Below, in pieces: positions 1 through 64,000 of a stretch of DNA of 64,000 bases. The stretch lies in assembly GCA_018240895.1 (NCBI GenBank), contig JAFEEX010000001.1, positions 33,210-97,209 on the forward strand. Reading direction: 5' to 3'. The notes under the pieces were generated by a model. The model had not been told where the DNA came from. It did not search any database and saw only the letters and a list, made by a program, of their open reading frames with translations. This DNA is from Pseudomonadota bacterium. GTDB lineage: Bacteria; Pseudomonadota; Alphaproteobacteria; Sphingomonadales; Sphingomonadaceae. How positions within the stretch are numbered: the stretch's first letter is position 1; every line of letters starts with the position of its first letter. The position numbers were made by a program, and so were the translations under genes.

Positions 1-40
1 TTGCTTGCGCTAGGCGAGCCAGCGCCTATGTTTATGCGGA

Positions 41-54
41 CCGGACAGTCCGGA
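41..54. repeat. 14-bp palindrome CCGGACAGTCCGGA upstream of phoH
   Basis: A dyad-symmetric 14-mer lies 25 bp before the phoH start. A near-identical copy (CCGGACAATCCGGA) lies 40 bp after the phoH stop, so the gene is bracketed. It could be a regulator site or a small dispersed repeat. Bases 1-79 otherwise show no identifiable gene. Confidence 0.5.
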
Positions 55-79
55 CGAAAGGAGCACACCGCCCCAACCT

Positions 80-1096
80 ATGGCTCGCAAACCTGCCCGC
101 GCCCACGAACCGGCGCATAACCGTTCCGCCCCGTCGCGCGCACGCACGGAGCTTGAATTCGACGAGGCCACAATCCTTGGGGCATTGTTCGGGCAGTTTG
201 ACGCCAATCTGGTACTGATCGAAAACCGGCTGGGCGTGTTCATCGCCGCGCGCGGCAACCGTGTGCAGATCGAAGGATCGGAAGACGGCGTGGCCCGCGC
301 CCGAGAGGTGCTGAAAACCATGCATCAGCGGCTGATCCAGGGGCAGGAGTTGGACCCCGGCGCGGTCGAGGCGATCATCGCCATGTCCGCCGAACCGACG
401 CTGGAGGGGATCGTTTCTGGCGATGACGGCGCTCCGCCGATCATCATCCGCACCCGCAAGAAAACCATCGTTCCGCGCAGCGCCACCCAGATCGACTATA
501 TGCGCGCGCTGGCCAGCAAGGACGTGATCTTCGCGCTTGGCCCCGCCGGCACGGGCAAGACCTATGTTGCCGTGGCCCAGGCGGTGAGCCAGCTTATCAC
601 CGGATCGGTCCAGCGCCTGATCCTGAGCCGCCCTGCGGTTGAAGCGGGTGAGCGGCTGGGCTTCCTGCCCGGCGACATGAAGGAAAAGGTCGATCCCTAT
701 CTGCGCCCGCTGTATGACGCGCTGTACGATTGTATGCCGCCCGAACAGGTTGAGCGGCGCATCGCCAGCGGCGAGATAGAGATTGCGCCAATCGCCTTCA
801 TGCGCGGCCGCACCCTGGCCGATGCCTTCGTGATCCTTGACGAGGCGCAGAACACCACCCCGGCGCAGATGAAGATGTTCCTGACCCGGTTTGGCCAGAA
901 CAGCCGGATGGTGGTCTGCGGCGACCCGCGCCAGGTTGACATTCCCGGCGGCGATTCGTTCAGCGGCCTTGCCGACGCGGTCAAGCGGCTGGAAGGGATA
1001 GAGGGCATAGCAGTAACCCGCTTCACCCGCGCCGACGTGGTCCGCCACCCGATCGTCGGGCGGATCGTGGAGGCTTATGAGGGAGCGGGTGCTTAG
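80..1096 (+). CDS. phoH: PhoH-family ATPase
   Basis: This is a cytoplasmic P-loop ATPase of the PhoH/PhoL family, associated with RNA metabolism and phosphate or stress responses; its precise substrate is not settled. The 338-residue protein has a short basic N-terminus, a KH-like region at about 25-90, a Walker A motif GPAGTGKT at 154-161 and a Walker B DEAQ at 254-257. The length is typical of alphaproteobacterial PhoH. The ATG at 80 is preceded by AAAGGAG at 57-63. In this clade the gene usually lies between miaB and ybeY, and ybeY is indeed next here, which supports a role in RNA or ribosome maturation. It is flanked by two copies of a 14-bp palindrome. Confidence 0.93.
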   Translation: MARKPARAHEPAHNRSAPSRARTELEFDEATILGALFGQFDANLVLIENRLGVFIAARGNRVQIEGSEDGVARAREVLKTMHQRLIQGQELDPGAVEAIIAMSAEPTLEGIVSGDDGAPPIIIRTRKKTIVPRSATQIDYMRALASKDVIFALGPAGTGKTYVAVAQAVSQLITGSVQRLILSRPAVEAGERLGFLPGDMKEKVDPYLRPLYDALYDCMPPEQVERRIASGEIEIAPIAFMRGRTLADAFVILDEAQNTTPAQMKMFLTRFGQNSRMVVCGDPRQVDIPGGDSFSGLADAVKRLEGIEGIAVTRFTRADVVRHPIVGRIVEAYEGAGA

Positions 1097-1135
1097 CATT
1101 TTGTGGCGTCGGGAAGGTCAACGGTCCCTGCAAGA

Positions 1136-1149
1136 CCGGACAATCCGGA
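1136..1149. repeat. 14-bp palindrome CCGGACAATCCGGA downstream of phoH
   Basis: Second copy of the palindrome seen at 41-54, differing at one central base. It lies between the phoH stop and the REP-like element that starts at 1163. Confidence 0.5.
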
Positions 1150-1162
1150 CACAAAACTCGCC

Positions 1163-1187
1163 GTCACCCCGGGCTTGACCCGGGGTC
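1163..1187 (+). repeat. REP-like palindromic arm (left)
   Basis: A 25-bp hairpin-forming sequence built around CCCCGGGCTTGACCCGGGG. A near-perfect inverted copy lies at 1364-1389. The two arms bracket a degenerate GIY-YIG nuclease remnant, forming a roughly 227-bp element between phoH and ybeY. Such GTCACCCCGGG...-type palindromes are widespread in sphingomonad intergenic DNA. Confidence 0.75.
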
Positions 1188-1214
1188 CAGCTATTCCTTC
1201 CGCGCCGCGCTCCT

Positions 1215-1349
1215 TCAAGTGAGGTGGTCATGGATGTCCGGCCATGCCGACTTGATGCGTTCGATCAGATCCAACTTCCGTTCCCGCTGCCAACGCTTCA
1301 ACTGCCTTTCGCAGCCAACCCATACGAGCTTGCGCAACTTGTGTGGTGC
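1215..1349 (-). pseudogene. C-terminal remnant of a GIY-YIG nuclease-like protein
   Basis: Reading the reverse strand from 1349 to the TGA at 1215-1217 gives 44 residues. They match the tail of small GIY-YIG family proteins: an HKL..LVW stretch followed directly by ERQLKRWQRERKLDLIER, then a W.D..DHLT-like end. The GIY and YIG motifs, the catalytic Arg/Glu region and any start codon are missing. The residues between LVW and the QLKRW segment also look partly deleted. It lies exactly between two inverted REP-like arms, which suggests decay of a mobile or repeat-associated nuclease gene. The identification is by motif resemblance only. Confidence 0.6.
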
Positions 1350-1363
1350 GAAAAAAGGAAGCT

Positions 1364-1389
1364 GACCCCCGGTTCAAGCCCGGGGTGAC
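1364..1389 (-). repeat. REP-like palindromic arm (right, inverted)
   Basis: Inverted copy of the arm at 1163-1187, with one inserted C and one changed base. Together the arms delimit the GIY-YIG remnant. Confidence 0.75.
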
Positions 1390-1440
1390 GGGTTTGGGCA
1401 GTTACCTATTGCCACCCTCACCCGTCCCGCCAAACCCCAC

Positions 1441-1467
1441 CCGCTCAGCCTGAGCTTGTCGAAGGCC
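1441..1467 (+). repeat. Dispersed 27-bp intergenic repeat, copy 1
   Basis: Begins CCGCTCAGCCTGAGCTTGTC and continues GAAGGCC. An inverted, slightly diverged copy lies at 43649-43675 before the thrC stop. It sits just upstream of ybeY and creates an in-frame TTG (1456) that could be mistaken for the ybeY start. Confidence 0.6.
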
Positions 1468-1494
1468 GCGCGCTGGCTTAGCCCCGACATCTGC

Positions 1495-1989
1495 ATGGAA
1501 CTCGAAATCTCTCTCGAAGCCCCCTGGCCTTCCCCGCCCGATTGGGAGGTCCTGGCCGGACGCGCTGCAGCCGCTCTGGCCGAAGTCGCCCCGGAACTTG
1601 CCAACCCGCGCCTGTCCGCCAGTCTGCTGTTTGCCGGTGATGCAGAGGTTCACGCGCTCAACCGGGAATGGCGGGGCAAGGACAAGCCGACCAATGTGCT
1701 GTCCTTCCCGATGCTGGAGCGCGATGATCTGCTGGCCCTGCGCCCCGATGGTCCGCCCGAACTGCTGGGCGATGTGGCCCTGGCGCTGGAGACCTGCAAA
1801 CGCGAGGCAGCAGACAAGGGCATCACCCTTGAAGCCCACACCGCGCACCTGATCATCCACGGCCTGCTGCATCTGGCCGGCCACGATCATGAGATTTCCT
1901 CCGCCGATGCCCGAGTGATGGAACTGCTGGAGATAAAGGCGCTTGCGCTGATGGGCATCGCCGACCCATATGGCGATCACGAAACGTAA
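1495..1989 (+). CDS. ybeY: rRNA maturation endoribonuclease YbeY
   Basis: Zn-dependent single-strand endoribonuclease involved in 16S rRNA 3'-end maturation and late 70S quality control. The 164-residue protein carries the family signature H-x3-H-x5-H at His122, His126 and His132 (HGLLHLAGHDH), which binds the metal. A conserved N-x-x-W-R-x-K-D-x-P-T-D/N-VLSF block sits at about 56-71. I chose ATG 1495 because the upstream in-frame TTG (1456) lies inside a dispersed repeat. It follows phoH and precedes corC, the usual alphaproteobacterial order. Confidence 0.95.
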   Translation: MELEISLEAPWPSPPDWEVLAGRAAAALAEVAPELANPRLSASLLFAGDAEVHALNREWRGKDKPTNVLSFPMLERDDLLALRPDGPPELLGDVALALETCKREAADKGITLEAHTAHLIIHGLLHLAGHDHEISSADARVMELLEIKALALMGIADPYGDHET

Positions 1990-2008
1990 CAGGGATCACA
2001 CTAGGCCG

Positions 2009-2914
2009 ATGGCCGACAGTCATTCACCGGAGACAGACAGTAAACGCACGCTGTGGCGTTCTGTCCGCCGGTTTTTCGATGGCACCGAAGCCGATCAATC
2101 GCTGCGCGCCCAGCTGGAAGAGGCGATTGACGAGCATGAGGACACCGCCAAAAGCGGCGCGGCCGGCAATGGTGACCTGACCCCGCTGGAGCGGCAGATG
2201 CTCCGCAACCTGCTTCACTTCAGCGAACACGATGCCGATGATGTGGCGATCCCCCGCGGCGAGATCATCGCCCTGCCGAAAGGGGCCAGCTGGGACGAGG
2301 TGGTTGCGGCCTTTGCCGAGCATGGCCATTCGCGCCTGCCGGTCTATGGAGAAACGCTGGACGAAATTGTCGGCATGGTGCTGATCAAGGACATCTTCCC
2401 GTTTCTTGCCAGCGGCAAGCCGCCCCGCGACTGGACCACGCTGCTGCGTCAGCCGCTGTTTGTGCCGCAGGCGCGCAACGCGCTGGACGTGCTGAACGAT
2501 ATGCGGGCCAGCCGGGTTCATTTAGCGGTGGTGATTGATGAATATTCCGGCACCGACGGGATCATCACCTTTGAGGATCTGGTCGAGGAAATCGTCGGCG
2601 AGATCGAGGATGAGCATGACGATGCCCCTCAGGATCTGCTGCAACCGCTGAGCGACGGTATCTGGGAGGCCGATGCCCGCGCCGAGCTGGACGAGGTGGG
2701 CGAGCGGATCGACCCGCGGCTGGGCGAGGTGGAGGAAGACGTCGATACCCTGGGCGGGCTGGCCTTTTTGCTGGCGGGGCAGGTTCCGCAGGTTGGCGCG
2801 ATCCTGGCCCATGACAGCGGCTGGATGCTGGAAGTGGTTGCGGGCAACGAAAAACACGTTACCCGTCTGCGGCTGCACCCTCCCCCTCCTCGGTCGGAAG
2901 AACCCCAAGAGTAA
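2009..2914 (+). CDS. corC: CBS-domain protein of the CorC/TlyC (HlyC) family
   Basis: A 301-residue soluble protein with two CBS domains (about 70-190) and a C-terminal CorC_HlyC domain (about 205-290). Visible family features are DVAIPRGEI at the first CBS domain, a GMVLIKD segment, VVIDEYSGTDGIIT and the acidic EEIVGEIEDEHD. These proteins are linked to magnesium and cobalt homeostasis. The ybeY-adjacent copy may instead serve ribosome or envelope functions. An in-frame ATG at 1970 overlaps ybeY, but the start at 2009 is preferred because it lies 19 bp after the ybeY stop. The apolipoprotein N-acyltransferase gene (lnt) that often follows is absent here. Confidence 0.9.
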   Translation: MADSHSPETDSKRTLWRSVRRFFDGTEADQSLRAQLEEAIDEHEDTAKSGAAGNGDLTPLERQMLRNLLHFSEHDADDVAIPRGEIIALPKGASWDEVVAAFAEHGHSRLPVYGETLDEIVGMVLIKDIFPFLASGKPPRDWTTLLRQPLFVPQARNALDVLNDMRASRVHLAVVIDEYSGTDGIITFEDLVEEIVGEIEDEHDDAPQDLLQPLSDGIWEADARAELDEVGERIDPRLGEVEEDVDTLGGLAFLLAGQVPQVGAILAHDSGWMLEVVAGNEKHVTRLRLHPPPPRSEEPQE

Positions 2915-2919
2915 CCAGC

Positions 2920-3804
2920 GTGGCCATTCGCCGTCTCCCTCCCCTTCGCGCGATCGAGGCCTTCGTGCGGATCGTCAGGCTGGGCAGCGCCCGCGCCGCC
3001 GCCGATGAACTGGGGCTAAGCCCCTCGGCATTGTCGCGGCGGGTTTCCGCGCTTGAGGATTTTATCGGCAAGCGGCTGTTCACCCGCCAGCATCAGGCGA
3101 TGAAGCTGACTGATGAAGGCCACGCCTTTTACGACGCGGTCAGCCCGAAATTTGATGAGCTGGCCGCTGCGGTTGAGGGGCAGGTGGAGGATTCCAAGGT
3201 TCTGCGCCTGCATCTGGGGGTATTGCCGCTGTTCGGCACCCAGCGCCTGTTCCCGCGCCTGCCCGAACTGCGCAAACAGCAGCCGCGCCTGCATATCGAT
3301 ATCGATACCAGCCCACACCTGCTTGCCCGGGTTGGCGACACGCTGGATGCGGCGATCATCCTGTCAAGCCAGCCGGATGCGTCGTATCATTCGGTTCGGC
3401 TGGATCACAACCGGGTCTTCGCCTTTACCTCGCGCGCGGTGGTTGATGAAATCGGCACCGATCCGGACGAACAGGTGCTGTCCCGCCAGACCTTTCTGAT
3501 CCACACCGAAATGCCGGAAAGTTTCATTGCCTGGAAACAGGCGCTGAACATGCCAAAGCTGGAGCCGGCTGCGATCGACCATTTCGATTCCGGCCAGATA
3601 ATTCTTGAAGCGGCGGCCAACGGCCTTGGCATTGCCATCATGCATGACGATCACTTTTTGCGCGCCCATGATCAACGGCTGGCAAAGCTTTTCGATGTCG
3701 AGGTGGAAAGCCCCTATTCCTACTGGTTCGTCTGCCGCCCCCACGCGCTTGAATTGCGCGCGGTGCGGATTTTCAACGATTGGATCATCAAGGCGGGGCT
3801 TTAG
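2920..3804 (+). CDS. LysR-family transcriptional regulator (GcvA-like)
   Basis: A 294-residue LysR regulator. It has an N-terminal winged helix-turn-helix at about 6-65 (PLRAIEAFVRI...SPSALSRRVSALE) and a periplasmic-binding-like effector domain from about 90 to the end. The start is GTG 2920, only 5 bp after corC, so it is probably co-transcribed with phoH-ybeY-corC. That is unusual for a regulator, which is normally divergent from its target. The recognition helix and the PPLRAIEAF opening resemble GcvA/AmpR-type members. No divergent target is present, so its regulon cannot be inferred. Confidence 0.88.
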   Translation: MAIRRLPPLRAIEAFVRIVRLGSARAAADELGLSPSALSRRVSALEDFIGKRLFTRQHQAMKLTDEGHAFYDAVSPKFDELAAAVEGQVEDSKVLRLHLGVLPLFGTQRLFPRLPELRKQQPRLHIDIDTSPHLLARVGDTLDAAIILSSQPDASYHSVRLDHNRVFAFTSRAVVDEIGTDPDEQVLSRQTFLIHTEMPESFIAWKQALNMPKLEPAAIDHFDSGQIILEAAANGLGIAIMHDDHFLRAHDQRLAKLFDVEVESPYSYWFVCRPHALELRAVRIFNDWIIKAGL

Positions 3805-3821
3805 CGTTTGGTCCAGCCGGT

Positions 3822-3827
3822 TATGAT
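3822..3827 (+). promoter_or_regulatory. -10 box TATGAT, leaderless geometry
   Basis: TATGAT ends 6 nt before the ATG at 3834, which would place transcription initiation at or next to the start codon. It is one of nine such sites in the window. Confidence 0.5.
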
Positions 3828-3833
3828 CCGGCC

Positions 3834-4532
3834 ATGACCAAGCGATTCGCCCTTACCGCTCTGCTTGCCGCCACCGCCCTGCTGGCCGGCAGCGTCCACG
3901 CCGCCGCGCCCAAAAAGCCGCTGGCCAAACCCCGGGCCGCCGCGCCTGCGCCCAGGCCCGCGCCGCTGCCCGATACGGTGCGCGTGGCGATGGTCACCGC
4001 GCTGGGGACAATCGAGCTGGACCTTGATCACAAGCACGCACCGGTCACGGTTGAAAACTTTATCCGCTATGTCGATGCGCGGAAATTTGACGGGATGCCG
4101 TTCTACCGGGCGATGCGGCTGGACTGGGGCACCCAGCCCAACGGGCTGATCCAGGCCGGGTTGCAGGCCAACCCCGCCAAGGTGTTCAAGCCGATCGCGC
4201 ACGAGCCGACCGATGTAACCGGCATCAGCCACAAGGCGGGAACAATCTCCATGGCGCGCTATGCCCCGGGGACGGCAATGGCCGATTTTTCGATCCTGCT
4301 GTCAGACCTGACCAGCCTGGATGCCGATCCCAAATCGCCCAATCCCGATACCCAGGCCGGCTTTGCCGCCTTTGGCCATGTTGTGTCTGGCATGGATGTG
4401 GTGCGGAAAATCTGGGATTCGCCGCTCTCCCCCACCAAGGGCGAAGGGCCGCTGAAAGGCCAGATGCTCGATCCGCCGGTCAGGGTGCTGACGGTCCGGC
4501 GGGTAGCGATACCGCCCGTCCCTGCGCAATAG
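3834..4532 (+). CDS. Exported cyclophilin-type peptidyl-prolyl cis-trans isomerase
   Basis: A 232-residue protein with a clear Sec signal (MTKRFALTALLAATALLAGSVHA) followed by a Pro/Ala/Lys-rich linker (about 23-50). The cyclophilin-like domain runs from about 54 to 225, so it acts in the periplasm. The catalytic-loop region reads F-Y-R rather than the usual F-H-R, and the QxGGD/GxxG core is weakened, so catalytic efficiency may be low. The start at 3834 begins the signal peptide and sits 6 nt after a TATGAT box with no Shine-Dalgarno. It converges on the cytosolic cyclophilin ppiB, with hairpins between. Confidence 0.88.
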   Translation: MTKRFALTALLAATALLAGSVHAAAPKKPLAKPRAAAPAPRPAPLPDTVRVAMVTALGTIELDLDHKHAPVTVENFIRYVDARKFDGMPFYRAMRLDWGTQPNGLIQAGLQANPAKVFKPIAHEPTDVTGISHKAGTISMARYAPGTAMADFSILLSDLTSLDADPKSPNPDTQAGFAAFGHVVSGMDVVRKIWDSPLSPTKGEGPLKGQMLDPPVRVLTVRRVAIPPVPAQ

Positions 4533-4557
4533 CCCTCTCCCCGGTACGGGGAGAGGG
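4533..4557. terminator. Perfect 25-bp palindrome between convergent cyclophilin genes
   Basis: CCCTCTCCCC-GGTAC-GGGGAGAGGG starts at the base after the TAG stop of the exported cyclophilin. It is a strong GC hairpin usable in both directions. No T-tract follows, so it may be a repeat or a Rho-assisted stabiliser rather than a classical terminator. Confidence 0.55.
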
Positions 4558-4625
4558 TTGGGAGAGGGGAACGCGCACCGCCCCTCTCAACTTCGGCCAG
4601 CCCGCTTCGCGTGCAGGCCTGCGTA

Positions 4626-4647
4626 TCTCTCCCCTGAAGGGGAGAGA
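4626..4647. terminator. Second hairpin (TCTCTCCCC / GGGGAGAGA) before the ppiB stop
   Basis: A nine- to ten-bp stem with a tiny TGAA/GA loop, located 5 bp from the ppiB stop codon. It resembles the hairpin at 4533-4557 in sequence, so the pair probably derives from the same repeat family. Confidence 0.5.
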
Positions 4648-4652
4648 GCGCC

Positions 4653-5123
4653 TTAGCCTTCGCTGACCACAGCCTTGACGATCTTGCCCGGCTCGCGCGG
4701 AGGTTCGCCCTTGGGCAGGGCATCGACGTGTTCCATGCCTTCAACCACGTTGCCCCAGACGGTATATTGCCGATCAAGGAAGGTGGCATCGTCAAACACG
4801 ATGAAGAACTGGCTGTTGGCCGAATGGGGCGCGTTGGTGCGCGCCATCGAAACCGCGCCGCGCACGTGCGGCTCGGCGTTGAATTCGGCCTGAAGGTCAG
4901 GCTTGGACGATCCGCCCATGCCCGTGCCGTTGGGGCAGCCGCCCTGGGCCATGAAACCGGGGATCACGCGGTGGAACTTGATCCCGTCATAGAACCCTTC
5001 GCCGGCCAGTTCCTTGATCCGGGCGACGTGGCCGGGGGCCAGGTCGGGGCGCAGCTTGATCTTGACGTCGCCGCCCTCACCATTGCCGGTGTCGAGCGTC
5101 AGGGTCAGGTATTCGTCGGCCAT
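4653..5123 (-). CDS. ppiB: Cytosolic cyclophilin peptidyl-prolyl isomerase
   Basis: A 156-residue cyclophilin A-like prolyl isomerase without a signal peptide. The canonical active-site block FHRVIPGFMAQGG is present at about 50-62. The conserved SMART/NSQFFI and W-containing VWGNVVEGM segments follow, as expected for a catalytically complete enzyme. Its size is typical for bacterial PpiB. It reads toward the exported cyclophilin gene, placing two isomerases tail to tail. It is divergent from mgtE. Confidence 0.95.
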   Translation of the reverse strand: MADEYLTLTLDTGNGEGGDVKIKLRPDLAPGHVARIKELAGEGFYDGIKFHRVIPGFMAQGGCPNGTGMGGSSKPDLQAEFNAEPHVRGAVSMARTNAPHSANSQFFIVFDDATFLDRQYTVWGNVVEGMEHVDALPKGEPPREPGKIVKAVVSEG

Positions 5124-5210
5124 GAATGGATACTCCTGCTGGTTTTGCCCGCCGATATAGGGTGGACGCGGGCAAAGTCACGTATTGGTTGCTTTTGCGG
5201 TTTGGTCGCC

Positions 5211-5216
5211 TAGACC
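5211..5216 (+). promoter_or_regulatory. -10 box TAGACC, leaderless geometry for mgtE
   Basis: TAGACC lies 8 nt before the GTG at 5225. A TTGCTT with a 16-bp spacer upstream could be the -35. This supports the GTG start over the ATG at 5126. Confidence 0.45.
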
Positions 5217-5224
5217 CTCCGCCC

Positions 5225-6652
5225 GTGACTCCCGAGGACTTTTCCCCTGACGCGCTGATCGAAACCGCCCCGGCGGCCGAACCGCCGCGCGAAAGCGAAA
5301 GCCTGGACGAGGAGAACACACTGAAAAAGGACTTCGTCCGCCGCGTGCGCGATGCGCTGGAAGCTGGCGAGGATGACCGGGTTTATGACCTGGTGGAGCC
5401 GCTCCACCCGGCTGACATCGCCGACCTGTTCGAATTGCTGAACGCCGACGAGCGCCCGGCGCTGGCCAAGGCCATCAGCGATTTGATGAGCAGCGAGGTC
5501 TATGCCGAACTGAACGATTATGTCCGCGAGGACATAGTCGAGGCACTGCCGGCGGAGACCGTGGCCGACATCGCCGAACAGCTCGACACCGATGACGCGG
5601 TGGCGATGCTGGAAGACCTTGACCACGCGGACCAGCAGGCCGTTCTGGCCGAGATGGAGCCAGAGGACCGCGCGGCGATCGAAACCGCGCTGTCCTATCC
5701 CGAGGAATCCGCCGGCCGCCTGATGAGCCGCGATTTCGTTGCGGTTCCCGAACATATGACCGTGGGCGATCTTATCGATTACCTGCGCGAAGGGCGCGAT
5801 CTGGCCAACGAGTTCTGGGAAGTGTTCGTGGTTGATGCCCGGCACAAACCGCTTGGCACCTGCCAACTTTCCTGGATTCTGCGCTGCCCGCGATCAATCG
5901 CCCTGACCGACGTGATGAAGCGCGACCAGACCCTGATCCCGGTGACGATGGATCAGGAAGAGGTGGCGCTGCGGTTCCAGAAATATGCCCTGATCAGCGC
6001 TGCGGTGGTGGATGAGGATGGGCGGCTGGTGGGCCAGATCACGGTCGATGACGTGGTCCACATCATTCAGGAAGAAGCCGGGGAGGATGCGCTGGCGCTG
6101 TCAGGCGCGGGTGATGGTGACATCAACGAGCCGCTGCCCCTGACGATCCGCAGCCGGATGGCGTGGCTGTTCATCAATATGCTGACGGCTATTCTGGCCA
6201 GTTCCGTGGTGGCCGCATTCGAAGCTACCATTGCCAAGCTGGTGGTGCTGGCGGTGATCATGCCGATCATCACCGGAATGGGCGGCAATGCCGCAACCCA
6301 GACCATGGCGGTTACAGTGCGCGCGCTGGCCACCAACCAGCTTACCGATTCCAACACCTGGCGGATGATCGCCCGCGAATGGTGGATCGCCAGCGCCAAC
6401 GGCATCGGCTTTGGCATTCTGATGGCGCTGGCCTGTCTGCTGGTCTATCACGATGCCAAGCTGGCGCTGGTGGCGATGATGGCGATGCTGCTGAATTCAC
6501 TGAACGCCGGGCTTTCCGGCGTGCTGATTCCCCTGGGCCTCAACAAGCTGAAGATCGATCCTGCGGTCGTTTCAACGGTGTTCGTCACCACCATGACCGA
6601 TACGCTGGGGTTCTTCTTCTTCCTTGGCCTGGCCACGCTGATCCTGCTGTAA
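5225..6652 (+). CDS. mgtE: Magnesium transporter MgtE
   Basis: A Mg2+ channel/transporter of the inner membrane. From GTG 5225 it has 475 residues: an N-terminal MgtE_N superhelical domain (about 40-140), tandem CBS domains (about 150-275) that sense Mg2+, and a C-terminal five-helix membrane domain (about 305-475) with the pore motif PIITGMGGNAATQ. The last helices contain FFFFLGLATLILL. An upstream in-frame ATG at 5126 would start 2 bp from the ppiB start codon and leave no room for a promoter, so I prefer the GTG. No M-box-like leader is possible in the short gap. Confidence 0.93.
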   Translation: MTPEDFSPDALIETAPAAEPPRESESLDEENTLKKDFVRRVRDALEAGEDDRVYDLVEPLHPADIADLFELLNADERPALAKAISDLMSSEVYAELNDYVREDIVEALPAETVADIAEQLDTDDAVAMLEDLDHADQQAVLAEMEPEDRAAIETALSYPEESAGRLMSRDFVAVPEHMTVGDLIDYLREGRDLANEFWEVFVVDARHKPLGTCQLSWILRCPRSIALTDVMKRDQTLIPVTMDQEEVALRFQKYALISAAVVDEDGRLVGQITVDDVVHIIQEEAGEDALALSGAGDGDINEPLPLTIRSRMAWLFINMLTAILASSVVAAFEATIAKLVVLAVIMPIITGMGGNAATQTMAVTVRALATNQLTDSNTWRMIAREWWIASANGIGFGILMALACLLVYHDAKLALVAMMAMLLNSLNAGLSGVLIPLGLNKLKIDPAVVSTVFVTTMTDTLGFFFFLGLATLILL

Positions 6653-6655
6653 CCG

Positions 6656-7054
6656 ATGCCGCTTCACCTGACCAAAGTTGCCTATGGCGCCACCTCGCTG
6701 GAAGATATGCGAAGCTGGTTTGCGACCCGCGGGGAAGAAGCGCTGCTGACGACGCGATACCTGCCCAAACGCCACGAGGAGATCGTGCCGGGCGGATCGC
6801 TGTTCTGGATCTACAAGCATCAACTGGTGATGCGCAGCCCGATCCTGCGGTTTACCGAAGCAGAGGGCGGTAAGACGCACATCGTCATTGCCGCCACACT
6901 GATCGACGTGCTGCCCCAACCCAAGCGCGCGCATCAGGGCTGGCGCTATCTGGAAGACAAGGATGCCCCGCGCGATCTGGCCGATGGCGAGACGACAGGC
7001 GACGTCATGCCGGGCGGTCTGGCCAGCGATCTGGCCCGGCTGGGGCTGGTCTGA
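6656..7054 (+). CDS. DUF1489 family protein
   Basis: A 132-residue protein that starts 3 bp after the mgtE stop and is therefore almost certainly co-transcribed with it. It shows the conserved pattern of the alphaproteobacterial DUF1489 family: an N-terminal LTKVAYGATSLEDMRSW, a central RYLPKRHEEIVPGGSLFWIYK and the C-terminal P.RAHQGWRYLEDKDAPRDL. No catalytic motif or membrane segment is apparent. The function is unknown. Confidence 0.82.
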   Translation: MPLHLTKVAYGATSLEDMRSWFATRGEEALLTTRYLPKRHEEIVPGGSLFWIYKHQLVMRSPILRFTEAEGGKTHIVIAATLIDVLPQPKRAHQGWRYLEDKDAPRDLADGETTGDVMPGGLASDLARLGLV

Positions 7055-7179
7055 ACCGCCCCCTTCAACGAAGTTTTCCTATCCGGCGCAACGGCATTGC
7101 TCTCTTCGCGCGGCAGGCGCAGGATGGCAAAGCGCGGTCAGACGGTATGACGCCGTGATTCCGGGGGGAATGGCAAGCA

Positions 7180-7968
7180 ATGCCTGACGTGTCCGCATTT
7201 GACCTGCCCCATGCCGTTGCCGGCCTGCTGGTCGGGTTTCTGGTGGGGCTTACCGGCGTGGGCGGCGGATCGCTGATGACCCCGCTGCTGGTGCTGGTGT
7301 TCGGGGTCAGCCCGGCAACCGCGGTTGGCACCGATCTGCTCTATGCCGCAATCACCAAGTCGGTCGGCAGCGCGGTGCACGGCGTGCGTGATACAATCGA
7401 CTGGACCATCGTGCGACGCCTGGCCACCGGCAGCCTGCCCGCCGCGATCGTGACGCTGATCTCGCTCAATACCTTCATTCACATCGGCCACAGCGCCAAC
7501 AAGATCATCCTGATCGTGCTGGGCGTGCTGCTGATCCTGACTGCGATCGGTATCCTGTTCCAGCGCAAGCTGCTCGCCTATGGCGCGACGCACCATCCCC
7601 TGGGATCAGACCACGCGCTGGTGCCCACGATCGTTCTGGGCGCAGTGCTGGGCGTTCTGGTTTCGCTGACCTCGGTTGGCGCGGGCGCACTGGGCATGAC
7701 GATTCTGCTGATGCTCTATCGCCGGCTGCCGGTGCAACGGCTGATCGGATCGGACATTGCCCACGCGGTTCCCCTGGCGCTGGTGGCGGGCTTCGGGCAC
7801 TGGGTAATCGGCGGGGTCGACGCGACGCTGCTGGTCAACCTGCTGATGGGATCAATCCCCGGCGTGATTGTCGGCAGCCTGCTTTCCACCCGCGCACCGG
7901 AAAACCTGCTGCGTCCCGCGCTGGCCTTCGTGCTGGTGCTGTCAGGGATCAAGCTGTTGACGCACTAA
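7180..7968 (+). CDS. TauE/SafE family anion exporter (membrane permease)
   Basis: A 262-residue polytopic inner-membrane protein with about eight hydrophobic helices. It has the two internal repeats of the TauE/SafE (DUF81) family, each with a G.GGGSLMTPLLVL- or S.GAGALGMTILLML-type glycine-rich loop. Members export sulfite, sulfonates or other organic anions. The substrate here is unknown because there are no sulfur-metabolism neighbours. GGGGGGA at 7163-7169 serves as the ribosome binding site for ATG 7180. Its last 20 bases overlap the end of the convergent frnE-like gene. Confidence 0.9.
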   Translation: MPDVSAFDLPHAVAGLLVGFLVGLTGVGGGSLMTPLLVLVFGVSPATAVGTDLLYAAITKSVGSAVHGVRDTIDWTIVRRLATGSLPAAIVTLISLNTFIHIGHSANKIILIVLGVLLILTAIGILFQRKLLAYGATHHPLGSDHALVPTIVLGAVLGVLVSLTSVGAGALGMTILLMLYRRLPVQRLIGSDIAHAVPLALVAGFGHWVIGGVDATLLVNLLMGSIPGVIVGSLLSTRAPENLLRPALAFVLVLSGIKLLTH

Positions 7969-8644
7969 GCTCTTTCGCCACCACCCGGCGCAGCGCATTG
8001 GCATAGGCTTCTGACTCCTGCGCGCCGGGGATCAGGTATTTGCCGTTGATCACCATCGCCGGAACGCCGGTAACGTTCAGATCCCAGGCGATCTTTTCTT
8101 CCTCGCGCACGATCCCCGCCAAAGCCGCATCTTCCAGCGCGGCCTCCGCCGCGGCCCGCTCAAACCCGGCGTTCGCCGCAATGTCGATCAGCACTGTGGG
8201 ATCGGAAACGTTGCGGCGCTGCTGGAAATGGGCATCGAAAAAGGCCAGCTTGAGCCGGGTCTGGGCCGCAGCCCCGTGTTCGATCAGCGCCCATTTGAGC
8301 AGGCGGTGCGCGGCAAAGGTGTTCCAGATCCGGGTTGGCGGTTCCTGCCCTTGTCCTTGCCAGCGGAAATCGTAACCGGCCCGGTCACCCGCCGTGATCA
8401 GCCGTTCGCGCCCTTCACCCGCTTGCTCAAGACTGCGGCCATATTTGCGCATCACATGATCGCGCCAGTCCTCGCCCTCGCCGGGCATTTCGGGGTTCAG
8501 CTCAAACGGCAGCCACCGCACCTCGGCCTCTATCTCTCCGTCCAGCGCGGCCAGGCCCTTTTGCAACTGGCTATAGCCGACGATGCACCACGGGCACATC
8601 ACGTCAGACCAGATATCGATGGTGACTTTTGCCGGAGCGTTCAT
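7949..8644 (-). CDS. DsbA-family oxidoreductase, FrnE-like
   Basis: A 231-residue cytosolic thioredoxin-fold protein of the FrnE subfamily. It has no signal peptide and opens VTIDIWSDVMCPWCIVGY, with the redox pair C-P-W-C at about 17-20 and a cis-proline loop GVPAMVING near 190. An all-helical insertion separates the two thioredoxin halves. FrnE proteins act as cytoplasmic disulfide isomerases linked to oxidative-stress tolerance. The ATG overlaps the nudC stop (ATGA), making it the last gene of the mutY-lactamase-nudC-frnE operon. Its end overlaps the convergent TauE gene by 20 bp. Confidence 0.92.
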   Translation of the reverse strand: MNAPAKVTIDIWSDVMCPWCIVGYSQLQKGLAALDGEIEAEVRWLPFELNPEMPGEGEDWRDHVMRKYGRSLEQAGEGRERLITAGDRAGYDFRWQGQGQEPPTRIWNTFAAHRLLKWALIEHGAAAQTRLKLAFFDAHFQQRRNVSDPTVLIDIAANAGFERAAAEAALEDAALAGIVREEEKIAWDLNVTGVPAMVINGKYLIPGAQESEAYANALRRVVAKELSASTA

Positions 8645-9522
8645 TGCGCGATCCACCATTTGAGCAGGTGATGAGCAATAGCATGAGGCGGGGGCGCTAG
8701 GAACCGCCCATCCTCATCCCCGCGCATCGCCGTTTCCACTTCCGCGCGGGTGAACCAGTCCGCCTCTTCCAGCTCGGTATGGTCAATCGTCAGTTCGGCG
8801 CTGTCAGCGCGGGCGAAGCAGCCGATCATCAGGTTGGATGGGAACGGCCAGGGCTGGCTGCCAACATAGGTTACGTCGCGCACCGTCACCCCCGCCTCTT
8901 CCAGAACCTCGCGCGCGACGGCTTCCTCTATGCTTTCGCCCGGTTCGACAAACCCGGCCAGGGTCGAAAAACGGCGGGGCGGAAAGCGGGGCTGGCGGCC
9001 CAACAGCAGTTTCCCCTCATGCTCGACCAGCATGATCGTTACCGGATCAACCCGCGGGAAATGCTCGGCCTTGCAGGCCGGCCCGGTGCAGGTGCGCTGC
9101 CAGCCGCCCTTGGCAAGCGCGGTCGGGCTGCCGCAGCGGGCGCAAAACCGGTGGCGGCAATGCCAATCAACCAGACTGCGCGCCGCGCCATAGATCGCCA
9201 GGTCCGCCGGATCGAGCGCGGTCATGGCCGTCCACAGTCGCGGATTGGGCGGGGCGATCGAACCGATCAGCGCCGGCGATACTTCCGCAAAGCAGCCGCG
9301 CCCGTCGATCAGGCCCAGAAACACCAGTTCCGAATTCTCGTCCGCCTCGGCCAGCGTGCCCCATTCAAGCGTCGATTCGGGCGAGACGGTCGGATCAAGT
9401 CCATCAAGCCGCAGCAGCCGCGCCCGCCAGTTCATCAAGCCGGCGAGTTGCTCCGGATCGGCGCGGATGTGATCGGCCCGGTCCAGCCCTGATCCGGCGA
9501 AAGCCATGGTGCCAATGGTCAC
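8641..9522 (-). CDS. nudC: NAD(+)/NADH pyrophosphatase NudC (RNA decapping type)
   Basis: A 293-residue Nudix hydrolase that cleaves NADH, and NAD caps on RNA, to NMNH and AMP. A zinc ribbon is formed by Cys127, Cys130, Cys145 and Cys150. The Nudix box spans about 190-212 with the REVLEEAGV core, and the NudC-specific SQPWPFPSN motif lies at 222-230. The start is GTG 9522, whose GTGA overlaps the stop of the upstream lactamase-fold gene, implying coupled translation. Its grouping with mutY and a FrnE-like protein suggests a nucleotide/redox damage-control operon. Confidence 0.95.
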   Translation of the reverse strand: MTIGTMAFAGSGLDRADHIRADPEQLAGLMNWRARLLRLDGLDPTVSPESTLEWGTLAEADENSELVFLGLIDGRGCFAEVSPALIGSIAPPNPRLWTAMTALDPADLAIYGAARSLVDWHCRHRFCARCGSPTALAKGGWQRTCTGPACKAEHFPRVDPVTIMLVEHEGKLLLGRQPRFPPRRFSTLAGFVEPGESIEEAVAREVLEEAGVTVRDVTYVGSQPWPFPSNLMIGCFARADSAELTIDHTELEEADWFTRAEVETAMRGDEDGRFLAPPPHAIAHHLLKWWIAQ

Positions 9523-10856
9523 GCGCCCAGCCCCCTGGCCTTCAGGTCGCTGGCCACGGCCTGCGGAAATTCCTTGAGCACCGGCAGCACTTCCTGCGGC
9601 ATATATTGCACGAACAGTCCGGTGCGCAGCCCCAGCCGGGTCTGCGCGAAGCCGACCGTGCCCGCCGCGCCGGACCAGCCGAACAGGCCGGCATCCTTGC
9701 CCCTGCCCACCAATGCGCCAGCGCCGAAATCATAGTCCGCAACCCAGGTATCCTTGATGTCCGCGCCCGGCGGCAGCAGGTTGGACGTGGCAAGCCGCAC
9801 CGCCGCTTCGCCGATCACCCGCTTGCCCTTCACCTTGCCGCCGTTGACGATCATGGCCAGAAACCGGTCATAGTCCGCTGGGCTGGTGACCAGACCCGAT
9901 CCGCCAAAGGCAAACGGCGGATGGCGATAAACCGAGCTGAGCGGCCGATCGATCGGCAGCGGCACCCCGCCCATCAGCGCATAATTGGTTGTCAGCCGCG
10001 ACAGCGCGGTTTCCGGCACGGTGAAAAAGCTGCTGGTCATGCCCAGCGGCATGAACAGACGCTGGTGCAGGAATTCCGCCAGGCTGGGGGTTCCCGCAAT
10101 CCGCGCGATGACGATGCCCAGCACGTCCAGCCCCATCGAATAGCGCCAGCGGGCGCCCGGCTCCGACACCAGCGGAACCGTTGCGGTGCGGCGCAGGAAC
10201 TCGGCCTGATCTGGCGTGGGCGCGCCATCGTTGATGCCCGGCATCGGCAGGTTCGAAACGATCCCGGCATTGACGCCCAGCCGCTTCAATTCGTTGGATA
10301 CCTTGTCCTTGTTCACCCCGGCATAACCCAGCCCTGCCGTATGAGTCAGCAAGTGGCGAATGGTGATCTGCGTCTGCGCCGGGCGGGCTTCCAGCCCCTT
10401 GTGCGGATCAATCGCGACCTGCATCTTCGCAAATTCAGGCGCGAAATCAGCCAGCGGCTGATCCAGCTTCAGCTTGCCGTCCTCAATCAGCATCATCGCC
10501 GCCATGCCGGTAACCGGCTTAGTCATCGAATAGGCGCGGAACAGGCTGCCGGCGCTGTCGGGATCGTGATCGTCAAACCCTTCGCGGCCGCGCGCGATGT
10601 ATTCGGGCGGATTGTCACGCCAGCCCAGCGCGGCGATCATCCCGGGAACCTCCCCGGCGTCGACATATTTGTTGACCAGCGCGGTCACCGCCGGCCACCC
10701 CGCCTGAGCTTTAGCGGCAGTAGCGGCCTGAGCCAGACGGGGCGCGAACGGCAGCGCGGCAATCCCCGCCCCTGCCCCCGCCAGGCCCGCACCGCGCAGC
10801 AGTGACCGGCGCGATAGGGCCGGATTCAGCAAGGCCGGATTATCGTTTTGAAACAC
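9519..10856 (-). CDS. Serine beta-lactamase-fold hydrolase (class C/EstB-like), Tat-exported
   Basis: A 445-residue member of the Beta-lactamase (PF00144) family of esterases, DD-peptidases and related hydrolases. A twin-arginine signal, SRRSLLRGAGLAGAGAGIAAL, covers about 15-45, so it is likely exported folded. The catalytic S-M-T-K (SxxK) is at about 110-113. The second motif is Y-S-M in WRYSMGLD, and HLLTHTAGL is a family landmark. The K-T-G triad is not obvious, replaced by a GWSGAAGT-like segment, as in many esterase-type members. GTG 10856 lies 3 bp after the mutY stop with GGGGAG upstream. True antibiotic hydrolysis is not implied. Confidence 0.88.
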   Translation of the reverse strand: MFQNDNPALLNPALSRRSLLRGAGLAGAGAGIAALPFAPRLAQAATAAKAQAGWPAVTALVNKYVDAGEVPGMIAALGWRDNPPEYIARGREGFDDHDPDSAGSLFRAYSMTKPVTGMAAMMLIEDGKLKLDQPLADFAPEFAKMQVAIDPHKGLEARPAQTQITIRHLLTHTAGLGYAGVNKDKVSNELKRLGVNAGIVSNLPMPGINDGAPTPDQAEFLRRTATVPLVSEPGARWRYSMGLDVLGIVIARIAGTPSLAEFLHQRLFMPLGMTSSFFTVPETALSRLTTNYALMGGVPLPIDRPLSSVYRHPPFAFGGSGLVTSPADYDRFLAMIVNGGKVKGKRVIGEAAVRLATSNLLPPGADIKDTWVADYDFGAGALVGRGKDAGLFGWSGAAGTVGFAQTRLGLRTGLFVQYMPQEVLPVLKEFPQAVASDLKARGLGA

Positions 10857-10859
10857 CAG

Positions 10860-11912
10860 CTATTCTCCCCAATCGGTCCGTGCCAGCGCGATCCGCGCCG
10901 CCTTGGCAAACAGCGTTGGCAGACCCGCTTCGTCAAGCCGGTCAACAGCCCACCATTCACCTTCCGCACCAAGCCTAGAGTAATCGTTTCCCGAATACAG
11001 CATCAATTGCAAATCAAGATCGAAGTGGGTGAAGCTGTGGTGAACCACGCCGCCCGCCTGCCATATGCCGTCAATCGGCGGATCGCCCTGGCCGTCCCCT
11101 CGCGCGCTCCAGCCATCGTCTGGCAGCGCGCGCATTCCGCCCAGCATCCCGCGCGGGGCGCGGCGCACCAGCCAGACCTGCCCGCCGCGCGCCATCCACC
11201 ACGCCTTGCCGCGCCGCACCGGGCGTGGCTTCTTCGCCGCCTTGACCGGGAACCGTTCCGCCCCCTGCGCTCGTCCGGCACAGGCACTGGCCAGCGGGCA
11301 AAGCAGGCAGCGGGGCGACCGCGCGGTGCAGATGGTTGCGCCAAGGTCCATCATCGCCTGGGCAAAATCGCCAGGCCGCACGGCGGGGGTCAGCGCTTCT
11401 GCCCGCGCGCGGATAGCCTTGCGCGCGCCGGGCAGCGGATCGGCAATGGCATAGAGCCGGGCGATCACCCGTTCGACATTGGCGTCAATCACCGTGGCGC
11501 GCCGGCCAAAGGCAATCGCCGCCACCGCCGCCGCAGTATAGGCACCCAGCCCCGGCAAGGCGCGCAGGCCGGCCTCATCCCCGGGAAACACGCCGCCGCG
11601 CGCCGCCACCACGCGGGCGCAGGCCAGCAGGTTGCGTGCCCGCGCGTAATACCCCAGCCCGGCCCAGGCGGCCATCACCTGGGCATCGTCGGCTGCCGCC
11701 AGCGCCTCAACCGTGGGCCAGCGGGCCAGGAACCTGGCGAAATAGGGCGCGACCGCCGCCGTGGTGGTCTGTTGCAGCATGATCTCTGAGAGCCAGACCC
11801 GATAAGGCTCTGGCGGGGACGATCCCGGCGGGCTGCGCCACGGCAGGCTGCGCGCGGCACCATCGTACCATGTCAGCAAATTCTGGCAGATCATCGCGGC
11901 GCTGGCATCCAT
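10860..11912 (-). CDS. mutY: A/G-specific adenine DNA glycosylase MutY
   Basis: Base-excision repair glycosylase that removes adenine mispaired with 8-oxoguanine. The 350-residue protein has the HhH-GPD fold: SEIMLQQTTTAAV with the catalytic Glu, helix-hairpin-helix LPGLGAYTAAAV, and V-I-D-A-N-V-E-R with the catalytic Asp. A [4Fe-4S] loop follows with spacing C-x6-C-x2-C-x5-C. The C-terminal NUDIX-like 8-oxoG recognition domain runs from about 225 and contains HSFTHFDL. It heads the reverse operon with the lactamase-fold, nudC and frnE genes, and is divergent from dciA with a 29-bp gap. Confidence 0.96.
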   Translation of the reverse strand: MDASAAMICQNLLTWYDGAARSLPWRSPPGSSPPEPYRVWLSEIMLQQTTTAAVAPYFARFLARWPTVEALAAADDAQVMAAWAGLGYYARARNLLACARVVAARGGVFPGDEAGLRALPGLGAYTAAAVAAIAFGRRATVIDANVERVIARLYAIADPLPGARKAIRARAEALTPAVRPGDFAQAMMDLGATICTARSPRCLLCPLASACAGRAQGAERFPVKAAKKPRPVRRGKAWWMARGGQVWLVRRAPRGMLGGMRALPDDGWSARGDGQGDPPIDGIWQAGGVVHHSFTHFDLDLQLMLYSGNDYSRLGAEGEWWAVDRLDEAGLPTLFAKAARIALARTDWGE

Positions 11913-11941
11913 CGCCGGGCTATGGCATTGCCGCGCCTGCA

Positions 11942-12475
11942 ATGGAACGGGATCGCAAAAAAACCGCAGTGTCTTCGCGCCGCTATGAGCGGCAGCGCGG
12001 CAGCGGCGTGCGTCCGATTGCCGAACTGATGCCCGAAATCGGCCGCACCGCATTCCGCAAATTCGGCTTTGTCCAGTCCAGCGTGGTAACGCGCTGGCCA
12101 GAGATTGTCGGGGCCACTCACGCACGGGTCTGCACCCCCGAATCGATCCGTTTTCCGCCCGGCGCGAAAAGTGACGGGATCCTGCAACTGGTGGTCGTGC
12201 CGGCTCACGCCCCACTGATCAGCCATGTGGTGCCCGAAATCATGGAGCGGGTGAACCGCTTCTTCGGGTACAAGGCGGTATCCAAGGTAAAGCTGCGGCA
12301 AGGCGCGGTTAAGCCGCCGCCCGTAAAGGAAGCGCCCAGCGCGCCGCCGTCCTTGCGGCCGATCCCGATCGAACTGGGGGAAAGCCTGCGCGACATCGGC
12401 GATCCGGAATTGCGCGCAGTGCTGGAATCGCTTGCCCGCAATCTGGGCACCAAGGAAGAGGATCCGATCCGGTGA
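11942..12475 (+). CDS. dciA: DciA-like DUF721 protein (replicative helicase operator/loader)
   Basis: A 177-residue basic protein with a DUF721/DciA domain at about 20-120 (PIAELMPEIGRTAFRKFGF, W.EIVG..HA..., L.VV..A.L...V..I.ERVNRFFG). DciA interacts with DnaB helicase in bacteria that lack DnaC. The C-terminal tail is Pro-rich and then ends in a short helical segment. ATG 11942 is chosen because an in-frame ATG at 11870 lies inside the divergent mutY. Its stop overlaps the GTG of the following DsbA-like gene (GTGA), so helicase loading and thiol chemistry are translationally linked here, possibly by accident. Confidence 0.85.
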   Translation: MERDRKKTAVSSRRYERQRGSGVRPIAELMPEIGRTAFRKFGFVQSSVVTRWPEIVGATHARVCTPESIRFPPGAKSDGILQLVVVPAHAPLISHVVPEIMERVNRFFGYKAVSKVKLRQGAVKPPPVKEAPSAPPSLRPIPIELGESLRDIGDPELRAVLESLARNLGTKEEDPIR

Positions 12476-13164
12476 AAACCATGTTCCGTTCGCTTGCCCT
12501 GCTGCCGATGGCCGCTCTTTCGCTCGCCACCGGGGCATTCGCCGCCGGCCCGGCCGTCAACTGGAACGCCACGGTTACAGTAACCCCGGCTGGCGGGCAT
12601 ATGTTGGGCAACCCGGCGGCCAAGCTGAAACTGGTGGAATATGTCAGCTATACCTGTTCGCATTGCGCCGCATTCCAGCGCGAATCCGAAGGGCAGCTGC
12701 GACTGGCCTATGTCCGGTCGGGAAAGGTATCGGTAGAGGTGCGCCATATGCTGCGCGATCCGATTGACCTGACCGTGGCGATGCTGACCAATTGCGGCAC
12801 CAAGGACAAGTTCTTCCTGAACCATTCGATGTTCATGCGCAGCCAGAACACCTGGATCGTCCCCATGACCACCGCCAGCGCCGCGCAGCGCTCCCGCTGG
12901 ACCACTGGTGATCTGCGCACACGCAACCGGGCAATCGCCGCCGATTTCCATTTTTACGAAATCATGGAAACGCGCGGATATGACCGCATCACCGTTGATC
13001 GATGCCTTGCCGACAAGGCAATGGCCGAGCGGCTGGGTGCCCAGGCCCAGGCCGGCAGCGAAATCGGGATAACCGGAACGCCTTCCTTCACCCTCAATGA
13101 CGCATTGCTGACAGGCACTTATGAATGGTCTGTCCTGCGCCCGCAAATCGACGCCGCGCTGTAA
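12472..13164 (+). CDS. Exported DsbA-like thiol protein 1 (CSHC)
   Basis: A 230-residue thioredoxin-fold protein with a Sec signal ending near AFA (about 24) and no lipobox. The redox pair is C-S-H-C at Cys62-Cys65. The strand VEYVSYTCSHC and the cis-Pro loop GITGTPSF identify the DsbA/DSBA-like thioredoxin (Thioredoxin_4) family. A start at GTG 12472 overlaps the dciA stop; ATG 12481 is an equally good signal-peptide start. It is the first and most divergent of three consecutive homologues before smc. It probably forms or isomerises periplasmic disulfides. Confidence 0.9.
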   Translation: MKTMFRSLALLPMAALSLATGAFAAGPAVNWNATVTVTPAGGHMLGNPAAKLKLVEYVSYTCSHCAAFQRESEGQLRLAYVRSGKVSVEVRHMLRDPIDLTVAMLTNCGTKDKFFLNHSMFMRSQNTWIVPMTTASAAQRSRWTTGDLRTRNRAIAADFHFYEIMETRGYDRITVDRCLADKAMAERLGAQAQAGSEIGITGTPSFTLNDALLTGTYEWSVLRPQIDAAL

Positions 13165-13194
13165 GCCGCGCCCTGCCCAAACCGGAGACTAGCC

Positions 13195-13953
13195 ATGCCC
13201 CTTTTTGCCTCCCGCAAGCTTGCCATCGCCGCCGCCATCGTCCCGCTCGCGCTGGGTCTGGCCGCCTGCAAGAAGGAGGCCGCCGGCACTGCGACGCTAA
13301 GCGGAGCGCCCATTGCCAAGGTGGCCCCGCCGGCGGGCAAGGCCTGGTCAGAAGTGGTCTCTGCCACGCCTGACGGCGGCTATCGCATGGGCAACCCCGA
13401 TGCACCGATCAAGGTGATCGAATTTGGCGCGCTGTCCTGCTCACACTGCGCGGAATACTCCGAAAAATCGAGCGCGGAGATGCGCTCAACCTTCGTCGAT
13501 TCGGGCCGGGTCAGCTATGAATTGCGGCTGATGCTCAACAACGCGCTGGATATGCCGGCAGCCTTGCTGACCACTTGCGGATCGCCAGACGCCGTCCTGC
13601 CGCTGGCCGATCAGTTCTGGGGCTGGCAGCGCACCATGTTTGACAATATCAAGGCTGCGGGCGATGCCAGACTGAACGCGGTTGGCCAGTTGCCGCGCGA
13701 CAAGCAGGCGGCCGCCATGGCAAGCGTCACCGGGATGGACCAGTTCTTTGCCGCGCGCGGGATTGCGCGCGATCAGGCGGCGATCTGCCTGGCCGATACG
13801 GCAAAGGCAGAGCGGCTGGCCAAGGCCGCCAGCGACTATGCCGAAACCTATCAGATCACCGGCACGCCCACCTTCTACATCAACGGGGCCAAACAGGAAT
13901 TCAACACCTGGGAAATGATGAAGCCCCAGCTTGAAAAGATGGGCGCGCGATAA
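13195..13953 (+). CDS. DsbA-like thiol lipoprotein 2 (CSHC)
   Basis: A 252-residue periplasmic lipoprotein. Its signal ends in the lipobox LAAC with lipidated Cys25, followed by KK. The segment GAPIAKVAPPAGKAW is shared almost exactly with the next gene. The redox site is C-S-H-C at Cys82-Cys85, and the cis-Pro loop reads QITGTPTFYING. Length and layout equal the third copy, so it arose by tandem duplication. The middle copy has diverged around the helical insert. A 136-bp gap with no obvious feature separates it from copy 3. Confidence 0.9.
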   Translation: MPLFASRKLAIAAAIVPLALGLAACKKEAAGTATLSGAPIAKVAPPAGKAWSEVVSATPDGGYRMGNPDAPIKVIEFGALSCSHCAEYSEKSSAEMRSTFVDSGRVSYELRLMLNNALDMPAALLTTCGSPDAVLPLADQFWGWQRTMFDNIKAAGDARLNAVGQLPRDKQAAAMASVTGMDQFFAARGIARDQAAICLADTAKAERLAKAASDYAETYQITGTPTFYINGAKQEFNTWEMMKPQLEKMGAR

Positions 13954-14089
13954 AATTCGCACCCGGCGAACCGGCGCAGCACCGATTCCTGTGGAATAGG
14001 GCGGCATTCGTCGCCAGTGGCGCTTTGAAACGGGGACCGCGCTGGGTTAGCCTCGGGCGATTATCATTCCGATCAGTGCAGGATTCCCC

Positions 14090-14848
14090 ATGACCGCAAC
14101 GCCGCTTCGCCGCCTTGTTCTTGCCGCCGCCATCGCTCCGTTGGCGCTGGGGCTGGCCGCTTGCAAGAAGGACAGCGCCGCACCGGCCGCAACCGGCGGT
14201 GCGCCAATCGCCAAGATTGCCCCGCCCGCCGGCAAGGCCTGGGCCGATGTGGTTTCCGTCACGCCAGAGGGCGGATACCTGATGGGCAACCCGCAGGCGC
14301 CGATCAAGCTGGTTGAATATGGCTCGCTCACCTGCCCGCACTGCGCCGAATTTGCCGAAAAGGCTGCGCCGGAAATCCGCGACACCTTTGTCGCCAGCGG
14401 GCGCGTCAGCTATGAATTCCGTAACTTCATCCGCGATGCGATTGATCTGACCGCAACCCAGCTTACCCATTGCGGATCGCCGGATTCGTTTTTCCCGCTG
14501 ACCGAACAGGTCTTTGCCAACCAGAAAACCTTCTTTGACAAGGCGCAGGCCGCTGGCAAGGCCGCGCAGGACACCGCCTTTGGCCTGCCCGCAGACAAGC
14601 GCGGCCCGGCAATCGGCCAGTTGACCGGCCTGACCGAATTCGTGTCCGCGCGCGGCATTTCAAAGGATCAGGCCAATGCCTGCCTGGCCGATGCGGCCAA
14701 GGCCGACGCCATGGCGGCGCAAGTTACCAAGCAGGCCGATCAGTACCAGATCGAAGGAACGCCGACCTTCCTGATCAACGGCAACAAGCTGGACATCAAC
14801 ACCTGGGAAGCGCTCAAACCCGAGCTTGAGCGGCTCGGCGCGCGCTGA
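14090..14848 (+). CDS. DsbA-like thiol lipoprotein 3 (CPHC)
   Basis: A 252-residue lipoprotein (lipobox LAAC, Cys25) with the canonical DsbA redox motif C-P-H-C at Cys82-Cys85 and the cis-Pro loop QIEGTPTFLING. AGGA upstream of ATG 14090 is the ribosome binding site. The CPHC site predicts a strongly oxidising enzyme, unlike the CSHC copies 1 and 2. It lies 30 bp before smc, an adjacency common in alphaproteobacteria. The native substrates are likely cell-envelope proteins. Confidence 0.93.
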   Translation: MTATPLRRLVLAAAIAPLALGLAACKKDSAAPAATGGAPIAKIAPPAGKAWADVVSVTPEGGYLMGNPQAPIKLVEYGSLTCPHCAEFAEKAAPEIRDTFVASGRVSYEFRNFIRDAIDLTATQLTHCGSPDSFFPLTEQVFANQKTFFDKAQAAGKAAQDTAFGLPADKRGPAIGQLTGLTEFVSARGISKDQANACLADAAKADAMAAQVTKQADQYQIEGTPTFLINGNKLDINTWEALKPELERLGAR

Positions 14849-14878
14849 GCCGGATTTCAGGAGCGAACGGACCGGCAG

Positions 14879-17800
14879 ATGCGGATCAAGCGGCTCAAGC
14901 TCTCTGGATTCAAGAGCTTTGTCGAGCCGGCTGAGCTGCGCATCGAACCCGGCCTGACCGGGGTTGTCGGCCCCAATGGCTGCGGCAAATCCAACCTGCT
15001 TGAAGCGATCCGCTGGGTCATGGGTGAAAGCTCGGCCAAGTCGATGCGCGGCGGCGGCATGGAAGACGTGATCTTCGCCGGCACCGCACAGCGCCCGCCG
15101 CGCGATTTTGCCGAGGTGGTGCTTCACGCCGATGTCGCCGGCTCCCCGGGGGGCGACAACGACAGCGAGATGGAGGTGGTCCGCCGGATCGAACGCGGAG
15201 CCGGCAGCGCCTATCGCGTCAACGGGCGGGATGTCCGCGCCAAGGATGTGGCGCTGGTATTTGCCGATGCCGCCACCGGCGCTCATTCCCCCGCCCTGGT
15301 CAGCCAGGGCAAGATTGCCGCCGTCATCGCGGCCAAACCCGCCGAGCGGCGGATGATGCTGGAAGAGGCGGCGGGAATCGCCGGGCTCCACGTCCGCCGC
15401 AAGGACGCGGAGCAAAAGCTGCGCGCGACCGAGGCGAACCTGGCCCGGCTGGAAGACCTGATGGGCCAGCTTGACGCGCAGATCGGCACGCTGCGGCGTC
15501 AGGCCCGCGCAGCCGAACGCTACAAGGCGCTGTCGGACCGGATCCGGGTGACAGAGGCGCGGCTGGTTTTCGCCCGCTGGCGCGATGCCGCCGCCGCCGC
15601 CGAGGCTGCACGGGGAGAGGCTCAGGCCGCTGAGGCCCGGGTTGCTGCGGCGCAGGAGGCGATGAACGCCGCCCAGACCGCCCAGCATTCCAGCGCCGAA
15701 GCCCTGGCCGAAGCGCGCGACGAACTGGCCGACCGCCGCGATGACGCCACGGCCCACGGTCACCGCATGGCGCAACTGACCAGCCAGCTCGAAGCGGCGG
15801 AGCAGCGCCTGAAAGACCTGGACCGGCAGTACCAGCGGCTTGAGGAAGACCGCGGCGATGCCGATCGGCTGACCCGCGATGCGGCAGAGGCTCAGGCCCG
15901 GCTGGAGCGCGAACTGGCCGATGGCGAGGCTGCGCTGGACCTTGACGAACGCCGCCGGCCAATGGTTGCCGCCGCGCTTGACGATGCTGACCGCGCTTTG
16001 CGTCAGGCCGAGCTGGCCCTGGCCAAGGCCACTGCCGATCAGGCCGGGGTTGAGGCGGAATGGCGGGTTGCCGACGCCGAACTGGCGGCAGCGCAGCAGC
16101 GCCTTTCACGGCTGGAGGGCGAAGCGCGCCGCCAGCAGGATCTGCGCGATGCCCTGGCGCGCGAAGGCGATCCCGCCCTTGCCCTGGCCGAGGCCGAACG
16201 CAGCCGCGACGCGGCCACAGCCACGCTCGATCAGGCGCGCACCGCGCTGGAAGCCGGGCAGGAACGCAAGGGCGAGTTGCAGGCCGCGCGTGATGCGGCA
16301 TCCTCCGCGCTGGCCACGGCAAAGGCGGAACTGGCCGGGATAGAGCGCGAATGGCAAGCGCTCGACCGTGATCGTCAGGCCCGCGCCAAACAGGCCGCCG
16401 GCAAGCATGGCCGCATGGCGCTGGATTCGCTGCGCGCCGCGCCGGGTTATGAGCGGGCGCTGGCCGCGGTGCTGGGGCGCGACGCGAAGTCGCCGCTTGG
16501 CCCTGCCCCGGTAGATGAGGACGGCCGGTATTGGACCGGCGCGATTGCCCCCATGACCGTGGCGCAAAGCCTGGCCGCGCAGGTTACCCGGTGCCCGCCC
16601 GAACTGGCCGCGCGGTTGGCGCTGGTCCACGTTGCCGAAGCGGATGACGGCCGCGCGCTTGGCCCCGGCGAATGGCTGGTGACGCTTGCTGGCCGCCTGC
16701 GCCGCTGGGACGGCTTCGTCGCCCGGGGTGAAGGCGCGGCGGAAGCGGCCCGGCTGGAGGCCGAAAACCGGTTGGCAGCGCTCGAGGGCGAATTGCCGGG
16801 CAAGCGCGCGCTGGTGGCAGAGGCCGAGCAGATCGCCGCCCAGGTCCAGATCGAATTGTCCGCATTGCAGAGCGGGGTTATCGCCGCCGAACGGGCCGTG
16901 GCCCAGGCCGCAGAGGCAGAGCGCGCCGCCCTGCGCGCGGTCGATCAGGCAGAGGCGGCCAAGGCCCGGCTTGAGGCACGCCGCACCGAACTGGCCAGCG
17001 CCGCCAGCGATCTGTCCGAGCAGGTGGGGCAAGCCGAGGCAGAGCGCGCGGGGGCCGAAGATCGCCGCGCCGCCCTGCCCGATCCCGCCACTGGCCGCGC
17101 TCAGCTTGCCGCCGCCCAGGCCCGCCATGATGCCGCTCGGCAGGGCCTGCAGGCCGCCACCGCCGGCCTTGCCGCGCACGATCAGGCGCTGGCTGTGGCG
17201 CGCGAGCGGCTTGGCACCCAGCGCGCCGACATCAAATCATGGCAGGCCCGCGCCGGGGACGCCGCCGGCCGGCTGGCCGCGATGGAGCGCCGCTTCGCCG
17301 AAATCGCGGAAGAACGCGCGGTCATCGCCGCCAAGCCCGCTGGGCTGATGCGCGAGATTGAGGCGGGTGACGAGGTTCGCGCGCGCCTTGCCGCTGAACT
17401 TGCCGCGGCAGAAACGCGGGTCACCGGCGCCGGCGATGCCGCCCGCCTGGCCGAAAGCGCCTTCGGCCTCGCCAACGAAGCCCTGGCATCCGCGCGTGAG
17501 GCGCGCGCCGGCTCTGCCGCCCGGGCCGAAAACGAGGAGGCGCGCCGCCAGGAAATGGCCGGTATTTCCGGCGAACGCTTTCAATGCCCCCCGCCGCTGC
17601 TGCCCGAACGCTTCGCCTTCGCCTCCGCCGAAGTCGGCCCCGCCCCGCAGGAAAGCGCCGAGCATGACAAGCTGGTTGCCGACCGCGAGCGGCTTGGCCC
17701 GGTCAATCTGGTCGCCGCCGATGAACTGGCCGCCGCAGAGGAGCGGCACGGCGCTTCACTGGCCGAGCAGGCCGAACTGACCGAGGCGGTTCACCGCCTG

Positions 17801-18319
17801 CGCGGATCGATCGGCAATCTCAACCGCGAAGGCCGCGAGCGGCTGCGCGCCGCGTTTGAGGCGGTCGACACCCATTTCCGCCGGCTGTTCACCCGCCTGT
17901 TCGAAGGCGGACAGGCGCATCTGGCACTGGTCGACAGCGACGATCCGCTTGAAGCCGGGCTGGAAATCTATGCCCAGCCCCCGGGCAAGCGGCTGCAATC
18001 GCTGACGCTGCTGTCTGGCGGCGAACAGGCGCTGACCGCAGTGGCGCTGATCTTTGCGCTGTTCCTCACCAACCCCGCCCCGATCTGCGTCCTCGACGAA
18101 GTCGATGCGCCGCTGGACGACGCCAATATCGAACGGTTCTGTGATCTGCTGGACGCGATGGTCGGTGAAACCGAAACCCGCTATCTGATCGTCACGCACA
18201 ATGCCGTAACCATGAGCCGCATGCACCGCCTGTTCGGCGTGACCATGGTGGAACGCGGGGTGAGCCGACTGGTCAGCGTTGACCTTGAAGGCGCGGAAGA
18301 ATTGCTGGCTGCAGAGTGA
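14879..18319 (+). CDS. smc: Chromosome segregation ATPase SMC
   Basis: A 1146-residue SMC protein that forms the antiparallel coiled-coil dimer of bacterial condensin. The N-terminal head has Walker A GPNGCGKSN at 31-39. Long Ala/Glu/Arg-rich coiled coils cover about 165-510 and 620-960, and a hinge domain sits near 515-610 (APGYERALAAVLG). The C-terminal head has the signature LLSGGEQALTAVAL near 1045 and Walker B VLDEVDAPLDD near 1072. The scpA/scpB partners are not in the window. The stop overlaps the start of an AT-rich orphan gene. Confidence 0.96.
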   Translation: MRIKRLKLSGFKSFVEPAELRIEPGLTGVVGPNGCGKSNLLEAIRWVMGESSAKSMRGGGMEDVIFAGTAQRPPRDFAEVVLHADVAGSPGGDNDSEMEVVRRIERGAGSAYRVNGRDVRAKDVALVFADAATGAHSPALVSQGKIAAVIAAKPAERRMMLEEAAGIAGLHVRRKDAEQKLRATEANLARLEDLMGQLDAQIGTLRRQARAAERYKALSDRIRVTEARLVFARWRDAAAAAEAARGEAQAAEARVAAAQEAMNAAQTAQHSSAEALAEARDELADRRDDATAHGHRMAQLTSQLEAAEQRLKDLDRQYQRLEEDRGDADRLTRDAAEAQARLERELADGEAALDLDERRRPMVAAALDDADRALRQAELALAKATADQAGVEAEWRVADAELAAAQQRLSRLEGEARRQQDLRDALAREGDPALALAEAERSRDAATATLDQARTALEAGQERKGELQAARDAASSALATAKAELAGIEREWQALDRDRQARAKQAAGKHGRMALDSLRAAPGYERALAAVLGRDAKSPLGPAPVDEDGRYWTGAIAPMTVAQSLAAQVTRCPPELAARLALVHVAEADDGRALGPGEWLVTLAGRLRRWDGFVARGEGAAEAARLEAENRLAALEGELPGKRALVAEAEQIAAQVQIELSALQSGVIAAERAVAQAAEAERAALRAVDQAEAAKARLEARRTELASAASDLSEQVGQAEAERAGAEDRRAALPDPATGRAQLAAAQARHDAARQGLQAATAGLAAHDQALAVARERLGTQRADIKSWQARAGDAAGRLAAMERRFAEIAEERAVIAAKPAGLMREIEAGDEVRARLAAELAAAETRVTGAGDAARLAESAFGLANEALASAREARAGSAARAENEEARRQEMAGISGERFQCPPPLLPERFAFASAEVGPAPQESAEHDKLVADRERLGPVNLVAADELAAAEERHGASLAEQAELTEAVHRLRGSIGNLNREGRERLRAAFEAVDTHFRRLFTRLFEGGQAHLALVDSDDPLEAGLEIYAQPPGKRLQSLTLLSGGEQALTAVALIFALFLTNPAPICVLDEVDAPLDDANIERFCDLLDAMVGETETRYLIVTHNAVTMSRMHRLFGVTMVERGVSRLVSVDLEGAEELLAAE

Positions 18320-19035
18320 TGAGTGGGTTCAGGAAACTAACAACATTATTCGCCGCCACTTTTTCTGTGCTTTGGAATGGCCCGGCTCTAGCTCAATCCG
18401 TTCGCGGCGAATTTGTTTTTTCCGAGACCAAAATCGAAGGATTTAAACTGGAAGCCAGGACATTTTGGATTGCAGATAATACTCCTCCTGAAATTGATAC
18501 CATAAACTGCATTGGTGATAATGGAGATATCCGCTTCGAGATCAATCAGGTTGGTGCCATCGAGATGCTGAACAGCCAATTTTTGACCGATCCGGATACC
18601 AAGGGTCGACGAGACCATGGCGTGTATTTGGATGACCAAATATGGATCTATGCTGACAACGATCGGTTTGAATTGCGGCACATCGGGACTGCAAATGGAC
18701 GGTTCCACAATTTTCCATACGCCAAGATCGATGAGCCTACAGAGATCATTCTCGTATGGCGGGGAACTCGGTCTGTCAGACGAAGCGAAGCCGAACCATT
18801 CCGCCCATTTGCCGGCTATTATGAAGAATTTGTCGATGCAAAGAAGCTCGAATGGAGCATGAAATCTCCTGACAAGAGCGGTCATCGCGGTGCGAATGTA
18901 ACACCTGGAAAGCGTTATAGGATTGATAACAAAGGCCTGAAATCCGCGGCCGAATGGTGCCGTCGCGCAGTTGCCTCACCGGCTGCTCGAACTTTGCCCG
19001 CAGATTTGCTTGAACGTCTGATCAAGCGAGAATGA
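18319..19035 (+). CDS. Exported protein of unknown function, AT-rich
   Basis: A 238-residue protein with a Sec signal (about 1-25, ending ALA-Q), then a mixed alpha/beta region with no motif I recognise. Two Cys (about 61 and 208) could form a disulfide. Its ATG overlaps the smc TGA by one base, so it is translationally coupled. Its base composition is very different: two sampled 60-nt stretches are 40% and 47% G+C, against 67% in the adjacent end of smc. Codon use follows suit (many AAT, ATT, GAT, TTT). This indicates recent acquisition. It is not a shadow of another gene. Confidence 0.75.
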   Translation: MSGFRKLTTLFAATFSVLWNGPALAQSVRGEFVFSETKIEGFKLEARTFWIADNTPPEIDTINCIGDNGDIRFEINQVGAIEMLNSQFLTDPDTKGRRDHGVYLDDQIWIYADNDRFELRHIGTANGRFHNFPYAKIDEPTEIILVWRGTRSVRRSEAEPFRPFAGYYEEFVDAKKLEWSMKSPDKSGHRGANVTPGKRYRIDNKGLKSAAEWCRRAVASPAARTLPADLLERLIKRE

Positions 19036-19053
19036 CCAGTTGGTGACTTAGGC

Positions 19054-19494
19054 CTAATCCAGCACAAACCGCGGCCCCGGTCCGCCATTCCCGGCGCGGT
19101 CATCGCGGTTATAGAGTTGGCAGCGTTGCAGGCTCAAACAGCCGCAGCCGATGCATTCGTCCAGCTTGCGGCGGGTCAGGGTGAGCAGGGCGATCTTCTT
19201 GTCGATCTGGCCGCGCATCGAGCGGCTGATTCTTTGCCAGTCGGACAGGCTTGGGGTGCGCCCCTGCGGCAGGGTGCTGAGTTCCACTTCGATCTCGGCG
19301 AGTCCCAGCCCCAGCCGCTGGGCGATCAGGATGAAGCTGAGACGGCGGATATCGCTGCGCAAAAACCGCCGCTGGTTACCCATGGTGCGGAACGGAGAAA
19401 TCAGCCCCTTGTCCTCGTAAAACCGGATTGCCGAAACCGCCAATCCGGTGCGCCGGGCCAGTTCCCCGATCGGCAGCAGATCATTTTTGTCCAT
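19054..19494 (-). CDS. soxR: Redox-sensitive MerR-family activator SoxR
   Basis: A 146-residue MerR-type regulator. It has a winged helix at about 6-75 (PIGELARRTGLAVSAIRFYEDKGLI), a dimerisation helix (about 82-112) and the diagnostic [2Fe-2S] cysteine set C-x2-C-x-C-x5-C at Cys114, 117, 119 and 125 (CIGCGCLSLQRC). It senses redox-cycling compounds and superoxide. A SoxR box at 19517-19534 lies between this gene and the divergent VOC gene, so autoregulation and control of the VOC gene are likely. No soxS is present, as expected outside enterics. Confidence 0.96.
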   Translation of the reverse strand: MDKNDLLPIGELARRTGLAVSAIRFYEDKGLISPFRTMGNQRRFLRSDIRRLSFILIAQRLGLGLAEIEVELSTLPQGRTPSLSDWQRISRSMRGQIDKKIALLTLTRRKLDECIGCGCLSLQRCQLYNRDDRAGNGGPGPRFVLD

Positions 19495-19516
19495 TACCTA
19501 CCCACTTTCCGCTTGA

Positions 19517-19534
19517 CCTAAAGTTACCTTGAGG
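19517..19534. promoter_or_regulatory. SoxR box CCTAAAGTTACCTTGAGG
   Basis: An 18-bp near-palindrome matching the SoxR operator CCTCAAGTTAnCTTGAGG at all but one or two positions. TTGACC overlaps its left edge as a possible -35. It sits 23 bp from the soxR start and 67 bp from the VOC gene start, in the 106-bp divergent gap. Confidence 0.85.
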
Positions 19535-19600
19535 TTGCACAAGAAGCAAGCCGCCTTTGCCGCATACTGCGGCAAAGCGTTGGAATTAAAGGATCGAATC

Positions 19601-19972
19601 ATGCCAACAGGGTTTCTTGAACATGCCAACATCACGGTCAGCAACCCCGATCGCCTGTCTGCACTGCTGCAAAAATTGTGCGGCTGGCACGAGCGCTGGC
19701 GCGGACCATCTGCGCTGGGTGGCTGGACCATCCATGTTGGCAACGATCGTGACTATCTGGCGATCTATACCGGCGGCGCGGTGGACCAACGGTTTGCCAA
19801 GGGCGTTCCACTCAATCACATCGGGCTGGTGGTGGACGATCTTGACGCCGCCGAGCGCATTGTCACCGAGGCCGGGCTGGTTCCCTTCAGCCACGCGGAT
19901 TACGAACCGGGGCGGCGGTTCTATTTCTTTGATTGGGACGGCATCGAGTTCGAACTGGTCAGCTACGGCTGA
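19601..19972 (+). CDS. VOC/glyoxalase-superfamily protein, probable SoxR target
   Basis: A 123-residue single vicinal-oxygen-chelate domain with two beta-alpha-beta-beta-beta modules. The candidate metal ligands are His8 (LEHANITV), His71 (NHIGLVVDDLD) and Glu118 (IEFELV). AAAGGA precedes ATG 19601. It is divergent from soxR across a SoxR box, which suggests induction by redox-active compounds. VOC proteins can be glyoxalases, dioxygenases or drug-binding proteins, so resistance to an electrophile or quinone-like compound is a reasonable inference but not proven. Confidence 0.87.
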   Translation: MPTGFLEHANITVSNPDRLSALLQKLCGWHERWRGPSALGGWTIHVGNDRDYLAIYTGGAVDQRFAKGVPLNHIGLVVDDLDAAERIVTEAGLVPFSHADYEPGRRFYFFDWDGIEFELVSYG

Positions 19973-19979
19973 CTTTGCG

Positions 19980-20492
19980 CTATCGCATCCGGGCGCAGCC
20001 GTGATCGGTGCGCCCGCTGTGAACGAAGGTCGCCTTCAAGGGATAGGTCGTATCCGACATCCCGTCGCTGCATTTTACCGGCACCAGTTCCAGCGTAAAC
20101 GGACGCCCATTGAACCGCGCCGCATAGCGAACCGTCGTGCCACTATGCCTTTCAACCGCATTGACGATGACACCATGGAGCATGTCTGGCGTGGAATAAC
20201 GCAGCCGCGCCTTGGGCAGCACGTCAATGGTCCAGAACGGTTCGGTGCCAACCGCCTGCATGTATTTTTCGGGCTTGGGTTTGACTGCAGGTTTGGCGAT
20301 CGATGCGGGTTTCGGTGTCGGCATCGCGCTGGGTGTCGCCGTGGCCTCAACCATCGGTTGAGGTGCAGTTGGCGGGATGGCAGCCGGCGATACGGCTTCA
20401 CTGGCCCCAGGCATTCCGCTGGGGGTTGGCGCGGGTGCGGCCTGGTTACACGCCGCGAGCAGGACCAGCGCCGCAAGCGGTGCCCTACGCAT
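19980..20492 (-). CDS. COG3650-like exported lipoprotein
   Basis: A 170-residue lipoprotein. The signal MRRAPLAALVLLAAC ends in a lipobox (Cys15), and a Pro/Ala/Thr/Lys-rich linker runs to about 80. A compact domain then carries AVGTEPFWTIDV and the landmark C-S-D-G-M-S-D...YP, ending HGCARMR. The two cysteines may bridge. This GTEPFW/CSDGMSD pattern is that of a poorly characterised periplasmic family (COG3650). ATG 20492 starts inside the end of ubiA (8-bp overlap), so it is cotranscribed with ubiA. Confidence 0.75.
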   Translation of the reverse strand: MRRAPLAALVLLAACNQAAPAPTPSGMPGASEAVSPAAIPPTAPQPMVEATATPSAMPTPKPASIAKPAVKPKPEKYMQAVGTEPFWTIDVLPKARLRYSTPDMLHGVIVNAVERHSGTTVRYAARFNGRPFTLELVPVKCSDGMSDTTYPLKATFVHSGRTDHGCARMR

Positions 20493-21393
20493 TGCCGACC
20501 ACCCAGCAGGCCGCCGCAACCAGCAAGCCCGCCGTGCGGTTGGAACGGAAACGGGCAAGGGCGTTGTCGGCATCATCAGGCTCCAGCGTCAATGCTTGCC
20601 AGGCCAGGTGCAGCGCAGCCGGACCCAGAGCGAGCAGCGCCACCCAATCGGGGCGCAGCAACCAAAAGGCAAGCGCCCAAGCACCGATTGCCACGGCATA
20701 AAACAACGCCACCCCGCCCTTGACATGCCGCCCCAGGGTCAACGCTGATGATCCGATGCCGATTGCCGCGTCATCCTCCCGGTCCTGACAGGCATAGATC
20801 GTGTCATAACCGACGCACCAGGCCCAGGCCCCGGCATAAAGCGCGGCCAGCACCGCAAGGGCATCCATGCGGATCGCCACCCAGCCGACCGGCGCCCCCC
20901 AGGTGAACACCAGCCCCAGCCACGCCTGGGGAAAGCCGGTGATCCGCTTCATGAAAGGATAGGCGGCCACCAGCAGCAGGCTGCCCAGGGCAACCAGTTG
21001 CGCCTGCCAGCGCAGTTGCCACAGCACGGCCAGCCCCACCAGGCACAGCACCACCAGCCAGGTCCACGCCGCGCGCGCACTGATCCGGCCGCTTGCCACC
21101 GGGCGCAGCGCGGTGCGCGCGACCCGCCGGTCAATGTCGGCATCGACAATGTCGTTATAAACGCAGCCCGCCCCGCGCATTGCAATCGCGCCAATCAGCA
21201 ACCACGCCAGCAAGTCCCACCGGCCCGCTCCGCCCGCCAGCAGCAGGCCCCAGGCGCAGGGCCAATAGAGCAGCCACCAGCCGATCGGCCGATCGAACCG
21301 GGCAAGCTGCGCATAGTCACGCCACGGCTGCGGCAGGGCGGCGACAATTCCCTTGTGCTGGGAATCCGGAACGATTTCGGCAGGGGCCATCAT
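20485..21393 (-). CDS. ubiA: 4-hydroxybenzoate polyprenyltransferase UbiA
   Basis: An inner-membrane prenyltransferase attaching the polyprenyl tail to 4-hydroxybenzoate in ubiquinone synthesis. The 302-residue protein has about nine hydrophobic helices. It carries the two Asp-rich prenyl-diphosphate/Mg2+ motifs: N-D-x-x-D at about 80-84 (NDIVDADIDR) and D-x-x-x-D at about 204-208 (YACQDREDD). RPxxSG (RPVASGRIS) follows the first motif, as usual. It is divergent from rsmE and followed by the overlapping lipoprotein gene. Confidence 0.94.
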   Translation of the reverse strand: MMAPAEIVPDSQHKGIVAALPQPWRDYAQLARFDRPIGWWLLYWPCAWGLLLAGGAGRWDLLAWLLIGAIAMRGAGCVYNDIVDADIDRRVARTALRPVASGRISARAAWTWLVVLCLVGLAVLWQLRWQAQLVALGSLLLVAAYPFMKRITGFPQAWLGLVFTWGAPVGWVAIRMDALAVLAALYAGAWAWCVGYDTIYACQDREDDAAIGIGSSALTLGRHVKGGVALFYAVAIGAWALAFWLLRPDWVALLALGPAALHLAWQALTLEPDDADNALARFRSNRTAGLLVAAACWVVGNA

Positions 21394-21475
21394 CCCTGCG
21401 TCCTTGCCACAGCAGATGCCGGCACGGAAGCGGGGGAAAACGAGACGCCGCTTTACTCGTGCCGGCCGCCTCGTC

Positions 21476-21481
21476 TAATCG
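21476..21481 (+). promoter_or_regulatory. -10 box TAATCG, leaderless geometry for rsmE
   Basis: Ends 6 nt before ATG 21488. A TTTACT about 18 bp upstream is a plausible -35. No Shine-Dalgarno is seen. Confidence 0.45.
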
Positions 21482-21487
21482 CGGGCC

Positions 21488-22231
21488 ATGCCCGCCATTC
21501 CCGCCCGGCCGCCCAAAAGCGCTCCGCGCCTGTTCGTTGCCGGGCCGCTCGCCGCCGGGGCGATGGTGCCGCTGGACGGACCGCAGGCGCACTATCTGGC
21601 GCGGGTGATGCGGGCGGCGCCGGGCGATGCGGTGATCCTGTGCGACGATGCAACCGGCGAATGGGCGGCGGCGGTCGATTCGGTTGGCAAGCGCGCCGTC
21701 ACGCTTCAGGTGACCGCGCAGTTGAAACCGCGCGAGGCAGTGCCCGATTTCACGCTGTGCGCCGCGCTGCTCAAGAAAGACCGGTTCGATCTGGTGCTGG
21801 AAAAGGCCTGCGAGCTGGGCGTGCGGTCCATTCAACCGCTGGTGACCCGGCGCTGCGTGGCTGACAAACTCAATCCCGAACGCGCCCGCGCCATCCTGAC
21901 CGAGGCGGCGGAGCAATGCGCCCGCACCGCCCTGCCCCACTTGCTGCCTCCGTTGAAACTGGAAGCCCTGCTGAAGAACTGGCCGCAGGACCGCGCGCTG
22001 TTCTTTGCTGACGAGAATGGCGGCGATCCGGCAGCCCGCGTCTTTGCCGCCCATTCCGGGCCGGCGGCGCTGCTGATCGGGCCAGAGGGCGGGTTTGACG
22101 AGGCAGAGCGCAGCGCGGTTCGCGCCCTGCCCCAGGCGCGCGCAATCACGCTGGGTCTGCGCATCCTGCGCGGCGAAACCGCGGCGATTGCAGCCACCGC
22201 GCTATGGATGGGAACCCGGGGCGACTGGTAG
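21488..22231 (+). CDS. rsmE: 16S rRNA (uracil-1498-N3)-methyltransferase RsmE
   Basis: A 247-residue SPOUT-class methyltransferase acting on U1498 of 16S rRNA. The N-terminal PUA-like domain is at about 14-75. The C-terminal SPOUT domain has the trefoil-knot motifs LLIGPEGGF (about 196-204) and LGLRILRGETA (about 220-230). The KDRFDLVLEKACELGV segment is characteristic of the family. An N-terminal 12-residue extension is present. It lies head to head with ubiA. Confidence 0.95.
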   Translation: MPAIPARPPKSAPRLFVAGPLAAGAMVPLDGPQAHYLARVMRAAPGDAVILCDDATGEWAAAVDSVGKRAVTLQVTAQLKPREAVPDFTLCAALLKKDRFDLVLEKACELGVRSIQPLVTRRCVADKLNPERARAILTEAAEQCARTALPHLLPPLKLEALLKNWPQDRALFFADENGGDPAARVFAAHSGPAALLIGPEGGFDEAERSAVRALPQARAITLGLRILRGETAAIAATALWMGTRGDW

Positions 22232-22267
22232 GCAGAATTTGTGCTGGCGCACCCGGCACCAAGGCAC

Positions 22268-22273
22268 TAATTC
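22268..22273 (+). promoter_or_regulatory. -10 box TAATTC, leaderless geometry for gshA
   Basis: Ends 6 nt before ATG 22280, with no Shine-Dalgarno in between. Confidence 0.45.
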
Positions 22274-22279
22274 GCTGCC

Positions 22280-23665
22280 ATGAGCACAAGACAGGTTTCA
22301 GATCGAAACGATCCGGTGATCGAAAACCGCGAGCAACTTGCCGCGCCGATGATCAAGGGGGAAAAGCCGCGCGCCGACTGGCGGATCGGGACCGAGCACG
22401 AAAAGCTGGTGTTCAAGATCAGCGATCACCACGCCCCCAGCTATGGCGAACCGGGCGGTATCCGTGACCTGCTGCTGGCGCTGCGCGATTTCGGATGGGA
22501 GCCGGTGGAGGAAATCGGCCCCGGCGGAACCGCCAATGTCATCGCGATGGCCGGGGACGACGGGACGGTCAGTCTGGAGCCGGCGGGGCAGCTTGAACTG
22601 TCAGGCGCGCCGCTGGTCAACCTGCATCAGACCTGTGACGAGACCGGCCGCCACCTTGACCAGGTAAAGGCGGTGGGCGCGCGTACCGGCACCGGGTTCC
22701 TGGGGCTGGGAATGTGGCCGGACAAGGCCCGCGCCGACCTGCCGATCATGCCCAAGGGACGCTATGCGATCATGCTGCGGCATATGCCGCGCGTCGGTTC
22801 GCTGGGGCTGGACATGATGCTGCGCACCTGCACGATCCAGGTCAATCTGGACTATGGGTCCGAAGCGGACATGGTGCAGAAGTTCCGCACATCGCTGGCG
22901 CTTCAGCCGCTGGCGACCGCGTTGTTCGCCAATTCGCCCTTTACCGAAGGAAAGCCCAACGGCTTCCTGTCCTATCGCAGCCACATCTGGTCAGATACCG
23001 ATCCGCACCGCACCGGGATGCTGCCCTTCGTGTTCGAGGATGGCTTCGGTTATGATCGCTATGTCGAATATATGCTCGACGTGCCGATGTATTTCGTGTT
23101 CCGCGATGGCCAGTATATTGATGCCGCCGGACAAAGCTTTCGTGATTTTCTGGCCGGCAAACTCCCTGCGCTGCCCGGCGAACTGCCACGGATGAGCGAC
23201 TGGGTCGATCATCTGTCCACCGCCTTTCCCGAAGTGCGGCTGAAATCGTTCCTTGAAATGCGCGGTGCCGATGGAGGGCCGTGGAACCGGATTTGCGCGC
23301 TGCCGGCGTTCTGGGTGGGCCTGCTTTATGATCAGGGCGCGCTTGATGCGGCGTGGGATCTGGTCAAGGGCTGGGACATGGACGGGCGCGAACTGCTGCG
23401 CTCGTCCGTCCCCAAGCTCGGACTGGATGCGCCGATTCCCGGCGGCGGGACGCTGCGCGACATTGCCCGCGATGTGCTGGCGATCAGCCGCGCCGGGCTG
23501 AATGCCCGCGGCCAGCTTAGCCGGATTGGTGAAACCGAGGCCGGGTTCCTTTCCCCGCTCGATGAAATCGTCGCCAGTGGCAAGGTGCCCGCCCAGCGCC
23601 TGCTGGACAAGTATCACGGTGAATGGGGCGGCGACATTTCGCGCGTTTATGAGGAGAGCTTCTGA
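22280..23665 (+). CDS. gshA: Glutamate-cysteine ligase, plant/alphaproteobacterial type
   Basis: Catalyses the ATP-dependent ligation of glutamate and cysteine, the first step of glutathione synthesis. The 461-residue protein belongs to the GCS2 (plant-like) group. Visible landmarks are DWRIGTEHEKLVF near the start, VSLEPAGQLELSGAPL (substrate and ATP site) and MMLRTCTIQVNLDYGSE. YRSHIW and FLEMRGADGGPW follow further along. The length matches alphaproteobacterial enzymes. The gene is one base from overlapping the monooxygenase-like gene that follows, which suggests a thiol/oxidant-linked pair. Confidence 0.95.
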   Translation: MSTRQVSDRNDPVIENREQLAAPMIKGEKPRADWRIGTEHEKLVFKISDHHAPSYGEPGGIRDLLLALRDFGWEPVEEIGPGGTANVIAMAGDDGTVSLEPAGQLELSGAPLVNLHQTCDETGRHLDQVKAVGARTGTGFLGLGMWPDKARADLPIMPKGRYAIMLRHMPRVGSLGLDMMLRTCTIQVNLDYGSEADMVQKFRTSLALQPLATALFANSPFTEGKPNGFLSYRSHIWSDTDPHRTGMLPFVFEDGFGYDRYVEYMLDVPMYFVFRDGQYIDAAGQSFRDFLAGKLPALPGELPRMSDWVDHLSTAFPEVRLKSFLEMRGADGGPWNRICALPAFWVGLLYDQGALDAAWDLVKGWDMDGRELLRSSVPKLGLDAPIPGGGTLRDIARDVLAISRAGLNARGQLSRIGETEAGFLSPLDEIVASGKVPAQRLLDKYHGEWGGDISRVYEESF

Positions 23666-23967
23666 TGAAGGTTGCGATTATCGGCCAGTTCCGGATGCCG
23701 GTTGAAAACATGGAGGCTGCCCGCCCCCTGATGCGCAAGGTGATGGAAGCCAGCCGCGCCGAAGACGGCTGCATCGAATACAACTATGCCGAAGACGTGC
23801 TGGACCCCGGCCTGATCCGGGTCAGCGAGGTATGGCAAAGCCGCGAGCAGTTGATGGCCCATGCCAAGTCGGCGCACATGGCTGACTGGGCCACAGAGCG
23901 CGCCGCCCTTGGCCTGACCGGACGGAACATCACGGTTTACGAAGCCGACGAAGGCACGCCGCTGTAA
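23665..23967 (+). CDS. Antibiotic biosynthesis monooxygenase (ABM)-domain protein
   Basis: A 100-residue single ABM-fold (dimeric alpha/beta barrel) protein. It shows the typical ASRAEDGCIEYNYAED segment and the SEVWQSREQLMAHAKSAHM segment with the conserved W and H. Such proteins act on quinones or flavin-derived substrates (YgiN-like) or have unknown roles. Its ATG overlaps the gshA TGA by one base (TGATG), so it is made together with gamma-glutamylcysteine ligase. That makes a role in handling quinone or electrophile stress attractive. Confidence 0.87.
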   Translation: MKVAIIGQFRMPVENMEAARPLMRKVMEASRAEDGCIEYNYAEDVLDPGLIRVSEVWQSREQLMAHAKSAHMADWATERAALGLTGRNITVYEADEGTPL

Positions 23968-23985
23968 GCGGCACGCCCACCCCGG

Positions 23986-25341
23986 TCATTCCATCAGCAT
24001 CCGCGCCCGCCGTGCCTTCAGGGCATCACGAAGGCGCGCGAACCGGGACGTCACCAGCCCGCGCTGTTCCATCCAGGTCCAGTATTCACGGTATTTGGGA
24101 TCTTCCGCCAACAGATGCCGTTCCTCTGTCTTGGCGCGCCAGAAATAGATCGCGCTGATGCACCCCAGGAAAAAGGCATTGCGCACCGCATCGGCGAACG
24201 AACCGTTCGTCACCAGAAACGGCATGGACGCGAACCACCAGAACAGGTTTTTTGACAAATAGGCCGGATGGCGGCTGAAGGCATAGGGGCCGTTGGTCAG
24301 CACTCCGCGATAGGTCAGGTTGGAAAAACGGATGCCGAAGGCAACCGTGGCCCAGGCGTAGATTGCGGTCAGCATCGCCAGCAGCGCGGCCCATGCCCAC
24401 ATCAGCGTATCATGCCCGGCCAGAACGCGGACCCAGTTGTTGTCGCCATCAGTGGCGGCAAGGTAGAACAGTGGGCGATCCGCCGGGCTCATCACCTGAA
24501 ACGGCGGATAACATAGCAGCGCCGCCACCCACCCGGCCAGAAACGGATTGGCAGAGCGGATCTGCGCATCAAGCGGCTTCATCGTCAGGATATAGCCAAC
24601 CGTGCCGATCTGTTCGTCCAGCACGAACATCAGCGTGATCAGCAGTCCGGCCACGCCCACCGGCCCCGCCAGCATCGTGCCCCAATCCGGCGTGACCAGA
24701 TTGGCAAAGCCGCCCGGCACGATCGAAATCATGAAGGCGGTGAAAAACCCCTTCACCGCCCAGGCGCGCAGATGAATCCGCACCTGATTGCGGTCATAGG
24801 GTTCGCGTCCGATCAGCATGGCACCGAAATGCCAGCACGGATCACGCGGCTGAACCAGCACCCGGTCCAGCCACATGACATAGGGCACGGACAGCACCAG
24901 CAGCGGCAGCAACATCGCGCCCAGAACGTGCATCGCGATCAGATAGGGAGGCTGCCAATACCATCGCCCCAGGCAATAGAGCACCGCGATCAGGGTCCAG
25001 GTTGCCCACAGCCCGGCCAGCTTCGTTATCGAAACATCGACGACTGATCCCAGCGAGCGCGGGTTGGACCAGTCGATCCCGGTTGAAGGGCGGCGGTGAA
25101 CCCTGTCGACAAACACCGACCAGGCGACCATCGGCAGCGCCGTGGCCAGCAATCCGGTCAGCGCCGCGTTCGGCCCGGTGAGCCGTTCACGCGGGCCGGG
25201 CAGATCGAACGCCGCGCCGATCTGCGGCCAGAAATGACACAGACAAATCCACGCCAGCAAACCCGCCACGCCGCACAGCCCGACCGCCGCCGAGACATCG
25301 CTCGGCGGCCTATGATCGGCCACGGGTGCGCGTGTATCCAT
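23986..25341 (-). CDS. Large ICMT/phospholipid-methyltransferase-like membrane protein
   Basis: A 451-residue polytopic inner-membrane protein with about ten hydrophobic helices. Only the C-terminal quarter is recognisable: NGPYAFSRHPAYLSKNLFWW and EERHLLAEDPKYREYW are the SAM- and substrate-binding motifs of isoprenylcysteine carboxyl methyltransferase and PEMT-like enzymes. The N-terminal 300 residues form an additional membrane domain without a motif I know. Bacteria do not have prenylated CaaX proteins of their own, so the substrate is probably a lipid or hydrophobic small molecule. A leaderless-type -10 box precedes it. Confidence 0.75.
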   Translation of the reverse strand: MDTRAPVADHRPPSDVSAAVGLCGVAGLLAWICLCHFWPQIGAAFDLPGPRERLTGPNAALTGLLATALPMVAWSVFVDRVHRRPSTGIDWSNPRSLGSVVDVSITKLAGLWATWTLIAVLYCLGRWYWQPPYLIAMHVLGAMLLPLLVLSVPYVMWLDRVLVQPRDPCWHFGAMLIGREPYDRNQVRIHLRAWAVKGFFTAFMISIVPGGFANLVTPDWGTMLAGPVGVAGLLITLMFVLDEQIGTVGYILTMKPLDAQIRSANPFLAGWVAALLCYPPFQVMSPADRPLFYLAATDGDNNWVRVLAGHDTLMWAWAALLAMLTAIYAWATVAFGIRFSNLTYRGVLTNGPYAFSRHPAYLSKNLFWWFASMPFLVTNGSFADAVRNAFFLGCISAIYFWRAKTEERHLLAEDPKYREYWTWMEQRGLVTSRFARLRDALKARRARMLME

Positions 25342-25347
25342 GGTGCC

Positions 25348-25353
25348 GACCTA
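25348..25353 (-). promoter_or_regulatory. -10 box TAGGTC, leaderless geometry for the ICMT-like gene
   Basis: On the reverse strand TAGGTC ends 6 nt before the ATG at 25341. Confidence 0.45.
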
Positions 25354-25407
25354 TCGGCAAAGGGTTAAGGCCGCGGTAACGTACTTTGCGGGACACACGG
25401 GGCCGCA

Positions 25408-26751
25408 CTAACGCAGGGCGTTGATCTTGCCGCTGTCATCCAGCACATACAGCGTGTTGCCCGCCACGATTGGTGCCAGAGTGATCGGTGCGCCAATCTT
25501 GGTCAGCATGGTGGGCGCGCCATCTGCCACTGCCGCGGAATAGATCTGCCCGTCTGAATTGGCGAACCACAGCCGGTCACCGGCCATCACCGGGCCGGTC
25601 CAATAAATGGCCCCCGACTTTTTCTCTTCCTTGTGATAACGCGCAAGCTGCGTGATCCAGCGGACCTTGCCGTTGGCGCGCGATATGCACAGCAGCTTGG
25701 CATCGTCGGTAAGGGTGAATATCCAGTCGCCCGCAATCGCCGGGGTGGAAATGCCGGCCAGATTGAGTTCCCAGATGCGCTGGCCCGAAACCAGTTCATA
25801 GGCGGCCATGCGTCCGCCCTGCCCCAGCGCGAATACCCGTCCACGATCGATGATCGGATCGGCATCGATATCGGTCAGCACCCCAACAGAGGTGGACAGC
25901 GAGGTGCGCGCCAGCGCGTCAGCCCAGGTCTGGCGGCCATTCTCATACCGATAAGCAACCAGTTCGCCGGTAGAATAGCCGGCAATCACCGTGCCCTGCC
26001 CCGCCGCCGGGGCGGCAACACCGAACACTCCGGTCTGCCCGGTAGCGGCCACTTCGTTCCACTGGGTCTTGCCGTCGGCGACGTTGAGCGAAACGATCTG
26101 GTTGTCGATGGTCATGACATAGACTGAACCGAAGGCAATCGTTGGCGATCCGCGCAGTGGACCGGCCGGCTTTACCTTCCACAGCAGCTTGCCATCTTTG
26201 GCATCCAGCGCGGCGACTTCACCCAGGCCGGTGGTGACATAAACCTTGCCATCGGCAAAGCTGGCACCGCCGCCGTAGATCGAATTGTCGCCATCACCCT
26301 TTATCTCGAAACCCTGGGTCCAGCGGCGCGCGCCGGTGGCCGCGTCAAAGGCGCTGACCACCCCGTCAGTACCCATGGCAAACAATTGCCCGCCGCCAAC
26401 CACCGGAGCGGCGGCCAGACGGCGCTTTTTGCCCGAACCAGCAATCGCGGCCGTCCACGAATGAGCCGGCGCGCTACCCAGCGCCAGATTGCCATAGCTC
26501 TTGCCCGCATTGCCCCCGGCCTGCGGCCAATCGGCATTGGTTTCCGCTGGCGGAACGATCACCGCAATCCCGGCCATGGCCGGATCGACCTTCGCGCCCG
26601 ATTCGACCCGGCTGAGGATCGGCACGCGGTTGCCCACCGTGGGGGTGGAAGGCTTGCCCTTGCCCCCAAACACGCCGCAGCCGGACAGGCCAAGGACCAG
26701 CGCGAGTGCAAGCGGCGCAGCGAGCGAGCGGGAGCGGGGGAATGAAAGCAT
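25408..26751 (-). CDS. bamB: Outer-membrane assembly lipoprotein BamB-like (PQQ-type beta-propeller)
   Basis: A 447-residue lipoprotein with lipobox LGLSGC near residue 22 and a beta-propeller of repeated blades. Each blade carries VSAFDAATGARRW-, VAALDAKDGKLLWKV- or VSLNVADGKTQW-type motifs. BamB is a scaffold lipoprotein of the BAM complex that folds outer-membrane beta-barrels. ATG 26751 has AAGGA about 10 nt upstream. An in-frame ATG at 26796 overlaps the upstream stop (ATGA) but would put 15 extra residues before the signal peptide. It is cotranscribed with the TPR gene, as in many proteobacteria. Confidence 0.9.
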   Translation of the reverse strand: MLSFPRSRSLAAPLALALVLGLSGCGVFGGKGKPSTPTVGNRVPILSRVESGAKVDPAMAGIAVIVPPAETNADWPQAGGNAGKSYGNLALGSAPAHSWTAAIAGSGKKRRLAAAPVVGGGQLFAMGTDGVVSAFDAATGARRWTQGFEIKGDGDNSIYGGGASFADGKVYVTTGLGEVAALDAKDGKLLWKVKPAGPLRGSPTIAFGSVYVMTIDNQIVSLNVADGKTQWNEVAATGQTGVFGVAAPAAGQGTVIAGYSTGELVAYRYENGRQTWADALARTSLSTSVGVLTDIDADPIIDRGRVFALGQGGRMAAYELVSGQRIWELNLAGISTPAIAGDWIFTLTDDAKLLCISRANGKVRWITQLARYHKEEKKSGAIYWTGPVMAGDRLWFANSDGQIYSAAVADGAPTMLTKIGAPITLAPIVAGNTLYVLDDSGKINALR

Positions 26752-26792
26752 CGGCGAATGATCCTTGATAGCGGTGCGGCGATGGGCACCAA

Positions 26793-27581
26793 TCATTTTT
26801 GCGGCGCAGCCGGGCTGGCGGCGCTGTCCGCAGCCGCATCGTCGGCCGCGGTGGTGGGCATATCGCCCGGATCGGCACCAAGCTGCCCGGCGATCAGCCG
26901 CACGCGGGCGCGCAGCGAATCCGGCACGCCTTTGTCCTTGGCAATGGCCGCAAACAGCGGTCCGGCCAGATCGGGCTTGCCCTGTTTGAGATAGGCCAGC
27001 GCAACCAGCTCACCCGCCCCGCCAAACCAGGCGTTGCCGGGCACCGCCAGCGGCTTCAGCTTGTCGATCACCTGCTGCGGGGGCATGGCGTCAAAACGCA
27101 TCGAAACTTCGCGCAAGGTGGCCAGATCGCGATAGGGCTGCGGCGCGCTGGTATCTGCGGCGACGGCGGCAAATGCCTTGGCCGCATCATCAGTCTTGCC
27201 CTGCTGCTGCATGATTCCGGCCGCAATCATGGCGGCAACGGCCTTGCTGCCGGCGCTGCCATCCTTGGCCAGCGCGTTCAAATCCTGCAGCGCGCCATCG
27301 GCAGCGCCGGGTCCGGCGGCCAATTTCTCCAGCGCCAGAATGGTCTTTTCGCTGCGTTCTTCCGCAGCCTGCTTCTGACTGTGATCCCAATAGAGATAGC
27401 CGCCCAGCGCCGCCAGCCCCAGCGCGATCGCGCCGCCAATCAGTTTGCCATAACGCGTGAAGGCCGAAACCATCTGATCTTCGCGCAGCGCTTCGTCCAC
27501 CTCGCGGATGAAACCGTCCTGCTGCGCAGAGAGCCGGTCATTGCCAAGGGACTTGTTCGAACTGTCGGGAGGAAGGGCCAA
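26793..27581 (-). CDS. Membrane-anchored TPR-like protein (YfgM/DUF2133-like)
   Basis: A 262-residue protein with a short cytoplasmic N-terminus, one transmembrane helix (about 45-65, LIGGAIALGLAALGGYLYW) and a periplasmic alpha-helical region built of TPR-like repeats. It has a low-complexity Ala/Asp/Pro tail. In proteobacteria this protein sits next to bamB and links SecYEG with periplasmic chaperones. I prefer the TTG start at 27581 (GAAGG upstream, giving MALPPDSS...) over an in-frame ATG at 27683, because the extra 34 residues look like non-coding leader. The gene order TPR-bamB supports the assignment. Confidence 0.8.
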   Translation of the reverse strand: MALPPDSSNKSLGNDRLSAQQDGFIREVDEALREDQMVSAFTRYGKLIGGAIALGLAALGGYLYWDHSQKQAAEERSEKTILALEKLAAGPGAADGALQDLNALAKDGSAGSKAVAAMIAAGIMQQQGKTDDAAKAFAAVAADTSAPQPYRDLATLREVSMRFDAMPPQQVIDKLKPLAVPGNAWFGGAGELVALAYLKQGKPDLAGPLFAAIAKDKGVPDSLRARVRLIAGQLGADPGDMPTTAADDAAADSAASPAAPQK

Positions 27582-27698
27582 GATTGTGTGCCTTCGCTGG
27601 CTGGTTAACGCGGGTGCCGGCTGTTTAGCGAATGGGCGCGCCTTTTCAACGCCTGTTCTGTGCGTATTCCCCCGTGAAGCCACGGTGAATGGACCGGA

Positions 27699-28847
27699 TC
27701 AGGGAAATGCCGTGCGTCCCATCGTCCCGGCATAGACCCGGCGATAGGCCGCAACCATCGCCGCTTCATCATATTCCGCCTCTGCCCTGGCCCGATTTGC
27801 CGCGCCGATCGCTTTGCGAGCGGCAGGATCAGCAGCCAGCCCGGCCAGCCTTTCAGCCAGGGCATCGTCATCACCCGCCGGGGCAAGCCACGGCCGGTTT
27901 TCCGCCGCGACCATCGCTTCCACATCGCCGACCCGCGGGCTGACCACTGCCAGCCGCGCCGCCATCGCTTCTACCACAGAGATCGGGAACTGTTCGCTGT
28001 CCGATGACAGGGCGAACAGATCGAACAGCCCCAGCACCCTGGCCGGATCGGCCACGAAGCCGGGCAGGTGCAGGCGGTGAGCCACGCCCAGCCGCTCAGC
28101 CTCGGCGCGGATCGCATCGCGTTCCGGCCCTTCGCCAACAATCACCAATTGCCATTCTTCCGGCAGGCGGGCGAAAGCGCGGACCAGCCGCGGCAGGTTC
28201 TTGACCGCGCGCAGCCCGGCCAATGTGCCCAGCCAGAATTCGTCCGGGCGCTTGACCACGCGCGGCAGGGCATCGGGCCGCACGGCTTCGCCATAGTGAT
28301 GGACCGGAATGCCGTTGGCGATGCGGTGAACCATCCGGCGCGGCTGATGCCAGGTTTGCCGGGCAATCTCCTCCAGCCGCCGGGAGGGCACGATCAGCCC
28401 CTGCGCCCGGGTCAACGCCACCCGGCGATAGAGATTGCGCGAAGGTTTCAGCCGCCGCGCCTCGTCCTCGTTGAAGCCGTCTTCATGGTGAACCAGCGGC
28501 GGCAGGCCCAGCGCCTCTGCAAACAGGGTATGGGCCATGACCGCGTCCATCGCGCCCCAGTTATAGGTCAGCACCAGATCATAACCCAGCATCGCCCGGG
28601 CCAGCGCCTGTAACCGGCGTGGAAATGGCCGTCCGGACAGCGCCGGAAAATCCCCCGAATAATCCACGATCACACTGTTATCGACCGCCCGCGCCGCGCC
28701 CAGTTCATCCGGCACGGCGGAAACCACGCTGTGTTCCGCCGCGCGGCCAAAGGCGTTCATCAGCTTTGCCGCGCGCAGTTCCTTGCCCCCTGGCGAAAAG
28801 CTGGAATGCAGGTGAAGCAGCCGCGTCCCGGCGCGCCGCGCGTTCAT
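27699..28847 (-). CDS. GT4-family glycosyltransferase
   Basis: A 382-residue GT-B fold glycosyltransferase. The N-terminal domain (LLHLHSSFSPGGKELRAAKLMNAF) is the acceptor side. The C-terminal domain is the GT4 donor-binding half, with LGTLAGLRAVKNLPRLVRAF, VIVGEGPERDAIR and the E-x7-E motif in SSDSEQFPISVVEAMA. It probably transfers a sugar to a lipid or surface polysaccharide. Its ATG overlaps the stop of the alpha/beta hydrolase (ATGA). No other glycan genes are nearby, so the acceptor is unknown. Confidence 0.88.
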   Translation of the reverse strand: MNARRAGTRLLHLHSSFSPGGKELRAAKLMNAFGRAAEHSVVSAVPDELGAARAVDNSVIVDYSGDFPALSGRPFPRRLQALARAMLGYDLVLTYNWGAMDAVMAHTLFAEALGLPPLVHHEDGFNEDEARRLKPSRNLYRRVALTRAQGLIVPSRRLEEIARQTWHQPRRMVHRIANGIPVHHYGEAVRPDALPRVVKRPDEFWLGTLAGLRAVKNLPRLVRAFARLPEEWQLVIVGEGPERDAIRAEAERLGVAHRLHLPGFVADPARVLGLFDLFALSSDSEQFPISVVEAMAARLAVVSPRVGDVEAMVAAENRPWLAPAGDDDALAERLAGLAADPAARKAIGAANRARAEAEYDEAAMVAAYRRVYAGTMGRTAFP

Positions 28848-29701
28848 GCAACGCGCGCCAGCAGGCGGTCGATCGCCGCTTGCGATTCGGGTTCATCCAG
28901 CATCGGGGCATGGCCCACACCGGGAACGGTCACCGTATCGGCATCGGGCAGGATCGCCGCCATCCGTTGATAAACCGCCGGGGCCAGCACGTCTGACAGG
29001 GCACCGCGCAGCAGCGACACCGGCCTGCCTTGCAGCGCGGCAATCGCCGGCCACAGGTCAACCGGCGGAGCGGCCTGTTCGGCGGTCAGCAGATCAGCGA
29101 TTTTCATGTCGTAATCGAACAATATCCGTCCGTTATCGCCCAGCGCCATGCACCGTTTGGCCACTGCCAGCCACTGGGCAACGGTATAGCCGGGAAAAGC
29201 GCTGCCCTGCGATTCCTCAAGCGCGCGCACCGCGTGCATCCAGGTGGGAAAGCTGCGCCCCTGCCCGACATAGCCGCGAATCCGTTCCAGCCCGGCCGGA
29301 TCAATCTCTGGTCCGACATCGTTGAGCAAAGCGCCGGCCAGTCGCTGCGGCACGGTCAAGGCCATGATCATGGTCAGCAGCCCGCCCAGGGATGTGCCGA
29401 TCGCCACCACCCGGTCAAGCCCGTGCTGATCGAACAGCTCGCCCAGATCCTCAGCATATTGCAGCGGGTTATAGCTTGCCGAATCCTTGGCATAGGCGCT
29501 GTCGCCGCGGCCGCGCAGATCAACGCACAGTACCCGCCATTCCCCCGCCAGCCGATCGGCCACGTGCTCAAAATCACGGGCGTTGCGCGTCAGTCCGGGC
29601 AGGCACAGCATCGCTGGACGATCATCACGCCCCGGATAATCGCGAAAATGCAGCTTCAGGCCATCACGGCTCGTCCAGAAACGGTCGGCGTATGCGGTCA
29701 T
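28844..29701 (-). CDS. Alpha/beta hydrolase
   Basis: A 285-residue alpha/beta-hydrolase-fold enzyme. It has the oxyanion region CLPGLTRNARDF, the nucleophile elbow G-T-S-L-G-G, an acid in the RGALSDVLAP region and the catalytic His in VPGVGHAPML. The fold resembles small-molecule hydrolases of the MhpC/BphD or haloperoxidase type; the substrate is not predictable. ATG 29701 is chosen over a long upstream in-frame extension that runs antisense through selO. It is followed by an overlapping glycosyltransferase gene and is divergent from selO with a 66-bp gap. Confidence 0.88.
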   Translation of the reverse strand: MTAYADRFWTSRDGLKLHFRDYPGRDDRPAMLCLPGLTRNARDFEHVADRLAGEWRVLCVDLRGRGDSAYAKDSASYNPLQYAEDLGELFDQHGLDRVVAIGTSLGGLLTMIMALTVPQRLAGALLNDVGPEIDPAGLERIRGYVGQGRSFPTWMHAVRALEESQGSAFPGYTVAQWLAVAKRCMALGDNGRILFDYDMKIADLLTAEQAAPPVDLWPAIAALQGRPVSLLRGALSDVLAPAVYQRMAAILPDADTVTVPGVGHAPMLDEPESQAAIDRLLARVA

Positions 29702-29767
29702 GATGGGTGGATGGATCCCTGTGCGGTGCGGCTTGTGCAATGGCGCGTTCGTCCCCACTATTGCCAG

Positions 29768-31159
29768 ATGCGCGCAGAACCGCAAGCCGCCCCCTACAGA
29801 CCCGATGTCCCGGTCCTGGCGCTTGCGCCGTGGCTGGCCGATCCGGTGCGCCCGGCGCCCTTCCCCGAAACCAGGCTGCGGTTCCGCAACCGGCGGTGGG
29901 ATACGGCGGTGGGGCTGGACGGCCTGAGCGACCAGCAATGGACCGCGCATTTCGGGCGTTTTGATCCGCTGGCGGATAACCTGCCGCAGCCGCTGGCACT
30001 GCGTTATCACGGGCATCAGTTCAGGGTCTATAACCCGGAACTGGGCGATGGTCGCGGTTTTCTGTTCGCGCAACTTCGCGATGGTGCAGACCGTTTGCTC
30101 GATCTGGGAACCAAGGGTTCCGGCCAGACCCCGTGGAGCCGCCAGGGTGATGGCCGCCTGACGCTGAAAGGCGCAGTGCGCGAAATCCTGGCGACCGAGA
30201 TGCTGGAGGCGCTGGGGGTAAACACCAGCAAGACCTTCTCCGTGATCGAAACCGGGGAAGAGCTGTTTCGGCAGGACGAGCCTTCTCCCACCCGGGCCGC
30301 GGTAATGGTCCGGCTTAGCCACGGGCATATCCGCATCGGCACGTTCCAGCGCCTGATCTATCTGGACCAGCGCGATCATATGGAACAGCTCGTCACCTAT
30401 TGTCTGGCGCAATATCCCGGCCCCCTGCCTCCGCCAGATATGCCGGGGCGCGATGAACCTGCGGTGATCCTGCTGCATCAGGTGGTGGAACGCCTGGCCC
30501 TGCTGGCCGCGCAGTGGGCAGTGGCCGGTTTTGTTCACGGCGTGCTGAATACCGATAACATGAACATCAGCGGCGAAAGTTTCGATTACGGACCGTGGCG
30601 CTGGCTGCCGCGCTGGGATCCGTCTTTCACGGCTGCCTATTTCGATCAGTCCGGGCTCTATGCCTTTGGCCGTCAGGCGGAAGCGCTGCACTGGAATTGC
30701 GGCCAGCTTGCCGTGGCCCTGCGCCTGCTGGCCGACAGCGAACCGCTGATCGCCGCGCTCAATCGTTTTCCGCAGCTTTATCAGCAGGCATTGGCGCGCC
30801 AGTTCCTGTGGCGACTGGGGCTTTCTTCTCGCGGGTTTGAAACGGATGGCGCGCTGATCGCACTGGCCGAGCGCGAGATGCGCGATAGTGGGGTTTCGCC
30901 TGACGCCTTCTTCCACCATCACCGGTTTGGCAAGGGGGCCAGCGGGCACTTCGCTGCGGCGATCAGCCCGTACCAACCCGTGGGTGATCCGCACGACCTG
31001 TGGGACGAGGACAAAGCACCTTCCCTGCTGATAGAACAGGTGGAAACCATCTGGCAGGCTATTGCCGACTACGATGATTGGGAACCGCTTACCCATCAGG
31101 TTGATGCAATTCGCCGGCTTGGCGCGGCGCTTGGCACGCCTCCGCTAACAGTTTCATAA
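29768..31159 (+). CDS. selO: Protein adenylyltransferase SelO (YdiU/UPF0061)
   Basis: A 463-residue pseudokinase-fold AMPylase that transfers AMP to Ser/Thr/Tyr of redox proteins. The family blocks are LRYHGHQFRVYNPELGDGRG, GTKGSGQTPWSRQGDGRLTL (nucleotide binding, with the Lys and GSGxTPxSR loop) and the metal/active-site NTDNMNISGESFDYGPW. The length is shorter than the E. coli enzyme, and a C-terminal Cys-x-x-Sec/Cys pair is not present. ATG 29768 matches the family N-terminus, because further upstream sequence overlaps the hydrolase. It is linked by knowledge of the family to oxidative stress. Confidence 0.94.
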   Translation: MRAEPQAAPYRPDVPVLALAPWLADPVRPAPFPETRLRFRNRRWDTAVGLDGLSDQQWTAHFGRFDPLADNLPQPLALRYHGHQFRVYNPELGDGRGFLFAQLRDGADRLLDLGTKGSGQTPWSRQGDGRLTLKGAVREILATEMLEALGVNTSKTFSVIETGEELFRQDEPSPTRAAVMVRLSHGHIRIGTFQRLIYLDQRDHMEQLVTYCLAQYPGPLPPPDMPGRDEPAVILLHQVVERLALLAAQWAVAGFVHGVLNTDNMNISGESFDYGPWRWLPRWDPSFTAAYFDQSGLYAFGRQAEALHWNCGQLAVALRLLADSEPLIAALNRFPQLYQQALARQFLWRLGLSSRGFETDGALIALAEREMRDSGVSPDAFFHHHRFGKGASGHFAAAISPYQPVGDPHDLWDEDKAPSLLIEQVETIWQAIADYDDWEPLTHQVDAIRRLGAALGTPPLTVS

Positions 31160-31268
31160 GTGGTCAGGTTTACCAGATGCTGCAAACCTTTCCATCTGCG
31201 CCTTCAGCGGCTAAGGGGCCAAGGTTGGCCGGGGTCGCATCCGGTCCGGTTGGGGGCAGGACGATAAC

Positions 31269-32684
31269 TTGAGCGCGACAGATATCATTTCCTACGAGCC
31301 GGCAACCGGGGCCGAATTGTGGCGCGGACGCCGCGGCCATGTCGATGAAGTGGTCGCCCGCGCCCGGCGCGCCTGGCCGGCCTGGGCCGCGCAGCCACTT
31401 TCCACCCGGATGGAACTGGTCCGCCGCTTTGCCAACGAAGTGCGCAAGGACAGCGACAAGCTGGCGACGATGATCTCGCGGGAAACCGGCAAGCCGCTGT
31501 GGGAAGCGCGCACCGAAGTTGAAAGCGTGATCAACAAGGTTGAAATATCGATCCACGCCTATGCCGACCGGACATCGCAGCGCAAGCTGGACAACGCGCT
31601 GCAGGGTACGGCATCGCTGCGCCACAAACCGCACGGCGTCATGGCGGTGCTTGGCCCCTACAACTTCCCCGCGCACCTGCCCAACGGCCACATCGTGCCC
31701 GCGCTGATCGCGGGCAATGCGATTGTCTTCAAGCCTTCGGAAAAAACCCCGGCCACCGGCGAAATGCTGCTGCAATGCTTCCACCGGGCGGGAATTTCGG
31801 CTGCGGTGGTGCAATTGCTGGTTGGCGGCCCGGAAGAAGGCCAGGCACTGGTGGCCCACGACGGGATCGACGGTGTGCTGTTCACCGGATCCGCCCATGC
31901 CGGCATTGCCATCAACCGCAGGCTTGCCGCGCGGCCTGACAAGATCGTCGCGCTGGAAATGGGTGGCAACAATCCCATCGTGCTGTGGGACACCCCCAAG
32001 ATAACCGATGCCGCGGCGCTCGTGATTCAGTCCGCCTTCACCAGCGCCGGGCAGCGCTGCACCGCCGGACGACGCCTGATCATCAAAGCAAGTATGTACG
32101 ATGCCGTTATCGGAGAAGTACGCCGTCTGGCTGACCGGATCATCGTTGGCGCGCCGTTTGACGATCCCTCGCCGTTCATGGGGCCGGTGATTGACAACCT
32201 GGCGGCCGATGGCCTGACCGAAAGTTTCCTCTACCTGCTCAGCCACGGCGGCAAGCCGATCAAGCATCTGGTTCGCCCGCGTGATGATCTGCCGTTTCTT
32301 TCGCCCGCGATCATCGATGTCACGGCGGTAAAGGACCGGCCCGATGTCGAACTGTTCGGGCCGATGCTTCAGGTGATCAAGGTCAGCGATTTTGACGAAG
32401 CCATTGCCGAGGCCAACAGCACCCGCTTTGGCCTGTCGGCATCGCTGATCGGCGGAACGCCGGCTGAATACAACCGGTTCTGGGCCAATATCCGCGCCGG
32501 GGTGATCAACTGGAACCGCCCGACCAACGGCGCTTCATCATCCGCGCCGTTCGGCGGGGTTGGCCTGTCGGGCAATCATCGCCCCAGCGCCTATTACGCG
32601 GCAGACTATTGCGCCTATCCGGTTGCCTCGACCGAAATGGACCAGCCCCGCGCGATGATTGGTGTTGGCCTGCGCGAAGCATAG
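31269..32684 (+). CDS. astD: Succinylglutamate-semialdehyde dehydrogenase-like aldehyde dehydrogenase (AstD-like)
   Basis: A 471-residue NAD-dependent aldehyde dehydrogenase. It has the PYNFPAHLPNGHI and KPSEKTP cofactor segments, the FTGSAHAG glycine motif, the general base Glu in LEMGGNNP and the nucleophile Cys in SAGQRCTAGRR. These features resemble AstD of arginine catabolism (AST pathway). No astA, astB, astC or astE is in the window. The start is TTG 31269 with AGGA upstream. A role in arginine degradation is therefore an inference. The 109-bp upstream gap holds only a weak AGGTTT/AAACCT hairpin after selO. Confidence 0.8.
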   Translation: MSATDIISYEPATGAELWRGRRGHVDEVVARARRAWPAWAAQPLSTRMELVRRFANEVRKDSDKLATMISRETGKPLWEARTEVESVINKVEISIHAYADRTSQRKLDNALQGTASLRHKPHGVMAVLGPYNFPAHLPNGHIVPALIAGNAIVFKPSEKTPATGEMLLQCFHRAGISAAVVQLLVGGPEEGQALVAHDGIDGVLFTGSAHAGIAINRRLAARPDKIVALEMGGNNPIVLWDTPKITDAAALVIQSAFTSAGQRCTAGRRLIIKASMYDAVIGEVRRLADRIIVGAPFDDPSPFMGPVIDNLAADGLTESFLYLLSHGGKPIKHLVRPRDDLPFLSPAIIDVTAVKDRPDVELFGPMLQVIKVSDFDEAIAEANSTRFGLSASLIGGTPAEYNRFWANIRAGVINWNRPTNGASSSAPFGGVGLSGNHRPSAYYAADYCAYPVASTEMDQPRAMIGVGLREA

Positions 32685-32694
32685 GTTTTATCGT

Positions 32695-33408
32695 TTAAAT
32701 TTTGCTGGTTATCAGCGTTATTTCAGACAATTTGTCGTCACGGAGTCGCGCCGCGACCGCATAGCTTACCCCGGCCCCGACGCCCTGCAACAGATCATCG
32801 CCGCCTTCGCTTGAACGGCGCACCGTGTGGCCGGTGGCCCGGGCGCGCATGGCATAAAATGCAATGACGTCCGCTGGGGCAACCGGGGTAACGAAAGACA
32901 CGACCCGCAGCTTGCAGGTAGCCGAATCGACCCCGGCCGCCTGCCCGACGTGGCCCCGCGGATAGACATCAAACGGCGGTGCCAGCCGGGCCGCCCAGAT
33001 CGCGCTGTAACCCATCGCCGCAGCACAGCCCTTGCCGCCCAGCGCCAGGGCATCGGCAATGGCAGGCGCGGTGATTGCCCGGTCAAGCCGCGAGGTGCCG
33101 CGGGTTTCCACCGGGTCCGGCGCGGCTGCGATGGGGCCGCCCGCCAGTTGCACCGCCTGCGCCTTTGCCGCGTCGATTTCTTCGCGGGATCGGCGTTCTG
33201 GCGGGATTTCCGCACTTGCCGGTCCGCCCCCGGTCAGCGCCGCGCCGCCCTGATTCTGGTTGGCAAGATCTGGATCAGTCATGATCGGATCGTTCAGCGC
33301 GTTGGTCACCGCCGGATCACGGTCGATATTGGGATCCGCCGCCGGATCGGTTCCGCCGCATCCGATCAGGGCCAGGGAAACAAACACTATCAGCCAGCGC
33401 GGCACCAT
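32695..33408 (-). CDS. Lipoprotein of unknown function
   Basis: A 237-residue protein with a lipoprotein signal (about 1-17, SLALIGC), a disordered Asp/Pro/Asn/Gly-rich stretch (about 18-75) and a C-terminal globular domain. Two cysteines lie in that domain, in GKGCAAAMGYS and SATCKLRVVS. I do not recognise the family. ATG 33408 is chosen because it begins the signal peptide; the open frame extends 86 codons further but crosses a terminator hairpin. That structured RNA upstream may control it. Confidence 0.72.
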   Translation of the reverse strand: MVPRWLIVFVSLALIGCGGTDPAADPNIDRDPAVTNALNDPIMTDPDLANQNQGGAALTGGGPASAEIPPERRSREEIDAAKAQAVQLAGGPIAAAPDPVETRGTSRLDRAITAPAIADALALGGKGCAAAMGYSAIWAARLAPPFDVYPRGHVGQAAGVDSATCKLRVVSFVTPVAPADVIAFYAMRARATGHTVRRSSEGGDDLLQGVGAGVSYAVAARLRDDKLSEITLITSKI

Positions 33409-33465
33409 GGGCAGGATCAACTCCGATGAAGGCAACCCCGCCTTGTGCCGCAAGTTGACTGCCGG

Positions 33466-33623
33466 GTAAAGAAACGCCCCTGACCAATGGCCAGGGGCGT
33501 TTCCCGCAGCACCACGCGTGCGACCCAGTGCTGCGAAATCCGGTTCCGCGCCTGTATCAGGGGAACCACAGTCTTGCATCTGCGCAGCCTTTAGAACCGC
33601 CGATCTGAATTTGCGGCAACGAA
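33466..33623 (-). ncRNA. Candidate structured RNA (sRNA or terminator-type leader), three hairpins
   Basis: On the reverse strand three stem-loops follow each other. The first pairs 33567-33562 with 33547-33542 and has an inner CCTG/CAGG stem. The second pairs GCAGCAC at 33534-33528 with its complement at 33512-33506. The third is a 12-bp hairpin pairing 33503-33492 with 33482-33471, followed by a T-rich TTTCTTT. A TATGCT at 33635-33630 could be the -10. The last hairpin is a good intrinsic terminator located before a gene start. This points to an independent small RNA or a conditional leader for the lipoprotein gene. I do not recognise a known RNA family. Confidence 0.45.
33471..33503 (-). 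terminator. 12-bp intrinsic terminator upstream of the lipoprotein gene
   Basis: GAAACGCCCCTG / CAGGGGCGTTTC with a 9-nt loop. On the reverse strand it is followed by CTTTACCC. It lies 62 bp before the start of the downstream lipoprotein gene rather than after a coding gene. Confidence 0.7.
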
Positions 33624-33676
33624 TTCTTAAGCATACTGAAGGCTTTCCCGGGCTTGCCGCGCGCACCGTCTCCGCC

Positions 33677-33682
33677 TAGCGC
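33677..33682 (+). promoter_or_regulatory. -10 box TAGCGC, leaderless geometry, with -35 TTGCCG
   Basis: TAGCGC ends 7 nt before ATG 33690, and TTGCCG lies exactly 17 bp upstream of it. No Shine-Dalgarno is visible. Confidence 0.5.
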
Positions 33683-33689
33683 GGCGACC

Positions 33690-34622
33690 ATGAAAGCACC
33701 CGCCACTTCGCGCACCGCCCCGGGCCTTGCCGGCGGCCTGCCCTATGCCATTGGGGCCTATACCATCTGGGGGCTTCTGCCGCTCTATCTGCGGCTGGTT
33801 CGCACCGTACCGCCGGTTGAATTCGTGGCATGGCGGATCATCTGGACGCTGCCGTTCTGCCTGATCGTTGCGGCGATCATGAAGCAAGGGGCGGAATTGC
33901 GCGCGGTACTGGGCAATCGCCGTACCCTGGCGCGACTGACGCTGAGCGCGACGCTGATCGGCGTCAATTGGACCATCTATGTCCTGGCGATTCAGGCCGG
34001 CCACTTTTTCGCCGCCAGCCTGGGGTATTACATCAATCCCATCGCCAATGTCCTGGCCGGCACGCTATTTCTGGGGGAACGGCTGACCGCCCGGCAATGG
34101 ACCGCAGTGGCGCTGGCGACGGCGGGGGTATCATTGCTGGCCTGGGATGCCCGCGATATGCTGTGGATCAGCCTGTCGCTGGCTGCGTCGTTCTGCCTTT
34201 ACGGTGTGATTCGCAAGGTGACCCCGGTTGGCGCACTGGCCGGGCTGACGATCGAATCGGCGGTGCTGATCATTCCTGCCGCTGCCGTGGCCCTGTGGTA
34301 TGCGGCCAGTCCCGCCGGATCGAGTTTTGGCCAGTCTGCCGGGTCAAGCCTGCTGATCATGTTCGCCGGGGTGGTAACCGGCGTGCCGCTGATGCTGTTT
34401 GCAGCGGCGGCGCGGCGGATGGACTATTCCACGCTTGGCATGGTTCAGTTCATCGCCCCCACAATGGTGTTCGTGATGGGGCTGACGCTGTTTCACGAAC
34501 CGCTGCGCCCGGTGCAACTGGCCTGCTTCATGGCAATCTGGGTGGCGATCGCGGTGTTTGTGTGGGATCTGCTGGCGCAGGGCAGCACGGCCAGGGCAAC
34601 CGTTGCCGACGCGGAAATCTGA
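33690..34622 (+). CDS. rarD: EamA-family transporter, RarD-like
   Basis: A 310-residue inner-membrane protein with ten predicted helices in two EamA repeats. The RarD subgroup features are visible: YAIGAYTIWGLLPLYLRLV, EFVAWRIIWTLPFCL, NWTIYVLAIQAGHFFAASLGYYINPI and the second-repeat GMVQFIAPTMVFVMGLTLFHEPL. Family members are putative drug/metabolite exporters; RarD was named for chloramphenicol sensitivity. The substrate is unknown. The promoter pattern just upstream suggests leaderless translation. Confidence 0.9.
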   Translation: MKAPATSRTAPGLAGGLPYAIGAYTIWGLLPLYLRLVRTVPPVEFVAWRIIWTLPFCLIVAAIMKQGAELRAVLGNRRTLARLTLSATLIGVNWTIYVLAIQAGHFFAASLGYYINPIANVLAGTLFLGERLTARQWTAVALATAGVSLLAWDARDMLWISLSLAASFCLYGVIRKVTPVGALAGLTIESAVLIIPAAAVALWYAASPAGSSFGQSAGSSLLIMFAGVVTGVPLMLFAAAARRMDYSTLGMVQFIAPTMVFVMGLTLFHEPLRPVQLACFMAIWVAIAVFVWDLLAQGSTARATVADAEI

Positions 34623-34633
34623 ACCAAGGCGGT

Positions 34634-35674
34634 TCAGGCCAACCGCCAGCCCAGCACTTCCTCAGCATGGAACGGCACGATCGGCGTACCGCTGGCATCG
34701 ATCACCGCCGGCACCGCGCACGCGCCGCGTTCCAGCGTTATCGTCCCACCGTTGACCGGCAGGCCGTAGAATGCCGGACCGTTCAGGCTGGCAAAGCCCT
34801 CAAACCGGTCAAGCGCGTTCTCCTCGTCAAACACCGTGACATAGCTTTCCAGCGCATAGGGCGCGTTGAAAATTCCGGCGCAGCCACAGGCGGATTCCTT
34901 GGCCGCGACGGCATGGGGCGCGCTGTCTGTGCCCAGAAAGAACTTGGCACTGCCTGACGTTGCCGCACGGCGCAGCGCCAGCCGGTGCTTCTCCCGCTTG
35001 GCAACCGGCAGGCAATAGGCATGAGGCCGTATCCCGCCGACCAGCATGGCGTTGCGGTTGATATGCAGGTGCTGCGGCGTGATCGTTGCCGCAACATTCG
35101 GCCCGCTGGCCAGAACGAACTGCGCCGCTTCCTTGGTGGTAATGTGCTCGAACACCACCTTCAGCTCCGACAGGGCGCGGACCAGCGGGGCGAGCGTGCG
35201 TTCGATGAACACCGCCTCACGGTCGAAAACGTCGACATCGGCGTCGGTCACCTCGCCGTGAACCAGCAAGGGCATTCCGATCCGCGCCATCCGCTCCAGC
35301 GCCGGGCGGATAGCGGCAATATCGGTTACGCCGTGCGCCGATCCGGTGGTGGCGTGCGCGGGATAGAGCTTGGCCGCGGTAAACACGCCCTGCTGGTGAC
35401 CGCGCGCCAGTTCATCCGGATCAATGCCGTCAGTCAGATAGGCGACCATCAGCGGAGTAAAATCCACACCTTCCGGCAATGCCGCCAGAATCCGCTCGCG
35501 ATAGGCGTCAGCCGCCGTGACCGTGGTGACCGGCGGGGACAGGTTGGGCATCACGATCGCCCGGGCAAACTGCCGCGCGGTCCATGGCAGCACGCCCGCC
35601 ATCACCGCCCCGTCGCGCAGGTGGACGTGCCAGTCATCAGGGCGGCGGATGGTGAGAGTCGCGGGGGCAGTCAT
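34634..35674 (-). CDS. pyrC: Dihydroorotase PyrC (class II)
   Basis: A Zn-dependent cyclisation enzyme, third step of de novo pyrimidine synthesis. The 346-residue protein has the N-terminal metal ligand motif WHVHLRD at about 15-21, the carbamylated Lys in [11 protein letters not shown], His ligands in LLVHGEV and FEHIT, and the catalytic Asp in FLGTDSAPH. The length is standard for the E. coli PyrC type. It is divergent from ygfZ, with only 38 bp between starts. That gap contains -10 boxes in both directions. Confidence 0.96.
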
Positions 35675-35680
35675 GACTTC

Positions 35681-35686
35681 CCCTTA
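35681..35686 (-). promoter_or_regulatory. -10 box TAAGGG, leaderless geometry for pyrC
   Basis: On the reverse strand it ends 6 nt before the ATG at 35674. GGGGA within it could alternatively act as a ribosome binding site. Confidence 0.4.
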
Positions 35687-35700
35687 GTCATCCCGCACCC

Positions 35701-35706
35701 TATCTG
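35701..35706 (+). promoter_or_regulatory. -10 box TATCTG, leaderless geometry for ygfZ
   Basis: Ends 6 nt before ATG 35713 and lies within the same 38-bp divergent gap as the pyrC box. Confidence 0.4.
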
Positions 35707-35712
35707 TCACCC

Positions 35713-36426
35713 ATGACTGCAACCTGGCTGACTGACCGCGCGGTGATCCGCATTTCTCCGCTTGCCGATGGCGAGGATCTGCGCGCCTTCCTGCAAGGCT
35801 TGGTGACCAATGACGTGACCGGGCCTCTGCCAGTCTGGGCGGCGCTGCTGACGCCGCAAGGCAAGGTTCTGTTCGATTTTCTGGTCTGGGCGGAAGGCGC
35901 GGACCTGCTGATCGATTGCGAAGCTGCTGATGCCGATGCGCTGGTCAAGCGCCTTTCGCTTTACCGCCTGCGCCGCAAGATCGGCATCGCAATCGATCCC
36001 GCGCTGGGCGTCCACTGGCGGCCGGGGGACGGCCCTGTGCCAGACCCGCGTCTTGCCGCATTGGGGCAACGCTGGATTGGCTATGCCGAGGGTGAGAGCG
36101 CGGTGAGTGCCTGGCGCACACACCGCCTGTCGCTTGGGGTGTGTGAAGGCCATGGCGAACTGGCCGACCTGCTCTGGCTGGAATGCAACGCCGCCGATCT
36201 GAACGGGGTCAGCTTTACCAAGGGCTGCTACGTCGGCCAGGAAAACACCGCGCGGATGAACTGGCGCCAGAAGGTCAACCGCCGGCTGGTGGTGGTGCCG
36301 CAGGGCGATAGCGATCCGAAGCGCCAGCGGGCGGCTTATCCCGATCTGGGGCTGGCGGTGGACCACCTGCGGGTGGAGGACATCAAGCCGGAATGGATGC
36401 CGGCGTGGATGGAAACGGGCGACTGA
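35713..36426 (+). CDS. ygfZ: YgfZ/GcvT-like tetrahydrofolate-binding protein (Fe-S cluster maintenance)
   Basis: A 237-residue GcvT-fold protein, shorter than E. coli YgfZ because the C-terminal barrel is reduced. The diagnostic K-G-C-Y-x-G-Q-E motif is intact (TKGCYVGQENTARM), with LQGLVTNDVTG at the N-terminus and LWLECNAADLNGVSF just before the motif. YgfZ supports assembly or repair of certain [4Fe-4S] enzymes in a folate-dependent way. It would fit the nearby radical-SAM MoaA and the Fe-S MutY, though they are not in the same operon. Confidence 0.92.
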   Translation: MTATWLTDRAVIRISPLADGEDLRAFLQGLVTNDVTGPLPVWAALLTPQGKVLFDFLVWAEGADLLIDCEAADADALVKRLSLYRLRRKIGIAIDPALGVHWRPGDGPVPDPRLAALGQRWIGYAEGESAVSAWRTHRLSLGVCEGHGELADLLWLECNAADLNGVSFTKGCYVGQENTARMNWRQKVNRRLVVVPQGDSDPKRQRAAYPDLGLAVDHLRVEDIKPEWMPAWMETGD

Positions 36427-36438
36427 CGGGGCGCTGTT

Positions 36439-37038
36439 TCAGCACCCCGTTCCCGGCGCGACCACGATCCCGGCTTTCAGCGCGCCTTCGATCAGCATCG
36501 CCTCGGCCATGTCGCGGGCCGAAGTGCACGGCAGTTCAAGCGATTGCGATAGCGGGCCGCCCATCAGCGCGTCACCCAGCGCCATCAGCACCAGCGCGTG
36601 CGTAACCGGGCGCATCTTGCCCGAACCGAATTCGTCCAGATCATCAACCAGATCGTGAATCACGTCGATAATCGGATCAAGCGCATCGTCATTGCCGCTG
36701 GCCAGCATCCACGTTGCGAGCGCCCCGCCGCCCTCCTTGTCGAAAGCGTCAAAGGTCAGGTCAACCACATCGCGCGCGCTGCCCACGCCCGAGCGACTGG
36801 CGATAACCGCATCCTCGATCGTGGCGCAGATCGTTTCGGCCAGATGCCGGGCCAGCGCCTTTTGCAGCCCTGCCGCCGAGCCGAAATGGTGGAGCAGGTT
36901 GGCGTGGGTACGCCCGATTCGCGCCGCCACCGCCTTCAGCGTTACCGCCTGCGGACCCAGTTCTATCAGCAACGAACGCGCGGCCTCCAGCGCGACGGTG
37001 CGGCTCTCTTCCTGGCTCAGGCGCTTTCTTATTGACAT
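36439..37038 (-). CDS. TetR-family transcriptional regulator
   Basis: A 199-residue regulator. The N-terminal HTH at about 14-60 contains AARSLLIELGPQAVTLKAVAARIGRTHANLLHHFGS, and the C-terminal ligand domain is Asp/Glu-rich. It is divergent from the PF10118 metal-hydrolase gene across only 28 bp, so it almost certainly represses that gene and itself. The gap contains TTGACATAAGTGTAAGTAA, a candidate operator or promoter, with no clear palindrome. The ligand is unknown. Confidence 0.9.
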   Translation of the reverse strand: MSIRKRLSQEESRTVALEAARSLLIELGPQAVTLKAVAARIGRTHANLLHHFGSAAGLQKALARHLAETICATIEDAVIASRSGVGSARDVVDLTFDAFDKEGGGALATWMLASGNDDALDPIIDVIHDLVDDLDEFGSGKMRPVTHALVLMALGDALMGGPLSQSLELPCTSARDMAEAMLIEGALKAGIVVAPGTGC

Positions 37039-37066
37039 AAGTGTAAGTAACCCCTAGGTGGCGCTC

Positions 37067-37960
37067 ATGAACGCTCACACCACCTTCCCGCTCGACGTAG
37101 AACCCACCCTTGCTTCGGGCAAGCCGGTTCCGACCCCCGCCGATCTTACCATCACGGTGCGTGATGAACGTTTTGGCCGCACTACCAAGCCCGGCCGCTG
37201 GTGGCTTAATGGTGATCCCGTTGCCACCGCCTGGCACAACGCGCTGTCCGCCACTTTCCCGCGGGGCGAGGCGTTCTTCATCGAAGCGGTCAAGGCCCAC
37301 CGTGAAGGCGCGAACCCCAAGCTTGAGGCAGAGATTCGCGCCTTCGTGAAGCAGGAAATCAATCACACCCGCGAACACATCGTCTTCAACAAGGCCGCGA
37401 CCGAGGCCGGCTATGACCTGACCGGGGTGGAACGCCGCCTGACAGAAACGCTTGAGCTGACCAAGGACCGCCCGGCGATCCTCAACCTCGCCGTGACCAT
37501 GGCGCTAGAGCACTACACCGCGATGATGGCAGCGGAATTCCTTGCCAACCCCAAGCATTTCGCCGGGGCCGATCCCGAAACCGCGGCGATGTGGAAGTGG
37601 CATTCGATGGAAGAGATCGAGCACAAGGGCGTCGCTTATGACACCTGGCTTCACGCCACCCGCGGCTGGACCCGGTGGAAGCGCTGGAAGGTCAAAAGCC
37701 TGATGATGCTGATCGTCACGGGCCGCTTCGTCAGGAACCGCTGGCAGGACACCATTGAACTGCTTCGCCAGGACGGAATCACCGGGCCGATGGTCCACGC
37801 CCGGATCGCCTGGTATCTGTTCGGCACGCCGGGCGTGATGCGCCGCGTCTTCCCGGCCTGGTGCGCCTATTTCCTGCCGGGCTTCCACCCCTGGAACCAC
37901 GATGATCGCGCGCTGATCGGCAAGGCGGAAAGCGAATTCCGCGACGCGGTGATGGCGTAA
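37067..37960 (+). CDS. PF10118 putative metal-dependent hydrolase with ferritin-like diiron ligand pattern
   Basis: A 297-residue mostly helical protein. The family (PF10118) is named a predicted metal-dependent hydrolase. The visible ligand-like residues are Glu69 or Glu73, E-I-N-H (Glu97, His100), Glu148 in ALEHYT and E-I-E-H (Glu183, His186). That is the E...ExxH...E...ExxH spacing of diiron carboxylate proteins, so an oxygenase or ferritin-like role should be considered. ATG 37067 has AGGTGG 6-11 nt upstream. It is controlled presumably by the divergent TetR. Confidence 0.85.
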   Translation: MNAHTTFPLDVEPTLASGKPVPTPADLTITVRDERFGRTTKPGRWWLNGDPVATAWHNALSATFPRGEAFFIEAVKAHREGANPKLEAEIRAFVKQEINHTREHIVFNKAATEAGYDLTGVERRLTETLELTKDRPAILNLAVTMALEHYTAMMAAEFLANPKHFAGADPETAAMWKWHSMEEIEHKGVAYDTWLHATRGWTRWKRWKVKSLMMLIVTGRFVRNRWQDTIELLRQDGITGPMVHARIAWYLFGTPGVMRRVFPAWCAYFLPGFHPWNHDDRALIGKAESEFRDAVMA

Positions 37961-38052
37961 AGCCGCTCCCGATTGGGCTGACCTTGGGAAGCCCTTCCCA
38001 TTTGGGGAGGGGCGATTCAATCTCAACAGCAACGGGCCCCGGCACCGGGTTT

Positions 38053-38074
38053 CCTCCCCGCCCTCGCGGGGAGG
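38053..38074. terminator. GC hairpin between convergent PF10118 and GNAT genes
   Basis: CCTCCCCG...CGGGGAGG stem with no T-tract. Bases 37961-38080 also hold another palindromic run (CCCTTCCCATTTGGGGAGGG). Both look like the C/G-rich repeat family seen at 4533 and 55049. Confidence 0.45.
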
Positions 38075-38080
38075 ATCAGT

Positions 38081-38656
38081 TCACGCCGCTCGCATGGCGG
38101 TCATCGATGCGCCCCCGCTCCCGTCACCGTCGCAGTCCGACGATTGGCCAAGATGGATCGTGTGGACCACGGCAGGGCGGTCTTCACCCAGCGCAAGGCT
38201 GTAAGCCGGGCGGATTTCACCAGTGGGGCGGAAACCGATCTTGCGCAGCACCCGGCCCGATGCCTGGTTGCTGGTAAAATGCTTCGCCACCAGTTTGCGA
38301 TGGCCCAGCGTGCGGGCCAGCCGCAGAACCGCGCGCGCCGCCTCTGTGGCGAAACCCTTGCCCCAGTGGTCGCGGGCGATCCAATAGCCAAGCTGCACGT
38401 CGACGCCATCGTGGGCAAGGCCGGCGCTGCCGATGATCCGCGCCGGTTCGGCGCTGGTGGGCAGGGTAATCAGGAAGTGCGGGCAGCGCGAATCCTGCGG
38501 CTGGCTGGCGAAGTGGCGGGCATCGTCCGGCGTGTAGGGCCACGGCGCGCGGGCCAGGTTCTTCACCACCCGCTCGTCACCGATCTGCGCCAGCAGTTCT
38601 TCCCAATCCTCTGGCCAGCCTGGCCGAAGGAACAATCTTTCGCTGCGAATGAACAC
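38081..38656 (-). CDS. GNAT family N-acetyltransferase (RimJ/RimL-like)
   Basis: A 191-residue GNAT protein resembling the RimJ/RimL group. It starts VFIRSERLFLRPGWPEDW. The acetyl-CoA loop is HWGKGFATEAARAVLRLA (a Q/RxxGxG/A-like P-loop), followed by ASGRVLRKIGFRPTGE. The start is GTG 38656 with GGGAGA 7 nt upstream; an in-frame ATG 60 nt further upstream is less likely. The substrate is an amine or protein N-terminus, unknown. It is convergent with the PF10118 gene. Confidence 0.85.
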   Translation of the reverse strand: MFIRSERLFLRPGWPEDWEELLAQIGDERVVKNLARAPWPYTPDDARHFASQPQDSRCPHFLITLPTSAEPARIIGSAGLAHDGVDVQLGYWIARDHWGKGFATEAARAVLRLARTLGHRKLVAKHFTSNQASGRVLRKIGFRPTGEIRPAYSLALGEDRPAVVHTIHLGQSSDCDGDGSGGASMTAMRAA

Positions 38657-38781
38657 GTCTTGTCTCCCGGTTCTCGCCCCGCCAGACGACCTAACCGCCT
38701 GAAGTGACAATGCCATTACGCCATGCGTCGGAACGGCTCCTTACCGGGCCGTCCTGCACAAGGTGTGCTGAGGGAGAGACG

Positions 38782-38811
38782 AAAAAAGGGAGACGGGTTG
38801 GCCCCTCTCCC
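38782..38811 (-). terminator. Intrinsic terminator of the rplU-rpmA operon
   Basis: On the reverse strand GGGAGA...TCTCCC (38811-38806 with 38793-38788, plus inner G/C pairs) is followed by six Ts at 38787-38782. It lies 66 bp after the rpmA stop. The rest of 38657-38876 shows no gene. Confidence 0.85.
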
Positions 38812-38876
38812 TCGTTCTGCCGGTTTTGGTGCCGGCGGGGCCATCCCATCAGGGACAGCCCGTTATCGACTGTCCG

Positions 38877-39143
38877 TTATTCGGCGGCGACTGCCATGTC
38901 GATCGACACGTACTTGCGGCCAAGCTTGCCATCATGGAATCGCACGCGGCCTGCGGTCAGCGCAAACAGGGTGTGATCCTTGCCGATGCCGACATTGGCG
39001 CCCGGATAGACGCGGGTGCCGCGTTGACGGATGATAATGTTGCCGCCGACCACTTCCTGGCCGCCAAACTTCTTCACGCCAAGGCGACGACCGGCCGAAT
39101 CACGACCGTTACGCGACGAACCGCCTGCTTTCTTGTGTGCCAT
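38877..39143 (-). CDS. rpmA: 50S ribosomal protein L27
   Basis: An 88-residue L27 starting [22 protein letters not shown], the invariant N-terminus reaching the peptidyl-transferase centre. The [16 protein letters not shown] block follows. It is cotranscribed after rplU with a 19-bp gap and followed by an intrinsic terminator. No N-terminal cleavage extension of the Firmicutes type is present. Confidence 0.98.
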
Positions 39144-39162
39144 GTCGAACTACTCCGGAATC

Positions 39163-39576
39163 TTATTCAGCGTCAGCGGCCTTGGCGGCCTTCTTGGCGG
39201 GAGCCTTCTTCGCCGGAGCTTCGGCGCCAGCAGCTTCTGCCTGGGGAGCGGCTTCCTTCTTGGCAGCCTTCTTTTCCTCACCACCAACCGCAAGAATGCG
39301 CAGCAGGGTCATCTGCTGGCGGTGGCCGTTGCGGCGGCGATAGTTGTGGCGGCGACGCTTCTTGAAAACGATCACCTTTTCCGACTTCGCCTGAGCGATG
39401 ATTTCGGCCGAAACGACCACGCCGGCCACATCCTTGATCTCGCCGCCGTCGCCGGCCAGCAGGACGTCACCCAGGGTGATCTTCTCACCGGCTTCGCCAG
39501 CCAGCTTTTCAACCGCGATCTTGTCTCCGGCGGCAACCCGGTATTGCTTGCCGCCCGTGCGCACAACTGCGAACAT
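39163..39576 (-). CDS. rplU: 50S ribosomal protein L21 with Ala/Lys-rich tail
   Basis: A 137-residue L21. The core (about 1-100) has [18 protein letters not shown] and the basic [17 protein letters not shown] segment. From about 103 a low-complexity Lys/Ala/Glu tail ([26 protein letters not shown]) extends the protein roughly 35 residues beyond the E. coli form. Such tails are common in alphaproteobacterial ribosomal proteins. It is first in the rplU-rpmA operon. Confidence 0.97.
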
Positions 39577-39672
39577 GGTGCTTTTATCCGTTCATTTCAT
39601 CCAAACCGCCGGACATCGTGCCGACAGCGCGCCGCCCCCAACCCGAAGGAAGAGGCCCGGCAAGAAGCGCCG

Positions 39673-39701
39673 CCCCTAGTCCAAGCATCCCCCGGTGTCA
39701 A
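39673..39701 (-). promoter_or_regulatory. Promoter of rplU-rpmA (TTGACA, 17 bp, TAGGGG)
   Basis: On the reverse strand a perfect -35 TTGACA (39701-39696) is followed 17 bp later by TAGGGG (39678-39673). The predicted transcript has a leader of about 90 nt before the L21 ATG, with no further element recognised. Confidence 0.6.
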
Positions 39702-39762
39702 CGGGGTGTCACCGACACAACGCACGGAAATGACTCCCGCTGGCAAGCGCCGCACACCGTGC

Positions 39763-39768
39763 TAAGGC
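39763..39768 (+). promoter_or_regulatory. -10 box TAAGGC, leaderless geometry, -35 CTGGCA
   Basis: Ends 6 nt before ATG 39775, with CTGGCA 17 bp upstream. Confidence 0.45.
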
Positions 39769-39774
39769 GTGGCG

Positions 39775-40284
39775 ATGCGCCGCATCCACCTTGTCCTGTT
39801 CGTTATCCCCGCCCTGGCACTTTCCGCCTGCGCCAAGGATGCCGGCGGCTATCCCTCGCTGGCCCGGCGTCCGGCTGAACGGTTAAGCGGCACTGCCCCG
39901 GTGGTGACCCCGGCCCCGGTGGAAACCCCAGCGCCCGTGCCGCCCGAACTGATCGGCAAGCTGGACGGACTGCTTGCCAAGGCCCGCAGCGCCGACGCCC
40001 TGTTCCGCCAGCATATGCCCCGCACCCGCGCACTGGTTGCCGCGGCATCGGGTGCCGCCGTCGCCAGCGAATCATGGTCAGTCGCCACGGTTGCGCTCGC
40101 CGATCTCGAATCGCAGCGCAGCCAGGCGATGATCGCCCTGGCTGACCTTGATGCGCTTTACGCCGCAGAAGGCGTCAGGATGGGCGATACCAGCGCCATC
40201 GTCACCGCGCGCGATCAGGTGATCGCGCTGATGCGTGACGAGGATGCGGTGCTCATTGAGTTGAAGCGCGGGCTGAAAAGCTAA
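39775..40284 (+). CDS. Small exported lipoprotein of unknown function
   Basis: A 169-residue lipoprotein with signal and lipobox ALSAC (Cys at about 17). A Pro/Val/Thr-rich linker (about 35-58) is followed by a long amphipathic helical region likely to form a coiled coil (GKLDGLLAKARSADALF..., AALADLESQRSQAM...). I do not recognise the family. Its last four bases overlap the moaE stop region on the other strand. The helical body suggests a structural or envelope-anchored role. Confidence 0.75.
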   Translation: MRRIHLVLFVIPALALSACAKDAGGYPSLARRPAERLSGTAPVVTPAPVETPAPVPPELIGKLDGLLAKARSADALFRQHMPRTRALVAAASGAAVASESWSVATVALADLESQRSQAMIALADLDALYAAEGVRMGDTSAIVTARDQVIALMRDEDAVLIELKRGLKS

Positions 40285-40727
40285 GCCCACCGCGTCAGAT
40301 CGGAATGGTCTTCAGCGCGCGGTTCGATCCAGGCCCAGACCCCGCCCCGCTTCTCGCGCTTCCAGAACCACGAATCGCTCTTGAGGTGATCCATGGCAAA
40401 ATCCACCGCCTCAAATACGGCGCGGCGATGCCTGGCCGCGGCGGATACGCAGACGATCGGTTCGCCGGGCAGCATGATCCCGGTGCGGTGAAGGATCATG
40501 ATCCCCATCAGGTCAAACCGCGCCGCCGCGCGCCGGGCCAGCCCCTCCATCCCCGGCAGGGTCAGCGGCGCGTAGTGGCTAAGCTCCAGCGCCTCGATTC
40601 CGTCCCCGCCGCGCACCTCGCCAACAAAGGTGCAGACCCCGCCCAGCCCCGGATGGGCGTGCGTGAACGGGCCAACGAACTGACCGGGGTTGAACGGCTG
40701 GTGAAGCAGGCGAACGTCGATTCCCAT
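40281..40727 (-). CDS. moaE: Molybdopterin synthase catalytic subunit MoaE
   Basis: A 148-residue large subunit of molybdopterin synthase, which inserts two sulfurs carried by MoaD into precursor Z (cPMP). Family features are GGVCTFVGEVRG, the Lys-bearing DHLKSDSWFWKRE near the C-terminus and SAAARHRRAVFEAVDFAMD. The ATG overlaps the moaD stop by one base (TGATG), so the two subunits are made together. It is the last gene of a reverse operon that begins with an RNA methyltransferase. Confidence 0.94.
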   Translation of the reverse strand: MGIDVRLLHQPFNPGQFVGPFTHAHPGLGGVCTFVGEVRGGDGIEALELSHYAPLTLPGMEGLARRAAARFDLMGIMILHRTGIMLPGEPIVCVSAAARHRRAVFEAVDFAMDHLKSDSWFWKREKRGGVWAWIEPRAEDHSDLTRWA

Positions 40728-40963
40728 CACCCACCGCTGACGGGCGGAAGGAAGGCCAGTTCATCCCCGCCCGCAAGGACAACTGCCTCGCCCCCGGTCA
40801 CCAGCGCGCCGTTGAGTGCAATCCGCACCCGCTCGTCAAGCAGGGCCACGGCCAGATCGCGCGGCATCGCGGCGAGCACATCGGCGAGCGGGCCGGGTGC
40901 CACCTCGCGCTCAGGCGATCCCGCGAGGTCGGCCAGGCGGCCAAGGAACACCAGCCGGGCCAC
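40727..40963 (-). CDS. moaD: Molybdopterin synthase sulfur-carrier subunit MoaD
   Basis: A 78-residue ubiquitin-like protein ending in the Gly-Gly needed for thiocarboxylation (FLPPVSGG). The start is GTG-type or ATG in MARLVFLGRLADLAG. It is small but complete for MoaD. It sits between moaA (3 bp gap) and moaE (1-bp overlap), giving the classical synthase order. Confidence 0.9.
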   Translation of the reverse strand: MARLVFLGRLADLAGSPEREVAPGPLADVLAAMPRDLAVALLDERVRIALNGALVTGGEAVVLAGGDELAFLPPVSGG

Positions 40964-40966
40964 CCC

Positions 40967-41959
40967 TTACCCTCCCGTCACCGACATATGCCGGGCCAGC
41001 GCCGGGGCCTGCCCCTTGCCGTCGATTGCGAAGTGATGGCGCTCAGGCTTGATCGCCATCGCCCGGTTCAGCGCCGCTTCCAGCGCGACATCGGCATTGG
41101 CCGAGCGCAGCGCTGCGCGCAGATCCACCATCTCGCTGCCGCCAAGGCAGGGGTGAAGCTGCCCGGTGGTGGTCACCCGCACACGGTTGCAGCCATCGCA
41201 GAAGTTGCTGGTGAGCGGGGTGATGAAGCCCAGCCGCCCGCCGGTTTCGGCCACATCGACATAGCGCGCCGGGCCGCCGGTGCGATGTGCGCTGGCGGCA
41301 AGGGTAAAGCGCTGATCAAGCGCGGCGCGCACCTGGGTCAGCGGCAGGTATTGATCGAACCGGTCGGCATCGACCGCGCCCAGCGGCATCACCTCGATCA
41401 GGGTCAGGTCCATGCCCTGCCCATGCGCCCACTCGATCAGCGCAGGAATTTCGTGTTCGTTGACGCCTTTCAGCACCACGGTGTTGATCTTGATCTTCAG
41501 CCCCGCCGCCCGCGCCGCGGCAATGCCCTCCAGCACCTGTGTCAGCCCGTCGCGCCGCGCCAACGCCACAAAGGTCGCGCGATCAAGCGTGTCGAGCGAG
41601 ACGTTGATCCGCCGCACCCCAGCCGCCGCCAGATCATCGGCATGGGAGGCAAGCTGCGTGCCATTGGTGGTGAGGGTCAGTTCCTCCAGCCCGTCACCCA
41701 GCCTGCGCCCCAGTGCCCGGACCAGTTCGATCATGTCACGCCGCACCAGCGGCTCGCCCCCGGTCAGGCGAATCTTTGTGACCCCGCGCGCGATGAAGGC
41801 CAGCGCAAGCCGGTGCAATTCTTCCAGGTCCAGCACCTCGGCGCGGGGCAGGAAGGTCTGCCTTTCCGGCATGCAATAGGTGCAGCGCAGATCACAGCGA
41901 TCGGTAACCGACAGACGCAGGTAAGTGATGCGCCGCTGGAACTGATCGACAAGGCTCAT
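40967..41959 (-). CDS. moaA: GTP 3',8-cyclase MoaA (radical SAM)
   Basis: The first enzyme of molybdenum cofactor synthesis, with two [4Fe-4S] clusters. The 330-residue protein has the N-terminal radical-SAM motif C-x3-C-x2-C at Cys22, 26 and 29 (CDLRCTYC). The second cluster set is C-D-G-C-N-R-V-R...C-L-G-G near 260-280, and the essential C-terminal Gly-Gly is present (SVTGG). The ATG overlaps the stop of the Rossmann-like gene (ATGA). MoaC is not in the window. Confidence 0.97.
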
Positions 41960-42285
41960 GCCGGGGATGGTATCACAGGACCAGCGCCCGCGTCATCTAG
42001 CGGCAGATATTGCCCGGTGAGGCCCGGCGCGGCACCGAGATAGGCCAGCGCCGCCGTCACCGCCGCCGCGCTTCCCCCCGCCACTGCATTGACCCGGCCC
42101 GGAATCCGTGCCCGCGCCAATCCTTGAATCGCGGCCAGCCGCCAGGCGGTGTGAGTATGATCCGCCGACGGAAAAATCAGCACGAGATCGGTTTCGCCGC
42201 CAGCACCCGGCAGGATCGATGCATAAAACGCCTCGGCAGCCGCAAGCGGGTCATCTGGCAGGCTGGCTATCTCCAGCCGCTCCAT
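41956..42285 (-). CDS. Small Rossmann-like (degenerate SDR) protein
   Basis: A 109-residue protein. The central part, [40 protein letters not shown] and [19 protein letters not shown], resembles a trimmed short-chain-dehydrogenase Rossmann unit. It lacks the catalytic Y-x3-K. It overlaps folB upstream (TGATG) and moaA downstream (ATGA). That fixed position between folB and a pterin-cofactor gene suggests a helper role in pterin metabolism, but this is inference. Confidence 0.7.
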
Positions 42286-42656
42286 CAGCGCCGCTCGCGC
42301 GTCAGGGTCATGCCGATTTTCTCGCCCGCTTCGCTGATCGCCAGCTTGACGATCTTGACGCTGACCCATTCGATCCGCTCATCCTGCAAAAACAGCGTAT
42401 CGCAGATGTGATCGGCCACCGCCTCTATCAGCTTGAAGTGGACGCCCGGCGGCAACGCGTCGGACGCGGCGAACTTCAGATCCATGTAATTCTTGCTGGC
42501 TGACAGCGGCGTGTCCGGTTCAAACCGGGCGATCGGCTTCAGTCGGGTCTGGATGGTAATCCGCAGCGGCTGGGGACGGCCGGTTTCCTCCGAATAGATG
42601 CCGGTCAGGACATCGTGTTCGAAATCGGCAACTTCAAGAATCAGCGAATCGGCCAT
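42285..42656 (-). CDS. folB: Dihydroneopterin aldolase FolB
   Basis: A 123-residue tunnelling-fold enzyme of folate synthesis. It converts 7,8-dihydroneopterin to 6-hydroxymethyl-dihydropterin. The conserved Glu-bearing G-I-Y-S/P-E-E segment (LTGIYSEETGRPQPL) and the catalytic Lys region VSVKIVKL near 95-102 are visible. The Y-x-x-L segment (YMDL) is in place. It is third gene of the operon after the RNA methyltransferase (9-bp gap) and overlaps the Rossmann-like gene. Confidence 0.85.
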   Translation of the reverse strand: MADSLILEVADFEHDVLTGIYSEETGRPQPLRITIQTRLKPIARFEPDTPLSASKNYMDLKFAASDALPPGVHFKLIEAVADHICDTLFLQDERIEWVSVKIVKLAISEAGEKIGMTLTRERR

Positions 42657-42665
42657 GTGCCGCCT

Positions 42666-43583
42666 TTAGCCCGGATTTGACCAGCGCGCGAAAATCGCAG
42701 TGGGGAGCAGCCGCCCACCTTGTTGTTCTTCGCGCATGGCAAGATCGCCATGCTCGATCCGGCCCGGCAGGTCGGCGAACACCTCGTTCAGCAGCCCCGC
42801 AAGCGCCAGAGAAGACATCCGCACTGCATAGACCGTCAGGAACAGAAAGCGGCTGTTTGCATCAAGCAGTTGCCGGCAATCGGTGACAAGGCCGGGCAGA
42901 TGTTCCTCCAGCCGCCACACCTCGCCCTCCGGCCCGCGTCCGAACTTGGGCGGATCAAGAATGATCCCGTCATAACGCCGCCCCCGACGCACCTCTCGCG
43001 CGGCGAATTTGGCGGCATCGTCAACAATCCAGCGGATCGGGCGATCCGTCATGTCCGCCAACGCGGCGTTTTCGCGCGCCTGGGCGACCGATTTCTTGCT
43101 GGCATCGACATGAGTGACCGGGCCGTGGGCGGAAAGCGCCAGGGTGCCGACGCCGGTGTAGCCGAACAGGTTGAGGCTGGAAAACTCTCCCCCGCCTGCG
43201 GCGGTCCCCTTCCCCGTGCCGGGATGGTACTGCTCGCTCATCCATTCCCACACCGGGGCCATGTCGGGAAAGAAGCCGAGGTGGCGGAACGGGGTGCAAC
43301 TGGCGGTGAAGCGCACGTCGCCCCGTTCGAGCGGCCAGCCTTCACGCGGCACTGGTCTGGCGAATTGCCAGCGCCCACCGCCGTCCTCATCCGAACCAGG
43401 CACGAATTCGCCATCGCTGGCCCAGCGTTCCAGCCGGGGCCGCCACAGCGCCTGCGGATCGGGACGGATGAAGCGGTGCGGGCCATACCGCTCCAGCTTG
43501 CGCCCGTCGCCCGAATCGATCAGGCCGTAGTCGGCCCATGCCTCGCCCGCCATGACCAGCGGCTGTTCGATCAGGTCCGCCAC
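42666..43583 (-). CDS. Class I SAM-dependent methyltransferase, RlmI/RlmK-like
   Basis: A 305-residue enzyme. The C-terminal Rossmann domain (about 130-300) carries LNLFGYTGVGTLAL (SAM loop), VTHVDASKKSVAQARENA, the catalytic-loop ILDPPKFGRG (NPPY-like) and LTVYAVRMSS. The N-terminal ~120 residues hold a small domain without a clear PUA fold. This pattern is that of 23S rRNA cytosine/guanosine methyltransferases (RlmI/RlmK/RlmL related). The start is GTG 43583. It heads the folB-moaA-moaD-moaE operon. Confidence 0.85.
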   Translation of the reverse strand: MADLIEQPLVMAGEAWADYGLIDSGDGRKLERYGPHRFIRPDPQALWRPRLERWASDGEFVPGSDEDGGGRWQFARPVPREGWPLERGDVRFTASCTPFRHLGFFPDMAPVWEWMSEQYHPGTGKGTAAGGGEFSSLNLFGYTGVGTLALSAHGPVTHVDASKKSVAQARENAALADMTDRPIRWIVDDAAKFAAREVRRGRRYDGIILDPPKFGRGPEGEVWRLEEHLPGLVTDCRQLLDANSRFLFLTVYAVRMSSLALAGLLNEVFADLPGRIEHGDLAMREEQQGGRLLPTAIFARWSNPG

Positions 43584-43648
43584 TCACCCAAACTCCCGCT
43601 CATGCCGAGCTGCCCGAAGCACGCGCGCGGCCGCCAAGCGGGGCGTGC

Positions 43649-43675
43649 GGCCTTCGGCAGGTTCAGGCTGAGCGG
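43649..43675 (-). repeat. Dispersed 27-bp intergenic repeat, copy 2 (inverted)
   Basis: Reverse complement begins CCGCTCAGCCTGAACCTGCC, matching the copy at 1441-1467 with four changes. It is embedded in the 107-bp gap between thrC and the methyltransferase gene, next to an imperfect CCGAAG/CTTCGG hairpin. Confidence 0.55.
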
Positions 43676-43690
43676 GGACAGGAGCAATGC

Positions 43691-45091
43691 TCACCCCCGC
43701 GCCACCGCGTGACTGGCAACGTAATTTGCGATGCTGTCGTAATCGCCCGGCAGGTCAACCAGCCGCTCCTCCCGCTCAAACAGATCGCCGATCCGTGCAG
43801 GCAGGCTGGGGCGCTGACCGGTCGCCCGCTCCACCGCGTCGCGGAACTTGGCGGGGTGCGCGGTGGCCAGCGTCACTACCGGCACATCGCGGGGGATGGT
43901 GGCGGCCCGCGCCGCGTGAAGGCCGATCGCCGTGTGCGGATCAAGCAGCTCGCCGCTGGCATCGAAGGCCCAGCGGATTGCCTGGGCCATGTCATTGGCA
44001 TCGGCCCGTGCGCTGGAAAACAGCGCGGCTGCGCCCTGGCGCTGGGCGTTGGTAAGCTGCATCGTCCGGTTCGCTTCAAACCCGGCCATCTGCGCGGCCA
44101 GCGCCGCGCCATCACGCCCGCCAACGTCAAACAGCAGCCGTTCGAAGTTGGACGAAACCTGGATATCCATCGATGGTGCCGCGGTGGGCGTCACCGTTCC
44201 GGCCGAATAGTCACCCGTGGTCAGCGCGCGGTGGAGGATATCGTTGACGTTGGTGGCAACGATCAGCCGCTCGATCGGCAGGCCCATCTGCGCCGCGACA
44301 TAGCCCGCGAACACGTCCCCGAAATTGCCGGTCGGCACCGCGAAGGCCACCTTGCGGTGCGGCGCGCCCAGTTGCAGCGCGGCGGCGAAGTAATAGACCA
44401 CCTGCGCCATCAGCCGCGCCCAGTTGATCGAATTGACCGCGCCGATCGCAAAGCGGTCCGTCATCGCCCGGTCGGCAAACATCCGCTTCACCATGGCCTG
44501 GGCATCGTCAAAGGTGCCCTCGATCGCGATGTTGTGGACGTTGGGGGCCAGCACCGTAGTCATCTGCCGGCGCTGGACATCGCTGACCCGCCCCTTGGGA
44601 TGGAGCATGAATATCTCGATCCGCGCCCGCCCGGCAACAGCATCGATCGCCGCCGAACCGGTATCTCCAGAGGTCGCGCCAACAATGGTCAGCGGATCGC
44701 CGCCACGGCTGAGAAATTCCTCAAACAACAGGCCCAGCAATTGCAGCGCCACATCCTTGAAGGCCAGCGTCGGCCCGTGAAACAGCTCAAGCAGCCAGTG
44801 CTGTTCATCAAGCTGCTTGAGCGGGGTCACCGCCTTGTGCGCGAAGCGGCCATAGGCCTGGGTGGTCAGTTCGAGCAGGCGTTCAGGCGTCAGGCAATCC
44901 CCGACAAAGGGCTGCATCACCCGCGCGGCCAGCGCGGCATAGGGCAGCCCCGCCATCCCGGCGATCTCGCCTTCGGTAAAGCGCGGCCATTCGCGCGGGA
45001 CATAAAGCCCGCCGTCGGAAGCCAGACCAGCCAGCGTCGCGCCGGCGAAATCGAGCGCGGGAGCGCCGCCACGGGTAGAGATGTAGTCCAT
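43691..45091 (-). CDS. thrC: Threonine synthase
   Basis: A PLP enzyme converting O-phosphohomoserine to threonine. The 466-residue protein has the Schiff-base Lys in HGPTLAFKDVALQLLG (about 110-125), TSGDTGSAAIDAV, the phosphate-binding AVPTGNFGDVFAGY and N-terminal YISTRGGAPALDFAGATLAGLASDGGLYVP. This is the longer fungal/E. coli-type ThrC. ATG 45091 lies 12 bp after surf1, so it is read with the cox cluster. No threonine leader peptide is seen. Confidence 0.96.
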   Translation of the reverse strand: MDYISTRGGAPALDFAGATLAGLASDGGLYVPREWPRFTEGEIAGMAGLPYAALAARVMQPFVGDCLTPERLLELTTQAYGRFAHKAVTPLKQLDEQHWLLELFHGPTLAFKDVALQLLGLLFEEFLSRGGDPLTIVGATSGDTGSAAIDAVAGRARIEIFMLHPKGRVSDVQRRQMTTVLAPNVHNIAIEGTFDDAQAMVKRMFADRAMTDRFAIGAVNSINWARLMAQVVYYFAAALQLGAPHRKVAFAVPTGNFGDVFAGYVAAQMGLPIERLIVATNVNDILHRALTTGDYSAGTVTPTAAPSMDIQVSSNFERLLFDVGGRDGAALAAQMAGFEANRTMQLTNAQRQGAAALFSSARADANDMAQAIRWAFDASGELLDPHTAIGLHAARAATIPRDVPVVTLATAHPAKFRDAVERATGQRPSLPARIGDLFEREERLVDLPGDYDSIANYVASHAVARG

Positions 45092-45103
45092 CAAACGGGG
45101 CCG

Positions 45104-45700
45104 TTAGCCCCCGCCCGTGCCGTCCGCAAGGCGCTTGCGCAGCGCCAGCGCGTAAATGACCAGCGCAGTCAGCGCGAACAGGAACCACTGCACCGCGTAG
45201 GACAAGTGGTTATTGGGGATCGCGTTGGGATCGGGCGCGGCGCTGGGTTGCAGTCCGGCAAGCGGTTGATCGGCCACCACGCGGGCGCCCTTAGGCCCAT
45301 CAGGCGCGATCACGCCGCCAACGCTGCCGCCGGCATAGTGCAGCGGTGCCGGGTTCTGGGTCCAGCCCAGATTGACCTCAACCGCCATGCCATCGGCCGT
45401 TTTGCACTGGCCCCATTGCGCCCAGCCGGTATCGCCCTGGCGGTTGTGCCCCGCCATCGGCTGGGTATCGCCACCCGCAATGCATTCAAAGGTGGTGTGG
45501 CGAAACCACACCCTCTGCCGGGCGGCCGCGTCAAACGGCAGCGATGCATCGGAAGAAAGCTGCACGTTTTGGCTGTAGAGGTGCAGCAGCGCTTCCTTCT
45601 GCCGCAAGCGGTCAAGCTGCCAGAACCCCAGCGAGACCATCACCCCGGCCGCCAGCAGCACCAGCACGGTCGGGATCACCGGAATGCGGCGCAGGGTCAT
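45104..45700 (-). CDS. surf1: SURF1 family cytochrome oxidase assembly protein
   Basis: A 198-residue inner-membrane protein with N- and C-terminal transmembrane helices (about 8-28 and 170-190) around a soluble loop. SURF1 landmarks are LGFWQLDRLRQKEALL and the C-terminal NNHLSYAVQWFLFALTALVIY. It is slightly short for the family. SURF1 helps insert heme a into subunit I. The ATG overlaps the stop of DUF983 (ATGA). Confidence 0.92.
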   Translation of the reverse strand: MTLRRIPVIPTVLVLLAAGVMVSLGFWQLDRLRQKEALLHLYSQNVQLSSDASLPFDAAARQRVWFRHTTFECIAGGDTQPMAGHNRQGDTGWAQWGQCKTADGMAVEVNLGWTQNPAPLHYAGGSVGGVIAPDGPKGARVVADQPLAGLQPSAAPDPNAIPNNHLSYAVQWFLFALTALVIYALALRKRLADGTGGG

Positions 45701-46068
45701 TCCTCGCGCAGATCCTTGCCAGTCGCCTCGCGCGCCTTGCGCTTGTATTCGGAAAACAGCAGCGCCGCCTTGGTAACCCGCAGGCCCCAGATCGTCGTCC
45801 CGACAATCAACGGTGTCCACAGCAGGACATGGACCCACCATGGCGGTTCAAACCTGAACTCCACGATCACGGCAAGGACCACCACCAGGGCACCGATGAT
45901 TGTGGTCAGGAATGCCGCTGGTCCGTCACCGACATTGAACGAGGCGAAGTCCAGCCCGCAGATCCGGCATTTCGGGGCAAACCCGGTCAGACTGTCAAAC
46001 AGCGTCTTGCTGCCGCACCGGGGGCAAAGCCCGCGCACCGCGGCGGCGGTGATGGTCGGTTCAGGCAC
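45697..46068 (-). CDS. DUF983 family zinc-ribbon membrane protein
   Basis: A 123-residue protein with an N-terminal C-P-R-C-G...C-R-I-C-G zinc ribbon (Cys15, 18, 34 and 37) and two transmembrane helices (about 52-72 and 78-97). DUF983 is found beside cox operons in alphaproteobacteria, and its role is unknown. Position in the cluster (after ctaE, before surf1) suggests oxidase assembly. Confidence 0.9.
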   Translation of the reverse strand: MPEPTITAAAVRGLCPRCGSKTLFDSLTGFAPKCRICGLDFASFNVGDGPAAFLTTIIGALVVVLAVIVEFRFEPPWWVHVLLWTPLIVGTTIWGLRVTKAALLFSEYKRKAREATGKDLREE

Positions 46069-46125
46069 GGCCCATGCACCACGGATCGGGCTGGTGATCG
46101 ATCAGTTTACCCGCTCCGCCCCGCA

Positions 46126-46947
46126 TCAGTGAACCGGATAGCCCCAGCCGCCCCAGACATAGATCGCCACGAACAGGAACAACCACACCACGTCAACAAA
46201 GTGCCAGTACCATGCCGCCGCCTCAAAGCCGAAGTGCTGACGCGGGGTGAAGTCACCGCGATAGGCGCGCAGCAGGCAGACGATCAGCATGATGGTGCCG
46301 ACGATAACGTGGAACCCGTGGAAGCCCGTCGCCATGTAGAACGCGCTGCCATAGGTGTTCTGGCCAAACGGGAACGGCGCGTGGATATATTCATAGGCCT
46401 GGATGCTGGTGAACAGCAGGCCGAGCAGAACCGTCAGCCACAGCCCCTTCTTCAACCCTTCGCGGTCACCATGGATCAGCGCGTGATGCGCCCAGGTAAC
46501 CGTGGTGCCAGAGCACAGCAGGATCAGCGTGTTGAGCAGCGGCAGGTTGAACGGGTCCATCACCGCTTCGATCGCCTTGGGCGGCCATTGCCCGCCGACC
46601 GCGTCGGACAGTTTTGACGGGAACAGCGAGAAATCGAAGAAGGCCCAGAACCAGCCAACGAAGAACATCACTTCCGAGGCGATGAACAGGATCATGCCAT
46701 AGCGCTGATGCAGCTGAACGACCGGGGTATGGTCGCCCGCGTGCGCTTCATTGATAATTTTGCCAAACCACGAGAACATCGAGGCCAGCAGAACCGCCAG
46801 CCCCAGCCATGGCACGAAATGACCGCCGGGCATCTTGTGCATGAACAGCACCATGCCGCTGGTGAAGGTCAGCGCACCGATCGTGGTCAGCAACGGGGTG
46901 ATGTCGGGCGGCAGGATATGGTAATCGTGGTTCTTTGTACCGGCCAT
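46126..46947 (-). CDS. ctaE: Cytochrome c oxidase subunit III
   Basis: A 273-residue seven-helix subunit III. Conserved features include KNHDYHILPPDITPLL, IASEVMFFVGWFWAFF (with the E in helix III), GTTVTWAHHALIHGD, FHGFHVIVGT and the C-terminal WYWHFVDVVWLFLF. ATG 46947 is chosen over an in-frame ATG 30 nt upstream because AGTKNHDYHI is the family N-terminus. It belongs to the ctaC-to-surf1 operon. Confidence 0.96.
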   Translation of the reverse strand: MAGTKNHDYHILPPDITPLLTTIGALTFTSGMVLFMHKMPGGHFVPWLGLAVLLASMFSWFGKIINEAHAGDHTPVVQLHQRYGMILFIASEVMFFVGWFWAFFDFSLFPSKLSDAVGGQWPPKAIEAVMDPFNLPLLNTLILLCSGTTVTWAHHALIHGDREGLKKGLWLTVLLGLLFTSIQAYEYIHAPFPFGQNTYGSAFYMATGFHGFHVIVGTIMLIVCLLRAYRGDFTPRQHFGFEAAAWYWHFVDVVWLFLFVAIYVWGGWGYPVH

Positions 46948-47014
46948 GATGCTGTCGTCCCCGTCTCTCTGTCTCATCCGGCGAAGCGCTCCGCCGGGGA
47001 ATTACCAGACGCCC

Positions 47015-47611
47015 TTATCGCGCCGGATCGGCCCGGTCCAGTACCTTTGCGGTGCCGTTCGCGGCCTTGTGGAAAGTGTAGCTGAGCGTAATCTGCGTCT
47101 CGTTCTTTGTCTCTGGATCGTCGGCGATTGCCGGGTCGACGTAATAGATCACCGGCATATCAACCTTCTGCCCCGGTTGCAGGGTTTGCTGGTTGAAGCA
47201 GAAACACTGGATCTTCTTGAAATACTTGCCAACCAGTTCCGGTTCCACGTTGAAGCTGGCAACCCCGGTAATCGGCTCGTTCGACAGGTTTTCCGCGGTG
47301 TAGAAGGCCTGCATCCGCTGGCCGATCCGCATGTCCTGCGTGATCTGCTGGGGGGCAAAGCGCCAGGCCATGCCGCGCTCCACATTGCCGTCAAACCGCA
47401 CCGAAATGTGCCCGTCGCCCACTTGCACGGCATTGGCCTGGGCCGCGCTCGCCCGGCCGGTGGTGCCGCCATAACCGGTCACCTGGCAGAATATCCGGTA
47501 CAGCGGGACCGAGGCGAAACCCAGCCCCAGCATGGCCAGCGCCACGCCGGCCATGATCATCGCGGTCCGGCGGTTGTGCCGCGGCGCGGGGCGGGATGCA
47601 GGGCTGTTCAT
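47015..47611 (-). CDS. ctaG: Cytochrome c oxidase assembly protein CtaG (Cox11)
   Basis: A 198-residue copper chaperone that delivers CuB to subunit I. It has an N-terminal transmembrane anchor (about 18-38), a periplasmic Ig-like domain and the copper motif C-F-C-F in KKIQCFCFNQQTL. YRIFCQVTGYGGT follows the anchor. ATG 47611 is preferred over a TTG 9 nt upstream. It lies 5 bp after the small TM gene. Confidence 0.95.
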   Translation of the reverse strand: MNSPASRPAPRHNRRTAMIMAGVALAMLGLGFASVPLYRIFCQVTGYGGTTGRASAAQANAVQVGDGHISVRFDGNVERGMAWRFAPQQITQDMRIGQRMQAFYTAENLSNEPITGVASFNVEPELVGKYFKKIQCFCFNQQTLQPGQKVDMPVIYYVDPAIADDPETKNETQITLSYTFHKAANGTAKVLDRADPAR

Positions 47612-47616
47612 CGCCC

Positions 47617-47748
47617 TCAATGCCTCATCTTGGCGATAGTGATGAAGAAGAACAGCAGGGCAAACCCCGCCAGCACCAGGGCCAGGGCACGATTGCGCCC
47701 GCGGATGATCCGCGCGCGTTCTTCTTCAGGGCTGGGAGGAATCTGCAT
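47617..47748 (-). CDS. 43-residue single-TM protein between ctaB and ctaG
   Basis: Reading ATG 47748 to TGA 47617 gives 43 residues: an Arg/Glu-rich cytoplasmic N-terminus (PPSPEEERARIIRGRNRAL), one helix (ALVLAGFALLFFFITIA) and a short basic end, KMRH. Small CoxF-like genes of this kind lie at this position in many alphaproteobacterial cox clusters. It is separated from ctaB by 6 bp and from ctaG by 5 bp. The role is unknown. Confidence 0.8.
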   Translation of the reverse strand: MQIPPSPEEERARIIRGRNRALALVLAGFALLFFFITIAKMRH

Positions 47749-47754
47749 TCGGGA

Positions 47755-48666
47755 TCATCCGATCAGGAAACGGTCCGCCACCAGCGCGGCGAACAGGGCA
47801 AAAAGGTAGAACACCGAATAAGCGAACAACCGCTTTTCCGGGCGCATATCATCATCAGCCGCATTGCCGCGGAACACCGCGACCCGCAGCGCCAGCAGCA
47901 GGAACATCGCCGAAAGGATCAGCGCGGCAGCGCCATAAAGCCAGCCCGCGACGTGCAGCCAGAACGGCGCGAGGCTGAGCGGCAGCAGCAGCACCGCATA
48001 GATCAGAATCTGCCGGCGGGTGCTGTGATGCCCGGCAACCACCGGCATCATCGGAATTCCGGCTTGAGCATAGTCCGTTTCCACAAACAGCGCGAGCGCC
48101 CAGAAGTGCGGCGGGGTCCAGAAAAAGATGATCGCGAACAGCAGCACCGGCATCAGGCTGATCTGGCCGGTCGCGGCAATCCACCCGATCATCGGCGGAA
48201 AAGCCCCTGCCCCGCCGCCGATCACGATATTCTGCGGCGTGCGCGGCTTCAGCCAGATGGTATAGACCACGGCGTAATAGACGATCGAAACGGCCAGAAT
48301 CGCCGCCGCCAGCCAGCTTACCGCCAGGCCCATGATCAGCACCGAGGCGACTGACAGCCCCACGCCGAAATCGCGCGCCACCTTGCGGTCCATCCGCCCC
48401 GCCGGCAGTGGCCGCCGGGCGGTGCGCTTCATCTTTGCATCAAGGTCCGCTTCCCACCATTGGTTGAGCGCGGCCGCGCCCCCTGCACCCAGCGCAATGC
48501 AGAGAATAGCGGTAAAGCCCAGAATCGGATCGATCCGCACCGGCGCGGCCAGCAGTCCGCTCAGCCCGGTGAATATCACCAGGCTCATCACCCGCGGTTT
48601 GGTCAGCGACAGGAAATCGCGCCAATCGGCAGGCAGGGAAACGGCGGGGGCAGCGGACGCGGTCAT
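47755..48666 (-). CDS. ctaB: Protoheme IX farnesyltransferase (heme O synthase)
   Basis: A 303-residue UbiA-superfamily membrane enzyme that farnesylates heme b to heme o, the precursor of heme a. It has the N-terminal [13 protein letters not shown], the Asp-rich N-x-x-x-D-x-x-x-D site in [20 protein letters not shown] and [13 protein letters not shown]. The nine-helix pattern is clear. It is separated from ctaD by an inserted epimerase and an epoxide-hydrolase-like gene. Confidence 0.96.
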
Positions 48667-48743
48667 GATTCAGGGGCGCTATAGAAGGGTCCAGGCCTTG
48701 GCGAAAGCCCGTTTCCCCACTGACCTTTGCGCAAACGGGCCGA

Positions 48744-49703
48744 TCAGAGCCGCTTGAGCCAGTCGACCAGCAGCGCATTCACCTCGTCAGGTTGTTCCTG
48801 CTGGGTCCAGTGGCCCACACCTTCCAGCACATGGCCCTCAACCTGCGGCGCGAACAGGCGCATCATCGCCACCGGATCGGCCACGGCCCCAAACAGCGTG
48901 GTCGCCGGATCGCGGCTGCCGCCGATGAACAGGCACGGCTGTTCGATCCGCTTGCCGGCCCAGGCTTTGAGCCATTCGTAATCCCGCTCGTGATTGCGAT
49001 AGCGGTTGAGCGGACCGCGAAAGCCCGAGGAGCGGAACTCACCCTCGTAATAATCCAGGTCTGCGCCGGTCAGCCAGGGAACCGGCTGCGGATCGGGCAG
49101 ACCTTCCAGAAAGGTCGCGCCCAGCGGCTTGTCCCAATAATTGCCCGGCGGCACGTCGCCGCTGATCGAATACATCATCCGGGCGACAAAATCGCGCGGG
49201 TCCGCCTCAGCCTCTTCCTCGGCCACGCCGGGTTCCTGAAAATACTCCTGATAAAAGAAGCGGCCCTGGCTGGTGAAATGTTCACGAAAAATTTCCGTGA
49301 ACGGGCGCTGCGGCGCGCCGGAGAACGGCACGGACAGGCCCGCCACGGCCCTGATCCTGTCTGGCCGGGTAAAGGCCGTGTTCCACACGATCGGCGCGCC
49401 CCAATCATGCCCGATCAACACCACCGGCTCACCGGGCGACAGCGCATCGGCCAGCCCCACCAGATCGCCGGCGATCTTCTCCAGCGTATAGTCCTCAACC
49501 CGGGGCGGTTTGCCGGAACCGCCATAACCGCGCACATCGATTGCGCAGGCCGTGAACCCGGCATCCGCAACCGGGCCAATCTGGTGCCGCCACGAATACC
49601 AGCTTTCAGGAAAACCATGAACCATGACCGCCAGCGGCCCGCTGCCCTGAATCGCGCAGCGCAGGGTGACCTCGCCAGTGTCGATCAAACGGAAATCAGT
49701 CAT
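48744..49703 (-). CDS. Epoxide-hydrolase-like alpha/beta hydrolase
   Basis: A 319-residue alpha/beta hydrolase of the EH/haloalkane type. It has the oxyanion motif H-G-F-P-E-S-W-Y-S-W-R-H-Q, the nucleophile Asp in LIGHDWGAP, the cap domain with candidate Tyr residues and the catalytic His in GVGHWTQQEQP. A second acid lies in GGSRDPATT. Its position inside the cox operon is unusual. The substrate is unknown. Confidence 0.87.
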   Translation of the reverse strand: MTDFRLIDTGEVTLRCAIQGSGPLAVMVHGFPESWYSWRHQIGPVADAGFTACAIDVRGYGGSGKPPRVEDYTLEKIAGDLVGLADALSPGEPVVLIGHDWGAPIVWNTAFTRPDRIRAVAGLSVPFSGAPQRPFTEIFREHFTSQGRFFYQEYFQEPGVAEEEAEADPRDFVARMMYSISGDVPPGNYWDKPLGATFLEGLPDPQPVPWLTGADLDYYEGEFRSSGFRGPLNRYRNHERDYEWLKAWAGKRIEQPCLFIGGSRDPATTLFGAVADPVAMMRLFAPQVEGHVLEGVGHWTQQEQPDEVNALLVDWLKRL

Positions 49704-49715
49704 CGGTTGTTCTTT

Positions 49716-50702
49716 CTATTCAAGGAAGAAGCCGGGGGGATAGACCGACAAACCCGGAAAAGCCTGCTTCCAACCAACTCTTGCTGCACGGGCAATGATG
49801 TCCTTGCAGACTTCCGGCATCGCTTCGCCATAGGTAACAATGGGCTCATAACCCAGCTCTTGGGCTGCGCCGAGATCGGCAATCATCGGAAATTCAATAC
49901 TCCAGGGTGACAAGCCTTTGAAACCGATGGGTGCGCCGTCAAACGGCACCAAATGCACCGTCTTTCCCAAAGCATCCAAAACGGCCTGTGCTATCTCCAG
50001 CACGGTTGGACAGGCGGGATCGCCCGCGTTGAGTATCTGACTGCCGACTGCCTCAGCGCTGAGCCTTACTATTTCCGCCAGATTCTCTGTCGCCACAGGG
50101 TGAAATCGCGACGCACCGTTCCAAGAGACCGGAATCGTTTCGCGCCCAGCCAACACTTGCTGGATAATCCACCATTCCCGGGGAGAGCGGCTGCCTTTGC
50201 CGTAAATGGCACCCGGTCTGATGATGGCGCTCGGTAGGTCGAGCGCCATCACCGCATCCTCCATCGCCACCTTGCGCGTTGAATAGGTTTGAGGTCCGGG
50301 CGAGACGCGCCGGTTGTCTTCCGGAACCGGAACAACAAATTTCGGAGCCCCACTCGTCCATGCCTCGTCGAGCGTTCGGCCCTGTTCATCCGCATAGACA
50401 CTGATGCTTGAAATCACGACGAGCTTGCCAATGCGGTCGCGCAACTGCCCCCATTGCATCGCATCGTCGGCGTCAAAGGCGATCGTATCAACAATCAGGT
50501 CAAAACCGTCGGCAACGGCTTTTTGCAATGTCGCGTTGTCCCTGCGGTCCAAAACAAAAGAAGGCACCGTAGCGGTGCCTTCCTGGAATTCTGCAATTCG
50601 GCTCGTGCTGCCGACTGAAACTTCCCAATCCCGGGAAAGCAGGTTGGCGCAAACCGCGCGTCCGATCTGACCCAAGCCCAGAACGAACGCGCGCCGCGTC
50701 AT
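49716..50702 (-). CDS. NAD(P)-dependent epimerase/dehydratase-like protein
   Basis: A 328-residue extended-SDR/NAD-epimerase protein. It has the glycine-rich loop FVLGLGQIGRAVC and VDTIAFDADDAM (sugar-epimerase-like). The Y-x3-K-like segment is TYSTRKVAMEDAV, and RPGAIYGKGSRSP follows. Two sampled 60-nt stretches count 55% and 62% G+C, below the typical neighbours. That composition, together with its place between ctaD and the epoxide-hydrolase-like gene, suggests later insertion into the operon. The reaction is unknown. Confidence 0.82.
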   Translation of the reverse strand: MTRRAFVLGLGQIGRAVCANLLSRDWEVSVGSTSRIAEFQEGTATVPSFVLDRRDNATLQKAVADGFDLIVDTIAFDADDAMQWGQLRDRIGKLVVISSISVYADEQGRTLDEAWTSGAPKFVVPVPEDNRRVSPGPQTYSTRKVAMEDAVMALDLPSAIIRPGAIYGKGSRSPREWWIIQQVLAGRETIPVSWNGASRFHPVATENLAEIVRLSAEAVGSQILNAGDPACPTVLEIAQAVLDALGKTVHLVPFDGAPIGFKGLSPWSIEFPMIADLGAAQELGYEPIVTYGEAMPEVCKDIIARAARVGWKQAFPGLSVYPPGFFLE

Positions 50703-50714
50703 TTTTGCGCTGCC

Positions 50715-52406
50715 TTAGTGACCGTCCTTGTCGTCAATCACCGGCAGGGTTTCGAACTGGTGATACGGCGGCGGGCTCGACAGGGTCCATTCGAGCGTGG
50801 TCGCGCCCTCGCCCCAATAGTTGTCGGGTGCCTTCTTGCCCATGGTGAAGGCGTAGATGATGTTGGCGAACCACACCAGCAGCGACGCCGCCATGATCTT
50901 GTAGCCCAGCGTCGACAAGCTGTTCCAGTGCTCAAACGCAGGGGCATAGTCAGGAATGCGGCGCGGCATCCCCTGCCAGCCCAGGAAGTGCTGCGGCATG
51001 AAAATCAGGTTCACGCCAACGAAGAAGATCCAGAAATGGATGTGGGCCAGAAGCTCGGAATGCATCCGTCCGCTCATCTTCGGGAACCAGTAATAGAAGC
51101 CGGCAAACAGCCCCGTCACCGCCCCCAGCGACAACACGTAATGGAAGTGGGCAACCACGAAATAGGTGTCATGCACCACATCGTCGATCCCGCCATTGGC
51201 CAGATAGACCCCGGTAACCCCGCCGATCACGAACAGGAAGATGAAGCCCATGGCCCAGACCATCGGGCTCTTGAACTCAATCGATCCGCCCCACATCGTT
51301 GCGATCCACGAGAAGATCTTGATGCCGGTGGGCACCGCGATCACCATGGTTGCAGCAGTGAAGTACATCTTGGTGTTGAGCGACAAACCAGTGGTGTACA
51401 TATGGTGCGCCCAGACGATGAACCCGACCACGCCGATCGCGACCATGGCATAGGCCATGCCGAGGTAGCCGAAGATAGGCTTTCTGGAGAAGGTCGAAAC
51501 GATCTGGCTGATGATGCCGAAGGCCGGCAGGATCATGATGTACACTTCAGGATGGCCAAAGAACCAGAACAGGTGCTGATACAGCACCGGATCGCCGCCG
51601 CCCGAAGGATCAAAGAACGTGGTGCCGAAGTTGCGATCGGTGATCAGCATGGTGATCGCCGCCGCCAGAACCGGCAGCGCCAACAGCAACAGGAAGGCGG
51701 TAACCAGCACCGACCACACGAACAGCGGCATCTTGTGCAGGGTCATGCCCGGCGCGCGCATATTGAAAATGGTGGTGATGAAGTTGATCGCCCCCATGAT
51801 CGATCCCGCGCCAGCCAGGTGCAGCGCGAAGATCGCAAAGTCCGTCGCCGGGCCGTTGGAGCCGTAGGTTGAAAGCGGGGCATAGGCTGTCCAGCCGATT
51901 CCCGCGCCATTGCCGGTGGCGTCACCCGGCATGAACGGTGAAATCATCAGCGAGCAGAAACCCGCGAAGGTTAGCCAGAACGAGACGTTGTTCATGCGCG
52001 GGAAGGCCATGTCCGGCGCGCCGATCATCAACGGCACGAACCAGTTGCCGAACCCGCCGATGATTGCCGGCATGACCAGGAAGAACACCATGATCAGGCC
52101 GTGGGCCGTGATCAGCACGTTCCACAGGTGCAGCGCATCGTTCATTTCCGCCGGCTTGCCATCAAGCCAGGTGGCGATTGCGCCCAGGTACTGGATCCCC
52201 GGATGGGCCAGCTCAAGCCGCATGATCCCCGAGATCGCGCCGCCGACCAGGCCGGCGAAAATCGCGAAGATCAGGTACAGCGTCCCGATGTCCTTGTGAT
52301 TGGTCGACATGAACCACCGGGCGAAGAACGCCGGCTTGTGATCATGGTCGTGATCGGCGTGTCCGTGCTCTTCATGAGCCTGGAAATGTTCGGCGGTGGT
52401 GGCCAT
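50715..52406 (-). CDS. ctaD: Cytochrome c oxidase subunit I
   Basis: A 563-residue twelve-helix catalytic subunit carrying heme a, heme a3 and CuB. Visible are [15 protein letters not shown], the CuB His region [27 protein letters not shown] (His-His pair) and [12 protein letters not shown] (heme ligands). Its family features fit A-type oxidase. The N-terminus has a His/Glu-rich start ([18 protein letters not shown]). It is cotranscribed after ctaC. Confidence 0.97.
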
Positions 52407-52436
52407 GGTGGAACCCTTGTCCTTTACAATTCTGGC

Positions 52437-53513
52437 TCAGGCGGCGGGCTTGGCCGCAGCGGCGGGAGCGGAAGCAGCAGCCGGGGTGGCGGCGGCGGGC
52501 GCGGCGGCAGCGGCCGGAGCGGCAGCAGGTGCGCCATCGATCTTGCCACCCTGGGCAATCACCCAGGCGTTGAACTTGTCGCGCGGCAGAGCTTCAACCA
52601 CAATCGGCATATAGCCATGACGCGCGCCGCACAACTCTGAACACTGGCCATAATAGACGCCCGGTTCGTTGATTACCATCTCACGCTCGTTGATGCGGCC
52701 CGGAACGGCGTCAATCTTGAACCACAGCGACGGCACCGCGAAGGAGTGGATCACGTCCGCCCCAACCGCCTGCAGACGGATCGGTTCACCCACAGGAACG
52801 ACCATGCGGTTGTCCACGGCAAGCTGAGCCGGTTCGCCGCGCTTCACCGCTTCTTCATCCGACAGCATGTTCGAGATCACTTCAATCCCGCCGTTGTCGG
52901 GATAGGAATAGGTCCAGAACCACTGGTTGCCCGTGGCCTTGACCGTAACCGCAGTCTTTGGCGAGGGGGCATATTGCCGGGCCACCAGCTTTAGCGAAGG
53001 CACCGCGATCACCACCAGAATCAGCACCGGAACCGCAGTCCAGATGATTTCCAGCAAGGTATTGTGGCTGGTCTTCGACGGCACCGGATTGGCGCGCCTG
53101 TTGAAACGCAGGATTACGATCAGCAGCAGAACAAGCACGAAAACCGTAATCACCGCCATCACGACGATGAGCCACTCGTGCAGGCCGGTCGCGACATTGC
53201 CGTTGGGCGAATACTGGGTCTGGACGTTGATGCCGCCGGGAACCGGCATCCCCTTGCCCGCTGTCGGCTTCATCGGCGTATAGCCGCCGGGCGCAACCTT
53301 GAAATGCGGGTCGTTGGGATCAATTGCGGGAGCAGCGGGGGCGGGTGCCGCGGCAGCCTTGTCAACCGCCGCCGGGGCGGCGCTGGCACTTGCGGCCGGA
53401 GCAGCGGCGGGCGCAGTGGCCTGTGCCACCTGCGGCGCGGCCAGCAGCGCAAGCGCCAGTCCGAATCCCTTGATCGCATGACCCGCAGCGCGGGCGGTAT
53501 CGCCGAATTTCAT
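52437..53513 (-). CDS. ctaC: Cytochrome c oxidase subunit II with Ala/Pro-rich extensions
   Basis: A 358-residue CuA subunit. Two transmembrane helices (about 110-135 and 155-175) precede the cupredoxin domain. The CuA motif C-x-x-x-C-x-x-x-H-x-x-M appears as C-S-E-L-C-G-A-R-H-G-Y-M, and QWFWTYSYP is the aromatic electron-entry site. No C-terminal cytochrome c domain. Unusual features are an Ala/Pro-rich linker (about 33-65) and an Ala/Pro-rich tail of about 35 residues (GAPAAAPAAAAAP...). It is the first gene of the cox operon. Confidence 0.96.
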   Translation of the reverse strand: MKFGDTARAAGHAIKGFGLALALLAAPQVAQATAPAAAPAASASAAPAAVDKAAAAPAPAAPAIDPNDPHFKVAPGGYTPMKPTAGKGMPVPGGINVQTQYSPNGNVATGLHEWLIVVMAVITVFVLVLLLIVILRFNRRANPVPSKTSHNTLLEIIWTAVPVLILVVIAVPSLKLVARQYAPSPKTAVTVKATGNQWFWTYSYPDNGGIEVISNMLSDEEAVKRGEPAQLAVDNRMVVPVGEPIRLQAVGADVIHSFAVPSLWFKIDAVPGRINEREMVINEPGVYYGQCSELCGARHGYMPIVVEALPRDKFNAWVIAQGGKIDGAPAAAPAAAAAPAAATPAAASAPAAAAKPAA

Positions 53514-53706
53514 CGTTCCTCGTGCTTTCGCTTATCCTTTGCGGCGGAAGAACATCAGTCCCCTCCCGCCCCCGTGGGAGACATTTCGATTGGGCCTATA
53601 CGCGCGCTTGCGGGGCACCTCAAGCGCCTCTAGGGGAATTTTTGACAGCGCTCAATGACGCCGCCCGGTTGCGGCATCGCAAGTTGCATGAAAGGCCCCG
53701 TTTCCC

Positions 53707-54291
53707 ATGCAGGATGAAGACGTCCTAGCCGAATTTCGCACCAGCAAGGCATTGCTGGAAGGGCATTTTCTGCTCAGTTCTGGCCGCCACAGCGCCCATT
53801 ACCTGCAATGTGCGCGGGTGTTGATGGATCCGATGCGCGCATCGCGGCTGGCTGCAGCGCTGGCCGCGACCTTCCCCCGCGAACTGCGCAAGGAGATCGC
53901 CAAGGTGGTATCACCGGCGATGGGCGGGGTGATCTTTGGCCACGAAATGGGACGCGCCCTGGGGGTTGAGGCGATGTTCGTGGAGCGTCCCACCGGCACG
54001 TTCGAGCTGCGCCGCGGCTTTGCCCTTGAACCGGGTGAAAAGGTTCTGATGGTGGAAGACGTGGTCACCACCGGCCTGTCCAGCCGCGAAGCGATCAAGG
54101 CGATCGAAGCTGCCGGGGGCGTGGTGATCGCCGGTGCCGCGCTGGTTGACCGGTCCGCCGGCAGCGCGGATCTGGGCGTGCCGTTCTACCCGCTGATCGC
54201 GCTAAACTTCCCGACCTTTGCCGAAGACGAGCTGCCCCCCGAACTGGCCGCGATTCCCGCGGTCAAGCCGGGGAGCCGCGCGCAGGCCTGA
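53707..54291 (+). CDS. pyrE: Orotate phosphoribosyltransferase
   Basis: A 194-residue type I PRTase of pyrimidine synthesis. The PRPP-binding loop is [18 protein letters not shown], with the acidic E-D pair. [16 protein letters not shown] lies near the start, and [19 protein letters not shown] is the PP loop. ATG 53707 lies in a 193-bp gap after ctaC, which contains a TTGACA at 53642-53647 and no other gene. It is first in a forward run pyrE-pdxJ-acpS-lepB. Confidence 0.95.
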
Positions 54292-54304
54292 ACCGGAGCG
54301 GCCC

Positions 54305-55036
54305 ATGCCCCCTTCCCGCCTCCGCCTTGGCGTCAATATCGATCACGTCGCGACCATCCGCAACGCGCGCGGCGGTGATCATCCCGATCCGGTTCGCGCG
54401 GCGGAAATTGTGGCAGCCTGCGGCGGGGACGGCATCACTGCGCATCTGCGTGAGGATCGCCGCCATATCCGCGACGAAGACCTTGCCCGCATTCAGGCCG
54501 CCACCAGCCTGCCGCTCAATCTGGAAATGGCCGCGACCGATGAAATGCTGGAAATCGCGCTGCGCCACCGGCCGCACGCGGCCTGCATCGTCCCCGAACG
54601 GCGCGAGGAACGCACTACCGAGGGCGGACTGGACGCCGCCGGGCAGCACAACCGGCTCTATCCGATTGTCCAGCGCCTGCTTGACGCCGAGATCCGCGTC
54701 AGCCTGTTCATCGCCCCGGAGGCCAAGCAGATTGACGCGGCGATCCGCCTCAACGCCCCGGTGGTGGAACTGCACACCGGCGAATATGCCCACGCCGAGG
54801 GGGAAGCGCGCGCGGTTGAGCTGAAGCGCATTGCCGACATGGCCGCGCTTGCCGTGCGCAACGGAATCGAACCCCACGCCGGCCACGGCCTGACTTACGA
54901 CAACGTCCAGCCGATCGCCGCGATCCCGCAATTGGCGGAACTTAACATCGGACACTATCTGATCGGCGAGGCGATCTTTACCGGCCTGGAAGCCTCTGTG
55001 CTGAAGATGCGCGAACTGATGGACGCGGCGCGGTGA
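54305..55036 (+). CDS. pdxJ: Pyridoxine 5'-phosphate synthase PdxJ
   Basis: A 243-residue TIM-barrel enzyme condensing 1-deoxyxylulose 5-phosphate with 3-amino-1-hydroxyacetone 1-phosphate. The family opens [17 protein letters not shown]; other blocks are [38 protein letters not shown] and [16 protein letters not shown] 54305 is preceded by GGAG (54296). It lies 13 bp after pyrE, so the two are probably cotranscribed. Confidence 0.97.
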
Positions 55037-55048
55037 TGCTGCACGACC

Positions 55049-55194
55049 AAATCCTCCCCGGCCCGGGGAGGGGGACCACCGAAGGTGGTGGAGGGGCACG
55101 CGCGTTTGATCACAACCGGGATAGGGTCGGAACACTCGCCTGTCCCCCTCCACCATCCTGCGGATGGTCCCCCTCCCCGGGCCGGGGAGGATTT
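55049..55194. repeat. 146-bp inverted-repeat element (MITE/REP-like) between pdxJ and acpS
   Basis: The two 29-bp outer arms (55049-55077 and 55166-55194) are perfect reverse complements. Inside them a further CCACC...GGTGGTGGAGGGG / CCCCCTCCACCATCC pairing extends the stem imperfectly. The whole unit could fold as a long hairpin in the transcript. Its right end supplies GGAGG to the acpS start. No coding frame is present. The family resembles the C/G-rich palindromes at 38053 and 4533. Confidence 0.85.
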
Positions 55195-55196
55195 GC

Positions 55197-55598
55197 ATGA
55201 TCATCGCCATCGGTTCCGACCTGTGTAACATTGAGCGGATTCAAAACTCGCTCGACCGTTTTGGCGAGCGGTTTGAAAACCGCGTATTCACCGCTGTCGA
55301 GCGCGCCAAGGGCAACAGCCGACCCTTCACCAAGGCTGGCACCCTGGCCAAGCGCTTTGCCGCCAAGGAGGCCTTTTCAAAGGCGGTCGGCACCGGGTTC
55401 AAGGCAGGGGTGTTCATGAAGGACATCGGTGTGGTCAATGCCAGAAGCGGCGCGCCCACCCTGGCCCTGACCGGCGGCGCGGCGGCGCGCCTTGCCAGCC
55501 TGATTCCCGAAGGGCACCAGCCCGTGGTTCACCTGACCCTTACCGATGACCATCCCTGGGCACAGGCCTTCGTCATTATCGAAGCCCGCTCGCTGTGA
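55197..55598 (+). CDS. acpS: Holo-[acyl-carrier-protein] synthase
   Basis: A 133-residue 4'-phosphopantetheinyl transferase activating ACP. The Mg2+ ligands are the D in [11 protein letters not shown] and the E in [19 protein letters not shown] 55197 is preceded by GGAGG that belongs to the right arm of the inverted-repeat element. Its TGA overlaps the GTG of lepB (GTGA). The acpS-lepB order is widely conserved. Confidence 0.95.
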
Positions 55599-56530
55599 CC
55601 CGCCAACCAAGCGAGAACCCGATGCTGCCTGCCGACGCTGCCAATTCCGCAGCGCTTGAAACCGCCCCAGCCCAACCCGGACGTGAGAAGGTTGACTGGT
55701 GGGCTGAACTGCGCGGCCTGGCGCTGATGCTGCTGGCGGTGCTGGCGTTCCACAGCCTGATCGTCAAGCCGTTCTACATCCCCTCCATCTCGATGATGCC
55801 CAACTTGCTGGTGGGTGACCGGCTGGTGGTGTCCAAATATCCCTATGGCTGGAACTGGGCATCGGCCAGCTTTCACGTCCTGCCGCGCAGCGACAACCGG
55901 CTGCTGCCCCGCACCCCGAACTATGGCGATATCGTGATCGTGGTGCCGCGCAACCGCACGGACGATCTGATCAAGCGTGTCGTCGCCCTGCCCGGGGACC
56001 GGATCGCTGTGGTGAACGGCCAGATCGTGCTCAATGGCAAGCCGGTGCCGCAACAGGTCGTGCCGGAGGTGCAGATCCCCGCTGACCCGGAACTGGATTG
56101 TACCGATCGCGGACCGGTGCCCTATTATTGCTACAATGAATTTCAGAACTATCACGTCCGCCTGCCATCTGGCCGCCAGGTGATTGAGCCGCCGACCCTG
56201 CAGGAAACCCTGCCGAACGGCGCGACCTATCTGATCATCCGCGACGATGCGCTGAACCCGGCCAACAATTTCCCTGAAACGGTGGTGCCGGCCGGCCACG
56301 TCTTCCTGATGGGTGACAACCGGGACCACAGCGCCGACAGCCGTTTTCCGATGGAGCAGGACGGTCTGGGCGGACCGGTGCCGCTGTCCGACGTGGGCGG
56401 ACGAGCCGAATTCATCACCTTTTCGCTTGATGGTAGCCAAACCTGGAACCCGTTGTCCTTCTGGACAGCGCTGCGCGAAGGGCGCAGCGGGACCAGCCTG
56501 CGCCCGGTCCACGTTCCCCAAACCAGATGA
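55595..56530 (+). CDS. lepB: Signal peptidase I
   Basis: A 311-residue membrane protease that removes Sec signal peptides. It has one transmembrane segment (about 40-58) and the catalytic Ser66 in [11 protein letters not shown]. Catalytic Lys127 is in [13 protein letters not shown], and box E is [11 protein letters not shown]. The GTG at 55595 overlaps acpS; the ATG at 55622 is an alternative start. Its periplasmic domain is standard for proteobacteria. Confidence 0.96.
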
Positions 56531-56540
56531 GGGCGCAGCA

Positions 56541-57662
56541 GTGGCTCGCAAATTTCTCTACTTCATAGCGCTGTGCATCGTCATTTATCTGGCGGGCCGG
56601 ACCGCATTGCAATTCTATCCCGAACAACTCACCCGAATCAGCTTTACCCCCAGCGGCGGCTTTGAGCCCGAGCCGGCGCTGGCCGCCAATGCCTATGCCG
56701 ATCCGGCGATGTGGCTGGCAAGCCCGGCGCTTGGCGAGAAAAGCCCCGCGGCCTGGCGCCCGGACGGGCTGACTGAAGACGGGCTGACTGAAGACGGCCC
56801 GGTGCTGAACGTGCCGGTGTTTTTCGTCCACCCCACCAGCTACCTCAACAAGGCGCACTGGAACGCCCCACTGGACGATGCACCGGCCCGCGCCATCGCA
56901 GAAACGATGATCCGGGGCGAAGCGAGCGCATTCAATCGCTCCACCCAGATCTGGGCGCCGCGCTATCGCCAGGCAACGATCGGCGCCTTCGTTTCGGACA
57001 AGCCCGAAGCACGCCAGGCGCTTGATCTGGCCTATCGTGACGTGGCCGAGGCATTCGGCCAGTTCATCGCCGCGCTACCGCATGGGCAGCCCTTCGTGCT
57101 CGCCGGGCACAGCCAGGGCAGCTATCACATCAAGCGGCTGATGCAGGAACGGATCAAGGGCACCCCGCTCGCCAAACGGGTGGTGGCAGTCTATGCCATC
57201 GGCTGGATCGTCGACCGGAATCGTGATCTGCCCGCCATGGGGCTGCCCGCCTGTGAGCGACCCGACCAGACCGGCTGCGTCATCAGTTACCTGTCATTCG
57301 GCGATCGGGCTGACACCACGATGATGCGCAGTGCCTTTGCCCGGTTTGCCGGATCAGCCGGGGCGACGGGCGACCAGCCGGCGATCCTGTGCTCCAATCC
57401 GTTGACCGGCGGCACGGGCGGATCGGCCCCAGCCTCTGCCAACCGCGGCGCCCTGGTGCCCAATGTGGATATGACGGCCGGACGGATTGTCCCCGGCTAT
57501 GTCGGAGCAGCCTGCGCGCCTGATGGCACGCTGCGAATCGGTGCTGGTCCCGATATCGGCCCCTATGTGCTGCCCGGCGGCAATTATCACGTCTATGACT
57601 ATCCGCTGTTCTGGGGCAACCTCAGGTCTGACTTCCAGGTGCGGGCGCAGGCATGGAAATAG
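56541..57662 (+). CDS. DUF3089 family alpha/beta-hydrolase-like protein
   Basis: A 373-residue protein with an N-terminal membrane anchor (about 6-26, FLYFIALCIVIYLAGRTALQ) and a large hydrolase-like domain. The Ser motif is LAGHSQGSYH. A sequence of about 190 residues with the DUF3089 pattern follows (VFFVHPTSY, AFNRSTQIWAPRYRQ, GTGDRADTTMM-like SFGDRADTT). The substrate is unknown. A 15-bp direct tandem duplication (56766-56795) makes GLTEDGLTEDG. The start is GTG 56541. Its end overlaps ruvX by 10 bp. Confidence 0.85.
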   Translation: MARKFLYFIALCIVIYLAGRTALQFYPEQLTRISFTPSGGFEPEPALAANAYADPAMWLASPALGEKSPAAWRPDGLTEDGLTEDGPVLNVPVFFVHPTSYLNKAHWNAPLDDAPARAIAETMIRGEASAFNRSTQIWAPRYRQATIGAFVSDKPEARQALDLAYRDVAEAFGQFIAALPHGQPFVLAGHSQGSYHIKRLMQERIKGTPLAKRVVAVYAIGWIVDRNRDLPAMGLPACERPDQTGCVISYLSFGDRADTTMMRSAFARFAGSAGATGDQPAILCSNPLTGGTGGSAPASANRGALVPNVDMTAGRIVPGYVGAACAPDGTLRIGAGPDIGPYVLPGGNYHVYDYPLFWGNLRSDFQVRAQAWK

Positions 57663-58126
57663 TCACCGCCAATGCCGGCGATTTCCGCGCCGCGCTGCCC
57701 GGCGCCGGGGCGCTGATCGGGCTTGATCTGGGCACCCAGACCATCGGCACCGCCTTTTGCGACGCCGGCTGGCGGTTCGCCTCGCCCGGCAAGACATTGA
57801 AGCGCGGCAAGTTTGGCGCGGACAAATCCTTACTGGCCGCGCTGATTGCCGAGCGCAGCATCAAGGGTGTCGTTATCGGCCTGCCGCTCAACATGGATGG
57901 ATCGGAAGGCCCGCGCAGCCAATCGAGCCGCGCCTATGCCCGCAATCTGGCCGCACTGGGCCTGCCGATCCTGCTGTGGGACGAGCGCTGGTCCACCGTC
58001 AGCGCCGAGGGCGCGCTGATCGCTCAGGACATGAGCCGCGCCAAGCGCGCCGCGCGCATCGACGCAGCCGCCGCGGCGGTAATCCTTCAGGCAGCGATTG
58101 ACGCATTGGCGGGTGGGTTCGCCTAG
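57653..58126 (+). CDS. ruvX: Holliday junction resolvase RuvX (YqgF)
   Basis: A 157-residue RNase H-like protein of the YqgF/RuvX family, implicated in 16S rRNA 5'-end processing and recombination. The catalytic Asp is in the G-L-D-L-G-T-Q-T-I-G motif (about 23-32), with VVIGLPLNMDGSEGPRSQ and WDERWSTVSAEGAL next. Asp in DAAAAAVILQ completes the active site. Start overlaps the DUF3089 gene by 10 bp. Confidence 0.94.
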   Translation: MEIVTANAGDFRAALPGAGALIGLDLGTQTIGTAFCDAGWRFASPGKTLKRGKFGADKSLLAALIAERSIKGVVIGLPLNMDGSEGPRSQSSRAYARNLAALGLPILLWDERWSTVSAEGALIAQDMSRAKRAARIDAAAAAVILQAAIDALAGGFA

Positions 58127-58132
58127 ACTCTC

Positions 58133-59047
58133 CTATCCAGCTTGGAGCATCGCGAGTTCTTTGCGCCGCACTTTGGCTTCCATTTCAACCAAAAGGCTGC
58201 CCGACTCCTCGGCCTCGCGCCACAAGGCGTCCTTCATGGCCGGGTCTGCTTCTCGCGCGGCCAAAGCGTCCCATGCTGCCAGACGCAACCGGTCGCTGGG
58301 GTGGCGGTGGGCAAAGCGGTGACCAAGATCGATCGCCTCGTCGCTTCCCAGGCCGATCGCCACCTTCAGCAGGGCCTCGCTCGGCGCGGGCGAAATGATG
58401 GTGCCAACCCGGCGCATCTCCAGATCGAAACGGTATTGATCAAGCCAGCCCTGGACTGCAGCCATGTGCATTACATTAAGCGAGACTGACAGGGAATCAG
58501 CAGGAAACTGCGCATGAACATCAAGGTGGGCGCGATAATGCAGTATTTTGCCTTCCTCCAGCCGCGATCGTTCGATGAAGCGCAGCGACGGCACTGGCTC
58601 GCCTTGCCAGCCGACGACTTGTTCGTAATCGTATTCATAGTAATCGCTCCAGTAGCCCGGCCCGAAATATCCAAGCGTCAGAAAATCGAAATTGTGATCA
58701 TGCGCCATACCATAGGCGAATGGACCGCCGCCTGATGCGCGTATCGCATAGTCATTTTCTGCTGGCCAAAGGTTGGCGCGAATGAAGAACTGGCCGCTGG
58801 GCGGAACCAGCATGATGACCTGCGGGCCATAGCCACTTGTCTGCGCATCATCACGGTGGCGCGCGGCAAGGCGCTCTACAAGAACGTCGCCAAGGAAAGT
58901 GCGGTTGTTGCCCAGCCGCCGCAACCACAGCGCGGCATGGTTCAGGCTATTCTGGTCACGGGGATCAAAGCCATGCTCGCCAATCGCCTCGCTCACTTGT
59001 TCCAGCGTTCCGGCGGCCGGGTCAGTCACCGTGATCAGGCTCGGCAT
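58133..59047 (-). CDS. Protein A of an unrecognised peptide-linked operon (cupin-like + helical C-terminus)
   Basis: A 304-residue protein with no signal peptide, of a family I do not recognise. The middle (about 75-200) looks like a beta-barrel: ASGGGPFAYGMAHDHNFDFLTLGY carries H-D-H (His116/118), and a second cluster of His170, 174 and 178 lies in ILHYRAHLDVHAQFPADS. This arrangement recalls cupin or cysteine-dioxygenase-like metal sites. The C-terminus (about 225-295) reads like HEAT-type helices. Its N-terminus overlaps protein B by 13 bp. By-eye alignment (G...H-R...H/Q...PA...S/L) suggests it is a paralogue of B. Confidence 0.7.
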   Translation of the reverse strand: MPSLITVTDPAAGTLEQVSEAIGEHGFDPRDQNSLNHAALWLRRLGNNRTFLGDVLVERLAARHRDDAQTSGYGPQVIMLVPPSGQFFIRANLWPAENDYAIRASGGGPFAYGMAHDHNFDFLTLGYFGPGYWSDYYEYDYEQVVGWQGEPVPSLRFIERSRLEEGKILHYRAHLDVHAQFPADSLSVSLNVMHMAAVQGWLDQYRFDLEMRRVGTIISPAPSEALLKVAIGLGSDEAIDLGHRFAHRHPSDRLRLAAWDALAAREADPAMKDALWREAEESGSLLVEMEAKVRRKELAMLQAG

Positions 59048-60009
59048 GGTTCGATCTCCGAAAGTTGGGGATAGGTTGCAACCAGTTGCGCCCGTAGCGC
59101 TTCAGCGGGGATCCGAAGCGGATCATCCGCTCGCCCAGCAACCCGGCAAAGGGCGGCGAAGCCTTCGGCGGTATCGAGCGCCAGGCATTCACGCAGCACC
59201 TGCCAGCGCATCGCGGGACTTGCGTGTTCTTCAACCATAGCCGCCAGCAGCGGTGCGGCATCGCGCCGGCCCATGCGCGCCAACAGCGACGCGGCAAGTT
59301 CATGCTGACTGTCTGAAGACCTGGCAGCTGCTTGCTGCAACAAGGCACCGTCCTTCAACGCATATTCACACGCTGTCGCACAATCACCGCTGTCACGCTG
59401 CAACTTAATCAAAACATGGGTTGCCGGAACCCTAAGATAAATCTGCGCCTCATGCGAGCCGATCCGGTGCGCCAAGGCACCTGGCGCAACCCAGCATGAC
59501 TCTCGCACCAGCTCTGCGCGGTCAGAAAGCCGGGCTGCTACTCTGACCCGATCAACCTGGGCGGTCCCGGCCAGCACATGTTCCCAGGTCTCGCAAGGAT
59601 TGAAGCAGACGCTGTGAGGATGGGGGCGGCGATCAAGCCCAGCCCCGTCAATCGCCAGCAGCGTCAGCGCTGTCGTGTCCCGCTGCAAGATAGTCAGAGT
59701 AGTCAGGACACTGTCGGTGCTGTGCCGCAGAGGAGACTGCGCCAACGGATCGCGCGCCAGTTCTACCAGGAGCGGACCAATCAAGTCTGCTGAAAAGCGC
59801 GTTGCAAAATCGCCCGGTTCGAACAGCGCCGAAAGATAGGGCAGATCACCTAGATCAGCTCCGTTGTGAAGCTTGGTCAACTCTTGATGGGCGGTGCGGC
59901 CCGACGCACCACTGCGCCACCGCTCCACGGCCTTGCCCATCCGGTCCGGCAAGTGGCGCTGCGCGTTGCCGTTGCCGCGCAGCGCCGTCAATTCTGGGCG
60001 AACCAGCAT
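59035..60009 (-). CDS. Protein B of the same operon (putative paralogue of A)
   Basis: A 324-residue soluble protein of unknown family. A central segment (about 130-205, SVCFNPCETWEHVLAGTA to HRIGSHEAQIYLRVPATHVLIKLQR) aligns by eye with the cupin-like part of protein A but lacks the H-D-H pair. A C-terminal helical region (about 235-315) resembles the end of A (H-A/P-S...R...L-A). Its seven cysteines are conspicuous. GAAGG precedes ATG 60009. It starts 15 bp after the peptide gene. A catalytic/non-catalytic pair is a possible reading. Confidence 0.7.
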   Translation of the reverse strand: MLVRPELTALRGNGNAQRHLPDRMGKAVERWRSGASGRTAHQELTKLHNGADLGDLPYLSALFEPGDFATRFSADLIGPLLVELARDPLAQSPLRHSTDSVLTTLTILQRDTTALTLLAIDGAGLDRRPHPHSVCFNPCETWEHVLAGTAQVDRVRVAARLSDRAELVRESCWVAPGALAHRIGSHEAQIYLRVPATHVLIKLQRDSGDCATACEYALKDGALLQQAAARSSDSQHELAASLLARMGRRDAAPLLAAMVEEHASPAMRWQVLRECLALDTAEGFAALCRVAGRADDPLRIPAEALRAQLVATYPQLSEIEPCRA

Positions 60010-60024
60010 CCCGCCTTCGCTCGC

Positions 60025-60177
60025 TTACGGATTCATTACGCTATAAACAAACACCATCACCGCGATCACCGAATTGTCGGTGGCAGTGGCCTGGGCCGGC
60101 GTGGCCAGGCTGCCGAATATGCCAGTAAGCGTGTTCAGGTCAGGCAGCGACGCCAGTTCGATAATCGGAAGATGCAT
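60025..60177 (-). CDS. 50-residue peptide, first gene of the three-gene unit
   Basis: A small peptide beginning MHLPIIELASLPDLNTLTG, with strong AAGGAG 7 nt upstream of the ATG. The N-terminal half is amphipathic (ELASLPDLNTLTGIFGSL). A small, Ala/Thr-rich middle (ATPAQATATDNS) leads into a hydrophobic stretch, VIAVMVFVYSV (about 37-47), and it ends MNP. There is no cysteine and no known leader motif. Its size, position ahead of two larger genes and strong ribosome binding site are those of a RiPP precursor or small membrane peptide, but no maturation enzyme is recognisable. Confidence 0.65.
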   Translation of the reverse strand: MHLPIIELASLPDLNTLTGIFGSLATPAQATATDNSVIAVMVFVYSVMNP

Positions 60178-60259
60178 GGTGATCTCCTTGTTTGGCGCAA
60201 GACCCCTTGTCCTGCCCTTCCAGTCTTCGCGGCACACCCGTCCAAGCGGAAATTAAAAC

Positions 60260-60265
60260 ATTGTA
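60260..60265 (-). promoter_or_regulatory. -10-like TACAAT for the peptide operon
   Basis: On the reverse strand TACAAT lies in an AT-rich island (60250-60266) inside the 119-bp gap divergent from the thioesterase gene. It would give a leader of roughly 75 nt. No good -35 is seen. Confidence 0.4.
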
Positions 60266-60296
60266 ATCGCCACCCGCTGCCCGCAGAGGAGGCGGC

Positions 60297-60773
60297 ATGA
60301 CCACGCCGAAGGACCCGACCAGCCTTTACGAAACGCCGCCGGAATTTGTTTTCGATCCGGCCCGGGCCGCGTCGATGATGACCCGCCATGGCCACGGCGG
60401 ATGGCTGGGGCTGACCTATCGTGGCCACGGAGAGGGATGGTTCGAACTGGAACTGCCCTGGCGTGAGGAACTGGTCGGCATGGCCGAAACCGGGGTGCTG
60501 GCATCAGGGCCGATCATCAGCTTGATGGACAACGCCACGTCGATGGCGGTCTGGACCCGCACTGGCCGGTTCGTTCCCCATGCCACACTGGACCTGCGGG
60601 TTGACTATATGCGCGCGGCGGTGCCCGGACAGGCCCTGATCGGCCACGGCGAATGCTACAAGCTGACCCGGACAATCGCCTTCATTCGCGGTGTCGCGCA
60701 TGATGGCGATGCCGATGATCCGGTGGCTCACGTCATCGGCACTTTCATGGCGACCCACGGAGCCTATCTGTGA
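60297..60773 (+). CDS. Hotdog-fold (PaaI/YigI-type) thioesterase 1
   Basis: A 158-residue hotdog-fold acyl-CoA thioesterase-like protein. The central helix region GPIISLMDNATSMAVWTR contains the catalytic Asp of PaaI-type enzymes (D in MDNA). VPHATLDLRVDYMRAAVPG is the beta-strand that follows. GAGGAGG upstream of ATG 60297 is the ribosome binding site. Paired with a second thioesterase overlapping at its end; acyl substrate unknown. Confidence 0.88.
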   Translation: MTTPKDPTSLYETPPEFVFDPARAASMMTRHGHGGWLGLTYRGHGEGWFELELPWREELVGMAETGVLASGPIISLMDNATSMAVWTRTGRFVPHATLDLRVDYMRAAVPGQALIGHGECYKLTRTIAFIRGVAHDGDADDPVAHVIGTFMATHGAYL

Positions 60774-61168
60774 ACGATCTGGCCCTGCCCCCCTATGCCG
60801 ATGCGTTGGGCATCGCGGTTGACCGGGATGAAGACGGCAATCCGGTGATGTTTGTCGATTTCTCACCCCGAATCCTGGGCCGCCCGGGATTTCTCCACGG
60901 CGGCGCGCTGAGCGGCCTGATGGAAATGGCCGGCTTTGCGGCGCTGCGAGCCGAACTGGCCCGCCGGGGTGAGGCGGGGAAGATCAAGCCGGTCAATATC
61001 CAGGTGGAATTCATGCGCGGCGGCACCGAACAGCGCACCTTCGCGATGGGCAGGGTAACGCGCGCCGGACGCCGGGTGGCGCTGGTCAATGTCGAGGCCT
61101 GGCAGGATGACCGCGCCAGGCCGATCGCGCTGGCGCAAATGAAGTTTCTGCTCAACCCCGCCGGATGA
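60770..61168 (+). CDS. Hotdog-fold (PaaI-type) thioesterase 2
   Basis: A 132-residue PaaI-like thioesterase. It has the landmark H-G-G-A-L in FLHGGALSGLMEMAGFAAL and the VNIQVEFMRGG strand. The start is GTG 60770, overlapping the TGA of thioesterase 1 (GTGA), so the two are coupled, perhaps as a heteromer. Its end overlaps cysG on the opposite strand by 17 bp. Confidence 0.88.
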   Translation: MNDLALPPYADALGIAVDRDEDGNPVMFVDFSPRILGRPGFLHGGALSGLMEMAGFAALRAELARRGEAGKIKPVNIQVEFMRGGTEQRTFAMGRVTRAGRRVALVNVEAWQDDRARPIALAQMKFLLNPAG

Positions 61169-61913
61169 TCACGACCATCCCTGGGGGTGGCTCCACGCCC
61201 TGCCCCGGCGCAAACGACCGGCGCACCGCATCGGCCCGGGCGCGATTGAGGATCGCAGGTGAAACGCGCGGATCGTGCAGCACAAGGTCAGCCATGCCCA
61301 GCCAGTGTGCCTGACGCAGCGTCAGGTCATCAGGGTCATCGCTGGACAGGATAATTTCATTGACTTGTGAAGGGGTTGAATTGCCCTGTTCAAGCCAATT
61401 CCCGATCTTGTCAGCCGACTGTTCGTGCATCGGATCAAGCGCTGCCCCCTCGGCCAGCGCCGCGTCAAGCACGCGCCGCCGCTCCGCCGGATCGGGCCAG
61501 CGCTGCCGCATTCGGTCACGCGCGCTGGCCAGACCGGCGGCGAGCGCGCCCAGAGAGGTGGGCAGCAGCGTTTCAAGCCGCAGCCGCAGCGCCTTGGCCA
61601 GGCCGGCGGAAGCACCGCCCGTCCCCACGGCGATCAACACCGGATCACGGTCCAGAATGCTCGGCACGGTGAAATCGCACAGATCCGGGCGATCCGTGAC
61701 ATTGACAAGCACCCCCCGCGCCTTGAGCGCGGCGGCGACCTCTTCCGGATTTTCCAGCGCAACGAAAGCCAGCCGTGCGGCGCCATCATCCATAGCGACC
61801 ACCCGCGCTCCGGCCCGCTCAACCAATCGCCGTTTGGCCTCTGCCGCTTCGCCCGCGCCCAGCACGATCACCGGCTGGCCAGCGATGCGATGGAACAGGG
61901 GAAGGCTGTGCAT
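61152..61913 (-). CDS. cysG: Precorrin-2 dehydrogenase/sirohydrochlorin ferrochelatase (CysG N-terminal part) with truncated SUMT end
   Basis: A 253-residue protein. Residues about 1-110 are an NAD-binding Rossmann domain (VIVLGAGEAAEAKRRLVERAGARV), which oxidises precorrin-2. The dimerisation and ferrochelatase part runs from about 110 to 175. The tail (about 185-245: VNEIILSSDDPDDLTLRQAHWLGMADLVLHDPRVSP) is recognisable as the start of a uroporphyrinogen methyltransferase (SUMT) domain, cut short. So siroheme synthesis requires a separate cobA-type methyltransferase elsewhere. Confidence 0.87.
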   Translation of the reverse strand: MHSLPLFHRIAGQPVIVLGAGEAAEAKRRLVERAGARVVAMDDGAARLAFVALENPEEVAAALKARGVLVNVTDRPDLCDFTVPSILDRDPVLIAVGTGGASAGLAKALRLRLETLLPTSLGALAAGLASARDRMRQRWPDPAERRRVLDAALAEGAALDPMHEQSADKIGNWLEQGNSTPSQVNEIILSSDDPDDLTLRQAHWLGMADLVLHDPRVSPAILNRARADAVRRSFAPGQGVEPPPGMVVIIRRG

Positions 61914-61918
61914 TGACC

Positions 61919-63184
61919 CTAGTCCTTGAGAAAGTCCGGCACCCGCTCCGCCGCGGTGATCGCTTCTGGCAGGATCCGGTCGGCCACAACGGCGTACTTG
62001 TCGCCATCGACCATCACTTCCGCCACAAAGCCGCGGCTGTTGTAGCTGGACGCCATGGTTGCGCCATAGGCCCCGGCGGTACGGAACACCGCCAGATCGC
62101 CCGCCTCGATCGCGTCAATCTCGCGGTCCATCGCGAAGGTATCACCGGTTTCGCAGATTGGGCCGACGATATGCGCCGTCATCCGCTGACCATTGGGCTT
62201 CACCGCATCGAAATCATGCCACGATCCGTACATCGCCGGGCGCGCAAGATCGTTCATCGCTGCATCGACCACCACGAACGGCGTGCGGTTGGAACTGCGC
62301 TTGACCCGAATGGCCCGGGTCAGCAGCACCCCGGCGTTGCCGGTGATGACCCGCCCCGGTTCGAACATCAGCGTCACGTCCCAATCCGCGGTTACCCGCG
62401 CAATCATCGCGGCATATTGCGCCGGTGAGGGAAATACCTCGCCCGCGCGATAGGGCACGCCCAGACCGCCGCCAAGGTCAGCATGAGTCACGGCATTGCC
62501 GCCCGAACGGATCTCCGCGATCAGATCGCCCAGCTTGACGAAGGCATCTTCCAGCGGTTGCAGATCGGAAAGCTGACTGCCGATGTGAACCGCCACCCCG
62601 CGCATATCCAGCCCCGGCAGCGCCGCAAGCCGTGCATAGATGGACGCGGCCTGATCGATCGGTACGCCGAACTTGTTCTCTGCCTTGCCCGTAGAAATCT
62701 TGGCGTGGGTGCGGGCATCGACATCGGGATTGACCCGCAAGGCGCAAGGCGCGCTCAGACCGCGTGCCGCCGCCAGGGCAGCAAGCTCAACCCCCTCTTC
62801 CTCGCTTTCAAGATTGAACTGGCCAATCCCGGCCTCAAGCCCCTGGATCATCTCGCGCTGCTGCTTGCCGACGCCGGAAAAGACCACGTCGCGTGCCGGC
62901 ATTCCCGCGGCAAGCGCGCGGGCCAGTTCTCCGCCCGAGACGACATCGGCCCCCAGCCCTTCGCGCTGCATGACGTTCAGCACGGCCAGGTTGGGATTGG
63001 CCTTGATCGCAAAGGCAATGTGGACGCGCGGCAGAATAGCCAGCGCTTCACGAAAAACGCGCGCATGGCGTTCCAGCGTGGCGCGCGAATAGACATAGAC
63101 CGGCGTACCCACTTCCCGGGCAATCACGCTCAGCGGCACATCCTCGGCGCAAAGCACGCCGTCGCGATATTCAAAATGATCCAT
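61919..63184 (-). CDS. lysA: Diaminopimelate decarboxylase
   Basis: A 421-residue fold-type III PLP enzyme making L-lysine from meso-DAP. It has the PLP Lys in HIAFAIKANPNLAVL, the glycine-rich GGGLGVPY loop, FEPGRVITGNAG and C-E-T-G-D containing the substrate-binding Cys from the partner subunit. Y in AGAYGATMASSYNSR completes the site. Preceded by the LptM-like lipoprotein gene (14 bp), the standard argH-lptM-lysA order. Confidence 0.97.
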   Translation of the reverse strand: MDHFEYRDGVLCAEDVPLSVIAREVGTPVYVYSRATLERHARVFREALAILPRVHIAFAIKANPNLAVLNVMQREGLGADVVSGGELARALAAGMPARDVVFSGVGKQQREMIQGLEAGIGQFNLESEEEGVELAALAAARGLSAPCALRVNPDVDARTHAKISTGKAENKFGVPIDQAASIYARLAALPGLDMRGVAVHIGSQLSDLQPLEDAFVKLGDLIAEIRSGGNAVTHADLGGGLGVPYRAGEVFPSPAQYAAMIARVTADWDVTLMFEPGRVITGNAGVLLTRAIRVKRSSNRTPFVVVDAAMNDLARPAMYGSWHDFDAVKPNGQRMTAHIVGPICETGDTFAMDREIDAIEAGDLAVFRTAGAYGATMASSYNSRGFVAEVMVDGDKYAVVADRILPEAITAAERVPDFLKD

Positions 63185-63198
63185 TGGTTCAGGCTCTT

Positions 63199-63447
63199 TT
63201 ACTTGTCAGACGATGGTGGCAGGTCGAACGGGTCTTCGGTCCGGTCCTCGGACCGTTTTCGAAGCTCGACACTGCGTTCCGGCGCAGCCTGCTGGGTCGG
63301 TTTCAGAAGTGTTTCCGCATCCTGCCGGTTTTCGCTGCCATAGGCCGCAACCGGCAGCGCCTTGCCCGCCGCCGGCTTCAACGGCGCGGTGTCTCCGCAC
63401 GCGGCGAGTGACAGCGCCAGGGAAATGACGGCGGCGAAACGTATCAC
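63199..63447 (-). CDS. lptM: Small LptM (YifL)-like lipoprotein
   Basis: An 82-residue lipoprotein. The signal ends LSLAAC and the Cys is followed by G-D-x-A-P-L-K-P, the C-G-x-x-x-P-L-x-x-P pattern typical of LptM, which helps LptD oxidise and fold. The rest is charged and disordered. GTG 63447 has GGAG about 8 nt upstream. Location between argH and lysA is where LptM-like genes lie in proteobacteria. Confidence 0.8.
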   Translation of the reverse strand: MIRFAAVISLALSLAACGDTAPLKPAAGKALPVAAYGSENRQDAETLLKPTQQAAPERSVELRKRSEDRTEDPFDLPPSSDK

Positions 63448-63451
63448 AAGA

Positions 63452-64000
63452 TCACTCCAGACCAAGCGCTTGGCGCGCTTCCAGGATTCTGGCCCTTACC
63501 TGTTCCGGCGCGGTTCCGCCATAGCTGGCGCGCGCGGCGACCGACGCCTCTACTGACAAGGCGGCAAAGACCCGCGCATCAATCCGCGCATCGATTGCCT
63601 GCAGATCGGCCAGCGGCAACTGGTCAAGCGCAATGCCCCGGCTTTCCGCCAGTTTGACCGCTGCCCCGGTTATGTGGTGGGCTTCGCGGAACGGAATATC
63701 CGCCTGCCGCACCAGCCAGTCGGCCAGGTCGGTCGCCGTGGCATAGCCCAGCTCGGCCGCGGCGCGCATCCGATCGGTGCGGAACCGCGCCCCTTCCACC
63801 ATCCCGGTCATCGCCGCCAGGCACAGGGTCAGCAGCCCGGCTGCCTCAAACACCGGCGGCTTGTCATCCTGCATATCCTTTGAATAGGCCAGCGGCAGCC
63901 CTTTCATGGTCATCATCAGGCTGGTCAGGCATCCGGCGATCCGCCCGGCATGGCCGCGCACCAGTTCCGCCGCGTCGGGGTTCTTCTTCTGCGGCATGAT
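63452..64000 (-). CDS. argH: Argininosuccinate lyase, 3' part (truncated by the window edge)
   Basis: The last 182 or so residues of ArgH, starting within the fumarase-superfamily signature M-P-Q-K-K-N-P-D at the window edge; the N-terminus lies beyond 64000. The C-terminal helical domain contains [19 protein letters not shown] and [16 protein letters not shown]. This enzyme splits argininosuccinate to arginine and fumarate. Confidence 0.95.

What the first reader, a model, noticed from the sequence alone, without database searches (positions are those of the whole stretch)
58133..60177. Unrecognised three-gene unit: a 50-residue peptide plus two apparently paralogous cupin-like/HEAT-like proteins
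Seen: a strong-RBS 50-aa peptide gene (60025-60177), then a 324-aa protein 15 bp later (B), then a 304-aa protein overlapping it by 13 bp (A), all on one strand with an AT-rich promoter-like gap. By-eye alignment pairs A 157-191 with B 167-203 (G...H-R...H...Q...P-A...S/L) and the C-terminal helical regions. A keeps H-D-H and a second histidine cluster like a metal site, while B has lost the H-D-H, so the pair looks like an enzyme plus a non-catalytic partner. Inference: a RiPP-like or small membrane-peptide system with an unusual maturation pair. I recognise none of the three families.
Basis: partly seen in the sequence, partly recalled or inferred. Interest (0 to 1): 0.8.

Follow-up and report, generated by a model that had tools for sequence, protein, structure and literature searches.

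The report
Peptide cassette with paired cupin proteins
A 50-residue peptide gene sits ahead of a probable iron-dependent oxygenase and a look-alike partner without the metal site, a set conserved among related bacteria that looks like an undescribed way of making a modified peptide, although no modification has been seen yet.

Summary
The three-gene unit is real. Protein A (304 aa) matches in 104 of 298 sampled same-family genomes, and B lies in the same locus in 106 of 110 distinct cases. The peptide is conserved and under purifying selection (97 pairs, median dN/dS 0.25, all below 1). A is modelled as helices, a cupin and HEAT repeats, with thiol dioxygenases as best structural matches. Three histidines expected to bind iron are nearly invariant in 197 sequences. 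B has the same architecture without conserved ligands. Outside the family, 7 of 19 genomes or records have the pair near a HlyD/MacB-type exporter, and two of these carry two and three precursor candidates. Best reading: a RiPP-type system in which A, helped by B, oxidises a hydrophobic core peptide. In the window's clade the cassette stands alone, often near ruvX, with a conserved upstream DNA element and a 5'-UTR hairpin. No searched family library describes A or the peptide. The modification, export and function are inferred.

The parts
60025..60177 (-). P: precursor-like peptide gene, 50 aa; leader block LASLPDLNTLTGIFGS, variable linker, hydrophobic block DNSVIAVMVFVY
   Evidence: ORF; candidates ahead of B in 122 of 123 distinct B loci, motif profile on 95; median dN/dS 0.25 over 97 pairs
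59035..60009 (-). B: 324 aa, helical N-terminus, cupin barrel without conserved metal ligands, C-terminal HEAT repeats; proposed partner or pseudo-oxygenase
   Evidence: model pLDDT 94.2; Foldseek top 50 are mostly cupins incl. 3-HAO and CDO; HEAT_2 E 2e-4, below Pfam cut-off; no conserved His at the ligand places
58133..59047 (-). A: 304 aa, helical N-terminus, cupin barrel with H116-D-H118 and H178, C-terminal HEAT-like helices; proposed 3-His iron oxygenase
   Evidence: model pLDDT 92.8, pTM 0.84; Foldseek top matches thiol dioxygenases, E 5e-7; ligands in 194-196 of 197 sequences
60249..60266 (-). upstream DNA element TTACAATGTTTTAATTTC, about 88 bp before the peptide start; candidate operator or promoter element
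   Evidence: at least 13 of 16 bases in 74 of 122 loci, 0 in five base-shuffled sets; the only match with up to 2 mismatches in the held 3.17 Mb genome, 89% complete
60197..60215 (-). 5'-UTR hairpin GCAGGAC-AAGGG-GTCTTGC just before the ribosome-binding site
   Evidence: stem of 7 bp or more in 57 of 119 upstream regions vs 10-22 in ten base-shuffled sets; 4 covarying pairs by RNAalifold, weak total energy; for the window's own copy the folding z-score is only -1.1
60184..60189 (-). AAGGAG ribosome-binding site of the peptide gene
   Evidence: sequence

Best explanation
The unit is a minimal RiPP-type (ribosomally made, then enzyme-modified peptide) cassette. P is the precursor. Its N-terminal block (LPxIDLSxLPDLDTLTGxFGS) acts as leader, and its C-terminal hydrophobic block is the substrate core. 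A is a non-heme iron oxygenase of the thiol-dioxygenase fold, with three histidine ligands, that oxidises a residue of the core. B is its paralogue-like partner that lost the metal site and serves to bind or present the peptide. Both carry HEAT repeats that could form the docking surface. In some distant bacteria the B-A pair works with one to three precursors and a HlyD/MacB exporter. In most sphingomonad loci seen here the cassette is reduced to three genes, so the product there may act inside or at the envelope of the cell. Shown: gene order, conservation, and selection on P. Predicted from models: the folds. Inferred: iron, oxidation, leader binding, roles.
For: Conserved P-B-A order. Purifying selection on P. 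Leader block and core block separated by a variable linker. Thiol-dioxygenase fold of A with H116, H118 and H178 in 196, 196 and 194 of 197 sequences and R90 and W94 in 194 and 196. Same architecture in B without ligands. HlyD + MacB-type ATPase + MacB-type permease within 8 kb in 7 of 19 genomes or records outside the family and in 1 of 12 widened sphingomonad loci, with Pfam support for genes of L150, L236, L245 and L251. Two tandem precursor candidates in L150 and three in L245. ABC-2 type transporters beside the pair in L150 and L236.
Against: No modification, peptide product or activity was observed. No exporter or protease gene was seen beside the window's copy. Of the 19 outside genomes or records, I judged the precursor convincing in 11, weak in 3 (L248, L252, L254) and absent in 5 (L246, L247, L249, L250, L251), and three of those five are among the seven with an exporter; in L246 and L247 (one genus) the exporter genes run away from B and A. 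B was not found by its profile in 3 of the 19 (L240, L250, L252). Candidate picking favoured hydrophobic ends, so hydrophobicity in distant loci is not independent evidence. A lacks the Ser-His-Tyr pattern of thiol dioxygenases, and most window-type peptides have no Cys (4 of 81 do), so the reaction is probably not the textbook one. The A-B sequence match is carried by the HEAT parts; the cupin parts alone give E 0.011.
Confidence: 0.65

Rival explanations
1. P is a small resident membrane peptide, not a natural product, and A/B form an oxygen- or redox-sensing pair that tags or controls it, in the manner of the N-terminal cysteine oxidases that act as oxygen sensors.
For: Window-type cassettes mostly stand alone, with ruvX within 5 kb in 58 of 110 family loci (many held with only 1.5 kb flanks) and 70 of 81 named loci. 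The core is hydrophobic and conserved rather than variable within the clade. Plant and animal cysteine oxidases are among A's structural matches. A conserved upstream DNA element and a 5'-UTR hairpin suggest tight control.
Against: Some distant cassettes come with HlyD/MacB-type exporters, and two with several precursor candidates. The hydrophobic stretch is about 11-13 residues, short for a membrane span. No N-terminal Cys in P.
Confidence: 0.2
2. A and B are non-catalytic: a cupin/HEAT scaffold pair that binds and chaperones a hydrophobic peptide, with the metal only structural.
For: B shows that the architecture can persist without ligands. HEAT repeats are typical binding surfaces.
Against: Near-perfect retention of the three His plus R90, W94, D176 and N191 in A. 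The one clear ligand loss, L045 (R90 to A and H178 to R), goes with a peptide whose core is diverged.
Confidence: 0.1
3. A toxin-antitoxin or self-immunity module in which P is a membrane-active toxin and B/A neutralise it.
For: Short hydrophobic peptide next to two partner proteins; ABC-2 type transporters beside some distant copies.
Against: No PADLOC match; exporters and multiple precursor candidates in some relatives point to secretion; in the named loci mostly one chromosomal neighbourhood rather than mobile spread.
Confidence: 0.05

Closest known systems
Thiol dioxygenases (cysteine dioxygenase, 3-mercaptopropionate dioxygenase, ADO/PCO N-terminal cysteine oxidases)
   Same: Cupin fold; HxH plus a later His; best Foldseek matches of A.
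   Different: No Pfam match to any such family; C-terminal HEAT-like helices; Ser-Asn-Met in place of Ser-His-Tyr by sequence pattern; encoded with a peptide and a ligand-less partner.
Darobactin-type RiPP clusters (DarA precursor, DarBCD tripartite exporter, DarE radical SAM)
   Same: Precursor gene next to the modifying enzyme; some distant relatives of this cassette have a membrane-fusion protein, a permease and an ATPase, the same parts as DarBCD (passages seen in PMC11559228; clusters).
   Different: No radical SAM enzyme was seen; the proposed maturase is a cupin pair; the window's copy has no exporter beside it.
Cupin-like hydroxylase PbsQ in a biphenomycin-like RiPP cluster
   Same: A cupin-like oxygenase that hydroxylates a residue of a ribosomal peptide (passages seen in PMC12257519).
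   Different: PbsQ is described there as related to a JmjC-domain protein and works with an MNIO, an arginase and a B12 radical SAM enzyme; A has HxH and a ligand-less partner.
MNIO (DUF692) enzyme plus partner protein systems such as bufferins and TglHI
   Same: Short precursor, iron enzyme and a partner protein in one operon (recalled).
   Different: MNIOs are TIM barrels (recalled); A and B match no MNIO or partner model and are cupins by model.

Membership tests
RiPP biosynthetic system | short precursor gene co-conserved with modifying enzymes | tested here: met
   P candidate ahead of B in 122 of 123 distinct B loci, 95 with the G-x-F-G-S type motif; B with A in 106 of 110; dN/dS below 1 in 97 of 97 pairs
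RiPP biosynthetic system | leader region distinct from core region | tested here: met
   two conserved blocks with a variable linker on 95 sequences; which block is leader is inferred
RiPP biosynthetic system | post-translational modification of the precursor | not testable with these tools
   needs mass spectrometry
RiPP biosynthetic system | export or maturation genes nearby | tested here: inconclusive
   exporter set near 7 of 19 outside loci and 1 of 12 widened sphingomonad loci; none seen beside the window's copy
Thiol dioxygenase | cupin fold with three His ligands | tested here: met
   predicted structure, metal not observed
Thiol dioxygenase | Ser-His-Tyr second-shell triad (triad named in the start of the abstract of PMC10966181) | tested here: not met
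   A has S189-x-N191-x-M193 in the corresponding strand by sequence pattern; N191 in 194 of 197. The placing rests on recall of the family's sequence; no residue-level structural alignment was available
Thiol dioxygenase | match to a curated sequence family of the group | tested here: not met
   no such Pfam or NCBIfam hit
Thiol dioxygenase | thiol substrate | tested here: inconclusive
   only 4 of 81 window-type peptides have a Cys; 7 other peptides in the same set have a GG-x-C type motif
2-oxoglutarate/JmjC-type cupin hydroxylase | HxD/E...H ligand set (recalled) | tested here: not met
   second ligand position is His in 196 of 197, the other a gap
MNIO (DUF692) system | match to MNIO or partner models | tested here: not met
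Anti-phage defence system | match to a known or candidate defence protein | tested here: not met
   PADLOC search of A, B and their L150 relatives

The most novel reading that the evidence does not exclude
A new RiPP class whose maturase is a thiol-dioxygenase-fold enzyme with HEAT docking repeats, working with a catalytically dead paralogue, that oxidises a non-thiol residue (Met, Tyr or an aliphatic residue) in a hydrophobic core; in sphingomonads it has been domesticated from an exported, multi-precursor system into a stand-alone cassette with its own operator and leader hairpin.
Probability: 0.45. Interest if true: 0.85.

Novelty: new variant of a known kind. Interest (0 to 1): 0.72.

Why it matters
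If true, it adds an undescribed maturase architecture to peptide natural-product biology. It would give a 3-His cupin enzyme a peptide substrate that in most cases has no thiol, which would widen the known chemistry of that fold. It also makes about a third of the sampled genomes of one bacterial family (104 of 298), and exporter-linked clusters elsewhere, directly minable with a simple search. The stand-alone sphingomonad form raises a testable question: what does a single, conserved, apparently tightly regulated modified peptide do for its host?

Tried and rejected
Known-family filing: Pfam, NCBIfam, PHROGs and PADLOC searches gave no family for A, B or P beyond a sub-threshold HEAT_2 in B and a chance-level DUF693 for A (E 0.4) (P was not put to PADLOC). 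Precursor candidates from other loci gave nothing but a chance-level hit. Sequence search against solved structures gave no cupin for A or B, only chance-level or HEAT/alpha-repeat matches.

Mobile origin: no phage record matched the A relative of the Alteromonas plasmid (the window's own A was not put to the phage set, and viral contigs was not scanned). One plasmid record matched the window's A, that Alteromonas plasmid.

Structured RNA: no Rfam match at the gathering threshold in 57500-61500. A sigma-70 consensus scan found no promoter and only chance-level terminators.

Regulon idea for the upstream element: rejected for the own genome (one match with up to 2 mismatches). In 21 same-genus genomes the exact form (up to 1 mismatch) was in 3, all three just ahead of the peptide, while 13 of the 21 have A. 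So the exact form is not in all carriers.

Simple peptide-type/A-tree link: Cys-bearing precursors do not form one clade on the A tree, so a single switch of substrate is not shown; several branches of that tree are long and many forks are open.

Double-glycine leader idea: the precursor candidates of L242, L243 and L042 look like double-glycine leaders by eye (label recalled), but no model supports this.

Literature: searches for cupin or HEAT repeat with RiPP terms, cysteine dioxygenase or thiol dioxygenase with RiPP, 3-His cupins with peptide substrates, and Sphingomonadaceae or Novosphingobium with RiPP showed no title or abstract start describing this system. They cover only the held open-access library, and one search listed 15 of 23 papers. 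One search was a darobactin exporter search. In two papers I saw passages; the others only as listings with the start of the abstract.

Full report
Observation.

Conservation. With A as query, 104 of 298 sampled genomes of the same family have a match, in 45 of 96 genera. Among 110 distinct A sequences in loci of that family (fragments included), 106 have a B match in the same locus. Of the other four, L199, L203 and L209 are cut at contig ends and L206 holds only a C-terminal part of A. The named loci (the best 80 of 374) hold 81 distinct A sequences, all with a B match, though in L109 and L111 no single intact B frame was found. A peptide candidate was picked ahead of B in 122 of 123 distinct B loci, L109 and L111 having been left out. 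The picking rule favoured a stop near the B start, a ribosome-binding site, a hydrophobic end, an ATG and an LPDLD-like string, so those traits are partly built in. It chose evident wrong frames in a few truncated or odd loci (L083, L099; L042, where one search shows the better frame). Of the 122, 95 carry the G-x-F-G-S type motif used for the profile, which was not part of the rule.

The peptide. In the window's clade the profile shows M-N-L-P-K-I-D-[LIV]-S-x-L-P-D-L-D-T-L-T-G-x-F-G-S, then a variable linker, then D-D-x-[IV]-[VI]-x-x-M-[VT]-[FY]-x-Y-[ED] and a variable tail. The window's own peptide departs at the second D (N) and at the last acid (S). Over 97 same-length pairs of 70-97% identity with usable synonymous change, the median dN/dS is 0.25 and all are below 1, so the frame is under selection as a protein. 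Other clades keep a similar leader but other cores, for example VGG-x-x-C followed by aliphatic residues (7 peptides), or purely aliphatic ends in loci L032, L043, L143 and L144.

Protein A. The AlphaFold2 model (pLDDT 92.8, pTM 0.84) has N-terminal helices, a beta barrel and C-terminal HEAT-like helices. Foldseek against the PDB puts thiol dioxygenases first (4tlf, E 5e-7; further down mercaptosuccinate dioxygenase, cysteine dioxygenase, PCO and ADO). TM-scores normalised by the target are 0.55-0.62 for the first five hits, so this is a shared fold, not close kinship. In 197 sequences His116 and His118 are present in 196 each, His178 in 194 (one Arg, two gaps), Arg90 in 194 and Trp94 in 196. 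The Arg in place of His178 is in L045, which also has Ala at 90 and a diverged peptide core: a decayed cassette. The Ser-His-Tyr triad of the thiol dioxygenases is not kept by sequence pattern (S189, N191, M193), so A is not filed as a member of that family.

Protein B. Its model (pLDDT 94.2, pTM 0.86) has the same order of parts. Its Foldseek list is mostly cupins, including 3-hydroxyanthranilate dioxygenase and cysteine dioxygenase; the first hit is a transcriptional regulator (1y9q). No His is conserved at the ligand positions; the only columns with more than 30% His are 96 and 225. Cutting the profiles shows that the HEAT parts carry this (E 5e-8), while the cupin parts alone give E 0.011 (probability 4), against 0.21-0.86 for six column-shuffled controls. 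Common descent of the cupin parts is therefore likely from architecture but not proven by sequence.

Relatives outside the family. A is rare elsewhere. In a phylum sample of 398 genomes, 15 matched and 2 of these were outside the family. In a class sample of 385, 5 matched and 1 was outside. In two outside families, 8 of 196 and 10 of 198 genomes matched. I fetched wide stretches for 18 of these 19 outside genomes (G1375 was left out) plus the Alteromonas plasmid, 19 genomes or records in all; some stretches end early at contig ends (10-13 kb). B was found by its profile in 16 of the 19, not in L240, L250 and L252. Seven have a HlyD-like protein, a MacB-like ATPase and a MacB-like permease within 8 kb of A (L150, L236, L238, L245, L246, L247, L251); L246 and L247 are of one genus. 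Pfam confirms the parts in L150 and L236, the ATPase and permease in L245, and a Yip1 protein in L251. L150 and L236 also have an ABC ATPase and an ABC-2 type permease directly after A; the L236 permease match lies below the Pfam cut-off. L150 has two precursor candidates and L245 three in tandem. L238 and L239 cover one genome with three B-A pairs around one exporter. One sphingomonad, G286, has two B-A pairs, each with a precursor candidate, followed by HlyD and MacB-like genes, the permease match being weak; it is the only one of 12 widened sphingomonad loci, chosen mostly among diverged ones, with the set. Against the model: by my judgement of the candidates the precursor is convincing in 11 of the 19 outside genomes or records, weak in 3 (L248, L252, L254) and absent in 5 (L246, L247, L249, L250, L251), and in L246 and L247 the exporter genes are transcribed away from B and A.

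Control elements. About 88 bp before the peptide start lies TTACAATGTTTTAATTTC (window 60249-60266). Matches of at least 13 of 16 bases occur in 74 of 122 upstream regions and in none of five base-shuffled sets; on those 74 the profile is sharp and most distances to the start lie between 82 and 102 bp. Some divergent loci show a TTACA-N4-TGTAA palindrome, which suggests an operator. In the held own genome (89% complete) the pattern TTACANNNNTTTAATTTC with up to two mismatches occurs only here. In 21 same-genus genomes the exact form occurs in 3, each just ahead of the peptide, while 13 of the 21 have A. Between this element and the ribosome-binding site lies a hairpin. Stems of 7 bp or more are found in 57 of 119 upstream regions against 10-22 in ten base-shuffled sets. 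The mean folding z-score is -1.45, with 74 of 119 below -1. RNAalifold finds four pairs, all with two-sided changes, though with a weak total energy of -0.53.

How it most likely works (inferred). P is made, B and A bind it through leader and HEAT surfaces, A uses iron and oxygen to oxidise a residue of the hydrophobic core, and in exporter-linked clusters the product is cleaved and pumped out. No exporter or protease gene was seen beside the window's copy, so its product may use a general exporter or stay in the envelope. Which residue is changed is unknown; the Met (82 of 95) and Tyr (87 of 95) of the core are candidates.

Novelty. No model of the searched libraries covers A or P, and nine searches of the held open-access papers showed no description in titles or abstract starts. 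The closest functional parallels are the PbsQ cupin-like hydroxylase (PMC12257519, passages) and darobactin clusters with their tripartite exporter (PMC11559228, passages). I rate it a new variant of a known kind: RiPP-type logic with an undescribed maturase pair.

Noticed in passing
L045 (G288) 3305-4216: A decayed cassette in a same-genus genome: A has lost Arg90 and His178 and its peptide core is diverged.
   Followed up: partly
L238/L239 (G1154 contig 1, about 345000-360000): Three B-A pairs around one Yip1-HlyD-MacB exporter set, with an ABC ATPase between two of the pairs.
   Followed up: partly
L242 and L243, about 130 bp ahead of B: Precursor candidates that look by eye like double-glycine leaders (ELTLEDAEFVSGGG), in two genomes whose flanks hold what look by eye like NRPS genes; no family model matched the candidates.
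   Followed up: partly
L240 and L244: Short forms of A (233-234 aa) that end before the HEAT part, with related precursor candidates (LGNFDV...LDPVFVIPIII) in two different genera.
   Followed up: no
L248, ahead of 8734: A weak precursor candidate that begins with an LPDLD string and holds two similar FIFAA stretches.
   Followed up: no
L258, L255 and L264, upstream of P: Genes that look by eye like sigma or anti-sigma factors next to some sphingomonad cassettes; uncertain.
   Followed up: no
L031 (G255) and L035 (G087): Second, diverged cassettes next to an EngB/YsxC-like GTPase gene (by eye; before P in L031, after A in L035) rather than near ruvX.
   Followed up: no
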